From Arenimonas oryziterrae DSM 21050 = YC6267 (GTDB lineage Bacteria > Pseudomonadota > Gammaproteobacteria > Xanthomonadales > Xanthomonadaceae), in NCBI RefSeq assembly GCF_000420545.1, contig NZ_ATVD01000001.1, positions 372,001 to 436,000 on the forward strand: a stretch of DNA of 64,000 nucleotides, written 5' to 3'. Below the pieces are notes generated by a model. It made no database searches, was not told where the DNA came from, and was given only the letters and a program-made list of their open reading frames with translations. Of this stretch, positions 1-64,000 are shown piece after piece. Each line of letters starts with the position of its first letter. The first letter of the stretch is position 1. A program made the position numbers and the translations under genes.

Positions 1-37
1 TGCTTCCTGACCGACACGCCAGAACCCTTTGCCGCGC

Positions 38-1012
38 ATGACCAGCGAAACGACTCTCGCCCTGCCCGAACTCGCCGAACACTCGCGCCGCGATGCGCGT
101 GCCGACCGCCTGTTCCATGGCGTCGTCGCGACCGCGGGCATTTTCGTTCTGGTGGCGCTGATCGGTGCCGCCCTGTCGATGCTGCTCGGCGGCCGCCTCG
201 CGCTGGAAACGTTCGGCTGGAAATTCTTCACTTCCTCCGACTGGGACGTCGGTGCCGGCCAGTTCGGCGCGCTGGTGCCGATCTACGGCACCCTGGTGAC
301 CTCGCTGATCGCCATGATGATCGCCGTGCCGATCAGCTTCGGCATCGCGCTGTTTCTCACCGAAGTCGCGCCCGCCTGGTTGCGCACGCCGCTCTCGGCC
401 GCGATCGAATTGCTCGCGGGCATCCCGTCGATCATCTACGGCATGTGGGGCCTGTTCGTGCTCGGCCCGTATCTGGGCGAAAAGGTCTATCCCTGGCTGG
501 GCGAGAATCTCGGCCCGCTGCCCGTCATCGGCGCGCTGTTCCAGGGCCCGCCGCTGGGCATCGGTATGCTCGCCGCCGGACTCGTGCTGGCGATCATGGT
601 CATTCCGTTCATTTCCTCGGTCATGCGCGAAGTGTTCCTGACCGTGCCCACGCGCCTGAAGGAATCGGCGTATGCGCTCGGCTCGACGACCTGGGAAGTG
701 GCGTGGGACATCGTGCTGCCGTATACGCGTTCGGCGGTGATCGGCGGCATTTTCCTGGGCCTGGGTCGCGCGCTCGGCGAGACGATGGCGGTCACCTTCG
801 TCATCGGCAACGCCTACCAGCTCAGCGCGGGCCTGCTCGAACCCGGCACATCGATCGCCTCGACCATTGCCAATGAATTCGGCGAAGCGGTCGACCCGTT
901 GCACAAGTCGTCCCTGCTTGCCCTGGGCTTCGTCCTGTTCCTGCTGACCTTCGTCGTACTCGCGGCGGCTCGCCTCATGCTGGCCCGCCTGCAGCGCCGG
1001 GAGGGCAACTGA
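38..1012 (+). CDS. pstC: Phosphate ABC transporter permease PstC
   Basis: Inner-membrane permease subunit of the high-affinity phosphate importer PstSCAB. The 324-residue product has several hydrophobic helices and the ABC-permease cytoplasmic coupling loop with the ESAYALGSTTWEVAW stretch at about residues 208-222, followed by an LGRALGETMAV segment typical of PstC. I chose the ATG at 38; an in-frame TTG at 29 would add three residues. The stop overlaps the pstA start as ATGA, so the two are translationally coupled. The phosphate-binding protein PstS is probably encoded just upstream, outside the window, so any Pho box is not visible here. Confidence 0.95.
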   Translation: MTSETTLALPELAEHSRRDARADRLFHGVVATAGIFVLVALIGAALSMLLGGRLALETFGWKFFTSSDWDVGAGQFGALVPIYGTLVTSLIAMMIAVPISFGIALFLTEVAPAWLRTPLSAAIELLAGIPSIIYGMWGLFVLGPYLGEKVYPWLGENLGPLPVIGALFQGPPLGIGMLAAGLVLAIMVIPFISSVMREVFLTVPTRLKESAYALGSTTWEVAWDIVLPYTRSAVIGGIFLGLGRALGETMAVTFVIGNAYQLSAGLLEPGTSIASTIANEFGEAVDPLHKSSLLALGFVLFLLTFVVLAAARLMLARLQRREGN

Positions 1013-1872
1013 TGGACGCCGCCACGCAGAATCTCTATCGCTTTCGCCGCTTCAAGAACAGCTTGGCACTCGTGCTCTCGGGTTTCGCGGCGATCTTCGG
1101 CCTGTTCTGGCTGATCTGGATCCTGTGGACCACGCTGAGCCGCGGCATGAGCCACCTCAATCTCGCGCTGTTCACGCAGATGACGCCCGCCGCAGGCGAG
1201 GACGGCGGCATGCTCAACGCCTTCGCCGGCAGCCTCATCATCGGTCTGATGGCGATCGCGATCGGCACGCCGATCGGCATCGCGGCCGGCACCTATCTGT
1301 CCGAGTACGCGCGCAACCGCAAGCTCGGCGAAGCAATCCGCTTCGTCAACGACATCCTGATGTCGGCGCCTTCGATCGTGCTGGGCATGTTCGTCTACAC
1401 CGCAGTCGTGATGCCGATGGGACACGCATCGGCGCTGGCCGGCTCGATCGCCCTGGCCTTCATCGCCCTGCCGGTGATCGTGCGCACGACCGACGAAATG
1501 CTGCGCCTGGTGCCGAGCACGATGCGCGAAGCGGCGCTGTCGCTGGGCATTCCGCAGTGGAAGGTCACCGTGCAGGTGCTGTATCGCGCCGCCCTGCCGG
1601 GTATCGTCACCGGCGTGCTGCTGGCCTTCGCACGCATCAGCGGCGAAACCGCGCCCTTGCTGTTCACCGCGCTCAACAACCAGTACTGGAGCACGGACCT
1701 CATCCAGCCGATGGCCAGCGTGCCGACGGTGATGCTCAGCTTCGCAATGAGTCCGTTCGAAAACTGGAACGGCCTGGCCTGGGCCGGCGCGTTCTGCATG
1801 ACCCTTTTCGTCCTGGCGCTGGGCCTGATCGCCCGCGCCATCCTGCTGCGCAACAAGATGAGCCATGACTGA
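1012..1872 (+). CDS. pstA: Phosphate ABC transporter permease PstA
   Basis: Second membrane permease of the phosphate importer, pairing with PstC. The 286-residue protein has an N-terminal transmembrane helix (about 20-45), further helices, and the coupling loop [16 protein letters not shown] near residues 171-186, then [12 protein letters not shown], which is characteristic of PstA. It starts in the ATGA overlap with pstC and its end overlaps the pstB start by 8 bp, consistent with one pst transcript. Confidence 0.95.
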
Positions 1873-2686
1873 CGTGCAGATCGCCCTCGCCCCGAATTTC
1901 GCCGCCGCCAAGACCACGGCGGTCACTCCCGCACCCGCGAAGCTGTCCGCGCGCAACCTGTCGTTCTATTACGACCAGTTCAAGGCGCTCAAGGACATCA
2001 ATCTCGACGTGCCCGAGAAGCAGGTGACCGCGCTGATCGGTCCCTCCGGCTGCGGCAAGTCCACGTTGCTGCGCATCTTCAACCGCATCTACTCGATCTA
2101 CCCGAAGCTGCGTGCGGAAGGCGACGTCCTGCTCGACGGCGAAAACGTGCTCGACCCGAAGTATCCGCTCAACAAGCTGCGCTCCAAGGTCGGCATGGTG
2201 TTCCAGAAGCCGGTGCCTTTCCCGATGTCGATCTACGACAATATCGCCTACGGCATCGGACACTACGAGAAGCTTTCGCGCGCTGATATGGACGTGCGCG
2301 TGGAAGCGGCGCTGCGTCAGGGCGCGCTCTGGGACGAGGCCAAGGACAAGCTCAAGCAGAGCGCGCTGGGCCTGTCCGGCGGCCAGCAGCAGCGTCTGTG
2401 CATCGCCCGTGCAATCGCGCTCAAGCCGCAGGTGATCCTGTTCGACGAACCGACCTCGGCGCTCGACCCGATCGCCACCGGCAAGATCGAGCAGCTGATC
2501 TCCGAACTCAAGCAGCAGTTCACGATCCTGATCGTGACCCACAACATGCAGCAGGCAGCGCGCGTCTCCGATTTCACCGCCTTCATGTACCTGGGCGAGC
2601 TCATCGAACACGGCGTCACCGAAACGATCTTCACCAAACCCGGCAAGCAGCAAACCGAAGACTACATCACCGGTCGCTTCGGCTAA
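1865..2686 (+). CDS. pstB: Phosphate ABC transporter ATP-binding protein PstB
   Basis: ATPase that powers phosphate import through PstCA. The 273-residue protein shows Walker [10 protein letters not shown] at 59-67, the PstB-type Q-loop region [21 protein letters not shown] signature LSGGQQQR near 170, Walker [13 protein letters not shown] near 190 and the switch histidine in [13 protein letters not shown]. An N-terminal extension of about 25 residues rich in Ala, Pro and Thr precedes the ABC fold. It is coupled to pstA by an 8-bp overlap and followed after 19 bp by phoU. Confidence 0.97.
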
Positions 2687-2705
2687 TTCCAGGCAGAGAA
2701 CGCAG

Positions 2706-3401
2706 ATGCCCAACCACGAACACATCGTCAAGAGCTACGACTCCGAGCTCGACCGCCTGTACGGCGAAATCACCCGCATGGGCGAGATCGCCACCGCGCA
2801 GCTCGACGCCGCGATCGACGTCATGATCCGCCGCGACACCAAGGCGGCCGAACGCGTGGTCGCCAACGACGACGCGATCGACGCACTCGAACACGAAGTC
2901 AGTCACGACGTGCTGCGCCTGCTCGCCCTGCGCCAGCCGATGGCCCGCGACCTGCGCGAGGTCTACGCCGCCCTGCGCATCTCGGCCGACATCGAACGCA
3001 TCGGCGACTATGCCGCGAACGTGGCCAAGCGCTCGATGGTGCTCAACCAGAGCACGCCGGTCGCCGCCGCGCACGGCCTGCCCGCGCTGGCCAAGACCGC
3101 CAACCTGCTGGTGCGCGACGCCCTGCTTGCATTCCGCACGCGCGACGACAAGCTCGCCATCGAAGTCTGGAACCGCGACGCCGAAGTCGACGCGCAGTAC
3201 ACGGGCCTGTTCCGCGAGCTGCTGACCTACATGATGGAAGATCCGCGCAACATCACCTCCTGCGCGCACCTGCTGTTCATGGCCAAGAACATCGAGCGCA
3301 TCGGCGACCACGCCACCAATATCGCCGAGAACACCTACTTCCTCGTGCACGGCGAACAGCCCCTGGGCAGCCGCGAGAAGCGCGACACCACCGCCGAATA
3401 A
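2706..3401 (+). CDS. phoU: Phosphate signalling regulator PhoU
   Basis: Cytoplasmic negative regulator that links Pst transporter state to the PhoR/PhoB two-component system. The 231-residue protein is the usual size and is built of two repeats of a three-helix PhoU motif; both carry the diagnostic ISADIERIGDYAAN (about 97-110) and MAKNIERIGDHATN (about 196-209) metal-contacting segments. It is the last gene of the pst operon and is followed by a strong terminator hairpin. phoR and phoB are not in the window. Confidence 0.97.
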   Translation: MPNHEHIVKSYDSELDRLYGEITRMGEIATAQLDAAIDVMIRRDTKAAERVVANDDAIDALEHEVSHDVLRLLALRQPMARDLREVYAALRISADIERIGDYAANVAKRSMVLNQSTPVAAAHGLPALAKTANLLVRDALLAFRTRDDKLAIEVWNRDAEVDAQYTGLFRELLTYMMEDPRNITSCAHLLFMAKNIERIGDHATNIAENTYFLVHGEQPLGSREKRDTTAE

Positions 3402-3422
3402 TCCGGCCGTCGATCCGCCCCC

Positions 3423-3454
3423 GAAAACCCGCCGCCTCGGCGGGTTTTCCTTTT
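3423..3454 (+). terminator. Rho-independent terminator after phoU
   Basis: An 11-bp perfect stem (GAAAACCCGCC with GGCGGGTTTTC), a 5-nt loop and a downstream CCTTTT tract lie 21 bp after the phoU stop codon. It ends the pst operon before the separately regulated gcvP unit. Confidence 0.85.
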
Positions 3455-3562
3455 GGGGTCAAGCACCTGCGCAGCCTTCGGCGAGGCCTGCCGGGCCCTG
3501 GCGACGGGTCGGGCGTGCCGGCGGCGCGAGGGCAAATCGGGTAAACTGCGCGGGCTCGATGC

Positions 3563-3733
3563 TCGGTACGGGAGATAGTGGCGAAAGCCACTGCCGAAGG
3601 CGCAACGCCCGTAATCGCTCAGGAACCAGAACCGTACCGCGCGAGCGACTCTGGAGAGACCGGCAACCACCGGCGCCGAAGGGGCAGTGGACCGCATCGC
3701 GGTTCCAAACTCTCAGGCAAAAGGACAGAGGGG
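3563..3733 (+). promoter_or_regulatory. Tandem glycine riboswitch
   Basis: Two consecutive aptamers precede gcvP. Aptamer 1 is closed by GGTACGG (3565-3571) pairing with CCGTACC (3632-3638) and contains the family-typical GGGAGA, GCCGAAGG and CTCAGG segments. Aptamer 2 is closed by CTCTG (3649-3653) with CAGAG (3726-3730) and contains GGAGAGACCGG, GCCGAAGGGG and ACTCTCAGGCAAAAGGAC. This double arrangement is the classic glycine sensor that usually turns on glycine cleavage when glycine is abundant. A possible -10 hexamer TAAACT lies at 3542-3547, but no good -35 is visible. Confidence 0.93.
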
Positions 3734-3780
3734 CGAATGGAGCTTTCGAGCGGCGCGACCGTGAGCGGGCGCTCCATTCG
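3734..3780 (+). promoter_or_regulatory. Hairpin in the glycine riboswitch expression platform
   Basis: A perfect 10-bp inverted repeat (CGAATGGAGC at 3734-3743 with GCTCCATTCG at 3771-3780) follows directly after aptamer 2. The 27-nt loop is GC rich. No T-run follows, so it does not look like an ordinary intrinsic terminator; it ends 37 nt before the gcvP ATG. It may switch access to the translation start or act through another route; this is inference. Confidence 0.55.
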
Positions 3781-3817
3781 TGGCATCTCACCCTCCCTGC
3801 CCTGTCCCGGACCTGCC

Positions 3818-6676
<2,859 letters not shown>

Positions 6677-6702
6677 GCCGGCCCTCCCCGATGCCATCCA
6701 CA

Positions 6703-6734
6703 AACGCCCCGGTTCGCCGGGGCGTTCTGTTTTC
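6703..6734 (+). terminator. Rho-independent terminator after gcvP
   Basis: A 10-bp perfect stem AACGCCCCGG/CCGGGGCGTT closed by a TTCG tetraloop and followed by CTGTTTT, 26 bp after the gcvP stop. Confidence 0.9.
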
Positions 6735-6873
6735 AGGCCGGTCCCTGCGTCTAAACGCTTCCTGAACACGTCCCGCTGCGCCGCGCATCCCCGGTCCCTG
6801 GCCCACGCTCTTTTGCCCTGTGACACGCGCGACATCACGCGCCATGCTTAGCCACCGGGAGTCGGGACACACC

Positions 6874-7389
6874 ATGAACACGCTGACCTGGAACGTCGAC
6901 CTGCAAGCAGCCCGATCGGGCGACGCCGGTGCGCTCGAACGCGTGCTGCAGCGCTCCCGACAGGACCTGCGCCGCTACGCCGAGTACCACTGCCCGATCA
7001 ACGATGCCGAGGATGCAGTGCAGGAGTCGCTGTTCATCGTCTCGCGCAAGCTCATGGACCTGCGTCAGCTCGAATGCTTCGCGTCCTGGCTGTTCCGCAT
7101 CGTCAAACGCGAATGCAACCGCTACAAGCGCATCAAGCGCGCCCTGCTGCAGGTGCCGATCACCGAAGACATCGTCGGCCCCTGCTACCCCGAATCGAAG
7201 GGCATCGCCCGCGACGTCGCCCATGCGATGGAATCGCTGCCGGCGCACTATCGGGAAATCATTCTGCTGCGCGACCTCGACGGCCTGACCATCGAAGAAC
7301 TTTCCCTGCAACTCGGGCTCACGCCGCAAGCCGCAAAAGCGCGCCTGCATCGTGCCCGCAGCCTGGCGCGCGAATACCTCGACGCCTGA
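6874..7389 (+). CDS. ECF-type RNA polymerase sigma factor
   Basis: Short sigma-70 family factor of 171 residues. The sigma-2 region lies at about 30-85 (AEDAVQESLFIVSRKL then FASWLFRIVKRECNRYKR) and the sigma-4 helix-turn-helix at about 112-168 (LPAHYREIILLRDLDGLTIEEL, then TPQAAKARLHRARS). I chose the ATG at 6874, preceded by GGGAG; ATG 6844 and GTG 6820 are upstream alternatives. No anti-sigma factor gene is adjacent. It stands 69 bp before the EGKCG peptide/MNIO operon, a common arrangement for such operons, so it probably transcribes them, perhaps in response to metal or redox stress. The inducing signal is not visible. Confidence 0.88.
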   Translation: MNTLTWNVDLQAARSGDAGALERVLQRSRQDLRRYAEYHCPINDAEDAVQESLFIVSRKLMDLRQLECFASWLFRIVKRECNRYKRIKRALLQVPITEDIVGPCYPESKGIARDVAHAMESLPAHYREIILLRDLDGLTIEELSLQLGLTPQAAKARLHRARSLAREYLDA

Positions 7390-7458
7390 TCCACACCCGC
7401 CGGGTTTCCGGCACTCCCGCTGTTTCCCACCCACTGTAACCACCCAGAGAGAGAAGTC

Positions 7459-7875
7459 ATGTCCAATAAAACCTTCACCCCCGCCCGCCTCGCCGGCGCC
7501 GTCGTCCTCGGTGGCCTGGCTTTCGCCCAGGCCAGCTTCGCGTTCACGCCACTGAGCCAGGGCTATGCCTCGGCCACCGCCACCGCCGCCAAACCCGCCG
7601 AAGGCAAATGCGGTGAAGGCAAGTGCGGCATGGCGATGACCGACACCAACAAGGATGGCCGCATTTCCGCCGCCGAACATGCCGCGCGCGCCAAGACGAT
7701 GTTCGCCGCGATGGACAAGAATCACGACGGCATGGTCAGCGCCGACGAGATGAAGGCCGCGCACGAAGGCAAATGCGGCGAAGGCAAATGCGGTGCCGGC
7801 AAGACGGCCGCGGCGGAAGGCAGCTGCGGCGCCGACAAGGGCAAGACCGAAGGCAGCTGCAGCGGCAAGCACTGA
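7459..7875 (+). CDS. Secreted EF-hand protein with EGKCG motifs, candidate MNIO-modified RiPP metallophore precursor
   Basis: The 138-residue protein has an N-terminal signal peptide (hydrophobic 11-28) and then two EGKCG units at 48-57, two canonical EF-hand loops (62-73 and 86-97, both DxNxDGxxSxxE-like), two more EGKCG units at 103-112, and EGSC at 120-123 and 131-134. All six cysteines lie in EGxC motifs. EGKC cysteines are the modification sites in the HvfA-type copper-binding RiPPs (bufferin relatives) matured by DUF692/DUF2063 enzymes. The next genes encode exactly those enzymes, so this is probably their substrate. The RBS is GAGAGAGAAG. The EF-hand pair suggests a calcium or other metal role, or a leader/scaffold role. 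Confidence 0.82.
7600..7794 (+). repeat. Duplicated [10 protein letters not shown]-coding 30-bp unit
   Basis: Two 30-bp units (7600-7629 and 7765-7794) differ at only three third-codon positions and flank the EF-hand coding part. Each encodes two EGKCG pentapeptides. The arrangement points to duplication of the modification site within the precursor gene. Confidence 0.8.
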
Positions 7876-7882
7876 GCACGTC

Positions 7883-8740
7883 ATGACGGCCATTCGACCC
7901 CTTCCCGCGAATGCTGCCGGCCTCGGACTGCGGCGGGCCCTTCTGGGCCCGCTGCAGGACGCGGCGCCGGACGCGTTCGACTTTCTCGAATGCGCGCCGG
8001 ACAACTGGATCGGCGTCGGCGGCCACTACGGCGAGGCCCTCGCCGACCTGTCCGCGCGACATCCGCTCGCCTGTCACGGGCTGTCGCTGAATCTCGGCGG
8101 CACCTTGCCCTTCGATGAAACGCATCTGCAGCGTCTGCGCCGCTTCCTGGAAACGCACCGCGTGCCGGTGTTTTCCGAGCACCTGAGCTATTGCGCCGAC
8201 GACGGCCAGCTCTACGAACTTCTGCCGATGCCCTTCACCGAGGAAGCTGTGCATCATGTCGCCGGTCGCATCCGTCGCGTGCAGGACGCCCTCGGCCGCC
8301 GCATCGCCGTCGAAAACATTTCCTACTACGCCGCTCCGTTCCAGGCCATGCCCGAGATCGATTTCCTCACCGCCGTTCTCGAGGAAGCCGACTGCGATCT
8401 GCTGCTCGACGTCAACAATGTCTACGTCAACAGCATCAACCACCGCTACGACGCGCTGGAGTTCCTGCATCGCCTGCCCGCCGCCCGCATCGCCTGCCTG
8501 CACGTCGCCGGTCACTACGACGAGGCCGACGATCTCAAGATCGACACGCACGGCGCGCCGGTAAAAGCCTCGGTCTGGGACCTGCTCGCCGAGAGCGCGC
8601 GCTGGCACGGGCCGCGACCGACGGTGCTGGAACGCGATTTCAATTTCCCGCCATTTGCCGACCTGTTGGCGGAAGTCGAAAAAATCCGCACCACGGTGGC
8701 GTCGGCGTCGCCGGAGGAAGCCCGCCATGTCCGCGCCTGA
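7883..8740 (+). CDS. DUF692 multinuclear non-heme iron oxidase (MNIO), HvfB/MbnB-like peptide maturase
   Basis: TIM-barrel iron enzyme of 285 residues that in characterised relatives oxidises cysteines of a peptide substrate to oxazolone/thioamide or thiooxazole groups. Candidate metal ligands are visible in conserved segments: H65 (CHGLSLNLG), E99/H100 (SEHLSYC), E144 (VENISYY), D176/N178 ([10 protein letters not shown]), H207 and H211 (HVAGH), D221/H223 (DTHG) and E250 (LERDFN). The start at 7883 is 7 bp after the precursor stop; its 3' end overlaps the DUF2063 gene by 14 bp. Cytoplasmic. The substrate assignment rests on context. Confidence 0.9.
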
Positions 8741-9503
8741 CGCACTGCACGGACAACAGGCCGTGCTCGCGGCCCATCTGCGCGATCCGCGACAACCGCC
8801 ACCGCCCGGCCTCGAGGCGCGACGCGTGGCGATCTACCGCGAGCTGTTCTTCGACAACATCGAAGGCCTGCTGGCGGGAAATTTCCCCGTCCTGCGGCGC
8901 CTGTTCGCCGGCGAGCGCTGGCAGACCCTGGTGCGCGGATTCTGTCGCGACCATCGCAGCCTCACGCCGCTGTTCACCGAAGTGGCGCGCGAATTCCTTC
9001 GCTATCTCGACACGGTACCGGTGCCGGACGATGCGCCCTGGCTGCGCGAGCTGGCCCACTACGAATGGGTCGAACTGGCCCTGGAACTGTCCGAAGCGAC
9101 CTTAAGCGAGGCGTCGGCAACGACGGCGCCCGCGTCGATCCAGGATCCACTCGACGACGTCCCCAAGCTGTCGCCCCTGGCCTGGCCACTCGCCTACACC
9201 TGGCCCGTCCATCAGATCTGCAAAACCTATTGGCCTCGCCAGACGCCAACGGCTCCGACCTTTCTGCTGGTCCAGCGCGATCCGAACCATCGCGTGCGCT
9301 TCCACGAAATCGACGCCTTGAGCTTCCGTCTGCTGCAGATGATCGAAGACCACCCGGCGCGCCGCGCGCGCGAGCACCTCGATGCGCTCGCGCAGGAAGC
9401 GCAGCCTGACGATCGTGCCGCCTTTCTCGCCAACGGCGCCTCGCTGCTGACGATGCTCGAAACCAACCACGTCCTACTGTCCCCTTTCCGGAGAAACGCA
9501 TGA
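8727..9503 (+). CDS. DUF2063 MNIO partner protein (HvfC/BufC-like)
   Basis: 258-residue protein of the DUF2063 type. The N-terminal domain (about 10-90) includes [26 protein letters not shown], characteristic of the family. DUF2063 proteins pair with DUF692 oxidases and are thought to recognise and present the precursor peptide. The RBS GGAGGAAG lies inside the end of the MNIO gene, the start overlaps it by 14 bp, and the end overlaps the next gene as ATGA, so the three are tightly coupled. There is no signal peptide. Confidence 0.9.
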
Positions 9504-10153
9504 GCCCGACCCTCACCGATCGCTGGCAAGCCCTGACCGAACGCCTCGACGGCGTCGGCGACTGGCTTGCTCCCCTGGGCCTGCGCCTGCTGCTGGCCTG
9601 GGAATTCTGGGAATCGGGCATCGAAAAATATCGCGGCGAAAATTGGTTCGCCGACATCCAGTCGAGCTTCCCGTTTCCGTTCAACCATGTGCCGGCGAAT
9701 ATCAGCTGGGGCATGGCGACCTGGTTCGAGATCCTCGGCGCACTCGCCCTGCTGTTCGGATTGGGCACACGCTTCTTCGCCTTCAGCCTGTTGGTGTTGA
9801 CGATGGTCGCGACGGCGGCCGTGCATTGGCCCGCGGACTGGATGTCGCTGTCCGAGCTCGCCAAGGGTTATGCAATCAGCAATGAGGGCTTCGGCAATTT
9901 CAAACTGCCGCTGATCTTCGCGGTGATGCTGCTGCCGCTGGTGTTCCGCGGCGCCGGCTGCTTCAGTCTCGATGCGTTGCTGGCCAAGTCCATCGGCAAA
10001 CAGGCGCCGGTGCGCAACCACGACACGTTCGCCTGGTCGCTGGGTCTGTTCGTGCTCGGCCTGCCGCTGATCACGCTGATGCCGGCGCTGGGCGCGGCCC
10101 TGGTTGCGATCGCGGTCTTGCTTGCGCTGACCTCGGCCTTCCTCTTCGCCTGA
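9500..10153 (+). CDS. DoxX-family membrane protein of the MNIO operon
   Basis: 217-residue integral membrane protein with the DoxX signature early ([18 protein letters not shown]) and hydrophobic helices at roughly 25-45, 75-110, 133-150 and 170-215. It is longer than a minimal DoxX protein. DoxX-like genes are frequent last members of DUF692/DUF2063 operons (called HvfD in the Haemophilus case); the biochemical role is unknown, with membrane redox or export support proposed. It starts in an ATGA overlap with the DUF2063 gene. Confidence 0.82.
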
Positions 10154-10197
10154 GGGCTACCGGCGACGGGGTGAGGCGAGCTGCTATCCTGCCGGCC

Positions 10198-10848
10198 ATG
10201 GATAGCACCCTTCCCCCGCCGCGCATGGCCGACCGGTTCCGCGGCTTTCTGCCCGTTGTCGTGGACCTGGAAACCGGCGGTTTCGAAGCGAACCGCCACG
10301 CCTTGCTGGAAATCGCCGCGATTCCGATCCTCATGGACGGCGAGGGCCGGTTTTCTCCCGGCGAAACCATCACCACGCATGTCGAACCGTTTCCAGGTTC
10401 GGAGATCGATCCGAAATCGCTGGAGATCACCGGCATCGACATCGGCCATCCGTTCCGCGATGCAAAACCCGAACGCGAGGCGCTGGATCACATTTTCACC
10501 GGCGTGCGCGCCGCCGCGCGCAAGGCCGAATGCCAGCGCGCGATCCTGGTCGGCCACAACGCGCATTTCGATCTGGGCTTTCTCAATGCGGCCGTCGCGC
10601 GCGTGGGCCACAAGCGCAATCCCTTCCATCCGTTCAGCACCTTCGACACCGTCACGCTCGCCGGCCTGGCCTTCGGCCAGACCGTGCTCAGCCGGGCGGT
10701 GCAGGCGGCGGGCCTGTCCTGGGACGGCGAGCAGGCCCATTCGGCGGTCTACGACACCGAACGCACGGCCGAGCTGTTCTGCCTGATCATGAATCGCTGG
10801 CGTGACTACGCCGGTTTGCTGCCGCCCCCGGCCGGTTCGACGCCCTGA
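10198..10848 (+). CDS. rnt: Ribonuclease T
   Basis: DEDD-family 3'-5' exoribonuclease that trims the 3' ends of tRNAs and other stable RNAs. The 216-residue length fits the family. The motifs are [10 protein letters not shown] (Exo I, Asp and Glu), HNAHFDLGF (Exo II) and [14 protein letters not shown] (Exo III His and Asp). I chose ATG 10198; ATG 10225 (MADRFRG) is an alternative. It is a single gene after the MNIO operon and is followed 66 bp later by the cysteine synthase gene. Confidence 0.94.
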
Positions 10849-10914
10849 CTGCGTAACGATTCCTTACACCCGCCTGCGCTGCAATGGCGGATCGATCCAG
10901 CCCAGGAGTCCGCC

Positions 10915-11871
10915 ATGCTTCACGACAGCATTCTCGACACCGTTGGCCGCACCCCGGTCGTACGCATCAATCACCTCGCGCCCGCGGGCGTGACGATGTA
11001 CGTCAAGTGCGAGTTCTTCAATCCGATGTCCTCGGTGAAGGACCGTCTGGCGCTCGCGATCATTCTCGACGCGGAAGCGCGCGGCGTGCTCAAGCCCGGA
11101 CAAATGGTCGTCGAAGCAACGTCCGGCAACACCGGCATCGCGTTGGCGATGGTCTGCGCGGCACGCGGCTATCCGTTCGTGGCGATCATGGCCGATTCCT
11201 TCTCCATCGAACGGCGCAAGCTCATGCGCGCCCTCGGTGCCAAGGTCCTGCTGACGCCGGCGGCCGAACGCGCCACCGGCATGATCAAACGTGCCGAGGA
11301 ATTCGCCGCCAAGCACGGCGCCTTCTATGCCCAGCAGTTCGACAATCCCGCCAATCCCGCCTTCCATCGCAACACCACGGGTCCGGAAATCCTGCAGGAC
11401 TTCGCCGGCAAACGCCTGGACTGGTTCGTCACCGGCTGGGGCACCGGCGGCACGCTGACCGGCGCCGGACAGATGATCAAACTGGCGCGACCGGCGACGA
11501 AGATCGTCACCACCGAACCGGCCGGCGCCGCGATGCTGACCGGCAAGGATTGGGCCCCGCACAAGATCCAGGGCTGGACGCCGAATCTGGTGCCGAGCGT
11601 GCTCGATCGCGATGTCTACGATCACAACCTGCCGGTGACCGACGATCTCGCCCGCGACACCGCCCGCGCGCTGGCGCAGAAGGAAGGCATTTTCTGCGGC
11701 ATTTCCTCTGGCGGCACGTTCGCCTGCGCGTTGCAGGTCGCGAACGAGTTCGCGAAACCGGGCGACGTGATCTTGGCGATGCTGCCCGACACCGGCGAGC
11801 GCTACCTCAGCACCTTCCTGTTCGAAGGCATCAACGAGGGTTCCGACGAGGAGTGGCTCGCCACTCTGTAA
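10915..11871 (+). CDS. Cysteine synthase (O-acetylserine sulfhydrylase)
   Basis: PLP enzyme that makes L-cysteine from O-acetylserine and sulfide. The 318-residue protein has the PLP lysine in NPMSSVKDR (Lys42), the substrate/phosphate loop EATSGNTGIAL near 63-73, the VTGWGTGGTLTG glycine-rich loop and GISSGGTFAC near the C terminus. CysK and CysM are hard to tell apart by eye; the overall form is a fold-type II cysteine synthase. It is preceded by an AGGAG-like RBS (CCAGGAG) and followed immediately by a long palindromic repeat that may end its transcript. Confidence 0.92.
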   Translation: MLHDSILDTVGRTPVVRINHLAPAGVTMYVKCEFFNPMSSVKDRLALAIILDAEARGVLKPGQMVVEATSGNTGIALAMVCAARGYPFVAIMADSFSIERRKLMRALGAKVLLTPAAERATGMIKRAEEFAAKHGAFYAQQFDNPANPAFHRNTTGPEILQDFAGKRLDWFVTGWGTGGTLTGAGQMIKLARPATKIVTTEPAGAAMLTGKDWAPHKIQGWTPNLVPSVLDRDVYDHNLPVTDDLARDTARALAQKEGIFCGISSGGTFACALQVANEFAKPGDVILAMLPDTGERYLSTFLFEGINEGSDEEWLATL

Positions 11872-11877
11872 TCGTCA

Positions 11878-11941
11878 TGTGGGAGCGGACCTGGCCGCGA
11901 TGCCCTTGCGAAAACGCATCGCGGCCAGGTCCGCTCCCACA
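11878..11941. repeat. REP-type long palindrome between convergent genes
   Basis: A perfect inverted repeat with 26-bp arms (11878-11903 and 11916-11941) and a 12-nt loop. The left arm starts TGTGGGAGCGG and ends CGCGATGC. This is the GTGGGAGCGG class of repetitive extragenic palindromes common in Xanthomonadales and pseudomonads. It sits between the plus-strand cysteine synthase gene and the minus-strand small membrane gene and could terminate both transcripts. A half copy lies inside tilS (63082-63106). Confidence 0.9.
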
Positions 11942-11945
11942 AAAC

Positions 11946-12221
11946 CTAGACGGCAGGCTTGCTCGCAAACCGCCGCTTCAGCGAAAACCAGATGCCATAC
12001 AGGCTGATCACCATCCAGGCCAACTCGATGGTGAACACTGGCCAGTTCATCTGCGTGGCATAGACCACCGAGACCAGGATGCCGCCGGCGCCGAGCAGGT
12101 TGAGGATCGAATACAGCGCGCCGTTGCCGTCGAGCTTGCGCACCTGCAGGCCGAAATAGGCCGCAAGGATCACGAACGTGCCGGCGAAGCCGACGAAGTC
12201 GTACCACTGCAGACTCATCAT
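11946..12221 (-). CDS. Small CBU_0592-like membrane protein
   Basis: 91-residue membrane protein with three hydrophobic helices (about 8-25, 37-55, 60-80) and the pattern KLDGNGALYSILNLLGAGG, then IELAWMVISLYGIW, which matches a widespread small membrane family named after Coxiella CBU_0592. Function unknown. The ATG at 12221 overlaps the rlmB stop (ATGATG/TGA), so it is cotranslated with rlmB. The start could also be the second ATG at 12218. Confidence 0.8.
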   Translation of the reverse strand: MMSLQWYDFVGFAGTFVILAAYFGLQVRKLDGNGALYSILNLLGAGGILVSVVYATQMNWPVFTIELAWMVISLYGIWFSLKRRFASKPAV

Positions 12222-12973
12222 TTCGTCGCCCCGAGACGCTGACGCACGACCTCGAACAGGGAAATGCCCGTCGCGACCGACACGTTGAGGCTTTCCATCT
12301 CGCCGGGCATTGGAATCTTCACCAGCTGATCGCAGTGCTCACGCGTGAGACGACGCATGCCTTCGCCTTCGCCGCCGAGCACGAGCGCGACATTGCCGGT
12401 GAAATCGATGCCGTGGATGCCAGCCGTCGCTTCGCCATCGAGCCCATACACCCACACGCCGGCATCCTTGATCGCGCGCAGCGTGCGCGCGAGGTTGGTC
12501 ACGCTGATGACGGGAATGCGATCAGCCGCACCGGCGGAGGTCTTGCGCACGGTCGCATTGATCGGCGCGGCCTTGTCTTTCGGAATGATCACGGCCGTCA
12601 CGGCCGCCGCGGCGGCGCTGCGCAGGCAGGCGCCGAGGTTGTGCGGGTCCTGGATGCCGTCGAGCACGAGGATCAGTGCCTTGCCACCGGCTTCTTCGAT
12701 CAGGCCCGGCAGCGCGCTTTCTTCGACCTGCTTGGGCGCTTCGTAACGCGCGATCACGCCCTGGTGGCGCAGTCCGCCGGCAACGCCGTCGAGCGCCTGC
12801 AAGGCGATGCGGCGCACGGAGATCTCGCGGCGACGTGCGGTCTCCTCGATTTCGGTCAGGCGCGGATTCTTGCCGCCGGCTTCGATCAGCACCTCGCGCA
12901 CATTCTCGATGTCGTGCTCGAGCGCCGACGAAACGGCGTTGATGCCGGCGATCCAGGTTCCCTTGCTGCTCAT
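12218..12973 (-). CDS. rlmB: 23S rRNA (guanosine-2'-O-)-methyltransferase RlmB
   Basis: SpoU/TrmH-type SAM-dependent methyltransferase that modifies G2251 in the peptidyl-transferase P loop of 23S rRNA. The 251-residue protein has an N-terminal L30e-like substrate domain (about 1-80) and a knotted catalytic domain with the motifs DPHNLGACLRSAAAAA, LGGEGEGMRRL and MPGEMESLNVSVATGISLFE. It lies 45 bp downstream of rnr, an association seen in E. coli too (rnr-rlmB). Confidence 0.96.
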   Translation of the reverse strand: MSSKGTWIAGINAVSSALEHDIENVREVLIEAGGKNPRLTEIEETARRREISVRRIALQALDGVAGGLRHQGVIARYEAPKQVEESALPGLIEEAGGKALILVLDGIQDPHNLGACLRSAAAAAVTAVIIPKDKAAPINATVRKTSAGAADRIPVISVTNLARTLRAIKDAGVWVYGLDGEATAGIHGIDFTGNVALVLGGEGEGMRRLTREHCDQLVKIPMPGEMESLNVSVATGISLFEVVRQRLGATK

Positions 12974-13018
12974 TGCGTTCGTTCCATCAATACTTGAATT
13001 ATTGTGTCGCGCGGGCGC

Positions 13019-15466
13019 TTATTCCGCCCACGCCTTCTTCTTGCGCTCGCCCTGCACCTGCTTGGGCTCGACGAGCTTGAAGTCGATGCGCTTGTCCTCG
13101 ACGCTCGCCTTCATGACGACCACGCGCACCGGGTCGCCCAGGCGGTAGCTCGTGCCCTTGCGTTCGCCCTTGAGCGATTTGCGCAGCGGATCGAAGTGGT
13201 AATAGTCGTGCGGCAGCTGTGTGACGTGCACCAGGCCGTTGACCTTGGACGGCGTCAGTTCGACGAACAGGCCGAACGAGGTCACGCCGCTGATGACACC
13301 GTCGAACTCGCTGCCGACGTGCTTCTCCATCCAGGCGCTGCGGTAACGCTCGTCGACCTCGCGCGAGGCCTCGTCGGCGCGGCGCTCCTTCTCCGAACAC
13401 TGCACGCAGAGCACGGCCATCTCCGCGCCGCTGTAACCGAAGCCGTCTTCGCTGCCCTTGATGAGGGCGTGCTTGATCGAGCGATGCAGCAGTAGATCGG
13501 GATAACGCCGGATCGGCGAGGTGAAGTGCCCGTAAGCCTCCAGCGCCAGACCGAAGTGCCCCTTGTTGTCGGTCGAATACACGGCCATCGACTGCGAACG
13601 CAGCAGCACCGTCTCGAGCAGCGCGGCGTCGGGACGCTCGCGGATCTTCTTGAGCAGGTTGGTGAAATCCTTGGGCTGCACCGCGCCCCAGGCCGGCAGA
13701 CGCAGGCCGAACTCGGACAGGTATTCGAGCAGGTCGGCGTATTTGGATTCCGGCGGCCGGTCGTGCACGCGGAACGGCGCCGGCACTTTCTTGGCGAGGA
13801 TGAAACGCGCGGCCTCGACATTGGCCGCGATCATGCATTCCTCGATGAGTTTGTGCGCATCGTTGCGCTCGAGCATGCCGGCCTGGATGACCTCGCCCTT
13901 GTCGTCGAGCACGAAGCGCGTCTCGGCCGAATCGAACTCGATCGCGCCACGCTTGCTGCGCGCCTTCTTGAGCACCTGATAGAGCTGATGCAGGCGGTCG
14001 ATGTTCGGCATCAGCGCGCCGACGGTCGCCAGCGCCTCTTCGTCCTTCTCGATCGCTTTCCAGACCTGGGTATAGGTCAGGCGCGCATGCGAGTTCATGA
14101 CCGCTTCGTAGAACTTCGATTCGCTGACCTGGCCTTCGAAGTCGATGTGCATGTCACAGACGAAGCACAGGCGGTCGACCTTGGGCTTGAGCGAGCAGAT
14201 GCCGTTCGACAGCGTCTCGGGCAGCATCGGCACGACGAAGCCCGGGAAATACACCGAGGTGCTGCGCAGCACGGCTTCATCGTCGAGCGCGGTGCCCGGA
14301 TGCACGTAATGCGAGACGTCGGCGATCGCGACGATCAGGCGGAAGCCGGTTTTCAGGACTTCGCAATACACCGCGTCATCGAAATCCTTGGCGTCCTCGC
14401 CATCGATCGTGACCAGGGGCAGCTTGCGCAGATCCACGCGCGCTTTCGCAACGTCCGCCGGCACATCGACCGGTACGGCCGCGGCTTCGGCCAGCGTTTC
14501 CTTGTTGAACTCGTGCGGCAGGCTGTGGCCGTGGATCGCCATTTCGACCACGCGCGAGGGCGTGAGCTTGTCGCCGAGCACCACGAGCACCTTGCCGATC
14601 GGCTGGCGGCCGCGTTCGGGCGCGGCGGTGATTTCGCAGACGACCAGCTGGCCTTCCTTGGCGCCGTTGCGCGCGTCGGTCGGGATCAGCAGTTCGATCA
14701 GCACGCGGCGATCGTCCGGAATCACGGTGCCGATGCCGGCGCGTTCGCTGTAGCGGCCGACGACGCGGGTCAGGCGGCGTTCGAGTACTTCGACGATCGC
14801 GCCTTCGCGGCGACCGCGGTGATCGACATTGGTGACGCTGGCGAGCACGCGGTCGCCATGCATCGCCTTGCGCATTTCGCCCGGCGGCAGGAACAGGTCG
14901 TCGCCGCCCTTCTCGGGCTTCATGAAGCCGAAGCCTTCCGGATTGGCGATGACGACACCGGCGATGAGGTCGAGCTGTTCGGCGACGGCGTAACCGCCGC
15001 GCCGGTTCATCAGCAACTGACCGTCGCGCAGCATCGCGCTGAGGCGGCGCGACAGGGCCTCGAAACGGTCGGGCGCAGTAAGTTTCAGCGCCTGGGAAAT
15101 TTCTTCGGCCGTCAGCGGGCCGGGGGCGTCGCCGAGGAACTCCATCAGCGCCTCGCGGCTGATGATGGGCTGGGCGTATTTGCCGGCTTCGCGCTCGGCA
15201 TGCGGATCGGCGCGATGGCTGCCGTGCGCGGGGCCGGATTTGCGGCCGCCATGGGCGGGTTTGCCAGCGGCGAACGGAGGAGGTTTAGGTCCGGAGCGGC
15301 TTCCGCCCGGTTTGCCCGGAGGTTTGGGTCCCGATTTGGCGCCAGGCTTGCCGCCGGACTTGGCCTTCGGCTTGCCGCTGCCGGTTTCGCCACTCAATTT
15401 CATCGACTCGGGCATCCACGGCGGACGCTTGCTGCCACCGGCAGGCTTTTTCGGGGTTTTGGTCAT
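13019..15466 (-). CDS. rnr: Ribonuclease R
   Basis: RNB-family 3'-5' exoribonuclease that degrades structured RNA and takes part in rRNA and tmRNA quality control. The 815-residue protein has a winged-helix region (about 105-165), cold-shock domains, the RNB catalytic core (TIDGEDAKDFDDAVYCEV, with the Asp cluster, near 350) and a C-terminal S1 domain near 725-805. About 95 N-terminal residues are rich in Lys, Pro and Gly, whereas the tail after S1 is short. I chose ATG 15466 (MTKTPKK); a GTG five codons upstream is in frame. It heads the minus-strand unit rnr-rlmB-small membrane gene. Confidence 0.95.
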   Translation of the reverse strand: MTKTPKKPAGGSKRPPWMPESMKLSGETGSGKPKAKSGGKPGAKSGPKPPGKPGGSRSGPKPPPFAAGKPAHGGRKSGPAHGSHRADPHAEREAGKYAQPIISREALMEFLGDAPGPLTAEEISQALKLTAPDRFEALSRRLSAMLRDGQLLMNRRGGYAVAEQLDLIAGVVIANPEGFGFMKPEKGGDDLFLPPGEMRKAMHGDRVLASVTNVDHRGRREGAIVEVLERRLTRVVGRYSERAGIGTVIPDDRRVLIELLIPTDARNGAKEGQLVVCEITAAPERGRQPIGKVLVVLGDKLTPSRVVEMAIHGHSLPHEFNKETLAEAAAVPVDVPADVAKARVDLRKLPLVTIDGEDAKDFDDAVYCEVLKTGFRLIVAIADVSHYVHPGTALDDEAVLRSTSVYFPGFVVPMLPETLSNGICSLKPKVDRLCFVCDMHIDFEGQVSESKFYEAVMNSHARLTYTQVWKAIEKDEEALATVGALMPNIDRLHQLYQVLKKARSKRGAIEFDSAETRFVLDDKGEVIQAGMLERNDAHKLIEECMIAANVEAARFILAKKVPAPFRVHDRPPESKYADLLEYLSEFGLRLPAWGAVQPKDFTNLLKKIRERPDAALLETVLLRSQSMAVYSTDNKGHFGLALEAYGHFTSPIRRYPDLLLHRSIKHALIKGSEDGFGYSGAEMAVLCVQCSEKERRADEASREVDERYRSAWMEKHVGSEFDGVISGVTSFGLFVELTPSKVNGLVHVTQLPHDYYHFDPLRKSLKGERKGTSYRLGDPVRVVVMKASVEDKRIDFKLVEPKQVQGERKKKAWAE

Positions 15467-15529
15467 GGCGCGATGGTACACCGGCCCCGCCCCGCAAGCC
15501 CTTGTTTTGACTGCCCTACCCCGTCTTAA

Positions 15530-15558
15530 TTGACAGAAACGGGCGCGCCCCTTAAATT
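15530..15558 (+). promoter_or_regulatory. Sigma-70 promoter of tRNA-Leu
   Basis: TTGACA (15530-15535), a 17-nt spacer and TAAATT (15553-15558) form a near-consensus promoter 32 bp before the tRNA. The GC-rich discriminator (ACGCGGC) resembles that of stringently controlled stable RNA promoters. A GGGCGCGCCC palindrome lies in the spacer. Confidence 0.75.
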
Positions 15559-15590
15559 ACGCGGCTCCACAGCGCCCGCGCCGTGGATTT

Positions 15591-15675
<85 letters not shown>

Positions 15676-15702
15676 ATACAGAATTCCGGGTTTCCGGAAT
15701 AC

Positions 15703-15736
15703 AAAAAAACCGCGCCTTGGCGCGGTTTTTTCTTTT
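15703..15736 (+). terminator. Terminator after tRNA-Leu
   Basis: The stem ACCGCGCC/GGCGCGGT, extended by A-run/T-run pairing, is followed by TTTTTTCTTTT. It also lies just past the end of the minus-strand SRPBCC gene and, being flanked by A and T runs, could work in both directions. A smaller ATTCCGG/CCGGAAT hairpin precedes it. Confidence 0.85.
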
Positions 15737-15751
15737 GGGTCCGTCGAAGTA

Positions 15752-16228
15752 TCAGGCCGCCGACGTACCCGGCAACGCCCGCCCCGTCTCCAGCAAGGTC
15801 TTGAGGTTCGACAACACCGTCGGCCAGCCGCCGGAAATGCCCTTGAGCATCTCGGCATCGAGCTCGTCGTGGGTGACGGTCAGGCGAACGGTGCCGTCGA
15901 CGTAGTGCTCGATGTCGAAGACGACGCGCGAATGCCTTGCGCCGTTGTCGACATCAGCCGGGCGCGCCCAGGAGATGACGAGGCGGGTCGGCGGCGTGGA
16001 CTCGATCACTTTGCCGAGGATATCTACCGTGTGCGCCTCGTCGATGCGCTGGTGTTCCCAGCGCGAGCCCGGCTGCCAGTCGGAGACGTTCACGCGCGAA
16101 CAACCGGCTTTCGGATCGACCCAGTACTGGCGTGTGATCTCCGTGTCGGTAATGGCTTGCCACACTTTTTCCGGCGTCGTCGCGATGTAGGTCACGTAGA
16201 CGTAGTCAGGTTTTTTTGTCGTCGTCAT
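15752..16228 (-). CDS. SRPBCC (AHSA1-like) domain protein
   Basis: 158-residue START/SRPBCC-fold protein. The family-typical opening VYVTYIATTPEKVWQAITD (about 11-29) is followed by TRQYWVDPK and a C-terminal helix GGWPTVLSNLKTLLETG. Members bind hydrophobic ligands; the ligand here is unknown. I chose ATG 16228 (MTTTKKPD). It overlaps the ArsR-type gene upstream by 23 bp, a widespread pairing in which the repressor controls the SRPBCC gene. Confidence 0.87.
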   Translation of the reverse strand: MTTTKKPDYVYVTYIATTPEKVWQAITDTEITRQYWVDPKAGCSRVNVSDWQPGSRWEHQRIDEAHTVDILGKVIESTPPTRLVISWARPADVDNGARHSRVVFDIEHYVDGTVRLTVTHDELDAEMLKGISGGWPTVLSNLKTLLETGRALPGTSAA

Positions 16229-16577
16229 GTTCGAGTTTCCTCTTGAGGTCGCGCAGCGCACCGAGGCGGCCGCGCTCGAATTTTCCGATCCAGCGCTCGT
16301 AGATTTCCTGCAGCGGCACTGGGTTGAGGTAGTGCAATTTCTCCCGCCCCTGCCAGACGACGGCGACGAGGTTGGCTTCTTCAAGCAATTGCAGATGCTG
16401 CGTCACGGCCTGACGCGACATGTCCATGTGCTCGCACAACGCCGACAGCGTCTGGCCGTTGTCCCGATGCAGCAGATCGAGCAGACGCCTGCGACTGGGG
16501 TCGGCGAGCGATTTGAAAACCTTGTCGATGTCCAAGGGGTGATTCGGTTCCTGCGCTTCGGGGCCGCGGGGAATCAT
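16206..16577 (-). CDS. ArsR-family transcriptional repressor
   Basis: 123-residue winged helix-turn-helix protein: DKVFKSLADPSRRRLLDLL, then the recognition region LCEHMDMSRQAVTQHLQLLEEANLV and a wing VVWQGREKLHYLNP. The classical ELCVCD-type metal site is absent, so it does not look like a metal sensor. I chose ATG 16577; a TTG two codons upstream is possible. A perfect palindrome covers the bases just before the start codon and is a likely autoregulatory operator. It is cotranscribed with the SRPBCC gene. Confidence 0.9.
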   Translation of the reverse strand: MIPRGPEAQEPNHPLDIDKVFKSLADPSRRRLLDLLHRDNGQTLSALCEHMDMSRQAVTQHLQLLEEANLVAVVWQGREKLHYLNPVPLQEIYERWIGKFERGRLGALRDLKRKLEHDDDKKT

Positions 16578-16597
16578 ATGCAAGCATTTGCTTGCAT
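16578..16597. promoter_or_regulatory. Palindromic operator in front of the ArsR-type gene
   Basis: ATGCAAGC (16578-16585), ATTT, GCTTGCAT (16590-16597): a perfect 8-bp dyad directly abutting the start codon. The position and symmetry suit binding of the ArsR-type dimer and autorepression. Binding is inferred. Confidence 0.6.
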
Positions 16598-16633
16598 GTC
16601 AAGCGACCTATCTCTACCCCGCTTTCGCCGCCG

Positions 16634-17032
16634 TCAATCCGGCGCGCCGAGACACCGCTGAACTTGCTGGATCTCGCCCGACCACATACCCATATGCCCG
16701 CGCTCGCGCGCGGTGAACCGGCCGGCGACATACGCGTAGCCGCTCTTGAACGACTTCCCGTTGAACTGCGAGCACTCGCGCGCGTCGACCCATAACCCGT
16801 TGGACGTAAGTCCATGTTCGTAGTCTTCGCGATGCAGATAGATGCCGTTACCCTCGAACTCGAAGTGGACATAGCCGCGAACCAGGATCAGCTTGCCTTC
16901 AAACTTCTCCGGCGTTGCGAGTAGCTGGATGATCGAGACGTTGATGGGATCTTCAACGGCAGGTGCGCGGGCGACGGCAGGCTGCATCAACCCGAGGACC
17001 GAGAGGAAAACCAGTGAACACAGGACCTTCAT
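16634..17032 (-). CDS. Secreted hypothetical protein, possible OB-like fold
   Basis: 132-residue protein with a signal peptide (about 1-22, ending AVARA). The mature part (ISIIQLLATPEKFEGK-like opening, LVRGYVHFEFEG, YAYVAGRFTARERG) has a strand pattern that recalls small OB-fold proteins often left unannotated. It has two cysteines in the mature part. The start is supported by AAAGGAG 8 bp upstream. It forms the left edge of the low-GC island and is transcribed with the other minus-strand island genes. Function unknown. Confidence 0.65.
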   Translation of the reverse strand: MKVLCSLVFLSVLGLMQPAVARAPAVEDPINVSIIQLLATPEKFEGKLILVRGYVHFEFEGNGIYLHREDYEHGLTSNGLWVDARECSQFNGKSFKSGYAYVAGRFTARERGHMGMWSGEIQQVQRCLGAPD

Positions 17033-17054
17033 GGCACCGCTCCTTTGAAAGGGA

Positions 17055-17513
17055 TCAACCCGCGAGAACCAGAGCGGAAAACGACTCCGCTACCACGATC
17101 GGCTCAATACGAGACCGGTTCAAGAGAATATCCTCATGGTCGAAACGAACGATAGCCGGTGCGTCGGGCCGGGTCCGCATATCGAGACACACCGGGTCGT
17201 AGCTACCGGTGTCGGGGCGACCGATCTGGAGAAAGCCGCGGGGAATCAGCCAATCGCGCACAGCGGGATCCTTGAATGGCGCGACGGTGATGTCCTCGTC
17301 GGAGCCATCTCCCAGGTTCGAGAACGACTCGAATCCTGGGACGTCAAATGCCCGGAAGCGGTAGAACTCCAACAGGCTGCGGTACGGCTCGGGTAAGCGA
17401 CGGCCGAATGATGCTTCCAGCTTGGCGAGCCAGGGGCAATCAACGGCATGCTCGAGCGGGAACCCCAGTATCTGAAGATGCTCGGTGATTTCTATTACTT
17501 GTGAATCAGTCAC
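17055..17513 (-). CDS. SMI1/KNR4 (SUKH) family protein
   Basis: 152-residue cytoplasmic protein with SUKH features: LAKLEASFGRRLPEPYRSLLEFY near 29-51 and a C-terminal segment ending RFDHEDILLNRSRIEPIVVAESFSALV. SUKH proteins often act as immunity proteins against secreted or contact-dependent toxins; no toxin gene is next to it, so this may be an orphan immunity gene. Its start overlaps the end of the upstream gene by 8 bp, so the two are likely cotranslated. Confidence 0.72.
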   Translation of the reverse strand: MTDSQVIEITEHLQILGFPLEHAVDCPWLAKLEASFGRRLPEPYRSLLEFYRFRAFDVPGFESFSNLGDGSDEDITVAPFKDPAVRDWLIPRGFLQIGRPDTGSYDPVCLDMRTRPDAPAIVRFDHEDILLNRSRIEPIVVAESFSALVLAG

Positions 17514-17970
17514 AGTCTGCCTCGCCGGGCGCCAGCAGACGACCGCCCATCGGAGACCAGATCAGCGTTTCATGCTCCAGCTTTGCAAACGAGCGCAACA
17601 TTTTCGCAAGGCGATTGATCTGGGCGGCTTCCGACTGAATGCAGAACTCCGCCAGCTCGCGATAGAGAATGTCCCGGTTGTTGTTGAATCGAAAATGCAT
17701 GGCGCAGTAGCCCCGCGCGTCGGCAAACACATGAAACTTGAAATAGAAGGCCCAGTTGTCTTCTTCTTTCTCGGATCCCAATTCGTAGACAAATTCATCG
17801 GACGGACCGCGAGGAAAGGCCTCGAGGGCAGCGGCGATTTCGACCAAGTCGGAAGTGCGGACATAAATCTCAATTTCCGCCGCTTGCCGTCCATTCGAGG
17901 CCATTACCTGCAGTTGCAGATAGTCCGGTTCTTCGTAAGGGATTCGTATGATTTTGATCAAGTCGCGCAT
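17506..17970 (-). CDS. Hypothetical protein coupled to the SUKH gene
   Basis: 154-residue soluble protein I do not recognise. It is acidic in the middle (ELGSEKEEDNW) with aromatic-rich strands (WAFYFKFHVFADARGYCAMHF) and a helical C-terminal part. I chose ATG 17970; an in-frame GTG at 17991 would add seven residues. An 8-bp overlap with the SUKH gene suggests the pair acts together, possibly as immunity proteins. Base composition is lower in GC than in the flanking core genes. Confidence 0.6.
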   Translation of the reverse strand: MRDLIKIIRIPYEEPDYLQLQVMASNGRQAAEIEIYVRTSDLVEIAAALEAFPRGPSDEFVYELGSEKEEDNWAFYFKFHVFADARGYCAMHFRFNNNRDILYRELAEFCIQSEAAQINRLAKMLRSFAKLEHETLIWSPMGGRLLAPGEADCD

Positions 17971-18019
17971 GGGTTTCCCGTAGCCGCCCACAATAGTGCC
18001 AGCGCGCCTTGCATTTGAA

Positions 18020-18496
18020 CTACAAGCTCTCTTGCCGTTCTGCTGAAATCTTCAGCGATTCCGGCTTGCCTGTAACCCCAGTCGAAAACTCAACTTGAAC
18101 CTCATAGTCAAGACCGAGATGCTTCGCCTCGAAAGACGAGTAGCTTCCGCTGGCATAGTTTGGGATCAGTCTGGGCACGAGGTCACTGGGATTCCCCGGA
18201 CCAAGACAAGCCAAGGCGTCGTTGATATTTGCGTACATGAACTCGGTTGAAGAGTGCTTCAAGAGCCAATCGCACAAGGTCATTCCGGGACCGTAGTTGT
18301 CATGCGTACATGTCTTGCTCCAGGTCGGCCAGTCTGTCACCAGCTCCACGGAATGAACTGACTTGTCGGCAGCCGCACGGGCGAAGGAAGCGATCTCCCG
18401 GCATATCGCATCTGGAGCATTGTCTCTGTCGAGAGTCGCGCACCCCGTCATGGCCAAACAACTCGTCACGATTGCGATGCGGAAGGGGGTGGCCAT
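18020..18496 (-). CDS. Hypothetical lipoprotein
   Basis: 158-residue protein with a lipoprotein signal: hydrophobic 5-16 and lipobox LAMTGC (Cys19). The mature part is rich in Cys and aromatic residues (SKTCTHDNYGPGMTLCDWLLKH) and ends in a short strand-rich region. No family recognised. It is one of the AT-richer minus-strand genes of the island. No convincing attC lies on either side of it. Confidence 0.6.
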   Translation of the reverse strand: MATPFRIAIVTSCLAMTGCATLDRDNAPDAICREIASFARAAADKSVHSVELVTDWPTWSKTCTHDNYGPGMTLCDWLLKHSSTEFMYANINDALACLGPGNPSDLVPRLIPNYASGSYSSFEAKHLGLDYEVQVEFSTGVTGKPESLKISAERQESL

Positions 18497-18582
18497 ACCA
18501 AATCCAATGAGTTATTGAATGCAGTCTCAGGGACGAATTCGCACCGAAATGCACCCTGACGCCTATTCGCGGATATCACCTG

Positions 18583-19020
18583 CTAATCCCATGAGTCAGA
18601 GAATGACTCTTCGGCAGGCGTCTGTTGCGCTATCGTGATTAATCCATCACGCCCTATGATTCTCAACGAACCGTCTGAGTTGATCGTGTACACATCCTCC
18701 GTAATTGGATTGAAATACGCCCCCTCAACGCCCCTGACAAGCAAAGCGCCCTGCGGCCAGAAGCAACAACCGCCAAGAACGTCGCCGCTGTAGATACCCA
18801 CGTAATTCCCCCGTACTTTTACAATACTTGTTGTGTAGTGGCTCATGATTTCCTGCGTCTTTCCGGGATACTCCCACTCACCCACCAGCTCCCACTTTTC
18901 GCTACTGGGTATCGTGTAGAGGTAGCGACCATAGATCTCGGCCACATCGGCTGAGTCCGCACCTATTGATGCGCAACCAGCTGCCGGCAGAAGAAATAGT
19001 CCCAGAATAAGAGGCTTCAT
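18583..19020 (-). CDS. Hypothetical lipoprotein (integron cassette gene)
   Basis: 145-residue protein with signal and lipobox LPAAGC (Cys16). The mature part has strand-rich repeats (VRGNYVGIYSGDVLGGCCFW, VEGAYFNPITEDVYTINSDG). Function unknown. The ATG lies only a few bases after the core end of a degenerate attC site (19027-19116), the usual layout of a cassette gene read from the minus strand. GC is clearly below that of the core genes. Confidence 0.65.
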   Translation of the reverse strand: MKPLILGLFLLPAAGCASIGADSADVAEIYGRYLYTIPSSEKWELVGEWEYPGKTQEIMSHYTTSIVKVRGNYVGIYSGDVLGGCCFWPQGALLVRGVEGAYFNPITEDVYTINSDGSLRIIGRDGLITIAQQTPAEESFSDSWD

Positions 19021-19026
19021 TTTTGA

Positions 19027-19116
19027 GACTAATTCCTGAATTAAGCGGCAGCTTCACTGCGGCAGTTTTTAAAACCCAGTAAGCAGCCAACCGCCCACTG
19101 GCATGAACTTCTAGGC
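19027..19116 (-). other. Degenerate integron attC site
   Basis: Read on the minus strand, it starts GCCTAGAAG (degenerate GCCTAAC, overlapping the TAG stop of the upstream cassette gene) and ends GCTTAATTCAGG-AATTAGTC next to the following cassette ATG. The CCTGAATTAAGC block at 19035-19046 is shared exactly with the clear attC at 19636-19695. The centre forms imperfect self-complementary sequence. The core is decayed. Confidence 0.55.
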
Positions 19117-19629
19117 CTTTAGCTTCGAGCAAATTGAAGCCAATTTTTGGCGCGCTATAACAGCCTGATCCTTATCGGTCACCGCAACAACGACAATCAA
19201 AATACTTCTTTTTAGTTTTATCGTTAGATAGGTTGACGTGCTGACGCCAGATAGCGTCGCCTTCCATTCTCGGTGAGGAATAGCAAGGCCAGAGCAAACG
19301 GAGGAATTGGAAATAATCGTATGTTTCTTCAAATAGTCTGTCTCATATTTCTGATGTTCAGTTAGCGCATCACCCTCAGGAAGCTCGGCAATTGGATAAC
19401 TTGTCAGTTGAATCAATATTCCATCAATTTCTGCAAAAAGCCTTCCGTCATCATCTGCGGTTCGAATGGTCTTGCCAGCGACATCGAAGGAGAATGATTC
19501 TTCCCCCTTCGGGCCGACGAATAGAAACCCATCTTTTGATCTTGTTACTTGAAGCGCCGAATTGGCCGCATTCAACGGCATCGATATTGCAAGCAGAGAT
19601 AACAGAATTAGGTTGCGAGGAATTTTCAT
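19111..19629 (-). CDS. Hypothetical periplasmic protein (integron cassette gene)
   Basis: 172-residue protein with a signal peptide (hydrophobic 6-21, ending LNAAN). The mature part has a small-domain pattern (GKTIRTADDDGRLFAEIDGILIQLTSYP) and two cysteines (SVCSGL and SICSKL), possibly a disulfide. No family recognised. The ATG at 19629 is 6 bp from the attC core GTTTAGC, and the stop lies inside the next attC; both are hallmarks of a gene cassette. A sampled 60-nt stretch (19141-19200) has 28 G/C, against about two thirds in the core genes. Confidence 0.68.
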   Translation of the reverse strand: MKIPRNLILLSLLAISMPLNAANSALQVTRSKDGFLFVGPKGEESFSFDVAGKTIRTADDDGRLFAEIDGILIQLTSYPIAELPEGDALTEHQKYETDYLKKHTIISNSSVCSGLAIPHREWKATLSGVSTSTYLTIKLKRSILIVVVAVTDKDQAVIARQKLASICSKLKA

Positions 19630-19635
19630 TTATTG

Positions 19636-19695
19636 GCTAAACGCCTGAATTAAGCTGCCCCGCGAAGCGGATTCGGCTTGAATGAATTGTTAGGC
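19636..19695 (-). other. Integron attC recombination site
   Basis: A 60-bp site read on the minus strand. The GCCTAAC simple site (19689-19695, its TAA being the stop of the upstream cassette gene) is followed by the imperfectly palindromic centre (AATTCATTCAAGCCGA, CCGCTTCGCGGG, CAGCTTAATTCAGGC) and the core GTTTAGC (19636-19642). Length and layout match attC sites I know from Xanthomonas and Pseudomonas chromosomal integrons. The next ORF starts directly after the core. Confidence 0.85.
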
Positions 19696-20049
19696 TGCGC
19701 CCCGGCCATGCCAGAAGAAGAACAGCCTGCGCCTGATGATCTTTAATGCCAAAAATCCAAATACAAGTGCTGTTGCAGCATACGGCCAAACCTGATGCAT
19801 GGAGAAGAAGGCGTGTGCTTTGTAAGGGCCAGAACTTGTGACGGCCATGTAGGTTAGATAGAGGATACCTGCAGCAATACCGAGAGCTATAAGTAGCCAG
19901 ATGCTAGTCATTAACCAATAGCCGATTGGGTTGATCTTGCGCTTCAGCACAATGTCACCCATGACCCATACACGACGAGTCTCTAGCGCAGAAATAGCTA
20001 GGTCGACTAGAAATATCGCGAGGAAAAGTGCTGAGAGATATCGAAACAT
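19690..20049 (-). CDS. Hypothetical membrane protein (first cassette gene)
   Basis: 119-residue membrane protein with three predicted helices (about 4-20, 44-70 and 87-105) and a basic C terminus (KIIRRRLFFFWHGRG). No family recognised. Its start follows a GTTAGGC core (20060-20066, complement) by 10 bp, and its TAA stop is within the attC site, so it looks like the cassette nearest the recombination end of the array. GC is low. Confidence 0.65.
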   Translation of the reverse strand: MFRYLSALFLAIFLVDLAISALETRRVWVMGDIVLKRKINPIGYWLMTSIWLLIALGIAAGILYLTYMAVTSSGPYKAHAFFSMHQVWPYAATALVFGFLALKIIRRRLFFFWHGRGAA

Positions 20050-20059
20050 CGATTTAGCA

Positions 20060-20066
20060 GCCTAAC
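20060..20066 (-). other. GTTAGGC recombination core (possible attI or attC end)
   Basis: A perfect GTTRRRY core on the minus strand directly before the first cassette gene. The sequence beyond (20067-20230) shows no clear attC palindrome apart from a GGGG/CCCC hairpin, so this could be the attI side or an eroded attC. I see no integrase gene next to it. Confidence 0.5.
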
Positions 20067-20234
20067 TGCATTTAGACACCCAACACGGGGCGACGATGCA
20101 TAGTCCCCGCTTCTTTCAACCCCGGTCAAGGATTGCCCCTTCCAATCCCTGGGCTCGACCAAACTCCGTCGCCACTCCAAAGCTTCCCGGCCAGACACCC
20201 CTCACCCGTCTCATCCAATAAGACCCCCAAGTGC

Positions 20235-20297
20235 TTGAATCCACTACCCCTGAAAATGGATAGTGGAGTCCGATCGTGATACCACATATATTTGTGG
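20235..20297 (+). promoter_or_regulatory. lexA-imuAB-dnaE2 promoter with two dyads
   Basis: TTGAAT (20235-20240), an 18-nt spacer and GATAGT (20259-20264) form a plausible promoter. A CCACTA-N14-TAGTGG dyad (20241-20266) covers it, and a second dyad, CCACA-N6-TGTGG (20282-20297), lies just before the lexA ATG. Either may be the operator of the LexA-type repressor; which one is used cannot be told from the sequence. Confidence 0.5.
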
Positions 20298-20298
20298 C

Positions 20299-20919
20299 AT
20301 GAGCACCTTGACCGAGCGGCAGCGGGAAATCCTGGACTTCGTGACCGCGTTCATCGAGCGGGAGCGGATGGCGCCGACGTTGGCGGAGATCGCGGCGGCG
20401 TTCGGCTTCAGCCAGGCGCGGTCGGCGCAGCAGCATCTGCAGGCGATCCAGGCCAAGGGGCATCTGAGCCTGCTCGAGGGCAAGGCGCGCGGGATTCGCG
20501 TGCATGGCAAGGCCTCGCTGCGTGGCAAACGCAATGACCTGCTGTCGCTGCCGATCCTCGGGCGCGTCGCGGCGGGCGTGCCGATCGGCGCGGCCGCGGA
20601 TTTCGATGGCCAGCTGCGCGTGGATCGCACGGCGTTTTCGCCGATGCCCGATTACCTGCTGAAGGTGAAAGGCGAGTCGATGCGCGACGACGGCATCCTC
20701 GATGGCGATCTGGTCGCGGTGCAGCGCGCCTCGGATGCACGCAACGGGCAGATCGTCGTGGCGCGGCTGGAAGACGAGATCACGATCAAGCGCCTGAAGA
20801 CCGACGGCCGCAAGATCCTGCTGCTGCCGCGCAATCCCGAGTACGCGCCGATCGTGGTGCCGCGCGGCGCCGACTTCGCGATCGAAGGCCTGTACTGCGG
20901 CCTCGTGCGGCTGGGCTGA
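20299..20919 (+). CDS. lexA: LexA-family repressor of the imuAB-dnaE2 operon
   Basis: SOS repressor of 206 residues: an N-terminal winged helix (TERQREILDFVTAFI; recognition part FSQARSAQQHLQAIQAKG), the autocleavage site Ala92-Gly93 (GRVAAGVP), catalytic Ser127 (KGESMRDDG) and Lys164 (EITIKRL). All cleavage residues are present, so RecA-dependent inactivation is expected. I chose ATG 20299, which follows the proximal dyad. Xanthomonads often carry two LexA proteins, and this one, heading imuA-imuB-dnaE2, corresponds to the operon-specific LexA2 type. imuA follows after 2 bp. Confidence 0.93.
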   Translation: MSTLTERQREILDFVTAFIERERMAPTLAEIAAAFGFSQARSAQQHLQAIQAKGHLSLLEGKARGIRVHGKASLRGKRNDLLSLPILGRVAAGVPIGAAADFDGQLRVDRTAFSPMPDYLLKVKGESMRDDGILDGDLVAVQRASDARNGQIVVARLEDEITIKRLKTDGRKILLLPRNPEYAPIVVPRGADFAIEGLYCGLVRLG

Positions 20920-20921
20920 GC

Positions 20922-21551
20922 ATGGGCCAGGTGGTCGCCCTCGACAGTTTGCTGCGCGACCAGCGCATCTGGCGCGGGCATGGCACGGCGCCGGCGGTGT
21001 CGAAGCAGCCGACCGGTTTCGCTGCGCTCGATGAAGCGCTGCCGACACTGGGCTGGCCGGAAGCGAGCCTCGTCGAAATCCTGCTCGCGAGCGACGGCAT
21101 CGGCGAACTCGCACTCGTGCTGCCGACGCTGGCGCGTTTGTCGTCGGCGGGAAAGCCGATCGTTGTCATTGCGCCGCCGTATCGGCCGTATGTGCCGGCC
21201 TGGCAGCACGCAGGTGTAGCGCTGTCGCAATTGCAGATTCTCGATGCCAGTCCGCGCGATGCACTGTGGGCGATGGAACAGGTCTTGCGCGCGGGCTGTG
21301 CGGGCGCCGTGCTCGGCTGGCCGATGAAGGCCGACGATCACGCGCTGCGTCGTCTGCAGGTCGCGGCGGAAACAGGGCAGACGCTGGGCTTCGTATTCCG
21401 CGCCGCGACCGCCGCGAACAATCCCTCGCCGGCCCCCCTACGCCTGTCGATGACGTCGACACCGCGCGGCGGCGACGTGCGCGTACTCAAGTGCCGCGGT
21501 GGTCTGCCACCGCCGCGTCCGATTGCCCTGCCCCCGCGCCAGCGATGCTGA
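20922..21551 (+). CDS. imuA: Translesion synthesis protein ImuA
   Basis: RecA/SulA-like protein of 209 residues that works with ImuB and DnaE2 in damage-induced mutagenesis. The N-terminal segment TGFAALDEALPTLGWPEASLVEIL matches the ImuA family; the canonical RecA Walker A is degenerate here. The C terminus is basic and Pro-rich. It lies 2 bp after lexA and 13 bp before imuB, in one operon. Confidence 0.88.
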   Translation: MGQVVALDSLLRDQRIWRGHGTAPAVSKQPTGFAALDEALPTLGWPEASLVEILLASDGIGELALVLPTLARLSSAGKPIVVIAPPYRPYVPAWQHAGVALSQLQILDASPRDALWAMEQVLRAGCAGAVLGWPMKADDHALRRLQVAAETGQTLGFVFRAATAANNPSPAPLRLSMTSTPRGGDVRVLKCRGGLPPPRPIALPPRQRC

Positions 21552-21564
21552 CGGCACCCCGATC

Positions 21565-22986
21565 ATGCTCTGGGCCTGCATATTGCTGCCGCATCTGGCG
21601 CTCGACGGCGTCCTCCGCCGCCATCCGAGCCCGGAGCAGCCGCTCGCGCTGATCACGGGCACGGCGCAGAAGCGCGTGCTGCTCGATGCCAATGACACTG
21701 CACGCGCCGCCGGTTTGCGTCCGGGACAGGGCTTGACCGCCGCGCATGCGGTGCTGCCGAACTTCGCCGCGATCGACCACGACCCGCGCCAGGACGAACG
21801 CCTGCGCCGCCTGCTCGCCGCGTGGGCATATCGCTACAGTTCGATGGTGCGGCTGGAAGGCGCGGACGCGATCGCGCTGGAAGTCGAAGCGAGTCTGGGT
21901 TTGTTCGGGCCGTGGCCGCGGTTCGAGGCGCGTCTACGCGAGGATCTTTCTGCGCTGGGCTTTCAGCATCGCATCGCACTCGCTCCGACGGCGCAGGCGG
22001 CCTGCGTGCTCGCCGGCGCGAGCGACGGCCTCGCGATCACAGACCCCGCGCATCTGCGCCACGCGCTCGGGCGTCTGCCGCTGAGCCTGGCGCGCCTGCC
22101 CGAAAAAACCGTGAGCACGCTCGCCGGCATGGGCGTGCGCGAATTGCGCCAGACGTTTGCGTTGCCGCGCGCGGGTCTCGCAAGACGTCTGGGGCCGGAG
22201 CTGCTCGCGCAACTCGACCGCCTCACCGGCGACGCGCCCGATCCGCGCGAACTCTATCGCCCGCCGGACAAGTTCGAAGAACGCATCGAACTCAATTACG
22301 AGATCAGCCACCACCCGGCCCTGCTGTTTCCGGTGCGGCGCCTGGTCAACGATCTCGCCGCGTACCTGGCCGGACGCGATGGCGGCGTGCAGCGTTTCGT
22401 GATCGCGCTCGAGCATGAGGATCATGCCGACACGAACGTGGTCGTCGGCCTGCTCGCGGCCGAACGCGATGCGGCGCGGTTGTTCGATCTCGCGCGGGCG
22501 CTGCTCGAACGCACGGCGATTCCTGCGCCGATCCGCTCGCTGCGCCTGGTCGCACGCGATCTGCCGCCATTCGTGCCGGCGGGTCGCGACCTGTTCGACG
22601 AACGCCCCGCCCAGGCGATGCCGTGGGAAGCCCTGCGCGAACGCCTGCGCGCGCGCCTCGGTGCCGATGCCGTGTATCAACTGACGCCGCATGCTGATCC
22701 GCGGCCGGAGCAGGCGTTCCGACGCAGCGCCCTGATCCGCAAGGAGCCGGAGGCGCTGCAGCTGCCGCCGCGTCCGACCTGGTTGCTGCCGCAGCCGGTG
22801 CCGCTGCGCGATCACACACTGGAAATCCTCGCCGGTCCCGAGCGCATCGAATCGGGCTGGTGGGATGGCGGCGATATCCGTCGTGACTATTACGTGCTGC
22901 GCACCTCGCAGGGCCAGCGGGCATGGGCGTTCCGGCCGGCGGGTGTCGATGCGGGCGCGTGGATGTTGCACGGGTGGTTCGCATGA
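21565..22986 (+). CDS. imuB: Y-family polymerase-like protein ImuB
   Basis: 473-residue DinB-like protein acting as the adaptor between ImuA, DnaE2 and the sliding clamp. The N terminus [14 protein letters not shown] lacks the DxD catalytic acid found in active Y-family polymerases, consistent with a non-catalytic role. Fingers/palm-like segments ([20 protein letters not shown]) and a long C-terminal region follow. I chose ATG 21565. Its stop overlaps the dnaE2 start as ATGA. Confidence 0.9.
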
Positions 22987-25900
22987 ACGTCTACGCCGAA
23001 CTTCATTGCCTGAGCGATTTCAGCTTCGGGCGCGGCGCCTCGAGCGCGCGCGAATTGTTCGAACGCGCCCAGGCCCTGGGCTACCGCGCGCTCGCAATCA
23101 CCGACGAATGCACGATGTCGGGTATCGTGCGCGCGCTGCAGGCCTCGGAGCAGACCGGGCTGCCGCTGATCGTCGGCACCGAGATCACGCTCGACGACGG
23201 TTTGAAATTCGTGCTGCTCGCGCAGACGCAGATCGGCTACAGCGCGATCTGCCGACTGATCACCGTCGGCCGTCGGCGCGCCGATAAAGGTACGTACCGA
23301 CTGACACGCGCCGATCTGGACGAGGGCCTGCCCGATACGCTGGCGCTGTGGATACCCGGGCACGAGCCCTGCGCCGAGCATGGCGAGTGGCTGCGCGATC
23401 GTTTCCCGCAGCGCACGTGGCTGGCCGTCGAACTGCATCGCGGCGCCGACGACCCGACGCGCCTCGCGGATCTGCTCGCGCTCGCCGACCGCCTGCGCCT
23501 GCCCGCCGTCGCCGCCGGCGATGCGCATATGCATGTGCGGGCGCGGCGCGCGCTGCAGGACACGCTGACCGCGATCCGCCACCACTGTCCCGTTGCGGAC
23601 GCGGGCGCGCATCTGTTTCCGAACGGCGAGCGGCATCTGCGCACGCCGCGCGCGCTGAAGGCGATCTATCCGCCGGCGCTGCTGGCCGAAACCGCGCGCA
23701 TCGCCGAACTTTGCACTTTCGACTTGAGGAAACTCGATTACCACTACCCGCACGAACTCGTGCCCGCCGGACAGACCGCGACTTCGTACCTGCGTGCGCT
23801 GACGCTGACAGGCATCGCCTGGCGCTGGCCCGGCGGCGCGACAGTCGCCGTGCGCAAGCAGATCGCCCGCGAGCTCGCGATCATCCGGGAACTGACGTAT
23901 GAATCCTTTTTCCTGACCGTGCACGACATCGTCCGTTATGCGCGCAGCCAGGGCATCCTCTGTCAGGGCCGCGGCTCGGCGGCGAATTCGGCGGTATGTT
24001 TTTGCCTGGGCATCACCTCGGTCGATCCGGCCGAGAGCAATCTGCTGTTCGGACGCTTCCTGTCGAAGGAGCGCAACGAGCCGCCCGACATCGACGTCGA
24101 TTTCGAGCACGAGCGGCGCGAGGAAGTGCTGCAGTACGTGTACAACAAATACGGGCGCGAACGGGCGGCGCTCGCCGCGACCGTGATCCGCTACCAGGGC
24201 CCGAGCGCGATCACCGATGTCGCGCGGGCACTGGGCCTGCCGGCGGACCAGATCGCCCTGCTCAGCGCGGTGTTCGCGCGCGGCAATGGCCGGGCCGAGC
24301 TCGACGTGCTGCTGCGCGAGCGCGGTTTCGATCCCGAGAGCCGCGTGCTGCGTCGGATTTTCAACCTGACCTCGCAACTGGTGGGCTCGCCGCGACATCT
24401 ATCGCAGCACGTCGGCGGTTTCGTCATCTCCGAACAGGCCCTGCACGAACTGGTGCCGGTCGAGAACGCGGCGATGGACGATCGCACGATCATCCAGTGG
24501 GACAAGGACGATCTCGAGGAACTGGGCCTGCTCAAGGTCGATTGCCTCGCGCTGGGCATGCTCACGGCGGTGAGCAAGTGTTTCGCGCTGCTGCGGCAGC
24601 ATCGCGGCATCGACATGAATCTCGCGCAGGTGCCGCCCGAGGACGGGGAAACCTTCGCGATGATCCAGCGCGCCGGCACTGTCGGCGTATTCCAGATCGA
24701 ATCGCGCGCACAGATGGCGATGCTGCCGCGGCTCAAACCGGCGTGTTTCTACGATCTGGTCATCGAAGTCGCGATCGTGCGGCCCGGGCCGATCCAGGGC
24801 GGCATGGTGCATCCCTACCTGCGGCGGCGACAGGGAAAAGAAGCCGTGGACTATCCCTCGGAAGCCTTGCGCGGCGTGCTCCAGCGCACGCTGGGTGTGC
24901 CGCTGTTCCAGGAGCAGGTCATGCAGATCGCGATGGTCGCCGGCGGCTACACTGCAGGCGAAGCCGACGGCCTGCGCAAATCGATGGCGGCGTGGAAACG
25001 GCACGGCGGCCTGGAGCATCACCGCGAACGCCTGCAGGCGGGCATGAGCGCGCGCGGGTATACGCCGGAGTTCATCGAGCGCATCTTCGAACAGATCAAG
25101 GGTTTCGGCAGTTACGGTTTTCCGGAATCGCATGCGGCGAGTTTCGCGCTGATCACCTATGTCAGTTGCTGGCTCAAATGCCACGAGCCGGCGGCGTTCA
25201 TCTGCGCGTTGCTCAATTCCCTGCCGATGGGCTTTTATTCGGTCGACGATCTCGTGCAGGACGTGCGCCGGCATCCGGACCGCACCAAGGTCGTCGAGGT
25301 GCGGCCGGTCGATGCGCGTTACAGCGACTGGGATTCGACGCTGGAAGCCTGGCCCGGCGACACCGGACGGCAACCGGCGATCCGCCTGGGCCTGCGCACG
25401 ATCGGCGGCTTCCGTGCCGATACCGCGCAACGCCTGATGGCCGCGCGACAGGTGCGTGCCTGGGACGATGTCGAGGATCTGTGCGAGCGCGCGCAGGTCG
25501 ATGCGGCGCATCGCTCCCTGCTCGCCGACGCCGGCGCGCTCAAGGGCCTGGCTGGGCACCGTCATCGGGCGCGCTGGGCGATCGAGGGCGTCGAAAAACA
25601 ATTGCCGCTGTTCGCGGGACTGGCAATACGCGACGAGGCCGTGAGCCTGACCGTGCCGACCATCGCCGAGGACATGCTCGCCGATTACCGCACGACCGGA
25701 CTGACCCTGGGCGCGCATCCGCTGTCGCTGTTGCGCAAACAGCTGGCGGCACGACGCTGCCGGCGCATGCGCGAGTACACGCAACTGCCGCACGGCAGCC
25801 CGGTGCGCGTCGCCGGCCTGGTGACGATGCGCCAGCGCCCGCAGACGGCGAGCGGCGTCACCTTCGTCACGCTGCAGGACGAGGACGGCATGGTCAATGT

Positions 25901-26078
25901 CGTGGTCTGGCAGCAGGTCGCGGAGGATTTCCGGCGCGTGCTGCTGGAGTCGCAATTGCTGATGGTGGAAGGCCGCGTCGAGTGCGCCGACGGCGTGCGC
26001 CATCTCATCGCAGCGAAGATGGAGAACTACAGCGCGATGCTGGGCGCATTGACGGTGGACAGTCGCAACTTCCGCTGA
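22983..26078 (+). CDS. dnaE2: Error-prone DNA polymerase DnaE2 (ImuC)
   Basis: C-family polymerase of 1031 residues used in SOS mutagenesis. It has an N-terminal PHP domain ([17 protein letters not shown]), the catalytic core with [21 protein letters not shown] and the [19 protein letters not shown] acidic motif near 370-390, a helix-hairpin-helix region and an OB fold at about 940-1010 ([28 protein letters not shown]). It is shorter than the replicative DnaE also present here (1172 residues). It ends the lexA-imuA-imuB-dnaE2 operon and is followed by a hairpin terminator. Confidence 0.95.
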
Positions 26079-26094
26079 TCGCCGCCCCAAAAAG

Positions 26095-26118
26095 AAAGCT
26101 CCCGTTTCCGGGAGCTTT
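26095..26118. terminator. Bidirectional hairpin between dnaE2 and the porin-like gene
   Basis: The perfect stem AAAGCTCCCG/CGGGAGCTTT with a 4-nt loop, A-rich on the left and T-ending on the right, lies between convergent genes and can serve both. Confidence 0.7.
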
Positions 26119-26138
26119 CGGGTGACAGCAGACGCGGA

Positions 26139-26903
26139 TCAGAACCGGTAGTTGAAGCCGATGCGGAACACGTCCAGATCGAGACCGGCCGAGTGGTGGA
26201 ACACATTGCTCGGGAACGGGGTGGCGATCGCGTTCAGGTTCGTGCTCGTGCCGGTGACCGTGCCGAAATCCGCACGCAGGTACTCGGCCTTGATCGACCA
26301 CTGGTTCTTCAGGTCGTGCTCGTAGCCGAGGCCGTAGATGAAGGCGCCCTTGGTACGCGAACCCGAGAAGCTCTCGGTGGCGCTGGCGAAGGTGTCGGTG
26401 AAGGTGTCGCGCATTTCGATCTTGGTGCGCGCGTGACCGGCGGTGACGTAGAACAGCGACTGGTTGTGCGCATAGCCGAGGCGGAAACGGGCCGACATCA
26501 GGCGGCTGATCTCGGTGGTCTCGTTGACCGTGTACGCGGTCGGCGCGCAGCACGGATACGTGCCGGTGGCCGAGCGGGAATCGTCGCCGTTGAGCGAATT
26601 CACGTCGATCTCGAAGCCGAACACCATCGCGCCGTTCTGATGGTTATAGCCACCGGCCACGCCAAACGTGATGCCGTTGGGGTCGACGCTGCCGACGCTG
26701 GATGCCGCGATCGCGGGCGTGCTCGAGGCGGAGAAATAGCCGGTGGCGGAATAATCCGGCGAGACGATGCGGTCGGACGAACCGCGCGCATGGCCCAGAT
26801 TGCCGCCGACGTAGAACCCGGACCAGTCTGTCGCCTGCGCGAAGGCGGCGCCGGACGCCACGGCGTAAAGCGCGATGGCCAGTGTGATCTGCCTGACATT
26901 CAT
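26139..26903 (-). CDS. Outer-membrane beta-barrel protein (porin-like)
   Basis: 254-residue protein with a signal peptide (1-23, ending AFAQA) and alternating amphipathic strands ending in the outer-membrane terminal phenylalanine (IGFNYRF). The opening WSGFYVGGNLGHARG and the segment AGGYNHQNGAMVFGFEIDVN are typical of small OmpA/Omp25-like barrels of eight strands. A CC pair sits near residue 119. The RBS region GGGAGAGAACGGGA precedes ATG 26903. It appears to be transcribed alone. The specific role is unknown. Confidence 0.83.
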   Translation of the reverse strand: MNVRQITLAIALYAVASGAAFAQATDWSGFYVGGNLGHARGSSDRIVSPDYSATGYFSASSTPAIAASSVGSVDPNGITFGVAGGYNHQNGAMVFGFEIDVNSLNGDDSRSATGTYPCCAPTAYTVNETTEISRLMSARFRLGYAHNQSLFYVTAGHARTKIEMRDTFTDTFASATESFSGSRTKGAFIYGLGYEHDLKNQWSIKAEYLRADFGTVTGTSTNLNAIATPFPSNVFHHSAGLDLDVFRIGFNYRF

Positions 26904-26998
26904 TCCCGTTCTCTCCCTGAATTATTTATGGATGGCATGGCGCGAAGCGCGATGCCTGTCACGACTAGCGGGAAAAGAGCGGGAATGCGGACAGCGCA

Positions 26999-27111
26999 CC
27001 CTCACGCCGGCCCTCCCCCGCAAGCGGGGGAGGGAGTCAACTGTTGCGGCGAGAGTTGAACATGCGCCCTTCTCCCCACCGGGGAGAAGGTGCCCGCAGG
27101 GCGGATGAGGG
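26999..27111. repeat. Composite intergenic inverted repeat
   Basis: An outer pair CCCTCA (26999-27004)/TGAGGG (27106-27111) encloses two strong hairpins: CCCTCCCCCGC/GCGGGGGAGGG (27011-27034) and CCTTCTCCCC/GGGGAGAAGG (27068-27090), plus a small GCCC/GGGC hairpin (27092-27102). This resembles a widespread intergenic element of proteobacteria. It lies just past the end of purA (minus strand) and may protect or terminate that transcript. The rest of 26904-27124 shows nothing else I can name. Confidence 0.75.
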
Positions 27112-27124
27112 CCGCTTCTAAGAC

Positions 27125-28579
<1,455 letters not shown>

Positions 28580-28771
28580 TCAGCCGCCCCGGACCAGGTA
28601 GAGGGCGACCAGGCCCACCACGACCATGCCCCCGCCGATGCCGCGCAGGCGGGCGGCGGGCTGGGCGGACAGCTCGGCGATCGCCCGTTTCCAGGCCTCG
28701 GGGGCCACGAACAGCAGCAGGCCCTCGATCAGCAGTACCAGGCACAGGGCGGCAAGCAGGTCCGCCGACAC
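28580..28771 (-). CDS. DUF2065 family small membrane protein
   Basis: 63-residue protein with two hydrophobic helices (about 3-23 and 45-60) joined by a short soluble loop (PEAWKRAIAELSAQPAARLRG). Size, layout and position between hflC and purA match DUF2065 (YjeT-like) proteins. Function unknown; the constant linkage suggests a role with HflKC. It starts with GTG 3 bp after the hflC stop. Confidence 0.85.
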   Translation of the reverse strand: MSADLLAALCLVLLIEGLLLFVAPEAWKRAIAELSAQPAARLRGIGGGMVVVGLVALYLVRGG

Positions 28772-28774
28772 CGC

Positions 28775-29647
28775 TTATTTCCCGTCGTTGCGGAAATAGC
28801 GCAGGAACTCCGAGTCGGGGTCGAGCACCATCGTCGTCTTGCCGTCGGCCAGCGAATTCCGGTAGGCCTCGAGACTGCGATAGAACGCATAGAACTCGGC
28901 GTCCTGACCGTAGGCCGCGGCACCGAGCTCGGCGGCACGGGCATCGCCCTCACCACGCAGGATCTGCGCTTCGCGCTCGGCGTCCGCCAGGATGACCTGG
29001 CTGGCGCGATCGGCTTCGGCGCTGATCGCTTCGCCGCCCTGCTTGCCTTCGGCACGCAGCTGGTTGGCGACGCGCGTGCGTTCGGCGCGCATGCGGTTGA
29101 ACACCGACTTCAGGATCTCGCTGTCCTGCGGCAGGTTGATGCGCTTGATGCGCACGTCGATGACCTCGACGCCCAGCGTGGCCGCGGCCACGTTGATGTT
29201 CGCCAGCAGGCGATGGGTCAGGTCCGAGCGGCTGCTGGACACGACTTCCTGCAAGGCGAGCTGGTTGATCTCGTTGTTGAGCGCGTTCTTGACGATCGGC
29301 GCCAGACGGTCCTTCGCCGCCTTCTCGTCGCCGCCGCTGGCGGCGCGATAGAACGTGGTGACGTTCTTGATGCGCCACTTCACGAAGAAGTCGACTTCGA
29401 CGTCCTTCTTCTCGCGGGTCAGGTAGCGTTCCGGCGCGTCATCGAGCGTAAGGATGCGGCGATCGAACTTGCGCACTTCCTCGACCATCGGCCATTTGAA
29501 ATGCAGGCCCGGCTTGAGATCGCTGCGCACGACCTTGCCCAGGTTGAGCACGAGCGCGGTCTGGCTTTCGTTGACGATGAACACCGAGCTCATCGCCAGG
29601 ATCAGCGCGATCAGACCGAGAATCAGATACGTGGTGAGATTGCGCAT
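28775..29647 (-). CDS. hflC: FtsH protease modulator HflC
   Basis: 290-residue SPFH/prohibitin-family membrane protein that forms the HflKC cage around FtsH. An N-terminal membrane anchor (about 5-25) is followed by the SPFH domain (VNESQTALVLNLGKVVRSDLKPG) and a long helical region rich in Ala, Glu and Arg (VANQLRAEGKQGGEAISAEADR). The start is ATG 29647, 1 bp after the hflK stop. ftsH itself is 8 kb away in this window. Confidence 0.95.
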   Translation of the reverse strand: MRNLTTYLILGLIALILAMSSVFIVNESQTALVLNLGKVVRSDLKPGLHFKWPMVEEVRKFDRRILTLDDAPERYLTREKKDVEVDFFVKWRIKNVTTFYRAASGGDEKAAKDRLAPIVKNALNNEINQLALQEVVSSSRSDLTHRLLANINVAAATLGVEVIDVRIKRINLPQDSEILKSVFNRMRAERTRVANQLRAEGKQGGEAISAEADRASQVILADAEREAQILRGEGDARAAELGAAAYGQDAEFYAFYRSLEAYRNSLADGKTTMVLDPDSEFLRYFRNDGK

Positions 29648-29648
29648 G

Positions 29649-30767
29649 TCAGCGGACTCCCTCGCGGCCGGCCGGGCGCGCGGGGCGCAGGCTGGCGGCG
29701 TCATTGCTGTCGGCCGGATCGGGGGTCGCTTTCACGCCCGGGAGTTGGGTCACCGGCGGCATCGGCGCCGTGCCATTCGCGCCGTTGAGCGGCAGGTACA
29801 GGATGTTGTTGTCGCGGCCGGCCAGCACCTTGGGATTGTTGGCGAGCACCGCCTGCATGGTTTCCAGGTACAGGCGCTTGCGCGTGACTTCCGGCGCCTT
29901 GCGGTATTCGTCGGCGAGCAGGCGGAAGCGCTTGGTGTCGCCCTCGGCCTTGGCGATGATCGCAGCCCGGTAGCCTTCGGACTCGGCCTTGATGCGCGCG
30001 GCGGCGCCGCGCGCTTCCGGCACGATGCGGCTGGCGTAGGCCTTGGCTTCGCTCTCGATGCGGTTCTTGTCTTCGCGCGCGCTGATCGCGTCGTCGAAGA
30101 CCTGCTGAACTTCTTCCGGCGGACGCGCACCCTTCATGTTGAACTGGGTGACGACCAGGCCGGTGCTGTACATGTCGAGCGCGGCCTGCAGATGGCTCGC
30201 GGCGACCTTGTTCATCGGGCCGCGTTCGAACAGCACCGCGTCCATGGTGTTGTTGCCGACGACTTCGCGCACGGCGCTCTCGGCGGCATTGCGCAGCGTG
30301 TCCAGTCCCTGCGGTACGCCGTTGGCGACCGCGTCGTCGCGGAAACCGTACAGGGCCAGGCGCGGATTGCCGATGCGGTACTGCACGTTGAACTTGATGT
30401 TGACGATGTTCTCGTCCTTGGTCAGCACGCGCACTTCGTCCTCGAGCGTCTCGACCTTGGTCGCGTCGACGATCGTCGCGGTCTCGATCGGCCAGGGCCA
30501 TTTGAAGTTCGCGCCGGGCGTCATGATGCGATTGAACGCACCGAAACGCAGGACGACGCCGCGCTGGCGTTCGTCGATGAGCTTGAAGCTGTTGAAGACC
30601 AGGAACAGCAGGATCAGGGGCAGGATCCAGGTCAGCGGGTTGGCGCCGCCGCTGCCGCCACCGCCGAACGCATCGCGCAGACGCTGCAGAAAGCCGTCGA
30701 GCGCATTACCCGAGCCCTTGCCGCGCCACGGGTCTTGATTGCCCTTACCGGGCTGATTCCAGGCCAT
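29649..30767 (-). CDS. hflK: FtsH protease modulator HflK
   Basis: Partner of HflC, 372 residues. The N terminus is Gly- and Asn-rich (MAWNQPGKGNQDPWRGKGSG), then come a transmembrane helix (about 46-62), the SPFH domain (VFNSFKLIDERQRGVVLRFG) and a helical stalk (YASRIVPEARGAAARIKAES). The C-terminal tail is Pro-rich. HflK and HflC form a periplasm-exposed complex that regulates FtsH proteolysis. It lies 35 bp after hflX. Confidence 0.95.
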   Translation of the reverse strand: MAWNQPGKGNQDPWRGKGSGNALDGFLQRLRDAFGGGGSGGANPLTWILPLILLFLVFNSFKLIDERQRGVVLRFGAFNRIMTPGANFKWPWPIETATIVDATKVETLEDEVRVLTKDENIVNIKFNVQYRIGNPRLALYGFRDDAVANGVPQGLDTLRNAAESAVREVVGNNTMDAVLFERGPMNKVAASHLQAALDMYSTGLVVTQFNMKGARPPEEVQQVFDDAISAREDKNRIESEAKAYASRIVPEARGAAARIKAESEGYRAAIIAKAEGDTKRFRLLADEYRKAPEVTRKRLYLETMQAVLANNPKVLAGRDNNILYLPLNGANGTAPMPPVTQLPGVKATPDPADSNDAASLRPARPAGREGVR

Positions 30768-30802
30768 GCTTGCTCCATCGCGAGGCGCTCAGCGCCGTCG
30801 CA

Positions 30803-32128
30803 TCAGTCGTTGTCAGGATTGTAGGTAGGGGCGGCGGGGGTCACAAGCAAGGGGGCGAGCACATGTCCGCCCGCTTCCGAGGCCAGGCGCTCGGCCGTGG
30901 CCAGGGGCAGATCGATGCTCAGACGCCAGCCCAGCTCGTCGACGGACTCGCCGCGGACGGCATCGAGCGCATGCAGGCGCGAACGCAATCGGCCCTGGTC
31001 CGGCGCCAGGTGCAGTTCGGCGATCAGACGCCGGTCGGCAAAGCGCAGGGTCAACGCCGCCTTGAGCAGATCGAAACCCGCGCCGGTTTTCGCCGACAGC
31101 CACAGGCGCTCGCGGCCGCTGATGGTCGGATCGTGGCGCGGGGCGACGTCCTCGAGACGGTCGATCTTGTTGTAGACCAGGATCTGCGGAATGTCGCCGG
31201 CACCGATTTCCTCGAGCACCGCGTCGACCTGGCCGATGCGTTCTTCGCGGGCTTCGTCGGCGGCGTCGACGATATGCAGCAGCAGATCGGCCTCGCGCGC
31301 TTCGGCCAGCGTCGAGCGGAAGGCGGCGACGAGCTCGTGCGGCAGGTCGCGCACGAAGCCGACGGTATCGGATAGCACGAGCGAGCTGCCCTGCCCGTCC
31401 ATGCGGCGCACGGTCGGATCGAGCGTGGCGAACAGTTTGTCGGCGGCGTACACCTCCGACCCGGTCAGCGCATTGAACAGCGTCGACTTGCCGGCATTGG
31501 TGTAGCCGACCAGGGCGACGCGTGGAATGGCATTGCGGATGCGCGCGCGGCGCATCTGCACGCGCTGAACCTCGACTTTGTCGAGCCGCGCTTCGAGTTG
31601 ATCGCGACGCTTCTGCAACAGCCGCCGATCGGTTTCCAGATGCGTTTCACCCGGACCACGCAGGCCGATGGAACCGCCGCGCTGGCTGTCCAGACGCGCC
31701 GCCGAACCCTGGATCAGGCGCGCGGACAAATGCTTGAGCTGCGCGAGTTCGACCTGCAGCTTGCCTTCATGCGAGACGGCACGCTGCGCGAAGATGTCGA
31801 GGATCAGGCCGGTGCGATCGACCACGCGCCGATTGAGCGCCTTGGACAGATTGCGTTCCTGGCTTGGGCTCAGCGCATGGTTGAACAGGACGACATCGGC
31901 GTCGGTCGCCTCGCAGGCGGCGAGGATTTCCTCCACCTTGCCGCTGCCGACATAGGTCGACGGACTCGGACGCTCGATGCGCGCCGCGATGGTCGCGACC
32001 ACGACGGCGCCGGCCGAGCGGGCCAGTTCGGAAAACTCCTCGATCAGCCCGGGGTCCTGCGGGCCCAGCGGATAGGGCTGGACCAGCAACGCTTTCTCAC
32101 CCGGACGGGTGCGGTCGGTAGCGGTCAA
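30803..32128 (-). CDS. hflX: Ribosome-associated GTPase HflX
   Basis: 441-residue GTPase that binds the 50S subunit and splits stalled ribosomes. The N-terminal HflX domain (about 1-190) has the glycine-rich segment RLDSQRGGSIGLRGPGE; the GTPase domain has G1 GYTNAGKSTLF (about 206-216), G3 DTVGFVRDLPHELV and G4 YNKID. The start is TTG 32128, 3 bp after the hfq stop; no ATG exists nearby upstream in frame. It is in the hfq-hflX-hflK-hflC order typical of gammaproteobacteria. Confidence 0.95.
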   Translation of the reverse strand: MTATDRTRPGEKALLVQPYPLGPQDPGLIEEFSELARSAGAVVVATIAARIERPSPSTYVGSGKVEEILAACEATDADVVLFNHALSPSQERNLSKALNRRVVDRTGLILDIFAQRAVSHEGKLQVELAQLKHLSARLIQGSAARLDSQRGGSIGLRGPGETHLETDRRLLQKRRDQLEARLDKVEVQRVQMRRARIRNAIPRVALVGYTNAGKSTLFNALTGSEVYAADKLFATLDPTVRRMDGQGSSLVLSDTVGFVRDLPHELVAAFRSTLAEAREADLLLHIVDAADEAREERIGQVDAVLEEIGAGDIPQILVYNKIDRLEDVAPRHDPTISGRERLWLSAKTGAGFDLLKAALTLRFADRRLIAELHLAPDQGRLRSRLHALDAVRGESVDELGWRLSIDLPLATAERLASEAGGHVLAPLLVTPAAPTYNPDND

Positions 32129-32131
32129 CGA

Positions 32132-32410
32132 CTACTCGTCGCTCTCGTCGCTGGACTCGTCGTCGCCACCGGCCGACTGCACCGTGCCGCCACCCGGACC
32201 CACGCGCACATTGCGCGCCGGCACCACGGTGGAGATCGCGTGCTTGTAGACCATCTGGCTGACGGTGTTGCGCAGCAGGACGACGAACTGGTCGAAGCTT
32301 TCGATCGTGCCTTGCAGCTTGATGCCGTTGACCAGATAGATGGCGACCGGCACGCGCTCGCGGCGCAGGGCGTTCAGGAAGGGATCTTGCAGGGATTGAC
32401 CTTTGGACAT
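32132..32410 (-). CDS. hfq: RNA chaperone Hfq
   Basis: 92-residue Sm-like protein that forms hexamers and pairs small RNAs with mRNAs. The Sm1 motif ([21 protein letters not shown]) and Sm2 YKHAIST are intact, with the proximal-face QSLQDPFLN. The C-terminal tail is short, Gly-rich and strongly acidic ([10 protein letters not shown]). A strong RBS, AAGGAGTCCTC, precedes the ATG. It is flanked by miaA upstream and hflX downstream, the conserved order. Confidence 0.98.
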
Positions 32411-32510
32411 GAGGACTCCTTTTTCTTTTTATGGCGCACCAGACGGTGCGATGCGCGGCCAATGGGTCCAGGCCGCTAAAACTGCCCTCTCACTTTACAT
32501 GCCCGGACGG

Positions 32511-33449
32511 TCACGGGCGAGTGACGAATTGCACTAGCGCGGCATCGAGTTCGTGCCGCTGTGTCTGCGGGTCCAGCCAGCGGGCGTCGTGTTCGGAACG
32601 CAGCCAGGTCAGCTGGCGCTTGGCCAGTTGCCGGGTCGCGGCGATGCCTTGCGCCCGGAACGTCGCGGCATCGGTGTCGCCGTCCAGATGGACCCAGGCC
32701 TGCCGGTAGCCGACCGCCCGGATCGCGGGCAGATCGGTGTGCAGGCGTGGATCCCGCCGCAGCGCCCGGACCTCGTCGAGAAAGCCGTCTGCCAACATCG
32801 CGTCGAAGCGCCGCTCGATGCGTTCGTGCAGCAGGCGGCGATCGGTCGGCGCCAGCACCAGACGCAGCACGCGGAACTCGAATGCGCGTCGTTGCGTCGC
32901 CTGCTGCCAGGCGCTGATCGGCCGGCCGCTGACGCGGAAGACCTCGAGCGCGCGGGTGATGCGCTGCGGATCGCTGGCGTGGATGCGCGCGGCGGCAACC
33001 GGATCGACGGCGGCCAGTTCGGCATGCAGGGCGTCCCAGCCGCGCGACTGCGCCTCGGCAGCGAGCGTGGCGCGGATCGCCGGATCGGCTTCGGGCATGT
33101 CCGAGAGGCCGTCGAGCAAGGCGCGGAAATACAGACCGGTGCCGCCGACCAGCAAGGGCACCCGGCCCTGTCCAGCCAATGTCCGCATGACCGGCAAGGC
33201 CTCGGCGGCGAAATCGGCGGCGCTGTAACTGTCGTGCGGATCGCGGACGTCGATCAGGTGATGGCGGACGCGCGCCTGTTCGGCGCGCGTGGGCTTCGCC
33301 GCGCCGATATCCAGGCCGCGATATACGAGCGCCGAATCGACGCTGATGACCTCGGTGCCCAGACGCTCGGCCCAGTCGAGGGCGAGCGCCGTCTTGCCCG
33401 ATGCGGTGGGGCCCATCAGCGCGATCGCCAGCGGGCGGGAATCGTGCAT
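32511..33449 (-). CDS. miaA: tRNA dimethylallyltransferase MiaA
   Basis: Transfers a dimethylallyl group to A37 of tRNAs reading UNN codons. The 312-residue protein has the P loop [13 protein letters not shown] (about 12-24), [16 protein letters not shown], the [18 protein letters not shown] segment and [14 protein letters not shown]. It lies 3 bp after putP and 100 bp before hfq. No promoter for hfq is obvious in the 32411-32510 gap, which holds a CGCACC/GGTGCG hairpin. Confidence 0.97.
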
Positions 33450-33452
33450 GGT

Positions 33453-34937
33453 TCAGCGGCCGGGACGCAGCTCGTCCTGGACCACGTCGAAGATCGCCTG
33501 TGCCTGCGGCGACGGCGGCTTGTCGAGCAGGCTGGTCACCAGGATCGCCAGGCTCGCAAGCACGAAGCCCGGCACCATTTCATACAGGCCGGTATCGAGC
33601 TGCTTCCAGACGATGACGGTGACGGCGCCGACCACGATGCCGGCCAGGGCGCCGTTGCGCGTGGTGCGTTTCCACATCAGCGAGAACAGCACCACCGGAC
33701 CGAAGGCCGCGCCGAAACCGGCCCAGGCATAGCTGACCAGGCCGAGCACGCGGCTGTCGGGATCGGAGGCCATCCAGATCGCGAGCACCGAAATGAGCAG
33801 CACCGCCAGACGCCCCACCCACACCAGCTCGGTCTGGCCGGCATTGCGGCGCAGGAAGCCCTTGTAGAAATCCTCGGTCAGCGCGCTCGAGCACACCAGC
33901 AACTGGCAGCTGAGCGTGCTCATGATCGCGGCGAGAATCGCCGAGAGCAGGATGCCGGCGATCCACGGGTTGAACAGCAAGGTCGCCAGCGCGATGAACA
34001 CGCGCTCGGGATTGCCGGCCATCATCGCTTTCTGTTCGGGATGCCCGGAGAAATACGCGATGCCGAAGAAACCCACCGCCATCGCACCGACCAGGCACAG
34101 CACCATCCAGGTCATGCCGATGCGACGCGCCGCGGTGATCGTCTGGTGCGTTTCCGCCGCCATGAAGCGCGCAAGGATATGTGGCTGTCCGAAATAGCCC
34201 AAACCCCAGGCCATCGCCGAGACCACGGCCAGCCAGCCGCCCGCACCGACCCACTGCAGATGTTTGGGATCGGCTTTCTCGATCAGCACCAGGCTCGGAT
34301 CGAAACCGCCGCTGACATTGATCACCACGATCGGCGTGAGCACGAGCGCGAAAATCATCAGCGTCGCCTGCACGGTGTCGGTCCAGCTGACCGCGAGAAA
34401 GCCGCCGACCAGGGTGTACAGGATCGTCGCCGCCGCGCCCCACCACAGCGCCTGCGCGTAGGGCACGTCGAACACGCTTTCGAACAGGCGCGCGCCGGCG
34501 ACGATGCCCGAGGCGCAATACACGGCGAAGAACACCAGGATCACCAGCGCCGAGATCACCCGCAGCACCTTGCTGCGGTCTTCGAAGCGGTGCGTGAAAT
34601 AGTCCGGCAAGGTCAGCGCGTTGTTGCTGCGTTCGGTGTACAGGCGCAGCGGCGCGGCGACGTATTTCCAGTTGCACCAGGCGCCGATGATCAGACCGAT
34701 CGCGATCCACGATTCCGACAGGCCGGTCGCGTACAAGGCGCCCGGCAAGCCCAGCAGCAACCAGCCGCTCATGTCCGAGGCGCCGGCCGACATCGCGGTG
34801 ACGAAACTGCCCAGCGATCGCCCGCCGAGAATGTAGTCGTCGAAACTGCGCGTGCTGTACCAGGCCGCAAAACCGATACCGACCATGCCGAGGATGTAGA
34901 TCGCGAACGTGATGTGCAGCGGGGACAGATGGCTCAT
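33453..34937 (-). CDS. putP: Sodium/proline symporter PutP
   Basis: Sodium:solute symporter family importer of proline, 494 residues with about 13 membrane helices. Family motifs are YSTRSFDDYILGGRSLGSFVTAMSAGASDMSGW near 28-60 (PutP type) and the Na+-site region in helix 8/9. The protein closely follows the PutP pattern throughout (LPDYFTHRFED, YCASGIVAGARLFESVF). It is unusual as the gene immediately before miaA (3 bp), which makes it the possible first gene of the miaA-hfq-hflX-hflKC transcript. putA is not in the window. Confidence 0.93.
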   Translation of the reverse strand: MSHLSPLHITFAIYILGMVGIGFAAWYSTRSFDDYILGGRSLGSFVTAMSAGASDMSGWLLLGLPGALYATGLSESWIAIGLIIGAWCNWKYVAAPLRLYTERSNNALTLPDYFTHRFEDRSKVLRVISALVILVFFAVYCASGIVAGARLFESVFDVPYAQALWWGAAATILYTLVGGFLAVSWTDTVQATLMIFALVLTPIVVINVSGGFDPSLVLIEKADPKHLQWVGAGGWLAVVSAMAWGLGYFGQPHILARFMAAETHQTITAARRIGMTWMVLCLVGAMAVGFFGIAYFSGHPEQKAMMAGNPERVFIALATLLFNPWIAGILLSAILAAIMSTLSCQLLVCSSALTEDFYKGFLRRNAGQTELVWVGRLAVLLISVLAIWMASDPDSRVLGLVSYAWAGFGAAFGPVVLFSLMWKRTTRNGALAGIVVGAVTVIVWKQLDTGLYEMVPGFVLASLAILVTSLLDKPPSPQAQAIFDVVQDELRPGR

Positions 34938-35020
34938 GGGATCGCATGCCGAAGTCGGGACCGGGCGAGCTTAACCCGTCGCGCTGTTGTCGGCACCGCC
35001 AGCAGGGGTATCCTGCGGCC

Positions 35021-36097
35021 ATGACCCGATCCAAGGCGCTCGCGTTCCTGCTGGTATTCCTGGTGCCGCTGCAGATGCCGCTGGCGGCATGGCTCGCGGC
35101 GCGCACGGGCTGGACGAATGCGCTGGCCTGGTATCCCTTGTTTTTCCTGTTCGTGATGCTCCCGCTGGTCGACGTGCTGCTGGGCCACGATCCGGTCAAC
35201 GTCGCGACCGAGGACGAAGCGCGCGTCGCCCGCCAGCGCTGGTTCCGGGCGCTCACCCTGTTCGCGGTGCCGGTACAACTGGCCTTGCTGGCCTGGTCGG
35301 GTCATTGGTTCGCGCACACGCCGCTCAATGCGCTCGGCATCGCCGGCTGGCTGCTGTCGCAGGGCGTGGTCGGCGGCATCCTGGCGATCAACACCGCGCA
35401 CGAACTGATCCACAAGGACGCGCGCAGCGAACAATGGGCCGGCGGCATCCTGCTGGCGAGCGTCGGCTACCAGGGGTTCAAGATCGAACATCTGCGCGGC
35501 CATCACGTGCATGTATCGACACCCGAGGACGCGTCGAGTGCGCGCCTGGGTCAGTCGCTATGGCATTTCCTGCCGCGCGCGCTGTGGCGCAACACCCGCA
35601 ACGCCTGGACCTTGGAGGCGCAGCGTCTGCGCAAGCTCGGCCGGTCGCCGATGTCCTGGCGCAATGAACTGATCGTCTGGACTGGCCTGTGGCTGGTCTT
35701 CGCCCTCGCCTTCGCACTGGCGCTTGGCGGCAAAGGGCTCGCATTTTTCCTGCTGCAGGGCCTGTTCGCCGCCGGCTCGCTGGAAATCATCAACTACATC
35801 GAGCACTACGGACTGGAACGGCGACGGCTGGAAGACGGGCGCTACGAACGCACGACGCATCTGCATTCGTGGAATTCGGATTTCGCGCTGTCCAATCTCA
35901 TGCTGTTCCAACTGCAGCGGCACTCGGACCACCATGCGTTTCCGAAACGGCGCTACGCGATCCTGCGCCACCATGCCGATTCGCCGCAGCTGCCGGCCGG
36001 CTATTCGGCGATGTTCGTGCTTGCCCTGTGTCCGCCGCTCTGGCACCGGATCATCGATCCGCGCGTGGCCGCTTTCCGTCGCGCCGCCACCGCCTAG
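35021..36097 (+). CDS. AlkB-type alkane 1-monooxygenase (membrane diiron)
   Basis: 358-residue integral membrane fatty acid desaturase/hydroxylase-superfamily protein. All histidine motifs are present: HELIHK (127-132), EHLRGHHVHVST (156-167), the alkane-hydroxylase signature NYIEHYGL (258-265) and LQRHSDHH (298-305). Such enzymes hydroxylate terminal alkane carbons using rubredoxin electrons. No rubredoxin or rubredoxin reductase gene is adjacent. ATG 35021 is the chosen start. It is convergent with folP, with 18 bp between the stops. Confidence 0.88.
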   Translation: MTRSKALAFLLVFLVPLQMPLAAWLAARTGWTNALAWYPLFFLFVMLPLVDVLLGHDPVNVATEDEARVARQRWFRALTLFAVPVQLALLAWSGHWFAHTPLNALGIAGWLLSQGVVGGILAINTAHELIHKDARSEQWAGGILLASVGYQGFKIEHLRGHHVHVSTPEDASSARLGQSLWHFLPRALWRNTRNAWTLEAQRLRKLGRSPMSWRNELIVWTGLWLVFALAFALALGGKGLAFFLLQGLFAAGSLEIINYIEHYGLERRRLEDGRYERTTHLHSWNSDFALSNLMLFQLQRHSDHHAFPKRRYAILRHHADSPQLPAGYSAMFVLALCPPLWHRIIDPRVAAFRRAATA

Positions 36098-36115
36098 CCA
36101 TTCGACGCGAGACGC

Positions 36116-37015
36116 TCAGTCCTCGTCGGGCCAACGGATCGCAGGTTTGCCGGTGGCGGTTTTCGCCGGCGTGATCGCCGCGACGGCTTGCCAGACCTTG
36201 AGCGCATCGGCCGTTGCCGCGACATCGTGCACGCGGAGGATCTTCGCGCCGTTCTGCGCGGCGATCAGCGCGGCGGCCACCGAGCCGTGAATCCGATCGG
36301 CCGGCGCCTCGCGACCGGTCAACTCGCCGATGCTGCGCTTGCGCGAGAGGCCGGCGAGCACGGGCACACCCAGTTCGACGAAACGCGCGAGCTGGGCGAG
36401 CAATTGCAGGTTGTGCTTGAGATTCTTGCCGAAGCCGAAGCCCGGATCGATCAGCAGGTTCTTCTTCGCGATGCCGGCCATCTCGCAGGCGAATAGCCGC
36501 TGGGTCAGGAAGCCGTGCACGTCGGCCACCACGTCGTCGTACTGCGGAGCGGCCTGCATGCTGCGCGGTTCGCCCTGCATGTGCATCAGGCAGACCGGGA
36601 CGCCCAGCTCGGCGATCGCCTCCAGCGCACCGTCGCGACGCAGCGCGTAGACGTCGTTGACCAGACCCGCCCCCGCCGCCACCGCTGCACGCATGACTTC
36701 GGGCTTGGAGGTGTCAACGGAAATCGGCAGCGCGGTTTTTTTCGCGAGCTGCTCGATGACCGGAATCACCCGTCGCAGCTCTTCGTCCCAGGGCACGGCG
36801 TCCGCGCCCGGCCGCGTAGATTCCCCGCCGATGTCCAGGATGTCCGCCCCTTCGTCCGCCAACCGCAACGCGTGCGCGACGGCTGCCTCGACGGAGTCGA
36901 ACGCGCCGCCGTCGGAGAACGAATCGGGCGTGACATTGACGATACCCATGAGGCGGGGTCGATCGAGGAGCAGTTTGCGTCCGGCGCAGTCGAGCGAAGG
37001 AGTCGTGTCGAACAT
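36116..37015 (-). CDS. folP: Dihydropteroate synthase
   Basis: Folate pathway enzyme that condenses p-aminobenzoate with the pterin pyrophosphate. The 299-residue protein has the signature MGIVNVTPDSFSDGG (about 22-36), ADILDIGGESTRPGA, and the PISVDTSKPEVM segment. I chose ATG 37015 by alignment with the family N terminus; an in-frame ATG at 37042 exists inside the upstream gene. It lies 1 bp after the 52-residue membrane peptide gene, downstream of ftsH, as ftsH-folP is ordered in many gammaproteobacteria; glmM does not follow here. Confidence 0.95.
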   Translation of the reverse strand: MFDTTPSLDCAGRKLLLDRPRLMGIVNVTPDSFSDGGAFDSVEAAVAHALRLADEGADILDIGGESTRPGADAVPWDEELRRVIPVIEQLAKKTALPISVDTSKPEVMRAAVAAGAGLVNDVYALRRDGALEAIAELGVPVCLMHMQGEPRSMQAAPQYDDVVADVHGFLTQRLFACEMAGIAKKNLLIDPGFGFGKNLKHNLQLLAQLARFVELGVPVLAGLSRKRSIGELTGREAPADRIHGSVAAALIAAQNGAKILRVHDVAATADALKVWQAVAAITPAKTATGKPAIRWPDED

Positions 37016-37016
37016 G

Positions 37017-37175
37017 TCAGGCCTTGGGTCGGGAGAGTCCATGCAACAACGAACCGACGCCGGCACCGATGCCAACGCCAAGCGCGAGATTGTCGAATGC
37101 TATACCGAGCGCGACGCCGACACCCATCGCCAACGCGAGCCAGGGACGATTGTCCTTGCAGAGGTTCTTGAACAC
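37017..37175 (-). CDS. Small glycine-zipper-like membrane peptide
   Basis: 52-residue protein, mainly one or two hydrophobic helices with small-residue spacing (MGVGVALGIAFDNLALGVGIGAGVGSLLHG). I chose the GTG start at 37175 because GAGGAGAGAG lies 5 bp upstream; longer open frame upstream runs into the ftsH terminator. It abuts folP, so it is probably cotranslated with it. Function unknown. Confidence 0.6.
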   Translation of the reverse strand: MFKNLCKDNRPWLALAMGVGVALGIAFDNLALGVGIGAGVGSLLHGLSRPKA

Positions 37176-37216
37176 GGTCTCTCTCCTCAGATGCCGCGCG
37201 GTGTGGCGGCCACATG

Positions 37217-37242
37217 AAAAAGGACGGCCGAAGCCGTCCTTT
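37217..37242 (-). terminator. Rho-independent terminator after ftsH
   Basis: Read on the minus strand: the stem AAAGGACGGC/GCCGTCCTTT with the loop TTCG and a TTTTT run, 29 bp after the ftsH stop. Confidence 0.87.
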
Positions 37243-37270
37243 GTGACCTTGCCATCGAGAGAACCCGGCA

Positions 37271-39187
<1,917 letters not shown>

Positions 39188-39202
39188 TGCCTTCCTTTTT
39201 CC

Positions 39203-39856
39203 TCAGCGCTTGCCAGTAGCCAACGCATAAACTTCGTTCGAGCGGCGACGCGAGGCCGCCGGCTTGCGGATGACCAACTTGGTGTAGCGGCGTCTCAGAT
39301 CGAGCACATAGGCGTCGAAACCCTCGCCCTGGAACAGCTTGATCAGGAAGTTGCCGCCCGCCTTGAGGTGGGCATCGGCGAAATCGCGGGCCAGTTCGGA
39401 CAGGTACATCGCCCGGGCCTGATCCACGGTATCCACCCCGGTCATATTGGGGGCCATGTCGGAAAGGACAAGGTCGACCGGCGCGCCTTGCAGCAGGGCC
39501 TCCAGCCTCGACAGTGCCTCTGCCTCTCTGAAATCGCCGTGAATGAAATCGACGCCCGCGATCGGCGGCATGTCGAGGATATCCATGGCCAGAACGCGGC
39601 CGCGATCGCCCAGGTCGCGGCGCACGACCTGCGACCAGCCACCGGGAGCGGCGCCCAGATCGACCACGGTCATGCCCGGCTTGAGCAACCGATCGCGCTC
39701 GATGAGCTCCTCGAGCTTGTAAGCCGCCCGCGAGCGCATGCCTTCGACCTGTGCCTTCTTCACGAAGGGGTCGGCGAAGTGCTCCTTGAGCCAGCGTTGG
39801 CTGCTCTTGCTGCGGGTGGCCATGGACGGATCGGGATCGGCGGATCGGGTGGTCAT
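39203..39856 (-). CDS. rlmE: 23S rRNA 2'-O-methyltransferase RlmE (FtsJ/RrmJ)
   Basis: Methylates U2552 in the 23S A loop. The core has [18 protein letters not shown], the SAM-binding [15 protein letters not shown] and [10 protein letters not shown], with the KDKE residues spread as in the family. I chose ATG 39856 (217 residues) because AAAGGG lies 4 bp upstream; the downstream ATG 39823 gives the usual family N terminus but no RBS is visible. It is divergent from yhbY with 38 bp between the start codons, and forms the conserved rlmE-ftsH unit. Confidence 0.95.
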
Positions 39857-39894
39857 GATACCCTTTCGGCCCATCGATTCCCGGTCCAAACGTC

Positions 39895-40200
39895 ATGTCC
39901 ACCGCTCTTTCCAATGCCCAGAAACGCTACCTGCGCGGTCTCGCGCATGACCTCAAGCCGGTCATCCTGGTGGGCGCGAAGGGCGTGACGCCCGGCCTGA
40001 TCGCCGAACTGGACCTGGCGCTGGAGCAGCACGAGCTGATCAAGGCCAAGGTCGCCGCCGAGGATCGCGAGACCCGCGACACCTGGATCGCCGAGCTCAC
40101 CGAGCAGTCCGGCGCCGCGCTGGTCAACCGCATCGGCCACACCGCCGTGCTGTACCGCCGCAGCAAGGACAAGCCGCAGGTCATCCTTCCCAAGGGCTGA
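39895..40200 (+). CDS. yhbY: Ribosome assembly RNA-binding protein YhbY
   Basis: 101-residue CRM-domain protein that binds pre-50S particles. The sequence LSNAQKRYLRGLAHDLKPVILVGAKGVTPGLIAELDLALEQHELIK carries the conserved GxxG-type RNA loop (VGAKG). Divergent to rlmE, as in E. coli, where yhbY faces rlmE. An Mth938-type gene follows after 5 bp. Confidence 0.95.
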   Translation: MSTALSNAQKRYLRGLAHDLKPVILVGAKGVTPGLIAELDLALEQHELIKAKVAAEDRETRDTWIAELTEQSGAALVNRIGHTAVLYRRSKDKPQVILPKG

Positions 40201-40205
40201 GCGGC

Positions 40206-40574
40206 ATGCAGCTGACCCTGGAAAACCCCGATTTCCGCTATTTCCTGCGCGGCGTCGACGCCACGGGTGTCCTGGTCAACGACCGCCGCCTGGACCGCAG
40301 CTTCATCCTGGCGCCCAACGCCCTGATCGAGGACTGGCGACCGCGCGCGGTCGCCGACCTGCAGCCCGAGGACCTGGCGCCCCTGCTGGCGCTGAACCCG
40401 ACCGTCGTCCTGCTGGGCAGCGGTGCGACCCTCGTATTCCCCAGCCCCGCCGTGCTCGCCGCCTGTCTCACGCAGGGCATCGGCATCGAGGTCATGGACA
40501 ACGCCGCCGCCGCGCGCACCTTCAACGTGCTCGCCACCGAAGCGCGGCGCGTGGTCGCGGGTTTCCTGCTCTGA
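40206..40574 (+). CDS. Mth938-like domain protein
   Basis: 122-residue protein of the Mth938/NDUFAF3-like family: a strand-rich N terminus with VLVNDRRLDRSFILAPN, then PTVVLLGSGATLVFPSPAVL and GIGIEVMDNAAAARTFNVLATEARRVVAGFLL, a well-conserved C-terminal pattern. Bacterial members have no defined activity. It is in a probable two-gene unit with yhbY. Confidence 0.85.
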   Translation: MQLTLENPDFRYFLRGVDATGVLVNDRRLDRSFILAPNALIEDWRPRAVADLQPEDLAPLLALNPTVVLLGSGATLVFPSPAVLAACLTQGIGIEVMDNAAAARTFNVLATEARRVVAGFLL

Positions 40575-40582
40575 CGTAACCT

Positions 40583-40592
40583 GTGGGAGCGC
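40583..40592 (+). repeat. Short REP-like remnant
   Basis: GTGGGAGCGC matches the first nine bases of the long palindrome at 11878-11941, but no complementary arm follows. It lies in the 93-bp gap before the cupin gene. Confidence 0.35.
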
Positions 40593-40667
40593 ATCACAGC
40601 ATTTCGTCCCGGCAACGCGCACCTATGTCGCGGATGGCTACCATGCACAGTCCCGCCGGAGCCTGAC

Positions 40668-41057
40668 ATGCCGCTGATCGCCATCGCCCATCACACCCCT
40701 GCCGACGAGCCGCTCGCGCTGGCGCCCGGCCGACTCATCGACGGCGACCCGCGTCAGGCACTCGCGAACCTGTATTCGGACGACAGCGGCCAGTTTCATT
40801 GCGGCGTCTGGCAGGCCGAGCCGGGCAGCTGGCGCGTGCGCTACAGCGAGCACGAGTTCTGCCACATCCTGGAAGGCAGGATCCGCATCATCGAAGACGG
40901 CGGCGAAGAGCGCCTCGTTGGCGCCAACGACAGCTTCGTCGTGCCGGCGGGGTTTTCCGGGGTCTGGCAGGTGCTGGAGAAGGCGCGAAAGATCTACGTG
41001 ATCTTCGAGCGCCCTTCCGCGACGCAAGACTCCGTCGCATCCGCGCCGCCCGCCTGA
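40668..41057 (+). CDS. Cupin domain protein
   Basis: 129-residue single-domain cupin of the EutQ/DUF861-like type. [35 protein letters not shown] covers the first cupin motif with its metal-binding His/Glu positions, and [22 protein letters not shown] the second. Substrate unknown. It is followed by metN after 10 bp, so it may be transcribed with the methionine transporter; a functional link is not evident. Confidence 0.85.
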
Positions 41058-41067
41058 GGCCCCGGTC

Positions 41068-42072
41068 TTGATCGAATTCCAGCAAGTCCACAAACGCTAT
41101 CGTGTCGGACCCAATGAGGTCCCGGCCCTGCATCCGCTCGATCTGCGCATCGAGACCGGCGAAGTGTTCGGCATCATCGGCCACTCCGGCGCCGGCAAGT
41201 CGACGCTGCTGCGCCTGATCAATCTGCTCGAGCGCCCGAGCGGCGGTCGCGTGCTCATCGATGGCGAAGATGTCACCGCGCTCGACGACGAGCGCCTGCG
41301 CGCACTGCGTCGTCAAATCGGCATGATCTTCCAGCATTTCAATCTGCTGTCTTCGCGCACCGTCGCGGGCAACATCGCTTTTCCGCTCGAACTGGCCGGC
41401 ACGCCGCGCGCCACCATCGCCGCGCGCGTCGCCGAACTCATCGAGCGCGTCGGCCTGGGCGACCAGGCGAACAAGTATCCGGCGCAATTGTCCGGGGGGC
41501 AGAAACAGCGCGTCGGTGTCGCCCGGGCGCTCGCCAGCGGTCCCAAGGTGCTGCTCTGCGACGAAGCCACGAGCGCGCTCGATCCGGAAACCACGCGCTC
41601 GGTGCTCGATCTGATCGCCGGCATCAATCGCGATCTCGGCCTGAGCATCGTGCTGATCACGCACGAAATGGACGTAATCCGCCGCATCTGCGACCGCGTC
41701 GCCGTGCTAGACGCCGGCCATCTGGTTGAAAGCGGCACCGTCGCCGACGTCTTCCTGCATCCGCAGCATCCGACGACGCGACGTTTCGTGTTCGAGGCCG
41801 AACATGTCGACGAAACCGAACAAAGCCACGATTTCGCCAGCGCACCCGGCCGCATCCTGCGCCTGACGTTTCGCGGCAATGCCACGTTTGCGCCGCTGCT
41901 GGGCCGCATCGCGCGCGAGACCGGCGTCGACTACAGCATCCTGTCCGGCCGCATCGACCGCATCAAGGACGTGCCCTACGGCCAGCTCACGCTTGCCCTC
42001 GTCGACGGCGACCTGGACGCGGCGCGTGCGCGCCTGCTCGCCGCCGGCGTCGATGTCGAGGAGTTGCGCTGA
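41068..42072 (+). CDS. metN: Methionine ABC transporter ATP-binding protein MetN
   Basis: ATPase of the methionine importer, 334 residues. Walker [10 protein letters not shown] (about 38-46), signature LSGGQKQR, Walker [16 protein letters not shown], switch His in ITHEMDVI, and a C-terminal NIL regulatory domain (about 265-334) that senses intracellular methionine in MetN proteins. It starts with TTG; the stop overlaps metI as in tgATG. No SAM riboswitch or clear MetJ box is seen upstream. Confidence 0.95.
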
Positions 42073-42740
42073 TGCTCGCGTCCTGGTTCCCGAATGTCGA
42101 CTGGGCCGAAATCGGCCAGGGCCTGCTCGACACGCTGACGATGCTGGGCGGCTCGCTGGTGCTGACGGCGCTGCTTGGTCTGCCGCTGGGCGTGCTGCTG
42201 TTCCTGACCAGCAAACGCCAGGCGCTCGAACAGCGTGGCTTCCATCTCGTACTGTCCTTGCTGGTGAACGTGCTGCGCTCGGTGCCCTTCATCATCCTCA
42301 TGATCCTGCTCATCCCGCTGACGAAAGCGATCATGGGTACCTCGCTCGGCGTGGCCGGCGCGATCGTGCCCCTGGTCATCGGCACGGCGCCGTTCTACGC
42401 CCGCCTGGTCGAGACCGCCCTGCGCGAGATCGACCGCGGCATCATCGAGGCCAGCCAGGCCATGGGCGCGACGACCGGCCAGATCGTTAGCAAGGTGCTG
42501 CTGCCTGAGGCACTGCCTGGCCTCGTGGCCGGCCTGACCGTGACCGCGATCGCCCTGGTCTCGTACACCGCGATGGGCGGCACGATCGGTTCCGGCGGTC
42601 TCGGCGATCTGGCCTATCGTTACGGCTACCAGCGGAACCAGAATGACGTCACCTTCGTGACCGTGGTGCTGCTGCTCGTGCTCGTGCAGGTCCTGCAACT
42701 CGTCGGCGACCGCCTGGTCGTCGCCTTCAGCCGTCGCTGA
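42072..42740 (+). CDS. metI: Methionine ABC transporter permease MetI
   Basis: 222-residue permease with five membrane helices and the EAA-type loop EASQAMGATTGQIVSKVLLPEALP near 134-157. MetI-specific features include RSVPFIILMILLIPLTKAIMGTSLG and the ending with GGLGDLAYRYGYQRNQNDV. It starts in the overlap with metN and is followed after 30 bp by metQ. Confidence 0.95.
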   Translation: MLASWFPNVDWAEIGQGLLDTLTMLGGSLVLTALLGLPLGVLLFLTSKRQALEQRGFHLVLSLLVNVLRSVPFIILMILLIPLTKAIMGTSLGVAGAIVPLVIGTAPFYARLVETALREIDRGIIEASQAMGATTGQIVSKVLLPEALPGLVAGLTVTAIALVSYTAMGGTIGSGGLGDLAYRYGYQRNQNDVTFVTVVLLLVLVQVLQLVGDRLVVAFSRR

Positions 42741-42770
42741 CCCCTCTACCGCCGTCTTCCGGAGCTCCCG

Positions 42771-43574
42771 ATGAAATCCCCGTTTGCCTTCGCCGCCCTC
42801 GCCCTGTCCCTGCTGCTCGCCGCGTGCTCGGGCAAGGGCGATGCCGGGCCGCAGGCGCAGCGCCTGAGCGTGGCCGCGACCGCCGTGCCGCATGCCGAGA
42901 TCCTCAAGTTCGTGCAGCCGATGCTGGCCAAACAGGGCGTCACCCTCGAAATCCGCGTGTTCAACGACTACATCCAGCCCAACGAGCAGGTCGCGCAGAA
43001 GCAGATCGACGTCAATTATTTCCAGACCGCGCCCTACTTGGGCGCGTTCAATCGCGACCACAAGACCGACCTCATCGAGGTCATTGGCGTGCACATCGAG
43101 CCGTTCGGCGGCTATTCGCAGCGTTTCAAGTCGCTGACCGATCTGCCGGTCGGTGCCGACGTGGTGATCCCCAGCGATCCGAGCAACAACAGCCGGGCCC
43201 TGATCCTGCTGCACAAGGCCGGCCTGATCACCCTGCGCGATCCGACCGACGCGCTGGCCACGCTCAAGGACATCACCGCCAATCCCAAGCAGCTGAAATT
43301 CCGCGAGCTGGAGGCGGCGATGCTGCCGCGCGTGCTCGACCAGGTCGACCTGGCGCTGATCAACACCAATTACGCGCTCGACGCGGGCCTGGATCCGACC
43401 CGGGACGCGCTGGTGATCGAGGACAGCAAGTCGCCGTACGTGAATTTCCTGGTCGCCCGCCCCGACAACAAGGACGATCCGCGCGTGCGCAAGCTCGCCT
43501 CCGCACTGACCAGCCCGGAGGTGCGCGAATTCATCCGCAGCAAGTACAAGGGTGCGGTGCTGCCGGCCTTCTGA
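42771..43574 (+). CDS. metQ: Methionine-binding lipoprotein MetQ
   Basis: 267-residue NLPA-family solute-binding lipoprotein with lipobox LLAAC (Cys19). The mature part has the family features [69 protein letters not shown] and [12 protein letters not shown]. It is anchored in the inner membrane, facing the periplasm, and delivers methionine to MetI. Last gene of metNIQ. Confidence 0.96.
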
Positions 43575-43585
43575 TCGGGCTTGCC

Positions 43586-43613
43586 GGCCCGGTCAATTCG
43601 CCCCGACCGGGCC
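43586..43613 (+). terminator. Hairpin after metQ
   Basis: The perfect 9-bp stem GGCCCGGTC/GACCGGGCC with a 10-nt loop lies 12 bp after the metQ stop. No T-run follows, so terminator activity is uncertain. A TAAACT hexamer (43622-43627) just after it could be the pyrH -10. Confidence 0.4.
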
Positions 43614-43656
43614 CAGTCGGCTAAACTCCCGCTGTTTGCCCACGCTGGAGCCCCGC

Positions 43657-44385
43657 ATGACCGACACGTCCATGAAGTACCGCCGCGTCCTGCTCAAGCT
43701 CTCCGGCGAGGCCCTGATGGGCAATGAGGACTACGGCATCGACCCGATCGTGATCAAGGCCCTGGCCGCCGAGATCATCGAGGTACAGAAGGCGGGCGTG
43801 CAGATCGGTCTGGTCATCGGCGGCGGCAACATCTTCCGCGGCGCCGGCCTGGCCGAAAGCGGCATGGACCGGGTCACCGGCGACCACATGGGCATGCTCG
43901 CGACCGTGATCAACGCCCTGGCCATGGCCGACGCGCTGGAAAAACTCGGCGCGTTCTCGCGCGTGATGAGCGCGATCAAGATCAACGAGGTCTGCGAGGA
44001 CTACATCCGCCGCCGCGCCGTGCGCCATCTCGAGAAGGGCCGCATCGCGATCTTCGCCGCCGGCACCGGCAACCCGTTCTTCACCACCGACTCCGCCGCC
44101 GCGCTGCGCGCGACCGAAATCGGCGCCGAGTTGCTGCTCAAGGCGACCAAGGTCGACGGCATCTACGATTCGGACCCGAAGAAGAATCCGGGCGCCAAGC
44201 GCTACGAACAGCTCAGTTACGACGACGTGATCGCGCGCAACCTGCAGGTCATGGACACCGCCGCGTTCGCGCTGTGCCGCGACAACTCCATCCCGCTGCG
44301 CATCTACGACATGATGCAGCCCGGCGCCCTGATGCGGATCCTGCGCGGCGAGCCGCTGGGCACCCTGGTACACGCCAAGGCCTGA
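43657..44385 (+). CDS. pyrH: UMP kinase
   Basis: Phosphorylates UMP to UDP for pyrimidine nucleotide supply. The 242-residue amino-acid-kinase fold protein has [53 protein letters not shown] and [16 protein letters not shown] chose ATG 43657 with GGAG 7 bp upstream; ATG 43672 is an alternative. rpsB and tsf, its usual upstream neighbours, are absent; metNIQ precedes it. Confidence 0.97.
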
Positions 44386-44404
44386 TCCGAGCGTCGTCGC
44401 CCCC

Positions 44405-44410
44405 TATAAT
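44405..44410 (+). promoter_or_regulatory. Candidate -10 element upstream of frr
   Basis: A perfect TATAAT lies 33 bp before the frr start in a GC-rich gap. No good -35 hexamer is visible at the right distance, so it may be a weak internal promoter for the frr-uppS-cdsA chain. Confidence 0.4.
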
Positions 44411-44443
44411 CCCTGCCATTCCAGACATTCCGCGGAGCCCGCG

Positions 44444-45001
44444 ATGATCAACGACATCAAGAAAGACGCCACCATCCGCATGACCAAGAGCGTCGACGCG
44501 CTCAAGCACGAGCTGTCGCTGCTGCGTACCGGTCGTGCCAGCACGGCGATCGTCGACCACATCCGGGTCAACTACTACGGTTCCGACATGCCGCTGTCGC
44601 AGGTCGCCACGGTCGCAGTCACCGACGCGCGCACGCTGACGATCACGCCCTGGGAAAAGCCCATGGTCGCGGCCGTCGAGAAAGCCATCATGGCCTCGAA
44701 CCTGGGCCTGACGCCGAATACCGCCGGCCAGGTCATCCGCATCAACCTGCCGCCGCTCACCGAAGAGCGCCGCAAGGAACTGACCAAGCACGTGCACCAC
44801 GAAGGCGAAAACGCCAAGGTCGCGATCCGCAACGTGCGCCGCGATGCGATCCAGCACGTCAAGGAACTGCTCAAGGACAAGAAGACGACCGAGGACGAGA
44901 CTCATCGCGCCGAGGACGAAATCCAGAAGCTCACCGACAAGTTCGTCAAGGATGTCGACGACACGGTGCGCGCCAAGGAGCAGGAACTGCTGGCGGTCTG
45001 A
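44444..45001 (+). CDS. frr: Ribosome recycling factor
   Basis: 185-residue factor that splits post-termination ribosomes with EF-G. The sequence follows the family throughout: MTKSVDALKHELSLLRTGRAS, VTDARTLTITPWEKPMV, LPPLTEERRKELTKHVHHEGENAKVAIRN and the C-terminal helix DKFVKDVDDTVRAKEQELL. An RBS CGGAG precedes the ATG. It is followed after 12 bp by uppS. Confidence 0.98.
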   Translation: MINDIKKDATIRMTKSVDALKHELSLLRTGRASTAIVDHIRVNYYGSDMPLSQVATVAVTDARTLTITPWEKPMVAAVEKAIMASNLGLTPNTAGQVIRINLPPLTEERRKELTKHVHHEGENAKVAIRNVRRDAIQHVKELLKDKKTTEDETHRAEDEIQKLTDKFVKDVDDTVRAKEQELLAV

Positions 45002-45013
45002 GGCGTCCGCCGC

Positions 45014-45757
45014 ATGAATTCCCTTCCTTCCCGAAAGCCGCGCCACCTGGCCATCATCATGGACGGCAACGGGCGCTGGGCCGAACGCCGCAACCGTCCG
45101 CGCACCCTGGGCCATCGGGCCGGCGTGCGCGCGGTGCAGGTGTGCCTGGAGTTCTGCCTGAGCGAAGGCATCGAGGCGCTGACCTTGTTCGCGTTCTCGA
45201 GCGAGAACTGGAAACGCCCCGCCGAGGAAGTCGGCGCGCTGATGAAACTGTTCCTGCGCATGCTCGACCACGAAGTCGAGGAATTGCATCGCCGCGGCGC
45301 GCGCATCGTCTTCATCGGCGACCGCCGCGGCTTCGCGCCGATGATCCAGGAAAAGATGGCGCTGACCGAAGCACTGACCGCCGGCAACCGCGCGATCACG
45401 CTCAATATCGCCGCCGGCTACGGCGGCCGCTGGGACATCGCGCAGGCCGCACGCCGGCTCGCGGCCGAAGTCGCCGCCGGCACGCTGCTGCCCGAGCAGA
45501 TCGACGAATCGCTGGTCGCCGCGCGCCTGTCGCTGGCCGACCAGCCCGAACCGGATCTGTTCATCCGCACCGGCGGTGATCTGCGCATTTCCAATTTCCT
45601 GCTGTGGCAACTGGCTTACACCGAGCTGTGGTTCACCGAAACCCTGTGGCCCGACCTCGATGTGACCACGCTGCGCCAGGCCGTCGATGATTTCTGCAAC
45701 CGCGAGCGCCGTTTCGGCCTGACCAGCGCGCAGGTCCGCCCCGGAGACGCTGCATGA
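45014..45757 (+). CDS. uppS: Undecaprenyl diphosphate synthase
   Basis: cis-prenyltransferase of 247 residues that makes the C55 lipid carrier for peptidoglycan and O-antigen. [13 protein letters not shown] holds catalytic Asp17; [14 protein letters not shown] and [28 protein letters not shown] are diagnostic. It overlaps cdsA by ATGA. The allylic substrate comes from IspA, whose gene starts at the right edge of the window. Confidence 0.97.
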
Positions 45758-46578
45758 GCCGACGTACACGCATCCTCGCCGCCGTCGTGATGGCCCCCGT
45801 GGCCATCTGCGGTGTGCTCTTCCTGCCCACGCCCTGGCTCGCGCTGGCGATCGCCAGCCTGATGATGATCGGCCTGTGGGAATGGACCCTGCTCGCCGGC
45901 CTGACCGATCGCCTCGCGCGCATGGGCTACCTCGCCGCGAACGCCCTGCTCATGGCCGCCCTGATCTGGGGCTCGGGCCGCGGCCTGTTCACGCTCAAAC
46001 TCGCCAGCGTGTTCGGCGCCGCCTGGTGGCTGCTCGTGCTGGCCTGGCTCGCGCGATTCGATTTCGCCGCCGCCGACAATGCCGGCAACCGCGCGCTGAA
46101 ACTGCTCGCTGGCAGCCTGTGCATGATTCCGGCCTGGGCCGCGCTGTCCTGGCTGCATGCTTCCGCGCAGGGACCGGGCTGGGCGCTGTTCGCGATCGCG
46201 ATCGCCTGGGCGGCCGACACCGGCGCGTATTTCGCCGGCGTGCGCTTCGGCAAGCGCAAGCTGGCGCCGCGCATCAGCCCCGGAAAGAGCTGGGAAGGCG
46301 TGGTCGGCGGATTCCTCACCGCGATCGCGCTGGCCGTCGCCGTGACCCCGGCGTTCGGGCTGCCGTGGTCGAAACTGCCCGCGATGCTGCTGCTGACCCT
46401 CGTCACCACGATTTTCTCGGTCGTCGGCGACCTGTTCGAAAGCCTGCTCAAGCGCCATGCCGGCGCCAAGGATTCGAGCGACCTCATTCCGGGCCACGGC
46501 GGCCTGCTCGATCGCGTCGACAGCCTGCTCGCCGTCCTGCCCGTGTTCGTGGTGGGCAAGGTATGGCTGGGACTTTGA
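45754..46578 (+). CDS. cdsA: Phosphatidate cytidylyltransferase
   Basis: Multi-spanning enzyme of 274 residues making CDP-diacylglycerol for phospholipids. The C-terminal signature [20 protein letters not shown] (about 242-261) with preceding [13 protein letters not shown] is the CdsA family signature; the [29 protein letters not shown] loop is also present. About eight membrane helices. It overlaps both neighbours, uppS and dxr. Confidence 0.96.
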
Positions 46579-47759
46579 CCGCCCACCGACGCCGGATCGC
46601 GCTGCTCGGGGCCACGGGATCGATCGGCAGCTCGGCGCTGGACGTGATCGCGCGGCATCCGGACCGTTTCGAACTCGCCGCGCTGTCCGCGCATTCGCGC
46701 GTCGACGACCTGGTGGCGCTGTGCGAACGCTTCCGTCCTGCCGTGGCGGTGATTGCCAATGAGGCCGGCCATGCCGCCCTGCGCGACGGTCTCGCCGCGC
46801 GCGGCCTGGCGACCGAAGCACGCGCCGGCGAGGCGGCCCTCGACGCGATCGCCGCCGATCCCGACAGCGATACCGTCATCGCCGCGATCGTCGGTGCCGC
46901 CGGCGTGTCCTCGACCCTGGCTGCCGCGCGCGCGGGCAAGCGCCTGTTGCTGGCCAACAAGGAATCGGTGGTGCTCGCGGGCAGTGTGCTCATGCGCACC
47001 GCCGCAGCGCACGGCGCCTGTATCCTGCCGATCGACAGCGAACACAACGCGATTTTCCAGTGCCTGCCCGCCGATGGCGGCCGCGGCGGCGTGCGTCGTC
47101 TGCTGTTGACTGCGTCGGGTGGCCCGTTCCGCGGACGCTCCCGCGAGTCCCTGCGTCTCATCACGCCCGACGAAGCCTGCGCGCATCCGAACTGGGTCAT
47201 GGGCCGCAAGATTTCGGTCGATTCGGCGACGCTGATGAACAAGGGCCTGGAAGTCATCGAGGCGCATCATCTGTTCGGCCTGCCGCCAGAGCGCATCGAG
47301 GTCGTGGTGCATCCGCAAAGCGTCATCCATTCCCTGGTCGACTATGTCGATGGCTCGGTGCTCGCGCAGTTGGGCAATCCCGATATGCGCACCGCCCTGG
47401 CCTACGGCCTGGCTTGGCCCGAGCGCATCGATTCGGGCGTGGCAGCGCTCGATTTGGCCGCGCTGGCGCGTTTCGATTTTTCCGCGCCCGATCCCGATGC
47501 CTTTCCCTGCCTCGGTCTGGCCTATGCCGCCCTGCGGGAAGGCGGAACCGCGCCAGCGATCCTCAATGCCGCCAACGAAGTCGCGGTTGCCGCTTTCCTC
47601 GCCGGTCGCCTGCCCTTCCTCGGCATCTCGGCGCTCATCGAAGCGACTCTCGCGACCGTGGCGGCGGAACCTGCGGACGATCTGGCTGTCCTACTCGCCA
47701 CAGACGGCGAAGCACGCCGCAAGGCCGGGGAATTGTTGAGCAGGATGGCTACCGCATGA
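46563..47759 (+). CDS. dxr: 1-deoxy-D-xylulose 5-phosphate reductoisomerase
   Basis: NADPH-dependent enzyme of the MEP isoprenoid pathway, 398 residues. The N-terminal NADPH site is [18 protein letters not shown]; then come [26 protein letters not shown] (metal/substrate Glu), [10 protein letters not shown], and [32 protein letters not shown] chose ATG 46563, inside the cdsA end (16-bp overlap); a TTG at 46575 is possible. It feeds ispA and uppS. Confidence 0.96.
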
Positions 47760-49090
47760 CCGCGTTCCTCAGCGCGCTGTTCTGGTTCGTGGTGACGCTT
47801 GGCGTCCTCGTGACCTTCCATGAATTCGGCCATTTCTGGGTCGCGCGCCGCTGCGGCGTCAAGGTCGTGCGCTTCTCGGTCGGCTTCGGTCGCGCCCTGT
47901 GGTCGCGCAAGGCCAAGGACGGCACGGAATACCAGCTCGCGATGCTGCCGCTGGGCGGCTACGTAAAAATGCTCGACGAGCGCGAGGACGAGGTCGCGCC
48001 GGCCGACCGGGATGCCGCGTTCAACCGCCAGCACGTGCTCAAACGCATCGCGATCGTTTTGGCCGGCCCGATGGCCAATCTGATCCTGTGCGTGGCCCTG
48101 CTCTGGAGCGCCTACCTGATCGGCGTGCCCGAACTCGCCCCCGTGGTCGGCCAGACCCGGGGCATCGCCGCCGATTCGGGCCTGCGCGAGGGTGACCGCA
48201 TCCTTCGCGTCGGCGACCAGGCGACGGGCAGCTGGGACGAGGTGATCACGCCCTTGTTCCTTGCGGCCGTCGACCGCCGGGCCCTGCCGCTGGAAGTCCG
48301 GGATGCCTCAGGTGTCGTGCACCAGCGCCGCCTCGCCCTGGACCGCCTGCCCGCCGATTTCGACCAGGCACGCCTGCTCGAGGTCATGGGCCTGATCCCC
48401 TCGGCCGCCCAGGACGGGCCGACCGTCGGCCTGGTACTGGACGGCAGCGCCGCGCGCGGCGTGCTCCTGCCCGGCGACGTGATCCTGAGCCTCAACGACC
48501 AGCCCATCGCCCGTTTCAGCGCGATCAAGCCCCTGATGCAGAAGTTTTCTGCGCAAGGCCAGCCGGTCCGGGTGGTCTACCGGCGCGGCGAGGCCGTCGC
48601 CCAGGCGACGATCAGCCCGAAACTGAGCGAAATCGAAGGCAAGTCGGTATGGTTGCTGGGTATCGGCCCGGTAACCCACGTCCAGGTGACGCGCTATGCC
48701 CTGCTCCCGGCCCTCCAGGCCGCGCTGCAGATGACCGGCATCAAGACGCGGGAAACGCTGGGCGTGCTGGCCCGACTGGTCAGCGGCAAGGCCTCGCCCA
48801 AGAACCTCTCCGGCGCCATCGGAATCGCCCAGGCGGCCAAGGCCGAGGCCAGCGGCGGGGCCGGAAGGCTGCTTTTGTTCATGGCCAGCCTGTCGCTGAT
48901 GCTGTGCATTCTCAACCTGCTGCCCATCCCGGTCTTGGATGGGGGGCACCTGCTGTATTACCTTATCGAACTTGTTTCGGGTCGCCCGGTCAGTGAAAGC
49001 GTCATGGTTGCAGGTCAGTACGCCGGTCTGGCGGTATTGGCCGGATTGATCATCCTGGCCAACTTCAACGATCTGCTCCGGTCTTTCTAA
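47756..49090 (+). CDS. rseP: Site-2 zinc metalloprotease RseP
   Basis: Intramembrane protease of 444 residues that completes RseA cleavage in the sigma-E envelope stress response. The zinc motif is HEFGH (22-26) in the first helix; LDGGHLLYY near the C terminus gives the third ligand. Two PDZ-like domains lie between ([14 protein letters not shown] near 145-160 and [17 protein letters not shown] near 237-253). It starts in the ATGA overlap with dxr and precedes bamA. Confidence 0.96.
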
Positions 49091-49128
49091 AACCCTTCTC
49101 GGCGCCCTTGCGCCACCAATCTGGATTG

Positions 49129-51555
49129 ATGATGACGCGCCCCACCGCACGCCGCCGCCTCTTGAGCCTCGCCCTCGCCGTTGCCCTGTCGGGTCCGGTC
49201 GCCGCACAGAATTTCGAGGCCTTCACGGTTTCGGACATCCGCGTCGACGGCCTGCAGCGCATCTCCGCCGGCACCGTCTTCACCTACCTGCCGGTGGAAA
49301 AAGGCGATGTCGTCGACCGCAACCGCTCCACCGAAGCGATTCGCGCGCTGTTCCGCACCGGCTTCTTCAGCGACGTCAAACTCGAGCGCCAGGGCGAAAT
49401 CCTTGTCGTCACGGTTGTCGAGCGTCCCGCGATCAACACCATCAAGCTCGAGGGCAACAAGGAACTGAAGACCGACGAGGTGCTCAAGGGCCTCAAGGGC
49501 ATCGGCCTGAGCGAAGGCGAAACCTACAACCCGCTCAACCTCGACCGCGTCACCCAGGAACTGACCCGCCAGTACAACAACCGCGGCAAGTACAGCGTCA
49601 CGATCGAGCCCGTGGTCACCCAGCTCGACCGCAACCGCGTCGACCTGCTGATCCGCATCGTCGAAGGCAAGCCGGCCAAGATCCGCGACATCAACATCGT
49701 CGGCAACAACCTGTATCCGGACTCCGAGATCCAGGACGGTTGGGAATCGAGCACCAGCAACTGGCTGTCGTGGTATCGCAAGAACGACCAGTACTCGCGC
49801 GAGAAGCTGTCGGGCGACCTGGAAAAACTGTCCGACTTCTACCTCAATCGCGGCTTCGTCGACTTCAATGTCGAATCGACCCAGATCGCGATCAGTCCGA
49901 CCAAAGAGGACATGTACATCACCGCCAACGTCAGCGAAGGCGAGAAGTACAAGATTTCCGAGGTCAAGGTGTCCGGCGACACGATCATTCCGGTCGAGCG
50001 CGTCGAACAGCTCGTGGTGGTCAAGCCGGGTCAGTTCTTCTCGCGCGCCCTGCTCGAGCTCACGACCGACTCCATCTCCACGATGCTGTCCAACATCGGC
50101 TACGCGTTTGCCGAAGTGAACCCGGTGCCGGAAATCAATCGCGAAGATCACACCGTCGCGCTGAATTTCGTGGTCAACCCCGGTCCGCGCGTGCAGGTCC
50201 GCCGCGTAATCTTCAAGGGCAACGTGTCCACGGCCGACGAAGTGCTGCGTCGCGAAATGCGCCAGTTCGAGAACACCTGGTACTCGCAGGCCGCGCTCGA
50301 CCGCTCGAAGATCCGCCTGCAGCGTCTGGGCTTCTTCGAGACGGTGGAAGTGGAAACCCCGCAGGTCGCCGGCAAGAAAGACCAGGTCGACGTCGTCATC
50401 ACGGTCAAGGAGCGCAACGCCGGCACCTTCGTGTTCGGCATCGGCTACTCGCAGCTGGGCGGCATCATCACCAGCGTGCAGCTGCAGCAGAACAATTTCC
50501 TCGGCACCGGCAACCGCTTCGGCATCGGCCTGTCCAAGAACGACTACTCGACCAGCCTCAACTTCTCCTACGTCGATCCGTACTTCACCGACGACGGCGT
50601 CAGCGTGGGCTACAACGTCAGCTACAGCGACTACGACCAGTCGACGACCTCGACCGCGCGCTACTCGGCCGGCAACGCCGCCGGCGAAGCCACGTTCGGC
50701 ATCCCGCTGTCGGAAAACACCTCGGTCAGCTTCTCGCTGGGCATCTATCGCAACAAGATCACCACGACCGACAACGTCACGCCGCGGCAGATCACCGACT
50801 ACCTGATCGAGACCCTCGGCGACCGTCAGCGTTACCCCGATTCGACCATCGTCTATGACGATGACGCGAACCCGGTGACGCCCGATGTCACCCTGGTCAT
50901 CCCGGGCCCGAACCGCCAGTGGGTGGTCAATGCCTGGACGCTGAAGGCCGGCTGGGCGCTCGATACGCGCAACAGCTACATCTTCCCGAGCCGCGGCACG
51001 CTGCATCGCCTGAGCGGTGAAATCGCCCTGCCCGGCAGCGACCTGACCTACTACAGCATCAACTACTCGTTCGAGAACTATCGTCCGCTGGGTCGCTACC
51101 TGATCCTCAAGACCGGTCTGGAACTGGGCTATGGCGACAGCTACGGCGACACCGGCAATGCCGGCCTGCCGTTCTTCAAGAACTACTACGCCGGCGGCCC
51201 CGGCTCGGTGCGCGGTTTCGTGGCCAATACGCTCGGCCCGCTGGATACGACCTCGTACTACTACCGCGAACCGCAGCCGCTGGGCGGTCCGATCAAGACG
51301 ATCGGCACGTTCGAGTTCTACTTCCCGCGCCTGCTCGACAGTCCGTCGGCGCGTCTGTCGACCTTCGTCGACTACGGCAACGTGTTCGACAACAACGATC
51401 GCTTCTCGCTGAGCAAGTTCCGCGTGACCGCGGGCGTTGCACTGCAGTGGCAGTCGCCGATGGGCCCGATCACGATCAGCTACGCGATGCCGATCCGCAA
51501 GGAAGACGGCGACCAGATCGAACGACTGCAGTTCACCTTCGGCCAGCAGTACTAA
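49129..51555 (+). CDS. bamA: Outer membrane protein assembly factor BamA
   Basis: Essential Omp85 insertase, 808 residues: a signal peptide (to about 26, PVAAQ), five POTRA domains (about 28-430) and a C-terminal 16-strand barrel that includes the VRGF motif in GGPGSVRGFVANTLGP and ends IERLQFTFGQQY. I chose the ATG at 49129; a second ATG follows at once. It folds outer-membrane proteins, probably including the porin-like protein at 26 kb. The usual next gene, skp, is missing; lpxD follows directly. Confidence 0.96.
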   Translation: MMTRPTARRRLLSLALAVALSGPVAAQNFEAFTVSDIRVDGLQRISAGTVFTYLPVEKGDVVDRNRSTEAIRALFRTGFFSDVKLERQGEILVVTVVERPAINTIKLEGNKELKTDEVLKGLKGIGLSEGETYNPLNLDRVTQELTRQYNNRGKYSVTIEPVVTQLDRNRVDLLIRIVEGKPAKIRDINIVGNNLYPDSEIQDGWESSTSNWLSWYRKNDQYSREKLSGDLEKLSDFYLNRGFVDFNVESTQIAISPTKEDMYITANVSEGEKYKISEVKVSGDTIIPVERVEQLVVVKPGQFFSRALLELTTDSISTMLSNIGYAFAEVNPVPEINREDHTVALNFVVNPGPRVQVRRVIFKGNVSTADEVLRREMRQFENTWYSQAALDRSKIRLQRLGFFETVEVETPQVAGKKDQVDVVITVKERNAGTFVFGIGYSQLGGIITSVQLQQNNFLGTGNRFGIGLSKNDYSTSLNFSYVDPYFTDDGVSVGYNVSYSDYDQSTTSTARYSAGNAAGEATFGIPLSENTSVSFSLGIYRNKITTTDNVTPRQITDYLIETLGDRQRYPDSTIVYDDDANPVTPDVTLVIPGPNRQWVVNAWTLKAGWALDTRNSYIFPSRGTLHRLSGEIALPGSDLTYYSINYSFENYRPLGRYLILKTGLELGYGDSYGDTGNAGLPFFKNYYAGGPGSVRGFVANTLGPLDTTSYYYREPQPLGGPIKTIGTFEFYFPRLLDSPSARLSTFVDYGNVFDNNDRFSLSKFRVTAGVALQWQSPMGPITISYAMPIRKEDGDQIERLQFTFGQQY

Positions 51556-51577
51556 GCGCACGAACGCGGGAGAGGTC

Positions 51578-52612
51578 ATGATCCATCGCCTCTCGCAGAT
51601 CGCCGAGCGCTACTCGCTGGAGTTCAGGGGCGACGGCGATGCCGCCATTGGCGGCGTCGCCACCCTGGAAAACGCGCAGGCCGGCCAGCTGGCCTTCCTC
51701 GCCAATCCCCTCTACCGGCAACAGCTCGCCGCGACCGCGGCGGGCGCGGTCGTGCTGCGCGCGGCCGATGCCGAGCACTGCCCGGTGCCCTGCCTGATCG
51801 CCAAGGATCCCTACGTGGCGTTCGCCAAGATCGCCGCCCTGTTCGAACCCGAACCGGTACGCACGGCCGGCATCCATGCCTCGGCAGTGATCGCGGCGGA
51901 CGCCGTTGTCGCCGACAGCGCCAGCATCGGCGCGTTCGTCAGCATCGGCGCGCGTTCGCGCATCGACGCCGGCGCGATCGTCGGCCCTGGTTGCGTGGTT
52001 GGCGATGACTGCGTGGTCGGCGCCGGCAGCGAACTCGTGGCGCGCGTCACCCTGGTCACGCGCGTGCGCCTGGGCCAGCGCGTGCGTGTGCATCCGGGCG
52101 CGGTGCTCGGCGCGGACGGCTTCGGACTGGCGATGGATGCCGGCCACTGGATCAAGGTGCCGCAGTTAGGCGGCGTCGTGGTCGGCGACGACAGCGAGAT
52201 CGGCGCCAATACCTGCATCGACCGCGGCGCCCTCGAAGACACCGTACTCGAGGAAGACGTGCGCCTCGACAACCAGATCCAGATCGGCCACAACGTGCGC
52301 GTCGGCGCCCATACCGCCATGGCCGGCTGCGTCGCCGTGGCCGGCTCGACGAAAATCGGCCGCTACTGCCTGATCGGCGGCGGCGCCGGCATCGTCGGCC
52401 ACCTGAAGATCTGCGACAAGGTCCTGGTCACGGCGATGTCCCTGGTCACCCATTCGATTTCCGAGCCCGGCGAATATTCGTCCGGCACGCCGATCCAGCC
52501 CAGCCGCGACTGGCGCCGGAATGCGGCCCGCTTCAAGCATCTCGACGAGCTCGCGCGTAAAATCGGCCCCCACAAGACCGGTGCCCCGCTCCCGGCCAAG
52601 GAAGAAGAATGA
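51578..52612 (+). CDS. lpxD: UDP-3-O-acyl-glucosamine N-acyltransferase LpxD
   Basis: Third step of lipid A synthesis. The 344-residue protein has an N-terminal uridine-binding domain (about 1-100) and a left-handed beta-helix of hexapeptide repeats ([20 protein letters not shown] onward), with the catalytic-His region [39 protein letters not shown]. It overlaps fabZ as ATGA. The C-terminal part ends KIGPHKTG-type helix. Confidence 0.97.
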
Positions 52613-53079
52613 CTGCTGCCTCCGTCGCGTTGCCCGTGGATGTCACCCGCATCCAGGCCCTGCTGCCGCACCGCTATCCGTTCCTGCTGGTGGACCGCGT
52701 GGTCGAGCTCGAAGCGCACAAGCGCATCCGCGCGATCAAGAACGTGAGCGTCAACGAGCCGTTCTTCCAGGGCCATTTCCCCGGCCACCCGGTCATGCCA
52801 GGCGTGCTCGTCATCGAGGCGCTGGCGCAGGCCGGCGGCCTGTTGACGCAGTTGTCCCTCATCGCCGACGGCGCCACCGAGAAACAGGAAAAGCTGTTCT
52901 ACCTGGTCAAGGTCGACAACGCGCGCTTCTCCAAGATGGTCGTGCCCGGCGACGTGCTCGAACTCGAGGTCTCGCTCAAGCGCGTGATCCGCAACATGGC
53001 CATGTACGACTGCGTCGCCAGCGTGGACGGCAAGGAAGTCGCGCGCGCCGACATCCTCTGCGCCGAAGGCAAGGCCTGA
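52609..53079 (+). CDS. fabZ: 3-hydroxyacyl-[ACP] dehydratase FabZ
   Basis: Hot-dog fold dehydratase of fatty acid elongation, 156 residues. [17 protein letters not shown] with the active-site His and [28 protein letters not shown] with the catalytic Glu are intact. It is within the lpx cluster because its substrate, 3-hydroxyacyl-ACP, is shared with LpxA and LpxD. It is separated from lpxA by 2 bp. Confidence 0.98.
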
Positions 53080-53081
53080 GC

Positions 53082-53852
53082 ATGATCCACCCCAGCGCCA
53101 GCATCGACCCGAGCGCAAGCCTGGGCGCGAACGTCAGCGTCGGCGCCTTCACCGTCATCGGTGCCGATGTCGTGATCGGCGACGGCACCCGCATCGGCTC
53201 GCACTGCACGATCACCGGTCCCACGCGCATCGGTCGCGACAACGTAATCCATGCCCATGCCGCGCTCGGCGGCGATCCGCAGGACAAGAAATTCGCCGGC
53301 GAACGCACCGAACTGCTGATCGGCGATCGCAACACCATCTTCGAATTCACCACCTTCAGTCGCGGCACCGGCGACGGCGGCGGCATCACCCGCGTCGGCG
53401 ACGACAACTGGATCATGGCCTACGTGCACATCGCGCACGATTGCCAGGTCGGCAACCACGTCATCCTCGCCAACAACGCCACGCTCGCCGGCCATGCCGT
53501 CGTCGAAGACTGGGTGATCCTCGGCGGGTTCGTCGGTATCCACCAGTTCTGCAAGATCGGCGCGCATGCCTTCGTCGGCATGGGCAGCCTGATCAATGCC
53601 GACGTGCCGCCGTTCGTGCTGGTCGCCGACAAATACGCCGAGCCGCGCGGCATCAATGCCGAAGGCCTCAAGCGCCGCGGTTTCGATGCCGAGCGCATCG
53701 CCTCGATCAAGCGCGCGTATCGCACCTTCTTCATGTCCGGCAAGCCGATGGCCGAAGCCAAGGCCGAGCTCGCCGAAAGCGCACAAGGTTCCGAAGACGT
53801 GCGCCGCATGCTCGAGTTCATCGAAGCCAGCCAGCGCGGCGTGTTGCGCTGA
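53082..53852 (+). CDS. lpxA: UDP-N-acetylglucosamine acyltransferase LpxA
   Basis: First enzyme of lipid A synthesis, 256 residues. Hexapeptide repeats start at [20 protein letters not shown]; the catalytic His is in [32 protein letters not shown]; the C-terminal helical part contains [18 protein letters not shown]. It follows fabZ by 2 bp, and lpxB follows it after 4 bp. Confidence 0.98.
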
Positions 53853-53856
53853 TCCG

Positions 53857-55020
53857 ATGCGCATCGCCCTGGTTGCCGGCGAAGCCTCGGGCGACTTGCT
53901 CGGCGCCGGGCTGATCGAAGAACTGCGACGCCGTCATCCGCAAGCGCAATTCGCTGGCATCGGCGGACCGAAGATGCGCGCCGCCGGCATGGACTGCTGG
54001 TACGACTGCAGCGAACTCGCGGTCATGGGCCTGGCCGAAGTCCTCAAGCACCTGCCGCGTCTGCTGCGCCTGCGCGGCAAGCTGCGCGAACGCCTGCTGG
54101 AATGGCAGCCGGACGTGTTCATCGGCATCGACGCGCCCGACTTCAACCTGGGCCTGGAAAAACGCCTCAAGCAGGCCGGCATCCGGACCGTGCACTACGT
54201 CAGTCCCTCGGTCTGGGCCTGGCGCGAAGGACGCGCGCGCAAGATCGGACTCAGCGCCGATCGCGTGCTGTGTCTGTTCCCGATGGAACCGCCGATCTAC
54301 GCACGACACGGCGTCGATGCGCGGTTTGTCGGACATCCGCTCGCCGACACGTTCGAGCTGTTGCCAGACCGTCAGGCCGCGCGAGCGACGCTGGCCCTGG
54401 AAAACGACGACCGCCCCACGCTCGCCCTGCTGCCCGGATCGCGTCTCGGCGAAATCCGGCGCCTGCTGCCCGATTTTCTCGGTGCGGCCACGATCCTCGC
54501 GCAAACCCTGCCCGAGCTGCGCGTGCTCATTCCCGCTGCGAATGCCGATTGCCGCCGCGCGATCGAACAACTGCTTGACGCACCGGAGCGTCCGGCCGGT
54601 CTGCCGGTCGCGCACATCCGCGTGCTCGACGGCCAGGCGCACGAGGCGATGGTCGCCAGCGATGCCGTGCTGCTCGCCTCTGGCACCGCCGCGCTCGAGG
54701 CGTTGCTCGCCAAGCGGCCGATGGTCGTGGGCTACCGCATCTCCACGCTGACCTATCGCATCGTCATGGGCCTGGGCCTGATGCGCGTGGACCGCTACAG
54801 CCTGCCCAATGTGCTCGCCAACGAACCGATCGTGCCCGAACTCATGCAGCACGATTGCACGCCGGAAAAACTTGCCGGCGCCTTGCGTCCGTGGTTCGAA
54901 GACGCCGAGGCGGTGTCCGGTCTGCAATCGCGCTATCTCGCCATCCACGAACGCCTGCGCCAGGGCGCCAGCGCGCGCGCGGCGGAAGCGGTGCTGGAAC
55001 TCGCGACCTCGCCGCGTTGA
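53857..55020 (+). CDS. lpxB: Lipid-A-disaccharide synthase LpxB
   Basis: GT19 glycosyltransferase that makes the lipid A disaccharide, 387 residues. [22 protein letters not shown] is the family N terminus; [38 protein letters not shown] and [10 protein letters not shown] are conserved blocks, and [21 protein letters not shown] the nucleotide-binding region. The stop overlaps the rnhB TTG start. Confidence 0.97.
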
Positions 55021-55604
55021 ACGCACTCGCGCGCATCGCCGGCGTCGACGAAGCCGGACGCGGGCCGCTGGCCGGTCCCGTGGTGGTGGCCGCGGTCATT
55101 CTCGATCCGCAGCGGCCGATTGCGGGCCTCAACGATTCCAAGAAACTCAGCGAACGCCGGCGCGAAGACCTGTCGCCGCTGATCCTGCGCGATGCGCTTG
55201 CCTGGCACATCGAATTCGTCGGCCCGGATGAGATCGACCAGCTCAACATCTTCCATGCAACGATGGCCGGCATGCGCCGCGCCGTGTGCGCGCTGCCGAT
55301 CGCCGCGACCCATGCACTTGTGGACGGCAACAAGATTCCGCCCGGACTGCCCTGCCCGGCCGAGGCCCTGGTCAAAGGCGACGCCCGCGAACCGGCGATC
55401 ATGGCCGCGTCGATCCTCGCCAAAGTCGCGCGCGACCGCTACATGCTGCAGCTGCATTCGCGTTTTCCGGGCTACGGTTTCGACCAGCACAAGGGCTATC
55501 CGACGCCCGTGCACCTGGCCGCGCTGCAACGTCTGGGACCGTGCGCCGAACATCGCCGAAGTTTCGCGCCGGTGCGGCAGGCGAGCTTTCCGGACCTCGG
55601 CTGA
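55017..55604 (+). CDS. rnhB: Ribonuclease HII
   Basis: Removes ribonucleotides from RNA/DNA hybrids. The 195-residue protein begins [29 protein letters not shown] (catalytic Asp and Glu in DEAGRG) and contains [26 protein letters not shown] and [13 protein letters not shown]. It starts with TTG at 55017 in a 4-bp overlap with lpxB; no ATG is available before the catalytic motif. Its usual downstream partner dnaE is 1.9 kb away because of an inserted gene pair. Confidence 0.95.
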
Positions 55605-55763
55605 GCCGCGCGCGGGCATTCTGAATCGCATGACCTCCGGCCCGTGCACGCGCCGGCCGATCGGAGTAATTTTGTTGCTGCACCCTGCGACGGGCGCGGT
55701 TGCGGACGGCCACACGCCGACCAGCCGACGCAGCCCCCTCTGACGGCCGGCAGCGAGGCTGCC

Positions 55764-56393
55764 ATGCGCCATCCTGCCCCCACTCCCGCGAAATCCGCGC
55801 TTCCCTTGCCGCCCGCGCGCCACGCCCATCGGCGCCATCAGGCGGGTTCCCTGCACTTGTCAGCCGAGGCCATGGATCGCTTCAACGACCTGCTGCACGA
55901 CCTGCATCCGGACGCACCGCATGTCGATGCGGACGCCATCGCCAGCGTTGCCCGCTGGCTGCAGGCGCAGCCTGCCGACGAACGCGATGCCTTGCTCGAC
56001 GCCCGCCTGGACCGGCTCGCCGAGATCCGCGCGATGCGCCACGATCCCGACTGGTCGATCGAACCAGCGCAGGCACAACGCATCGACCGGCTGCTGGCCT
56101 ACGTCGCCCAGGCCGACGATCTGATTCCGGATGCGACGCCGGTGCTCGGACGTCTCGATGATGCGCTGCTGGTCGAGCTGGTGTGGCCCACACTCGCCGA
56201 CGAACTCGACGACTACCACGACTTCTGCGTCTACCGCGACGACGCCGAGGCAAAACCGCGCCGCCGGCCCACGCAGCAGACCTGGTTGAACGCACGCCGC
56301 GAAGAAGGCGCGCTCTGGGAACAACTGCATCGCGTGCACGAACGCGCGTACGTCGACTACGGCGCGCCGGAATCGGGCCTGCACGTGCGTTGA
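55764..56393 (+). CDS. DUF1232-like protein, first of a tandem pair
   Basis: 209-residue protein with a basic, Pro-rich N terminus (about 1-40, PTPAKSALPLPPARHAHRRH), a helical middle, and a DUF1232 (YkvA-like) core RLLAYVAQADDLIPDATPVLGRLDDALLVEL at about 115-145. The paralog at 56641 shares the VDAD-RWLQ segment, the HDPxW segment, the core and the DYxDFC motif. Function unknown; DUF1232 proteins are often membrane-associated, but no strong helix is visible here. I chose ATG 55764. The gap 55605-55763 shows nothing I can name. Confidence 0.75.
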   Translation: MRHPAPTPAKSALPLPPARHAHRRHQAGSLHLSAEAMDRFNDLLHDLHPDAPHVDADAIASVARWLQAQPADERDALLDARLDRLAEIRAMRHDPDWSIEPAQAQRIDRLLAYVAQADDLIPDATPVLGRLDDALLVELVWPTLADELDDYHDFCVYRDDAEAKPRRRPTQQTWLNARREEGALWEQLHRVHERAYVDYGAPESGLHVR

Positions 56394-56640
56394 GATCGTC
56401 GCGAAGATCGCGATACGCGAACGCCGTCGCGCGCAGGACAACGGAGGCGGATACGGGCCTCCGTTGCGCCGCGGACGGCTGAAAACACATGACTTCCAGC
56501 AGGGTTTCGCCCTGCGCGCGCGGCTGCGCTAGTCCGAAGGTCATGGCGACCAAAGGCCCGCGCAAGAAAACCTGCAACCTTTCACACTTCGCCGGCATCG
56601 ATATCAATGCAAGGCCAACAAGGGCCACGACGAGGCAACC

Positions 56641-57282
56641 ATGAACACTTCCGCGCGTTTCCAAGCCAACCATTCCGAACCGTTCCCGTTGCGCCTGCCG
56701 GCACCGCATGCGCAGCCGCGTCGGAACAGCATCGCCGGCGTCGCGATCAACGACGACGCGATCGGCGACTTCAACGTCGAACTGCGCGCCTTGTCCGCGC
56801 AGGCGCCGATGGTCGACGCCGACCAGGTCGTCAGCCTGATCCGCTGGTTGCAGACGCTGCCGACGGAAACCGCCGTCGCCACGATCAACCTGCGCATGGC
56901 ACGCGTGGAATCGCTGCGCCGCATGCTGCACGACCCGAACTGGGAAGTGTCGACCGAGTTCGCCGCGCGCATCCGCCAGCTGCTCGGCTACATCAATCGC
57001 TTCGACGATCTGATCCCGGACGAGTTGCCGCTGATCGGCCATCTCGACGACGCCTTGCTGGTCGAACTGACCTGGATCGAATTCGCCGGTGAAGTGCAGG
57101 ACTACCGCGACTTCTGCCGCTTCCGCAGCGAAAACCACATCCGCGGCGATGCCGGCGAACAGCGCGCGGCGTGGGAAAGCGATTGCCTGGCACAGGCCAA
57201 CGACCTGCTGCTGCGCCAGGAGATCCGTGTGCGCGGTTACGCCCGTCCGGCGGCCATGCAGCGGGTGTTCCGCGTCTGCTAA
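56641..57282 (+). CDS. DUF1232-like protein, second of a tandem pair
   Basis: 213-residue paralog of the gene at 55764 with the same layout: a Pro-rich N terminus, VDADQVVSLIRWLQTLP, MLHDPNWEVS, the core QLLGYINRFDDLIPDELPLIGHLDDALLVEL (near 119-149), then DYRDFCRFRSE. It arose by tandem duplication. A strong terminator follows. The 247-bp gap upstream (56394-56640) holds a GGAGGC/GCCTCC hairpin and no gene, so this copy may have its own promoter. Confidence 0.75.
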   Translation: MNTSARFQANHSEPFPLRLPAPHAQPRRNSIAGVAINDDAIGDFNVELRALSAQAPMVDADQVVSLIRWLQTLPTETAVATINLRMARVESLRRMLHDPNWEVSTEFAARIRQLLGYINRFDDLIPDELPLIGHLDDALLVELTWIEFAGEVQDYRDFCRFRSENHIRGDAGEQRAAWESDCLAQANDLLLRQEIRVRGYARPAAMQRVFRVC

Positions 57283-57336
57283 GCGGAGGCGGCGGAAGGG
57301 CCGCTGCCGAGGATTTTCGCAACGATCGTCTGGACT

Positions 57337-57379
57337 CCGGGGCGGACAGGATTCAGGGCCTGTCCGCCCCGGCGTTTTT
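57337..57379 (+). terminator. Rho-independent terminator before dnaE
   Basis: The 14-bp perfect stem CCGGGGCGGACAGG/CCTGTCCGCCCCGG with an 8-nt loop and CGTTTTT after it. It separates the DUF1232 pair from dnaE, so dnaE must have a promoter in 57380-57468. Confidence 0.9.
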
Positions 57380-57468
57380 GAGCGGGACGCTGGCGCAAAC
57401 CGGGCTGTCAAGCCTTGTTGCCACCCACCCCCGGGCCTAAGCTGGGCACCTGCTTCCCGGCACTCCGC

Positions 57469-60987
<3,519 letters not shown>

Positions 60988-61045
60988 TCCCGCCCTCCCG
61001 GCCGGCCTGCTAGTATTCCCTCTCTGCTTTCCAGCCAAAATCCGC

Positions 61046-62005
61046 ATGAATCCGAACTATCTCGACTTCGAACAGCCCATCGCCGACCTGGAAGCCAAGA
61101 TCCAGGAACTGCGGCATGCCAGCACCGGCCCCGCGGTCAATATCGATGCCGAAGTCGGCGGTCTGCAGGACAAGTTGCGCACGCGCACCGCCGAGATCTT
61201 CAAGGCGCTCACGCCCTGGCAGATCTCGCAGCTCGCGCGCCATCCGCAGCGGCCTTACACGCTCGACTACATCGGCCTGATCTGCGACGAATTCCACGAA
61301 CTCGCCGGTGACCGCGCCTTCGCCGACGACGCCGCCATCGTCGGCGGCCTGGGCCGCATCGACGGCCGCGCCGTGGTGATCATCGGCCACGAAAAAGGCC
61401 GCGACACCAAGAGCAAGGTCCGGCGCAATTTCGGCATGCCGCGCCCCGAGGGTTATCGCAAGGCCCTGCGCCTGATGAAACTCGCCGAACGCTTCAACCT
61501 GCCGCTGATCACGCTTATCGACACCGCCGGCGCCTGGCCGGGTATCAATGCCGAAGAACGCGGGCAGTCGGAAGCGATCGCACGCAATCTGCTGGAGATG
61601 GCCGAGCTCAAGATTCCCGTGATCTGCACCGTCATCGGCGAAGGCGGCTCCGGCGGCGCGCTCGCGATCGGCGTCGGCGACCGCACGCTGATGCTCGAAT
61701 ACAGCACGTACTCGGTGATCACCCCCGAAGGCTGCGCCTCGATCCTGTGGAAAACCGCCGACCGCGCGAAAGACGCCGCGGAAGCCCTCGGCCTGACAGC
61801 AACGCGCCTGATCGAACACGGCCTGATCGACCGCATCGTTCCCGAACCGCTCGGCGGCGCGCACCGCGACCCGGTCGCGATGGCCGCCACGCTCAAGCGC
61901 ACCCTGCTTGAAGAACTCGACGCGCTCGAAAAATTCGATCTGCCCACCCTGTTGCAGAACCGCTACCTGCGTCTGCGCAGCTACGGGGCGTACGAAGCGG
62001 CGTGA
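61046..62005 (+). CDS. accA: Acetyl-CoA carboxylase carboxyltransferase alpha subunit
   Basis: Carboxyltransferase subunit of 319 residues for malonyl-CoA synthesis. [19 protein letters not shown] is the family N terminus; [55 protein letters not shown] and [16 protein letters not shown] are the crotonase-fold blocks. It lies after dnaE as in many gammaproteobacteria, and tilS follows after 23 bp. Confidence 0.98.
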
Positions 62006-62028
62006 ATTGTCGGACATGCCGGTGATCG

Positions 62029-63330
62029 ATGGACTCTGACTCGCAGCTTGCGGGAATCGATCTGAGTCCTTTCGACGGGCAAGATCGTGTGCTTGTTGGA
62101 TTCAGCGGCGGCATGGATTCGACCGCCCTGCTGCATCTCCTCGCACACTCGCGCGAAAACCTGCGGCCCGTACGCGCGATCCACGTCAATCACGGCCTGC
62201 ATGCCGACGCCGATCGGTGGACGCGGCATTGCCAGGACGTGTGCGCGGCATTGGGTGTCGAACTCATCGTCGCGAATGTCAGCGTGTCGCGCGACGGTGC
62301 CTTCGGTCTCGAAGCCGCGGCACGCGAGGCGCGTTACGCGGCGTTCGCCGAGCATCTGCATCCCGGCGAAACACTCGCCCTCGCGCACCATCGCGACGAT
62401 CAGGCCGAGACGGTCTTGTTGCGCCTGCTGCGCGCGTCCGGCAGCGACGGTTTGTCGGCGATGCAGGTCACGCGGCCGTTTGCCGGCGGCCTGCTGTGGC
62501 GGCCCTTGCTCGCGGTGCCGCGTGCGGATCTGCTGGCCTATGCGCGCACGCACGGACTGGCGTGGATCGAGGATCCCTCGAACGACGATCACGCACTGGA
62601 CCGCAATTTCCTGCGGCAGTCCGTGCTGCCGCTGATCGCGCAACGCTGGCCGCAAGCGGCCGCGTCGCTGTCGCGCAGTGCGGCCCTGCTCGCCGAAGAC
62701 GCGGGCCTGCTGCGCGCGGAAGCGGAAAAATACCTTGCCCAGGCGCAGGGCGTGGATCCCGCAACCTTGTCGACCGGGACGCTGAAGGGACTGAGCGCGC
62801 CCTGGCGTGCGCGCGTCCTGCGCGCCTGGCTCGATGCGCTCGGATTGCCGCCTTTGCCTGGACCGGCGTTCGCGATCATTGATACCCAGTTGCTCGGCGC
62901 CCGCCCCGATGCGGAACCGGTCTATCGCTGGGCCGGCCAGGTGCTGCGTCGGTGGCGCGGTCTGCTGCATGTCGAAACGGCGCGTCCGGTACTGCCGCCG
63001 GACTGGCAGACCGAGTGGGATGGCATGGAGCCGCTGCGGCTGCCGACCGGCGACACGGTGAGTTTGGTAAGAGCGGGCCTTGTGGGAGCGGGTCTGACCG
63101 CGATGCGCGTCGCGGCGCGCCAAGGCGGCGAACGCATCACCCTGCCCGGTCGCCAGCATTCGCATGCGCTCAAGCAGGCATTCCAGGATTTCGGCATTCC
63201 GCCCTGGGAACGCGAGCGCCTGCCGCTGCTGTTCGCAGCCGACGGCGAATTGCTGGCGGCCGGCGATGGCGTGATTTCCGCGCGCCTGGCCGCGAGCGAG
63301 GTCCGGCTGGTGTGGGATCGGATGCATTGA
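62029..63330 (+). CDS. tilS: tRNA(Ile)-lysidine synthetase TilS
   Basis: Modifies the C34 wobble base of tRNA-Ile(CAU) to lysidine. The 433-residue N-type ATP pyrophosphatase has the PP loop SGGMDS (26-31), [34 protein letters not shown] and [21 protein letters not shown]. The C-terminal domain ([35 protein letters not shown]) is typical. Residues around 352-360 (VGAGLTAMR) are encoded by a REP-like half repeat, apparently inserted in frame. The adjacent accA-tilS order is common. Confidence 0.95.
63082..63106 (+). repeat. REP half-repeat inside tilS
   Basis: 25 bases identical at 22 positions to the left arm of the palindrome at 11879-11903 (same first ten, GTGGGAGCGG, and same last nine, CCGCGATGC). 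It lies in the coding sequence, in frame, near the start of the TilS C-terminal domain. Confidence 0.8.
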
Positions 63331-63362
63331 CCCGTGCGCGCCCGCGCGGTCACACTTGCGCC

Positions 63363-63620
63363 ATGGCCGCCAAGACCCCCGCAACGCCGCCGTCCCCCGT
63401 CGCCGCTTTCGAACGCTCGCTCGATGAGCTCGAACAGCTGGTGCAAAAGATGGAAAAAGGCGAACAAAGCCTCGACGACTCGCTGATCGCGTACGAGCGC
63501 GGCGTCGCCCTGTATCGCCAGTGCCAGACCGCGCTCGAGCAGGCCGAATTGCGCGTGCGCTTGCTGACCGATCCGACCCGTCCGGAATCGGCGGAAGATT
63601 TCTCCGGCGATGTCGGCTGA
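63363..63620 (+). CDS. xseB: Exodeoxyribonuclease VII small subunit
   Basis: 85-residue subunit that partners XseA in single-strand DNA degradation. [53 protein letters not shown] is the whole family core of two helices. ATG 63363 follows tilS by 32 bp; its end overlaps ispA by 11 bp. The xseB-ispA order is conserved in proteobacteria. Confidence 0.96.
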
Positions 63621-64000
63621 CCTGCAGGCCGCGCGCTGGGCCGAACGCGTCGAATCCGCTCTCGAACGCAGCCTCCCGGCCGCATCGCAGATCCCCCGCC
63701 GTCTGCACGAAGCCATGCGCCACGCCGCGCTCGGCGGCGGCAAGCGCATCCGGCCGCGTCTGGTCTACGCCACCGGTCATCTGCTGCAGGCCGACGAGGC
63801 CGCCTTGGACTGCGCGGCGGTGGCGATCGAACTGATCCACGCGTTCTCGCTCGTGCACGACGACCTGCCGGCGATGGACGACGACGACCTGCGTCGCGGT
63901 CGCCCGACCGTGCACGTAGCCTTCGACGAAGCGACCGCGATCCTGGTCGGCGACGCCCTGCAGGCCCTGGCCTTCGGCGAGCTCACGCGCGCGCCCTTGC
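63610..64000 (+). CDS. ispA: Geranyl/farnesyl diphosphate synthase IspA (5' part, cut by window end)
   Basis: Partial: the first 130 codons of a trans-prenyltransferase that makes farnesyl diphosphate, the substrate of UppS. ATG 63610 lies inside the xseB end. The translated part shows [20 protein letters not shown] and the first aspartate-rich motif [20 protein letters not shown] (about 78-97), followed by [16 protein letters not shown]. The second aspartate-rich motif is beyond the window. dxs commonly follows in relatives. Confidence 0.94.

Follow-up and report, generated by a model that had tools for sequence, protein, structure and literature searches.

A predicted EGKCG-class captophorin operon of Arenimonas oryziterrae with an EF-hand pair between two cysteine arms and its own ECF sigma gene

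Introduction

Fusions of EGKCG repeats with EF-hands in MNIO clusters have already been published (2025, PMC12452194). In the excerpted text of that article the class has a secreted EGKCG domain and two EF-hand_5 domains, the EF-hands lying C-terminal to a short EGKCG domain, and its clusters contain MNIO, DUF2063 and DoxX genes. EfhP (PA4107) of Pseudomonas aeruginosa, one such fusion, has two canonical EF-hands and four EGKCG repeats, and DUF692/DUF2063 genes are adjacent to its own. Its Ca2+ binding was measured (13.7 uM), it is needed for 31% of the PAO1 Ca2+ response and it controls iron uptake genes; a dual sensing of Ca2+ and Fe via the EGKCG cysteines has been proposed. Transcription of efhP depends on the CarSR two-component system.

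The captophorins oxazolin (HvfA), fontiphorin (FonA) and gonophorin likewise have EGKCG repeats and HvfB/HvfC-type genes. HvfA and FonA carry copper-binding 5-thiooxazoles. FonBC acted on a substrate containing two adjacent repeats but not on one with a single repeat, and at position 3 it tolerated A, R and T. EF-hands are not mentioned in the portions of the captophorin literature that were searched. As to regulation, RpoE2 of Haemophilus is a precedent for an ECF-controlled hvf-type cluster, the Caulobacter sigmaF/bufferin 1 (DUF2282) system has a sigma gene within its MNIO cluster, and CorE is a precedent for a metal-sensing ECF factor.

We describe here an operon of Arenimonas oryziterrae whose general kind is already described; its cysteines on both sides of the EF-hands and its predicted dedicated sigma switch make it a little-described variant.

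The operon and its gene families

The window is the whole stretch analysed, 64,000 nucleotides of A. oryziterrae DSM 21050 = YC6267 (contig NZ_ATVD01000001.1, positions 372,001 to 436,000). A sequence-only reading had placed at 6874-10153 genes for an ECF sigma factor, a precursor, DUF692, DUF2063 and DoxX proteins, and the profile matches agree with this set:

6874..7389, + strand: ECF sigma factor, 171 aa (family matches and orthologue comparison)
7459..7875, + strand: precursor peptide, 138 aa (signal, LSQGY motif, EGKCG/EF-hand/EGKCG/EGSC)
7883..8740, + strand: HvfB-type MNIO maturase (DUF692, PF05114), 285 aa (NF003818, 408.7 bits, cut-off 360)
8727..9503, + strand: HvfC-type partner, DUF2063 + NGO1945_C (NF050145, 280.7 bits, cut-off 142)
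9500..10153, + strand: HvfX-type DoxX membrane protein (NF050144, 144.6 bits, cut-off 80)

The Pfam values downstream of the precursor are 2.1e-99 for the MNIO (PF05114), 9.9e-22 for DUF2063 and 2.8e-19 for DoxX. With the BufB-type model NF050167 the maturase scores 262.1 bits, under the cut-off of 310, and the HvfB model fits better; by this model it falls outside the Buf1/Buf2 bufferins. It is the single MNIO gene found in the genome. Plasmid-borne relatives of the MNIO (352 records) are each below 60% identity.

The downstream genes had been read as overlapping: this is the case for MNIO/DUF2063 (14 nt) and DUF2063/DoxX (4 nt), but precursor and MNIO genes are separated by 7 nt (7876-7882). 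The sigma gene ends 69 nt before the precursor gene. Its product matches sigma regions 2 and 4 (PF04542 and PF08281, both over cut-offs) and the sigma70-ECF superfamily model (55.4 bits, cut-off 42.9). Upstream of it lies a gene which, from its sequence, we take to be gcvP. The sigma gene, with this gcvP-like gene and the precursor as neighbours, thus has no adjoining anti-sigma gene in the window, as had been claimed.

For comparison we collected 80 related loci and read 79 precursors. A sigma gene of this kind is present in 36 of the 80, where the gap between it and the precursor, read on the precursor side, is 13-290 nt; no homologue was found in 16 Pseudomonas-type loci. Such a cis sigma gene differs from the published fusion class, as the available PMC12452194 text gives sigma factors for Buf1 clusters only. 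Buf1 clusters differ in turn by their DUF2282 precursor and in that they can hold the NsrF anti-sigma.

The precursor and its relatives

The motifs of the precursor lie as follows:

7600..7629, + strand: N-terminal EGKCG pair (Cys51, Cys56), by motif reading
7642..7677, + strand: EF-hand loop 1, residues 62-73 (Pfam, AlphaFold2, motif reading)
7714..7749, + strand: EF-hand loop 2, residues 86-97 (Pfam, AlphaFold2, motif reading)
7765..7794, + strand: C-terminal EGKCG pair (Cys106, Cys111), by motif reading
7816..7830, + strand: EGSCG (Cys123), by motif reading
7849..7863, + strand: EGSCS (Cys134), a doubtful modification site, by motif reading

The EGKCG motifs start at residues 48, 53, 103 and 108, EGSCG at 120 and EGSCS at 131. 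They hold all six cysteines (51, 56, 106, 111, 123 and 134), four of which come after the EF pair; re-reading the precursor gave the same motif count, cysteine positions and two loops as the sequence-only reading. Residues 1-28, a hydrophobic start ending in ASFA, form a predicted Sec-type signal (by eye). Scores are above cut-off for Pfam EF-hand_5 (38.2 bits, cut-off 25.9) and for NCBIfam KCGExKCG_twice (NF050137, 48.2 bits, cut-off 19.5). That for the HvfA equivalog NF050188 (36.9 bits) is below the cut-off of 95, so the precursor is a relative of HvfA and not an HvfA equivalog; HvfA, too, goes with an HvfX gene, and it has a signal peptide such as is predicted here. In the AlphaFold2 model residues about 60-100 are folded, with paired EF loops (block means 81-88), and the flanks are mostly below 50. 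A Foldseek search with the precursor returned EF-hand proteins, none of them reaching E <= 0.001.

The repeat and position-3 tolerance of FonBC makes the EGKCG pair a fitting substrate and EGSCG a plausible one. The placing of two cysteines in EGSC motifs is a difference from the captophorins. The motif of Cys134 is the sole EGxC without a following Gly among 519 motifs (79 precursors); for this reason, and given the position-5 preference of FonBC, its modification is doubtful.

EGKCG repeats are present in every precursor read. Cysteines flank the EF pair on both sides in 40/79 precursors, and EGSC occurs in 17/79. Neither the EGKCG-EF-EF-EGKCG design nor the extra EGSC sites are thus as unusual as had been supposed, a fusion class being moreover already in print; what stands of the proposed combined metal-binding precursor is an MNIO-linked EGKC peptide with an EF pair, probably copper-binding, in an ECF-linked operon. 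The layout nevertheless departs from PMC12452194 as excerpted, since the EGKCG arms here flank the EF pair. In 15 precursors of the set, contrary to that of the window, the cysteines are only N-terminal to the pair. Those of Pseudomonas (EfhP being compared by description) have cysteines before the EF pair only, a C-terminal tail and a 27-residue EF spacing. In the chimaeric orthologues that were aligned (18 of the 40), EGxC on both sides and D1, D5, G6 and E12 of both loops are invariant; conservation of the EGxC cysteines, on which the sequence-only reading depended, is thus found.

In the window the two EF-hands are spaced by 24 residues. Of the other 54 precursors with EF-hands one has the same spacing, as do stand-alone EF-hand proteins. 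Among the best 29 family-wide loci 22 are such stand-alone proteins, all 22 with the 24-residue spacing, which in a precursor of this predicted kind is new here. A spacing of about 27 residues recurs between EGKCG arms in other genera. On the maturase tree the gains and losses of EF-hands require 7 changes for four states, and 14 of the 16 readable near orthologues from the same genus have no EF-hand. Since most of the congeners read lack it, the EF pair is not needed for the core function.

Elements upstream of the sigma and precursor genes

Four elements were located on the + strand:

6751..6767, + strand: tandem box of 11-bp period, CTAAAC-GCTTC-CTGAAC (reverse GTTCAG-N5-GTTTAG), PhoP-like, candidate response-regulator site
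6785..6812, + strand: ECF-type promoter-like element GMAYC-N18-CTCTT, conserved upstream of sigma
6821..6846, + strand: sigma70-like element TGAC-N18-CATG, possible second promoter
7399..7412, + strand: GC-rich hairpin GCCGG-GTTT-CCGGC in the interval from sigma gene to precursor gene

The box in the form TRAAY-N6-TRAM is present in 26/30 non-redundant sigma upstreams against 1/3478 background windows. The ECF-type element is found in 20/30 of them, in 5/3478 background windows and in 0/42 sigma-less loci. From box start to ECF-type element the distance is 31-33 nt in 13/16 cases and 42-43 nt in 3/16, i.e. helically phased. In the nearest chimaera (L032/L121) the ECF-type element is kept but there is no tandem box. 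TGAC-N18-CATG occurs in 10/30 upstreams, all of the Arenimonas-like clade of the tree. The candidate box and ECF-type element conserved ahead of the sigma gene are new here. They strengthen the ECF control proposed by the sequence-only reading, which is still a prediction. A longer form of the ECF-type element has 2 sites in the genome (control 3); the second one, C1:486298, is antisense at a two-gene junction and is probably due to chance.

At 54/79 loci a hairpin with a stem of 5 bp or more lies no further than 75 nt from the start, for 18.2 expected from shuffles. For a consensus fold, 57 of the 79 sequences were kept (16 Pseudomonas-type and 6 unsure-start loci left out) and reduced to 49 non-redundant ones, of which 13 more, most of them without the usual hairpin, were dropped; the row of the window was extended to 68 nt. 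On the MAFFT alignment of these 36/49 sequences RNAalifold found no consensus pairing, so that the evidence for the hairpin is its count relative to shuffles.

The PhoP-like box and a PhoPQ-like system

The box of the window differs at a single position from the PhoP consensus of P. aeruginosa, GTTCAGNNNNNRTTCAG, and is a predicted site only. At most two mismatches are seen in 19/30 sigma upstreams vs 28/1243 background stretches; the boxes of the other 11/30 differ at three or four positions. The genome encodes a PhoPQ-like pair, whose best NCBIfam models are PhoP (221.8 bits) and PhoQ (175.6 bits), both under cut-offs. A box of the type GTTCAG-N5-ATTCAC precedes the PhoPQ-like operon at 25/25 same-genus loci examined (background 9/179 stretches), while a like box is found at 0/4 other regulator loci and 1/1 in a 53% paralogue. 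The boxes of the sigma and phoP promoters are on opposite strands. Nine OmpR-family regulator loci scanned whole gave one box match, at the PhoP-like regulator (L145), and a loose pattern one match near the places of such regulators (L144); no box was found within 350 nt upstream of five of the nine OmpR-family regulator genes, and the upstream regions of the 16 Pseudomonas-type loci have no BqsR/PhoP-type pentamer pairs. The occurrence of a putative PhoP-like box ahead of both the sigma gene and the PhoPQ-like operon is new here.

Exact CTRAACN5CTRAAC occurs once in the genome, as does its reversed control; with at most one mismatch there are six places, the exact one included, vs nine for the control, and one of the six precedes a porin-like gene (by eye). 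A wider tandem-box regulon was not retained: 27 same-genus genomes gave 43 strict matches, four of them the operon itself, and 43 for the reversed control. Neither scan, in the genome or in the genus, gives an excess; the test is weak, as the forms of the box that were used miss the one ahead of the phoP operon.

Discussion

The gene order, families, motifs and conserved upstream elements are established at the level of sequence. We put at roughly 70% the probability that the operon makes an EGKCG-class captophorin, oxazolin/HvfA-like and related to EfhP, with the EF pair between two cysteine arms. HvfC would dock a leader made of the signal peptide and LxxGY, and HvfB would oxidise Cys51, 56, 106, 111 and probably 123 to 5-thiooxazoles, with 4 Da lost per cysteine; Cys134 would be modified poorly or not at all. 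The product would leave via Sec, the EF pair would fold on Ca2+ in the periplasm, and the two disordered, modified arms would chelate copper and thereby buffer it under stress. Transcription would set the supply: the operon would be switched on by the PhoPQ-like system, acting at the tandem box, and by the ECF sigma, acting at a promoter of its own, without an anti-sigma protein. All this chemistry of the precursor is predicted, as is the control of the operon by PhoPQ-like system and sigma.

The role of EfhP in the Ca2+ response and in iron uptake, with its proposed Ca2+/Fe sensing, leads to consider that the protein is mainly a periplasmic calcium (or Ca2+/metal) sensor, its modified cysteines tuning sensing or signalling rather than buffering copper. 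Two canonical loops are kept and a PhoP-like box stands at the operon, in agreement with such a sensor. But EF-hands come and go on the tree while EGKCG is constant, and most near orthologues in the genus do without them, which makes this alternative unlikely. The 24-residue spacing of stand-alone EF-hand proteins, together with the lack of the pair in most congeners, speaks for an EF pair taken from such a protein as a linker or other neutral passenger; this is very improbable, the ligand positions of both loops being intact and EF pairs spaced by about 27 residues recurring between EGKCG arms elsewhere.

The absence of an anti-sigma would also be explained if the ECF sigma itself sensed metal or redox via H39-C40 and C81 of its sigma2 domain, the tandem box being secondary. 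H39, C40, C81 and H125 are invariant in 37/37 sigma orthologues whereas Cys68 and Cys104 vary, and CorE provides a precedent. Nine further ECF-like sigmas encoded in the genome, those whose region 2 was compared by eye, have neither a His-Cys pair there (one has Tyr-Cys) nor an equivalent of Cys81; two ECF-like proteins (L191, L198) were covered in part. Invariance is nevertheless weak evidence, as 50/171 positions are invariant anyway (alignment of 33); there is no CorE-type Cys-rich tail and the predicted structure is of low confidence (pTM 0.36), so that we regard a sensing sigma, too, as unlikely. Quite unlikely is a two-metal device, in which periplasmic Ca2+ would gate the chelation of copper by thiooxazole arms mounted on a Ca2+-folded EF hub, a divalent-cation system (PhoPQ-like) would act on an anti-sigma-free ECF with a conserved His-Cys/Cys metal site, and two kinds of EF pair would have been recruited independently at the same position; if true, this recruitment would argue for a useful Ca2+/copper coupling.

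With the captophorin reading, the EF-hand/EGKCG class is widened from the EfhP layout to one of a hub and two arms, common in Lysobacteraceae. The conserved box, the ECF-type element, the anti-sigma-less sigma and the box on the phoP side open the induction signal of such operons to direct test. Natural comparisons are offered by orthologues that have the EF pair and others that lack it, and environmental bacteria may serve as models for the role of a calcium module in a probable copper-binding RiPP.

The operon and its family

The operon and its associated elements lie in the window as follows:
6751..6767 (+), tandem box upstream of the sigma gene
6785..6812 (+), ECF-type element GMAYC-N18-CTCTT upstream of the sigma gene
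6874-10153, operon of ECF sigma, precursor, maturase (DUF692), DUF2063 partner and DoxX genes
7399-7412, GC-rich hairpin between the sigma and precursor genes
7849-7863, last cysteine motif of the precursor, EGSCS

The five genes described by the sequence-only reading, with their motifs and coordinates, are all present; the six cysteines of the precursor are exactly those it named, and the two EF-hand loops both carry canonical residues at positions 1, 3, 5, 6, 8 and 12. The gene overlaps that it reported exist between the later genes (14 and 4 nt) but not between precursor and maturase, separated by a 7-nt gap. The search of the 3.09-Mb genome yielded a single PF05114 gene. Maturase, partner and DoxX protein are assigned to HvfB, HvfC and HvfX, each above the cut-off of the curated model, while the precursor is above the cut-off of the KCGExKCG_twice domain model and below that of the HvfA equivalog model. 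Precursors at the same-genus loci are the same as at the A. metalli, A. terrae and A. donghaensis loci.

The operon is real and well delimited, and its kind is already known. The EGKCG/EF-hand fusion class is in print (Antoine et al. 2025, PMC12452194), and the gene of the Pseudomonas aeruginosa protein EfhP likewise adjoins DUF692 and DUF2063 genes (PMC4053335). EfhP contains four EGKCG repeats (PMC11559002), and its Ca2+ binding was measured at 13.7 uM (PMC9132961). The efhP promoter is less active without CarR at most conditions tested. EGKCG products carry 5-thiooxazoles (formerly oxazolone-thioamides) and bind copper (PMC13419390, PMC13097082). FonBC, maturase and partner of the EGKCG relative FonA, modifies a substrate with two repeats, with a loss of 8 Da, but not one with a single repeat; at position 3 it tolerates A, R and T whereas F and E severely impair processing, at position 5 Ala alone is tolerated among the variants tried, and the available text on these variants names Ser at neither position (PMC13097082). 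The variant features here are the precursor, a hub with two arms and an EF pair spaced by 24 residues, and a predicted switch combining a PhoP-like box with an ECF sigma factor.

Precursor layouts among relatives

The maturase search confirmed 328 relatives, of which the best 80 were kept, so that the layout counts describe a sample of near relatives. Precursors were readable in 78/80 loci (L039 and L089 are cut), i.e. 79 with the window. Precursors with an EF pair between cysteine repeats, which the earlier reading proposed to search for, amount to 40/79 including the window, and EGSC is present in 17/79. Thus the symmetric design and the EGSC sites, both called unusual in the sequence-only reading, are ordinary in Lysobacteraceae. 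Cysteines lie only before the EF pair in 15/79 (14 Pseudomonas and one Paucimonas MAG), and 24/79 are without an EF pair, a figure in which L082, whose first loop is degenerate, was miscounted. Order-wide, KCGExKCG repeats occur in 152/299 genomes. The motif F-A-x-L-x-x-G-Y, directly C-terminal to the signal in 77/79 precursors, is a candidate leader recognition element.

The EGSCS motif of the window has the sole Cys without a following Gly among 519 EGxC motifs in 79 precursors. In the L102 precursor a long insert separates the EF pair from the first EGKCG pair. Two same-genus maturases of 48-51% identity (L137 in genome G310, L138 in G305) accompany other Cys-rich repeat precursors.

Two spacings of the EF-hand pair

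The loop starts are 24 residues apart in the window and in its nearest chimaera, L032/L121, and 27 apart in the remaining chimaeras sampled, except L048 (29) and L102 (36). A same-genus search of 27 genomes gave a maturase match in 21; among the 17 nearest loci EF-hands occur in the window and L121 and in none of 14 others, L125 being cut. A family-wide search with the EF pair of the window led to 29 further fetched loci, of which 22 are stand-alone EF-hand proteins that lack EGxC and are without exception spaced 24, and 7 are chimaeras spaced 26-27. Identities to the window's pair are about equal (55-66% and 60-65% respectively), therefore spacing alone distinguishes the two sorts. On a quick maturase tree the four precursor states need 7 changes (minimum possible 3), and the window and L032 form one clade with weak support (41). 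The simplest reading of these sequences is independent recruitment or replacement of EF pairs, gain and loss not being distinguishable.

AlphaFold2, run on 18 of the chimaeras, predicts order over residues ~60-100 (block means 81-88), within which 68-70 and 92-94 form short strands like those of paired loops; the arms are mostly below 50. Foldseek returned EF-hand proteins, none with E <= 0.001.

The sigma gene and its upstream elements

A close sigma homologue precedes the precursor in 36/80 loci (best 80 of 328 relatives, some loci cut), and these include precursors that have EF-hands as well as precursors that lack them. In the available text sections of PMC12452194 sigma genes come up solely in connection with Buf1 clusters, and among the papers listed no title or abstract opening reports EGKCG clusters with an ECF gene in cis. 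In Haemophilus an hvf-type cluster is affected by RpoE2, encoded elsewhere (PMC7907618). H39, C40, C81 and H125 are invariant in 37/37 sigma orthologues (33 of the 37 aligned), Cys68 and Cys104 being variable. The sigma model has helices at 18-39 and 63-92, whose order would set the end of the former beside the later part of the latter, so H39/C40 could be near C81 in the fold.

Upstream elements were detected by dyad counting followed by pattern tests. The tandem box is present in 26/30 non-redundant sigma upstreams (31/37 of all; 0.1 on average and never above 2 in Markov shuffles), GMAYC-N18-CTCTT in 20/30 (25/37; mean 0.04, at most 1) and TGAC-N18-CATG in 10/30 (12/37; mean 0.09, at most 1). 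These counts are descriptive, since the choice of patterns was post hoc and related sequences resemble each other anyway. In 3,478 real background windows of 200 nt the tandem box occurs once, GMAYC-N18-CTCTT five times and both together never. Within 300 nt before the precursor of 42 sigma-less loci they number 3 and 0, and TGAC-N18-CATG 0. The starts of tandem box and GMAYC element are 31-33 nt (13/16) or 42-43 nt (3/16) apart, a difference of one helical turn. The upstream gene gcvP was found in just 7/80 loci (best 80 of 328), therefore the box is no gcvP remnant. Two Lysobacter loci without sigma gene, L045 and L070, retain a tandem box before the precursor, as if the regulator there acted directly.

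The hairpin, often CCGCGGG-N4-CCCGCA and, in relatives, often 30-48 nt before the precursor start, is also found in sigma-less loci. It lies within 75 nt of the precursor start in 54/79 loci (18.2 expected), and at -48 to -30 in 37/63 non-Pseudomonas-type versus 3/16 Pseudomonas-type loci. It may set precursor versus sigma expression.

A candidate regulator

ECF factors without anti-sigma that are switched on by two-component systems are known (SigE/CseBC, PMC8999054). Read on the opposite strand, the tandem box is RTTYAG-N5-GTTYAG. The consensus of P. aeruginosa PhoP, whose PhoPQ system senses Mg2+, is GTTCAGNNNNNRTTCAG (PMC3156716), and BqsR, the PA14 name of CarR, binds the same layout, TTAAG-N6-TTAAG (PMC4682146). 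The box of the window differs from the PhoP consensus by one base, and 19/30 sigma upstreams show at most two differences, versus 28/1,243 background stretches of 215 nt; the other 11/30 show three or four. The genome itself encodes a PhoPQ-like pair: PhoP and PhoQ are the best curated models for regulator (221.8, below the cut-off of 336) and kinase (175.6, below 497). A GTTCAG-N5-ATTCAC box lies 68 nt upstream of the small gene opening this operon, an ORF of 128 aa with a secretion-like start before the PhoP-like gene (L145 2200-2586, minus strand) and no Pfam or NCBIfam match.

Of 27 same-genus genomes, 25 have the PhoP-like regulator (at 85-95% identity in those other than the own genome), and in 25/25 loci the coding strand carries a box of this type ~475-600 nt ahead of phoP, a count in which near-identical sequences recur many times. 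The background is 9/179 stretches of 1,100 nt (another, 21/119, was set aside as it included loci fetched by box); other regulator loci gave 0/4 and a 53% paralogue 1/1. These observations make a PhoP-like regulator a candidate for the tandem box. Against it, L032 is without the box, orientation differs between the sigma and phoP-operon promoters, a genus-wide scan with one strict form of the box, which would miss the phoP box, shows no regulon excess, and the available text of PMC7559202 gives no established PhoP sites for S. maltophilia. A one-mismatch tandem box also lies ~70-120 nt before a gene of the own genome that by eye is porin-like (G000:C1:181030-181046, L117).

PhoPQ also senses Ca2+. 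The switch would be mildly surprising to specialists, and the question of calcium-copper coupling that the operon raises is testable.
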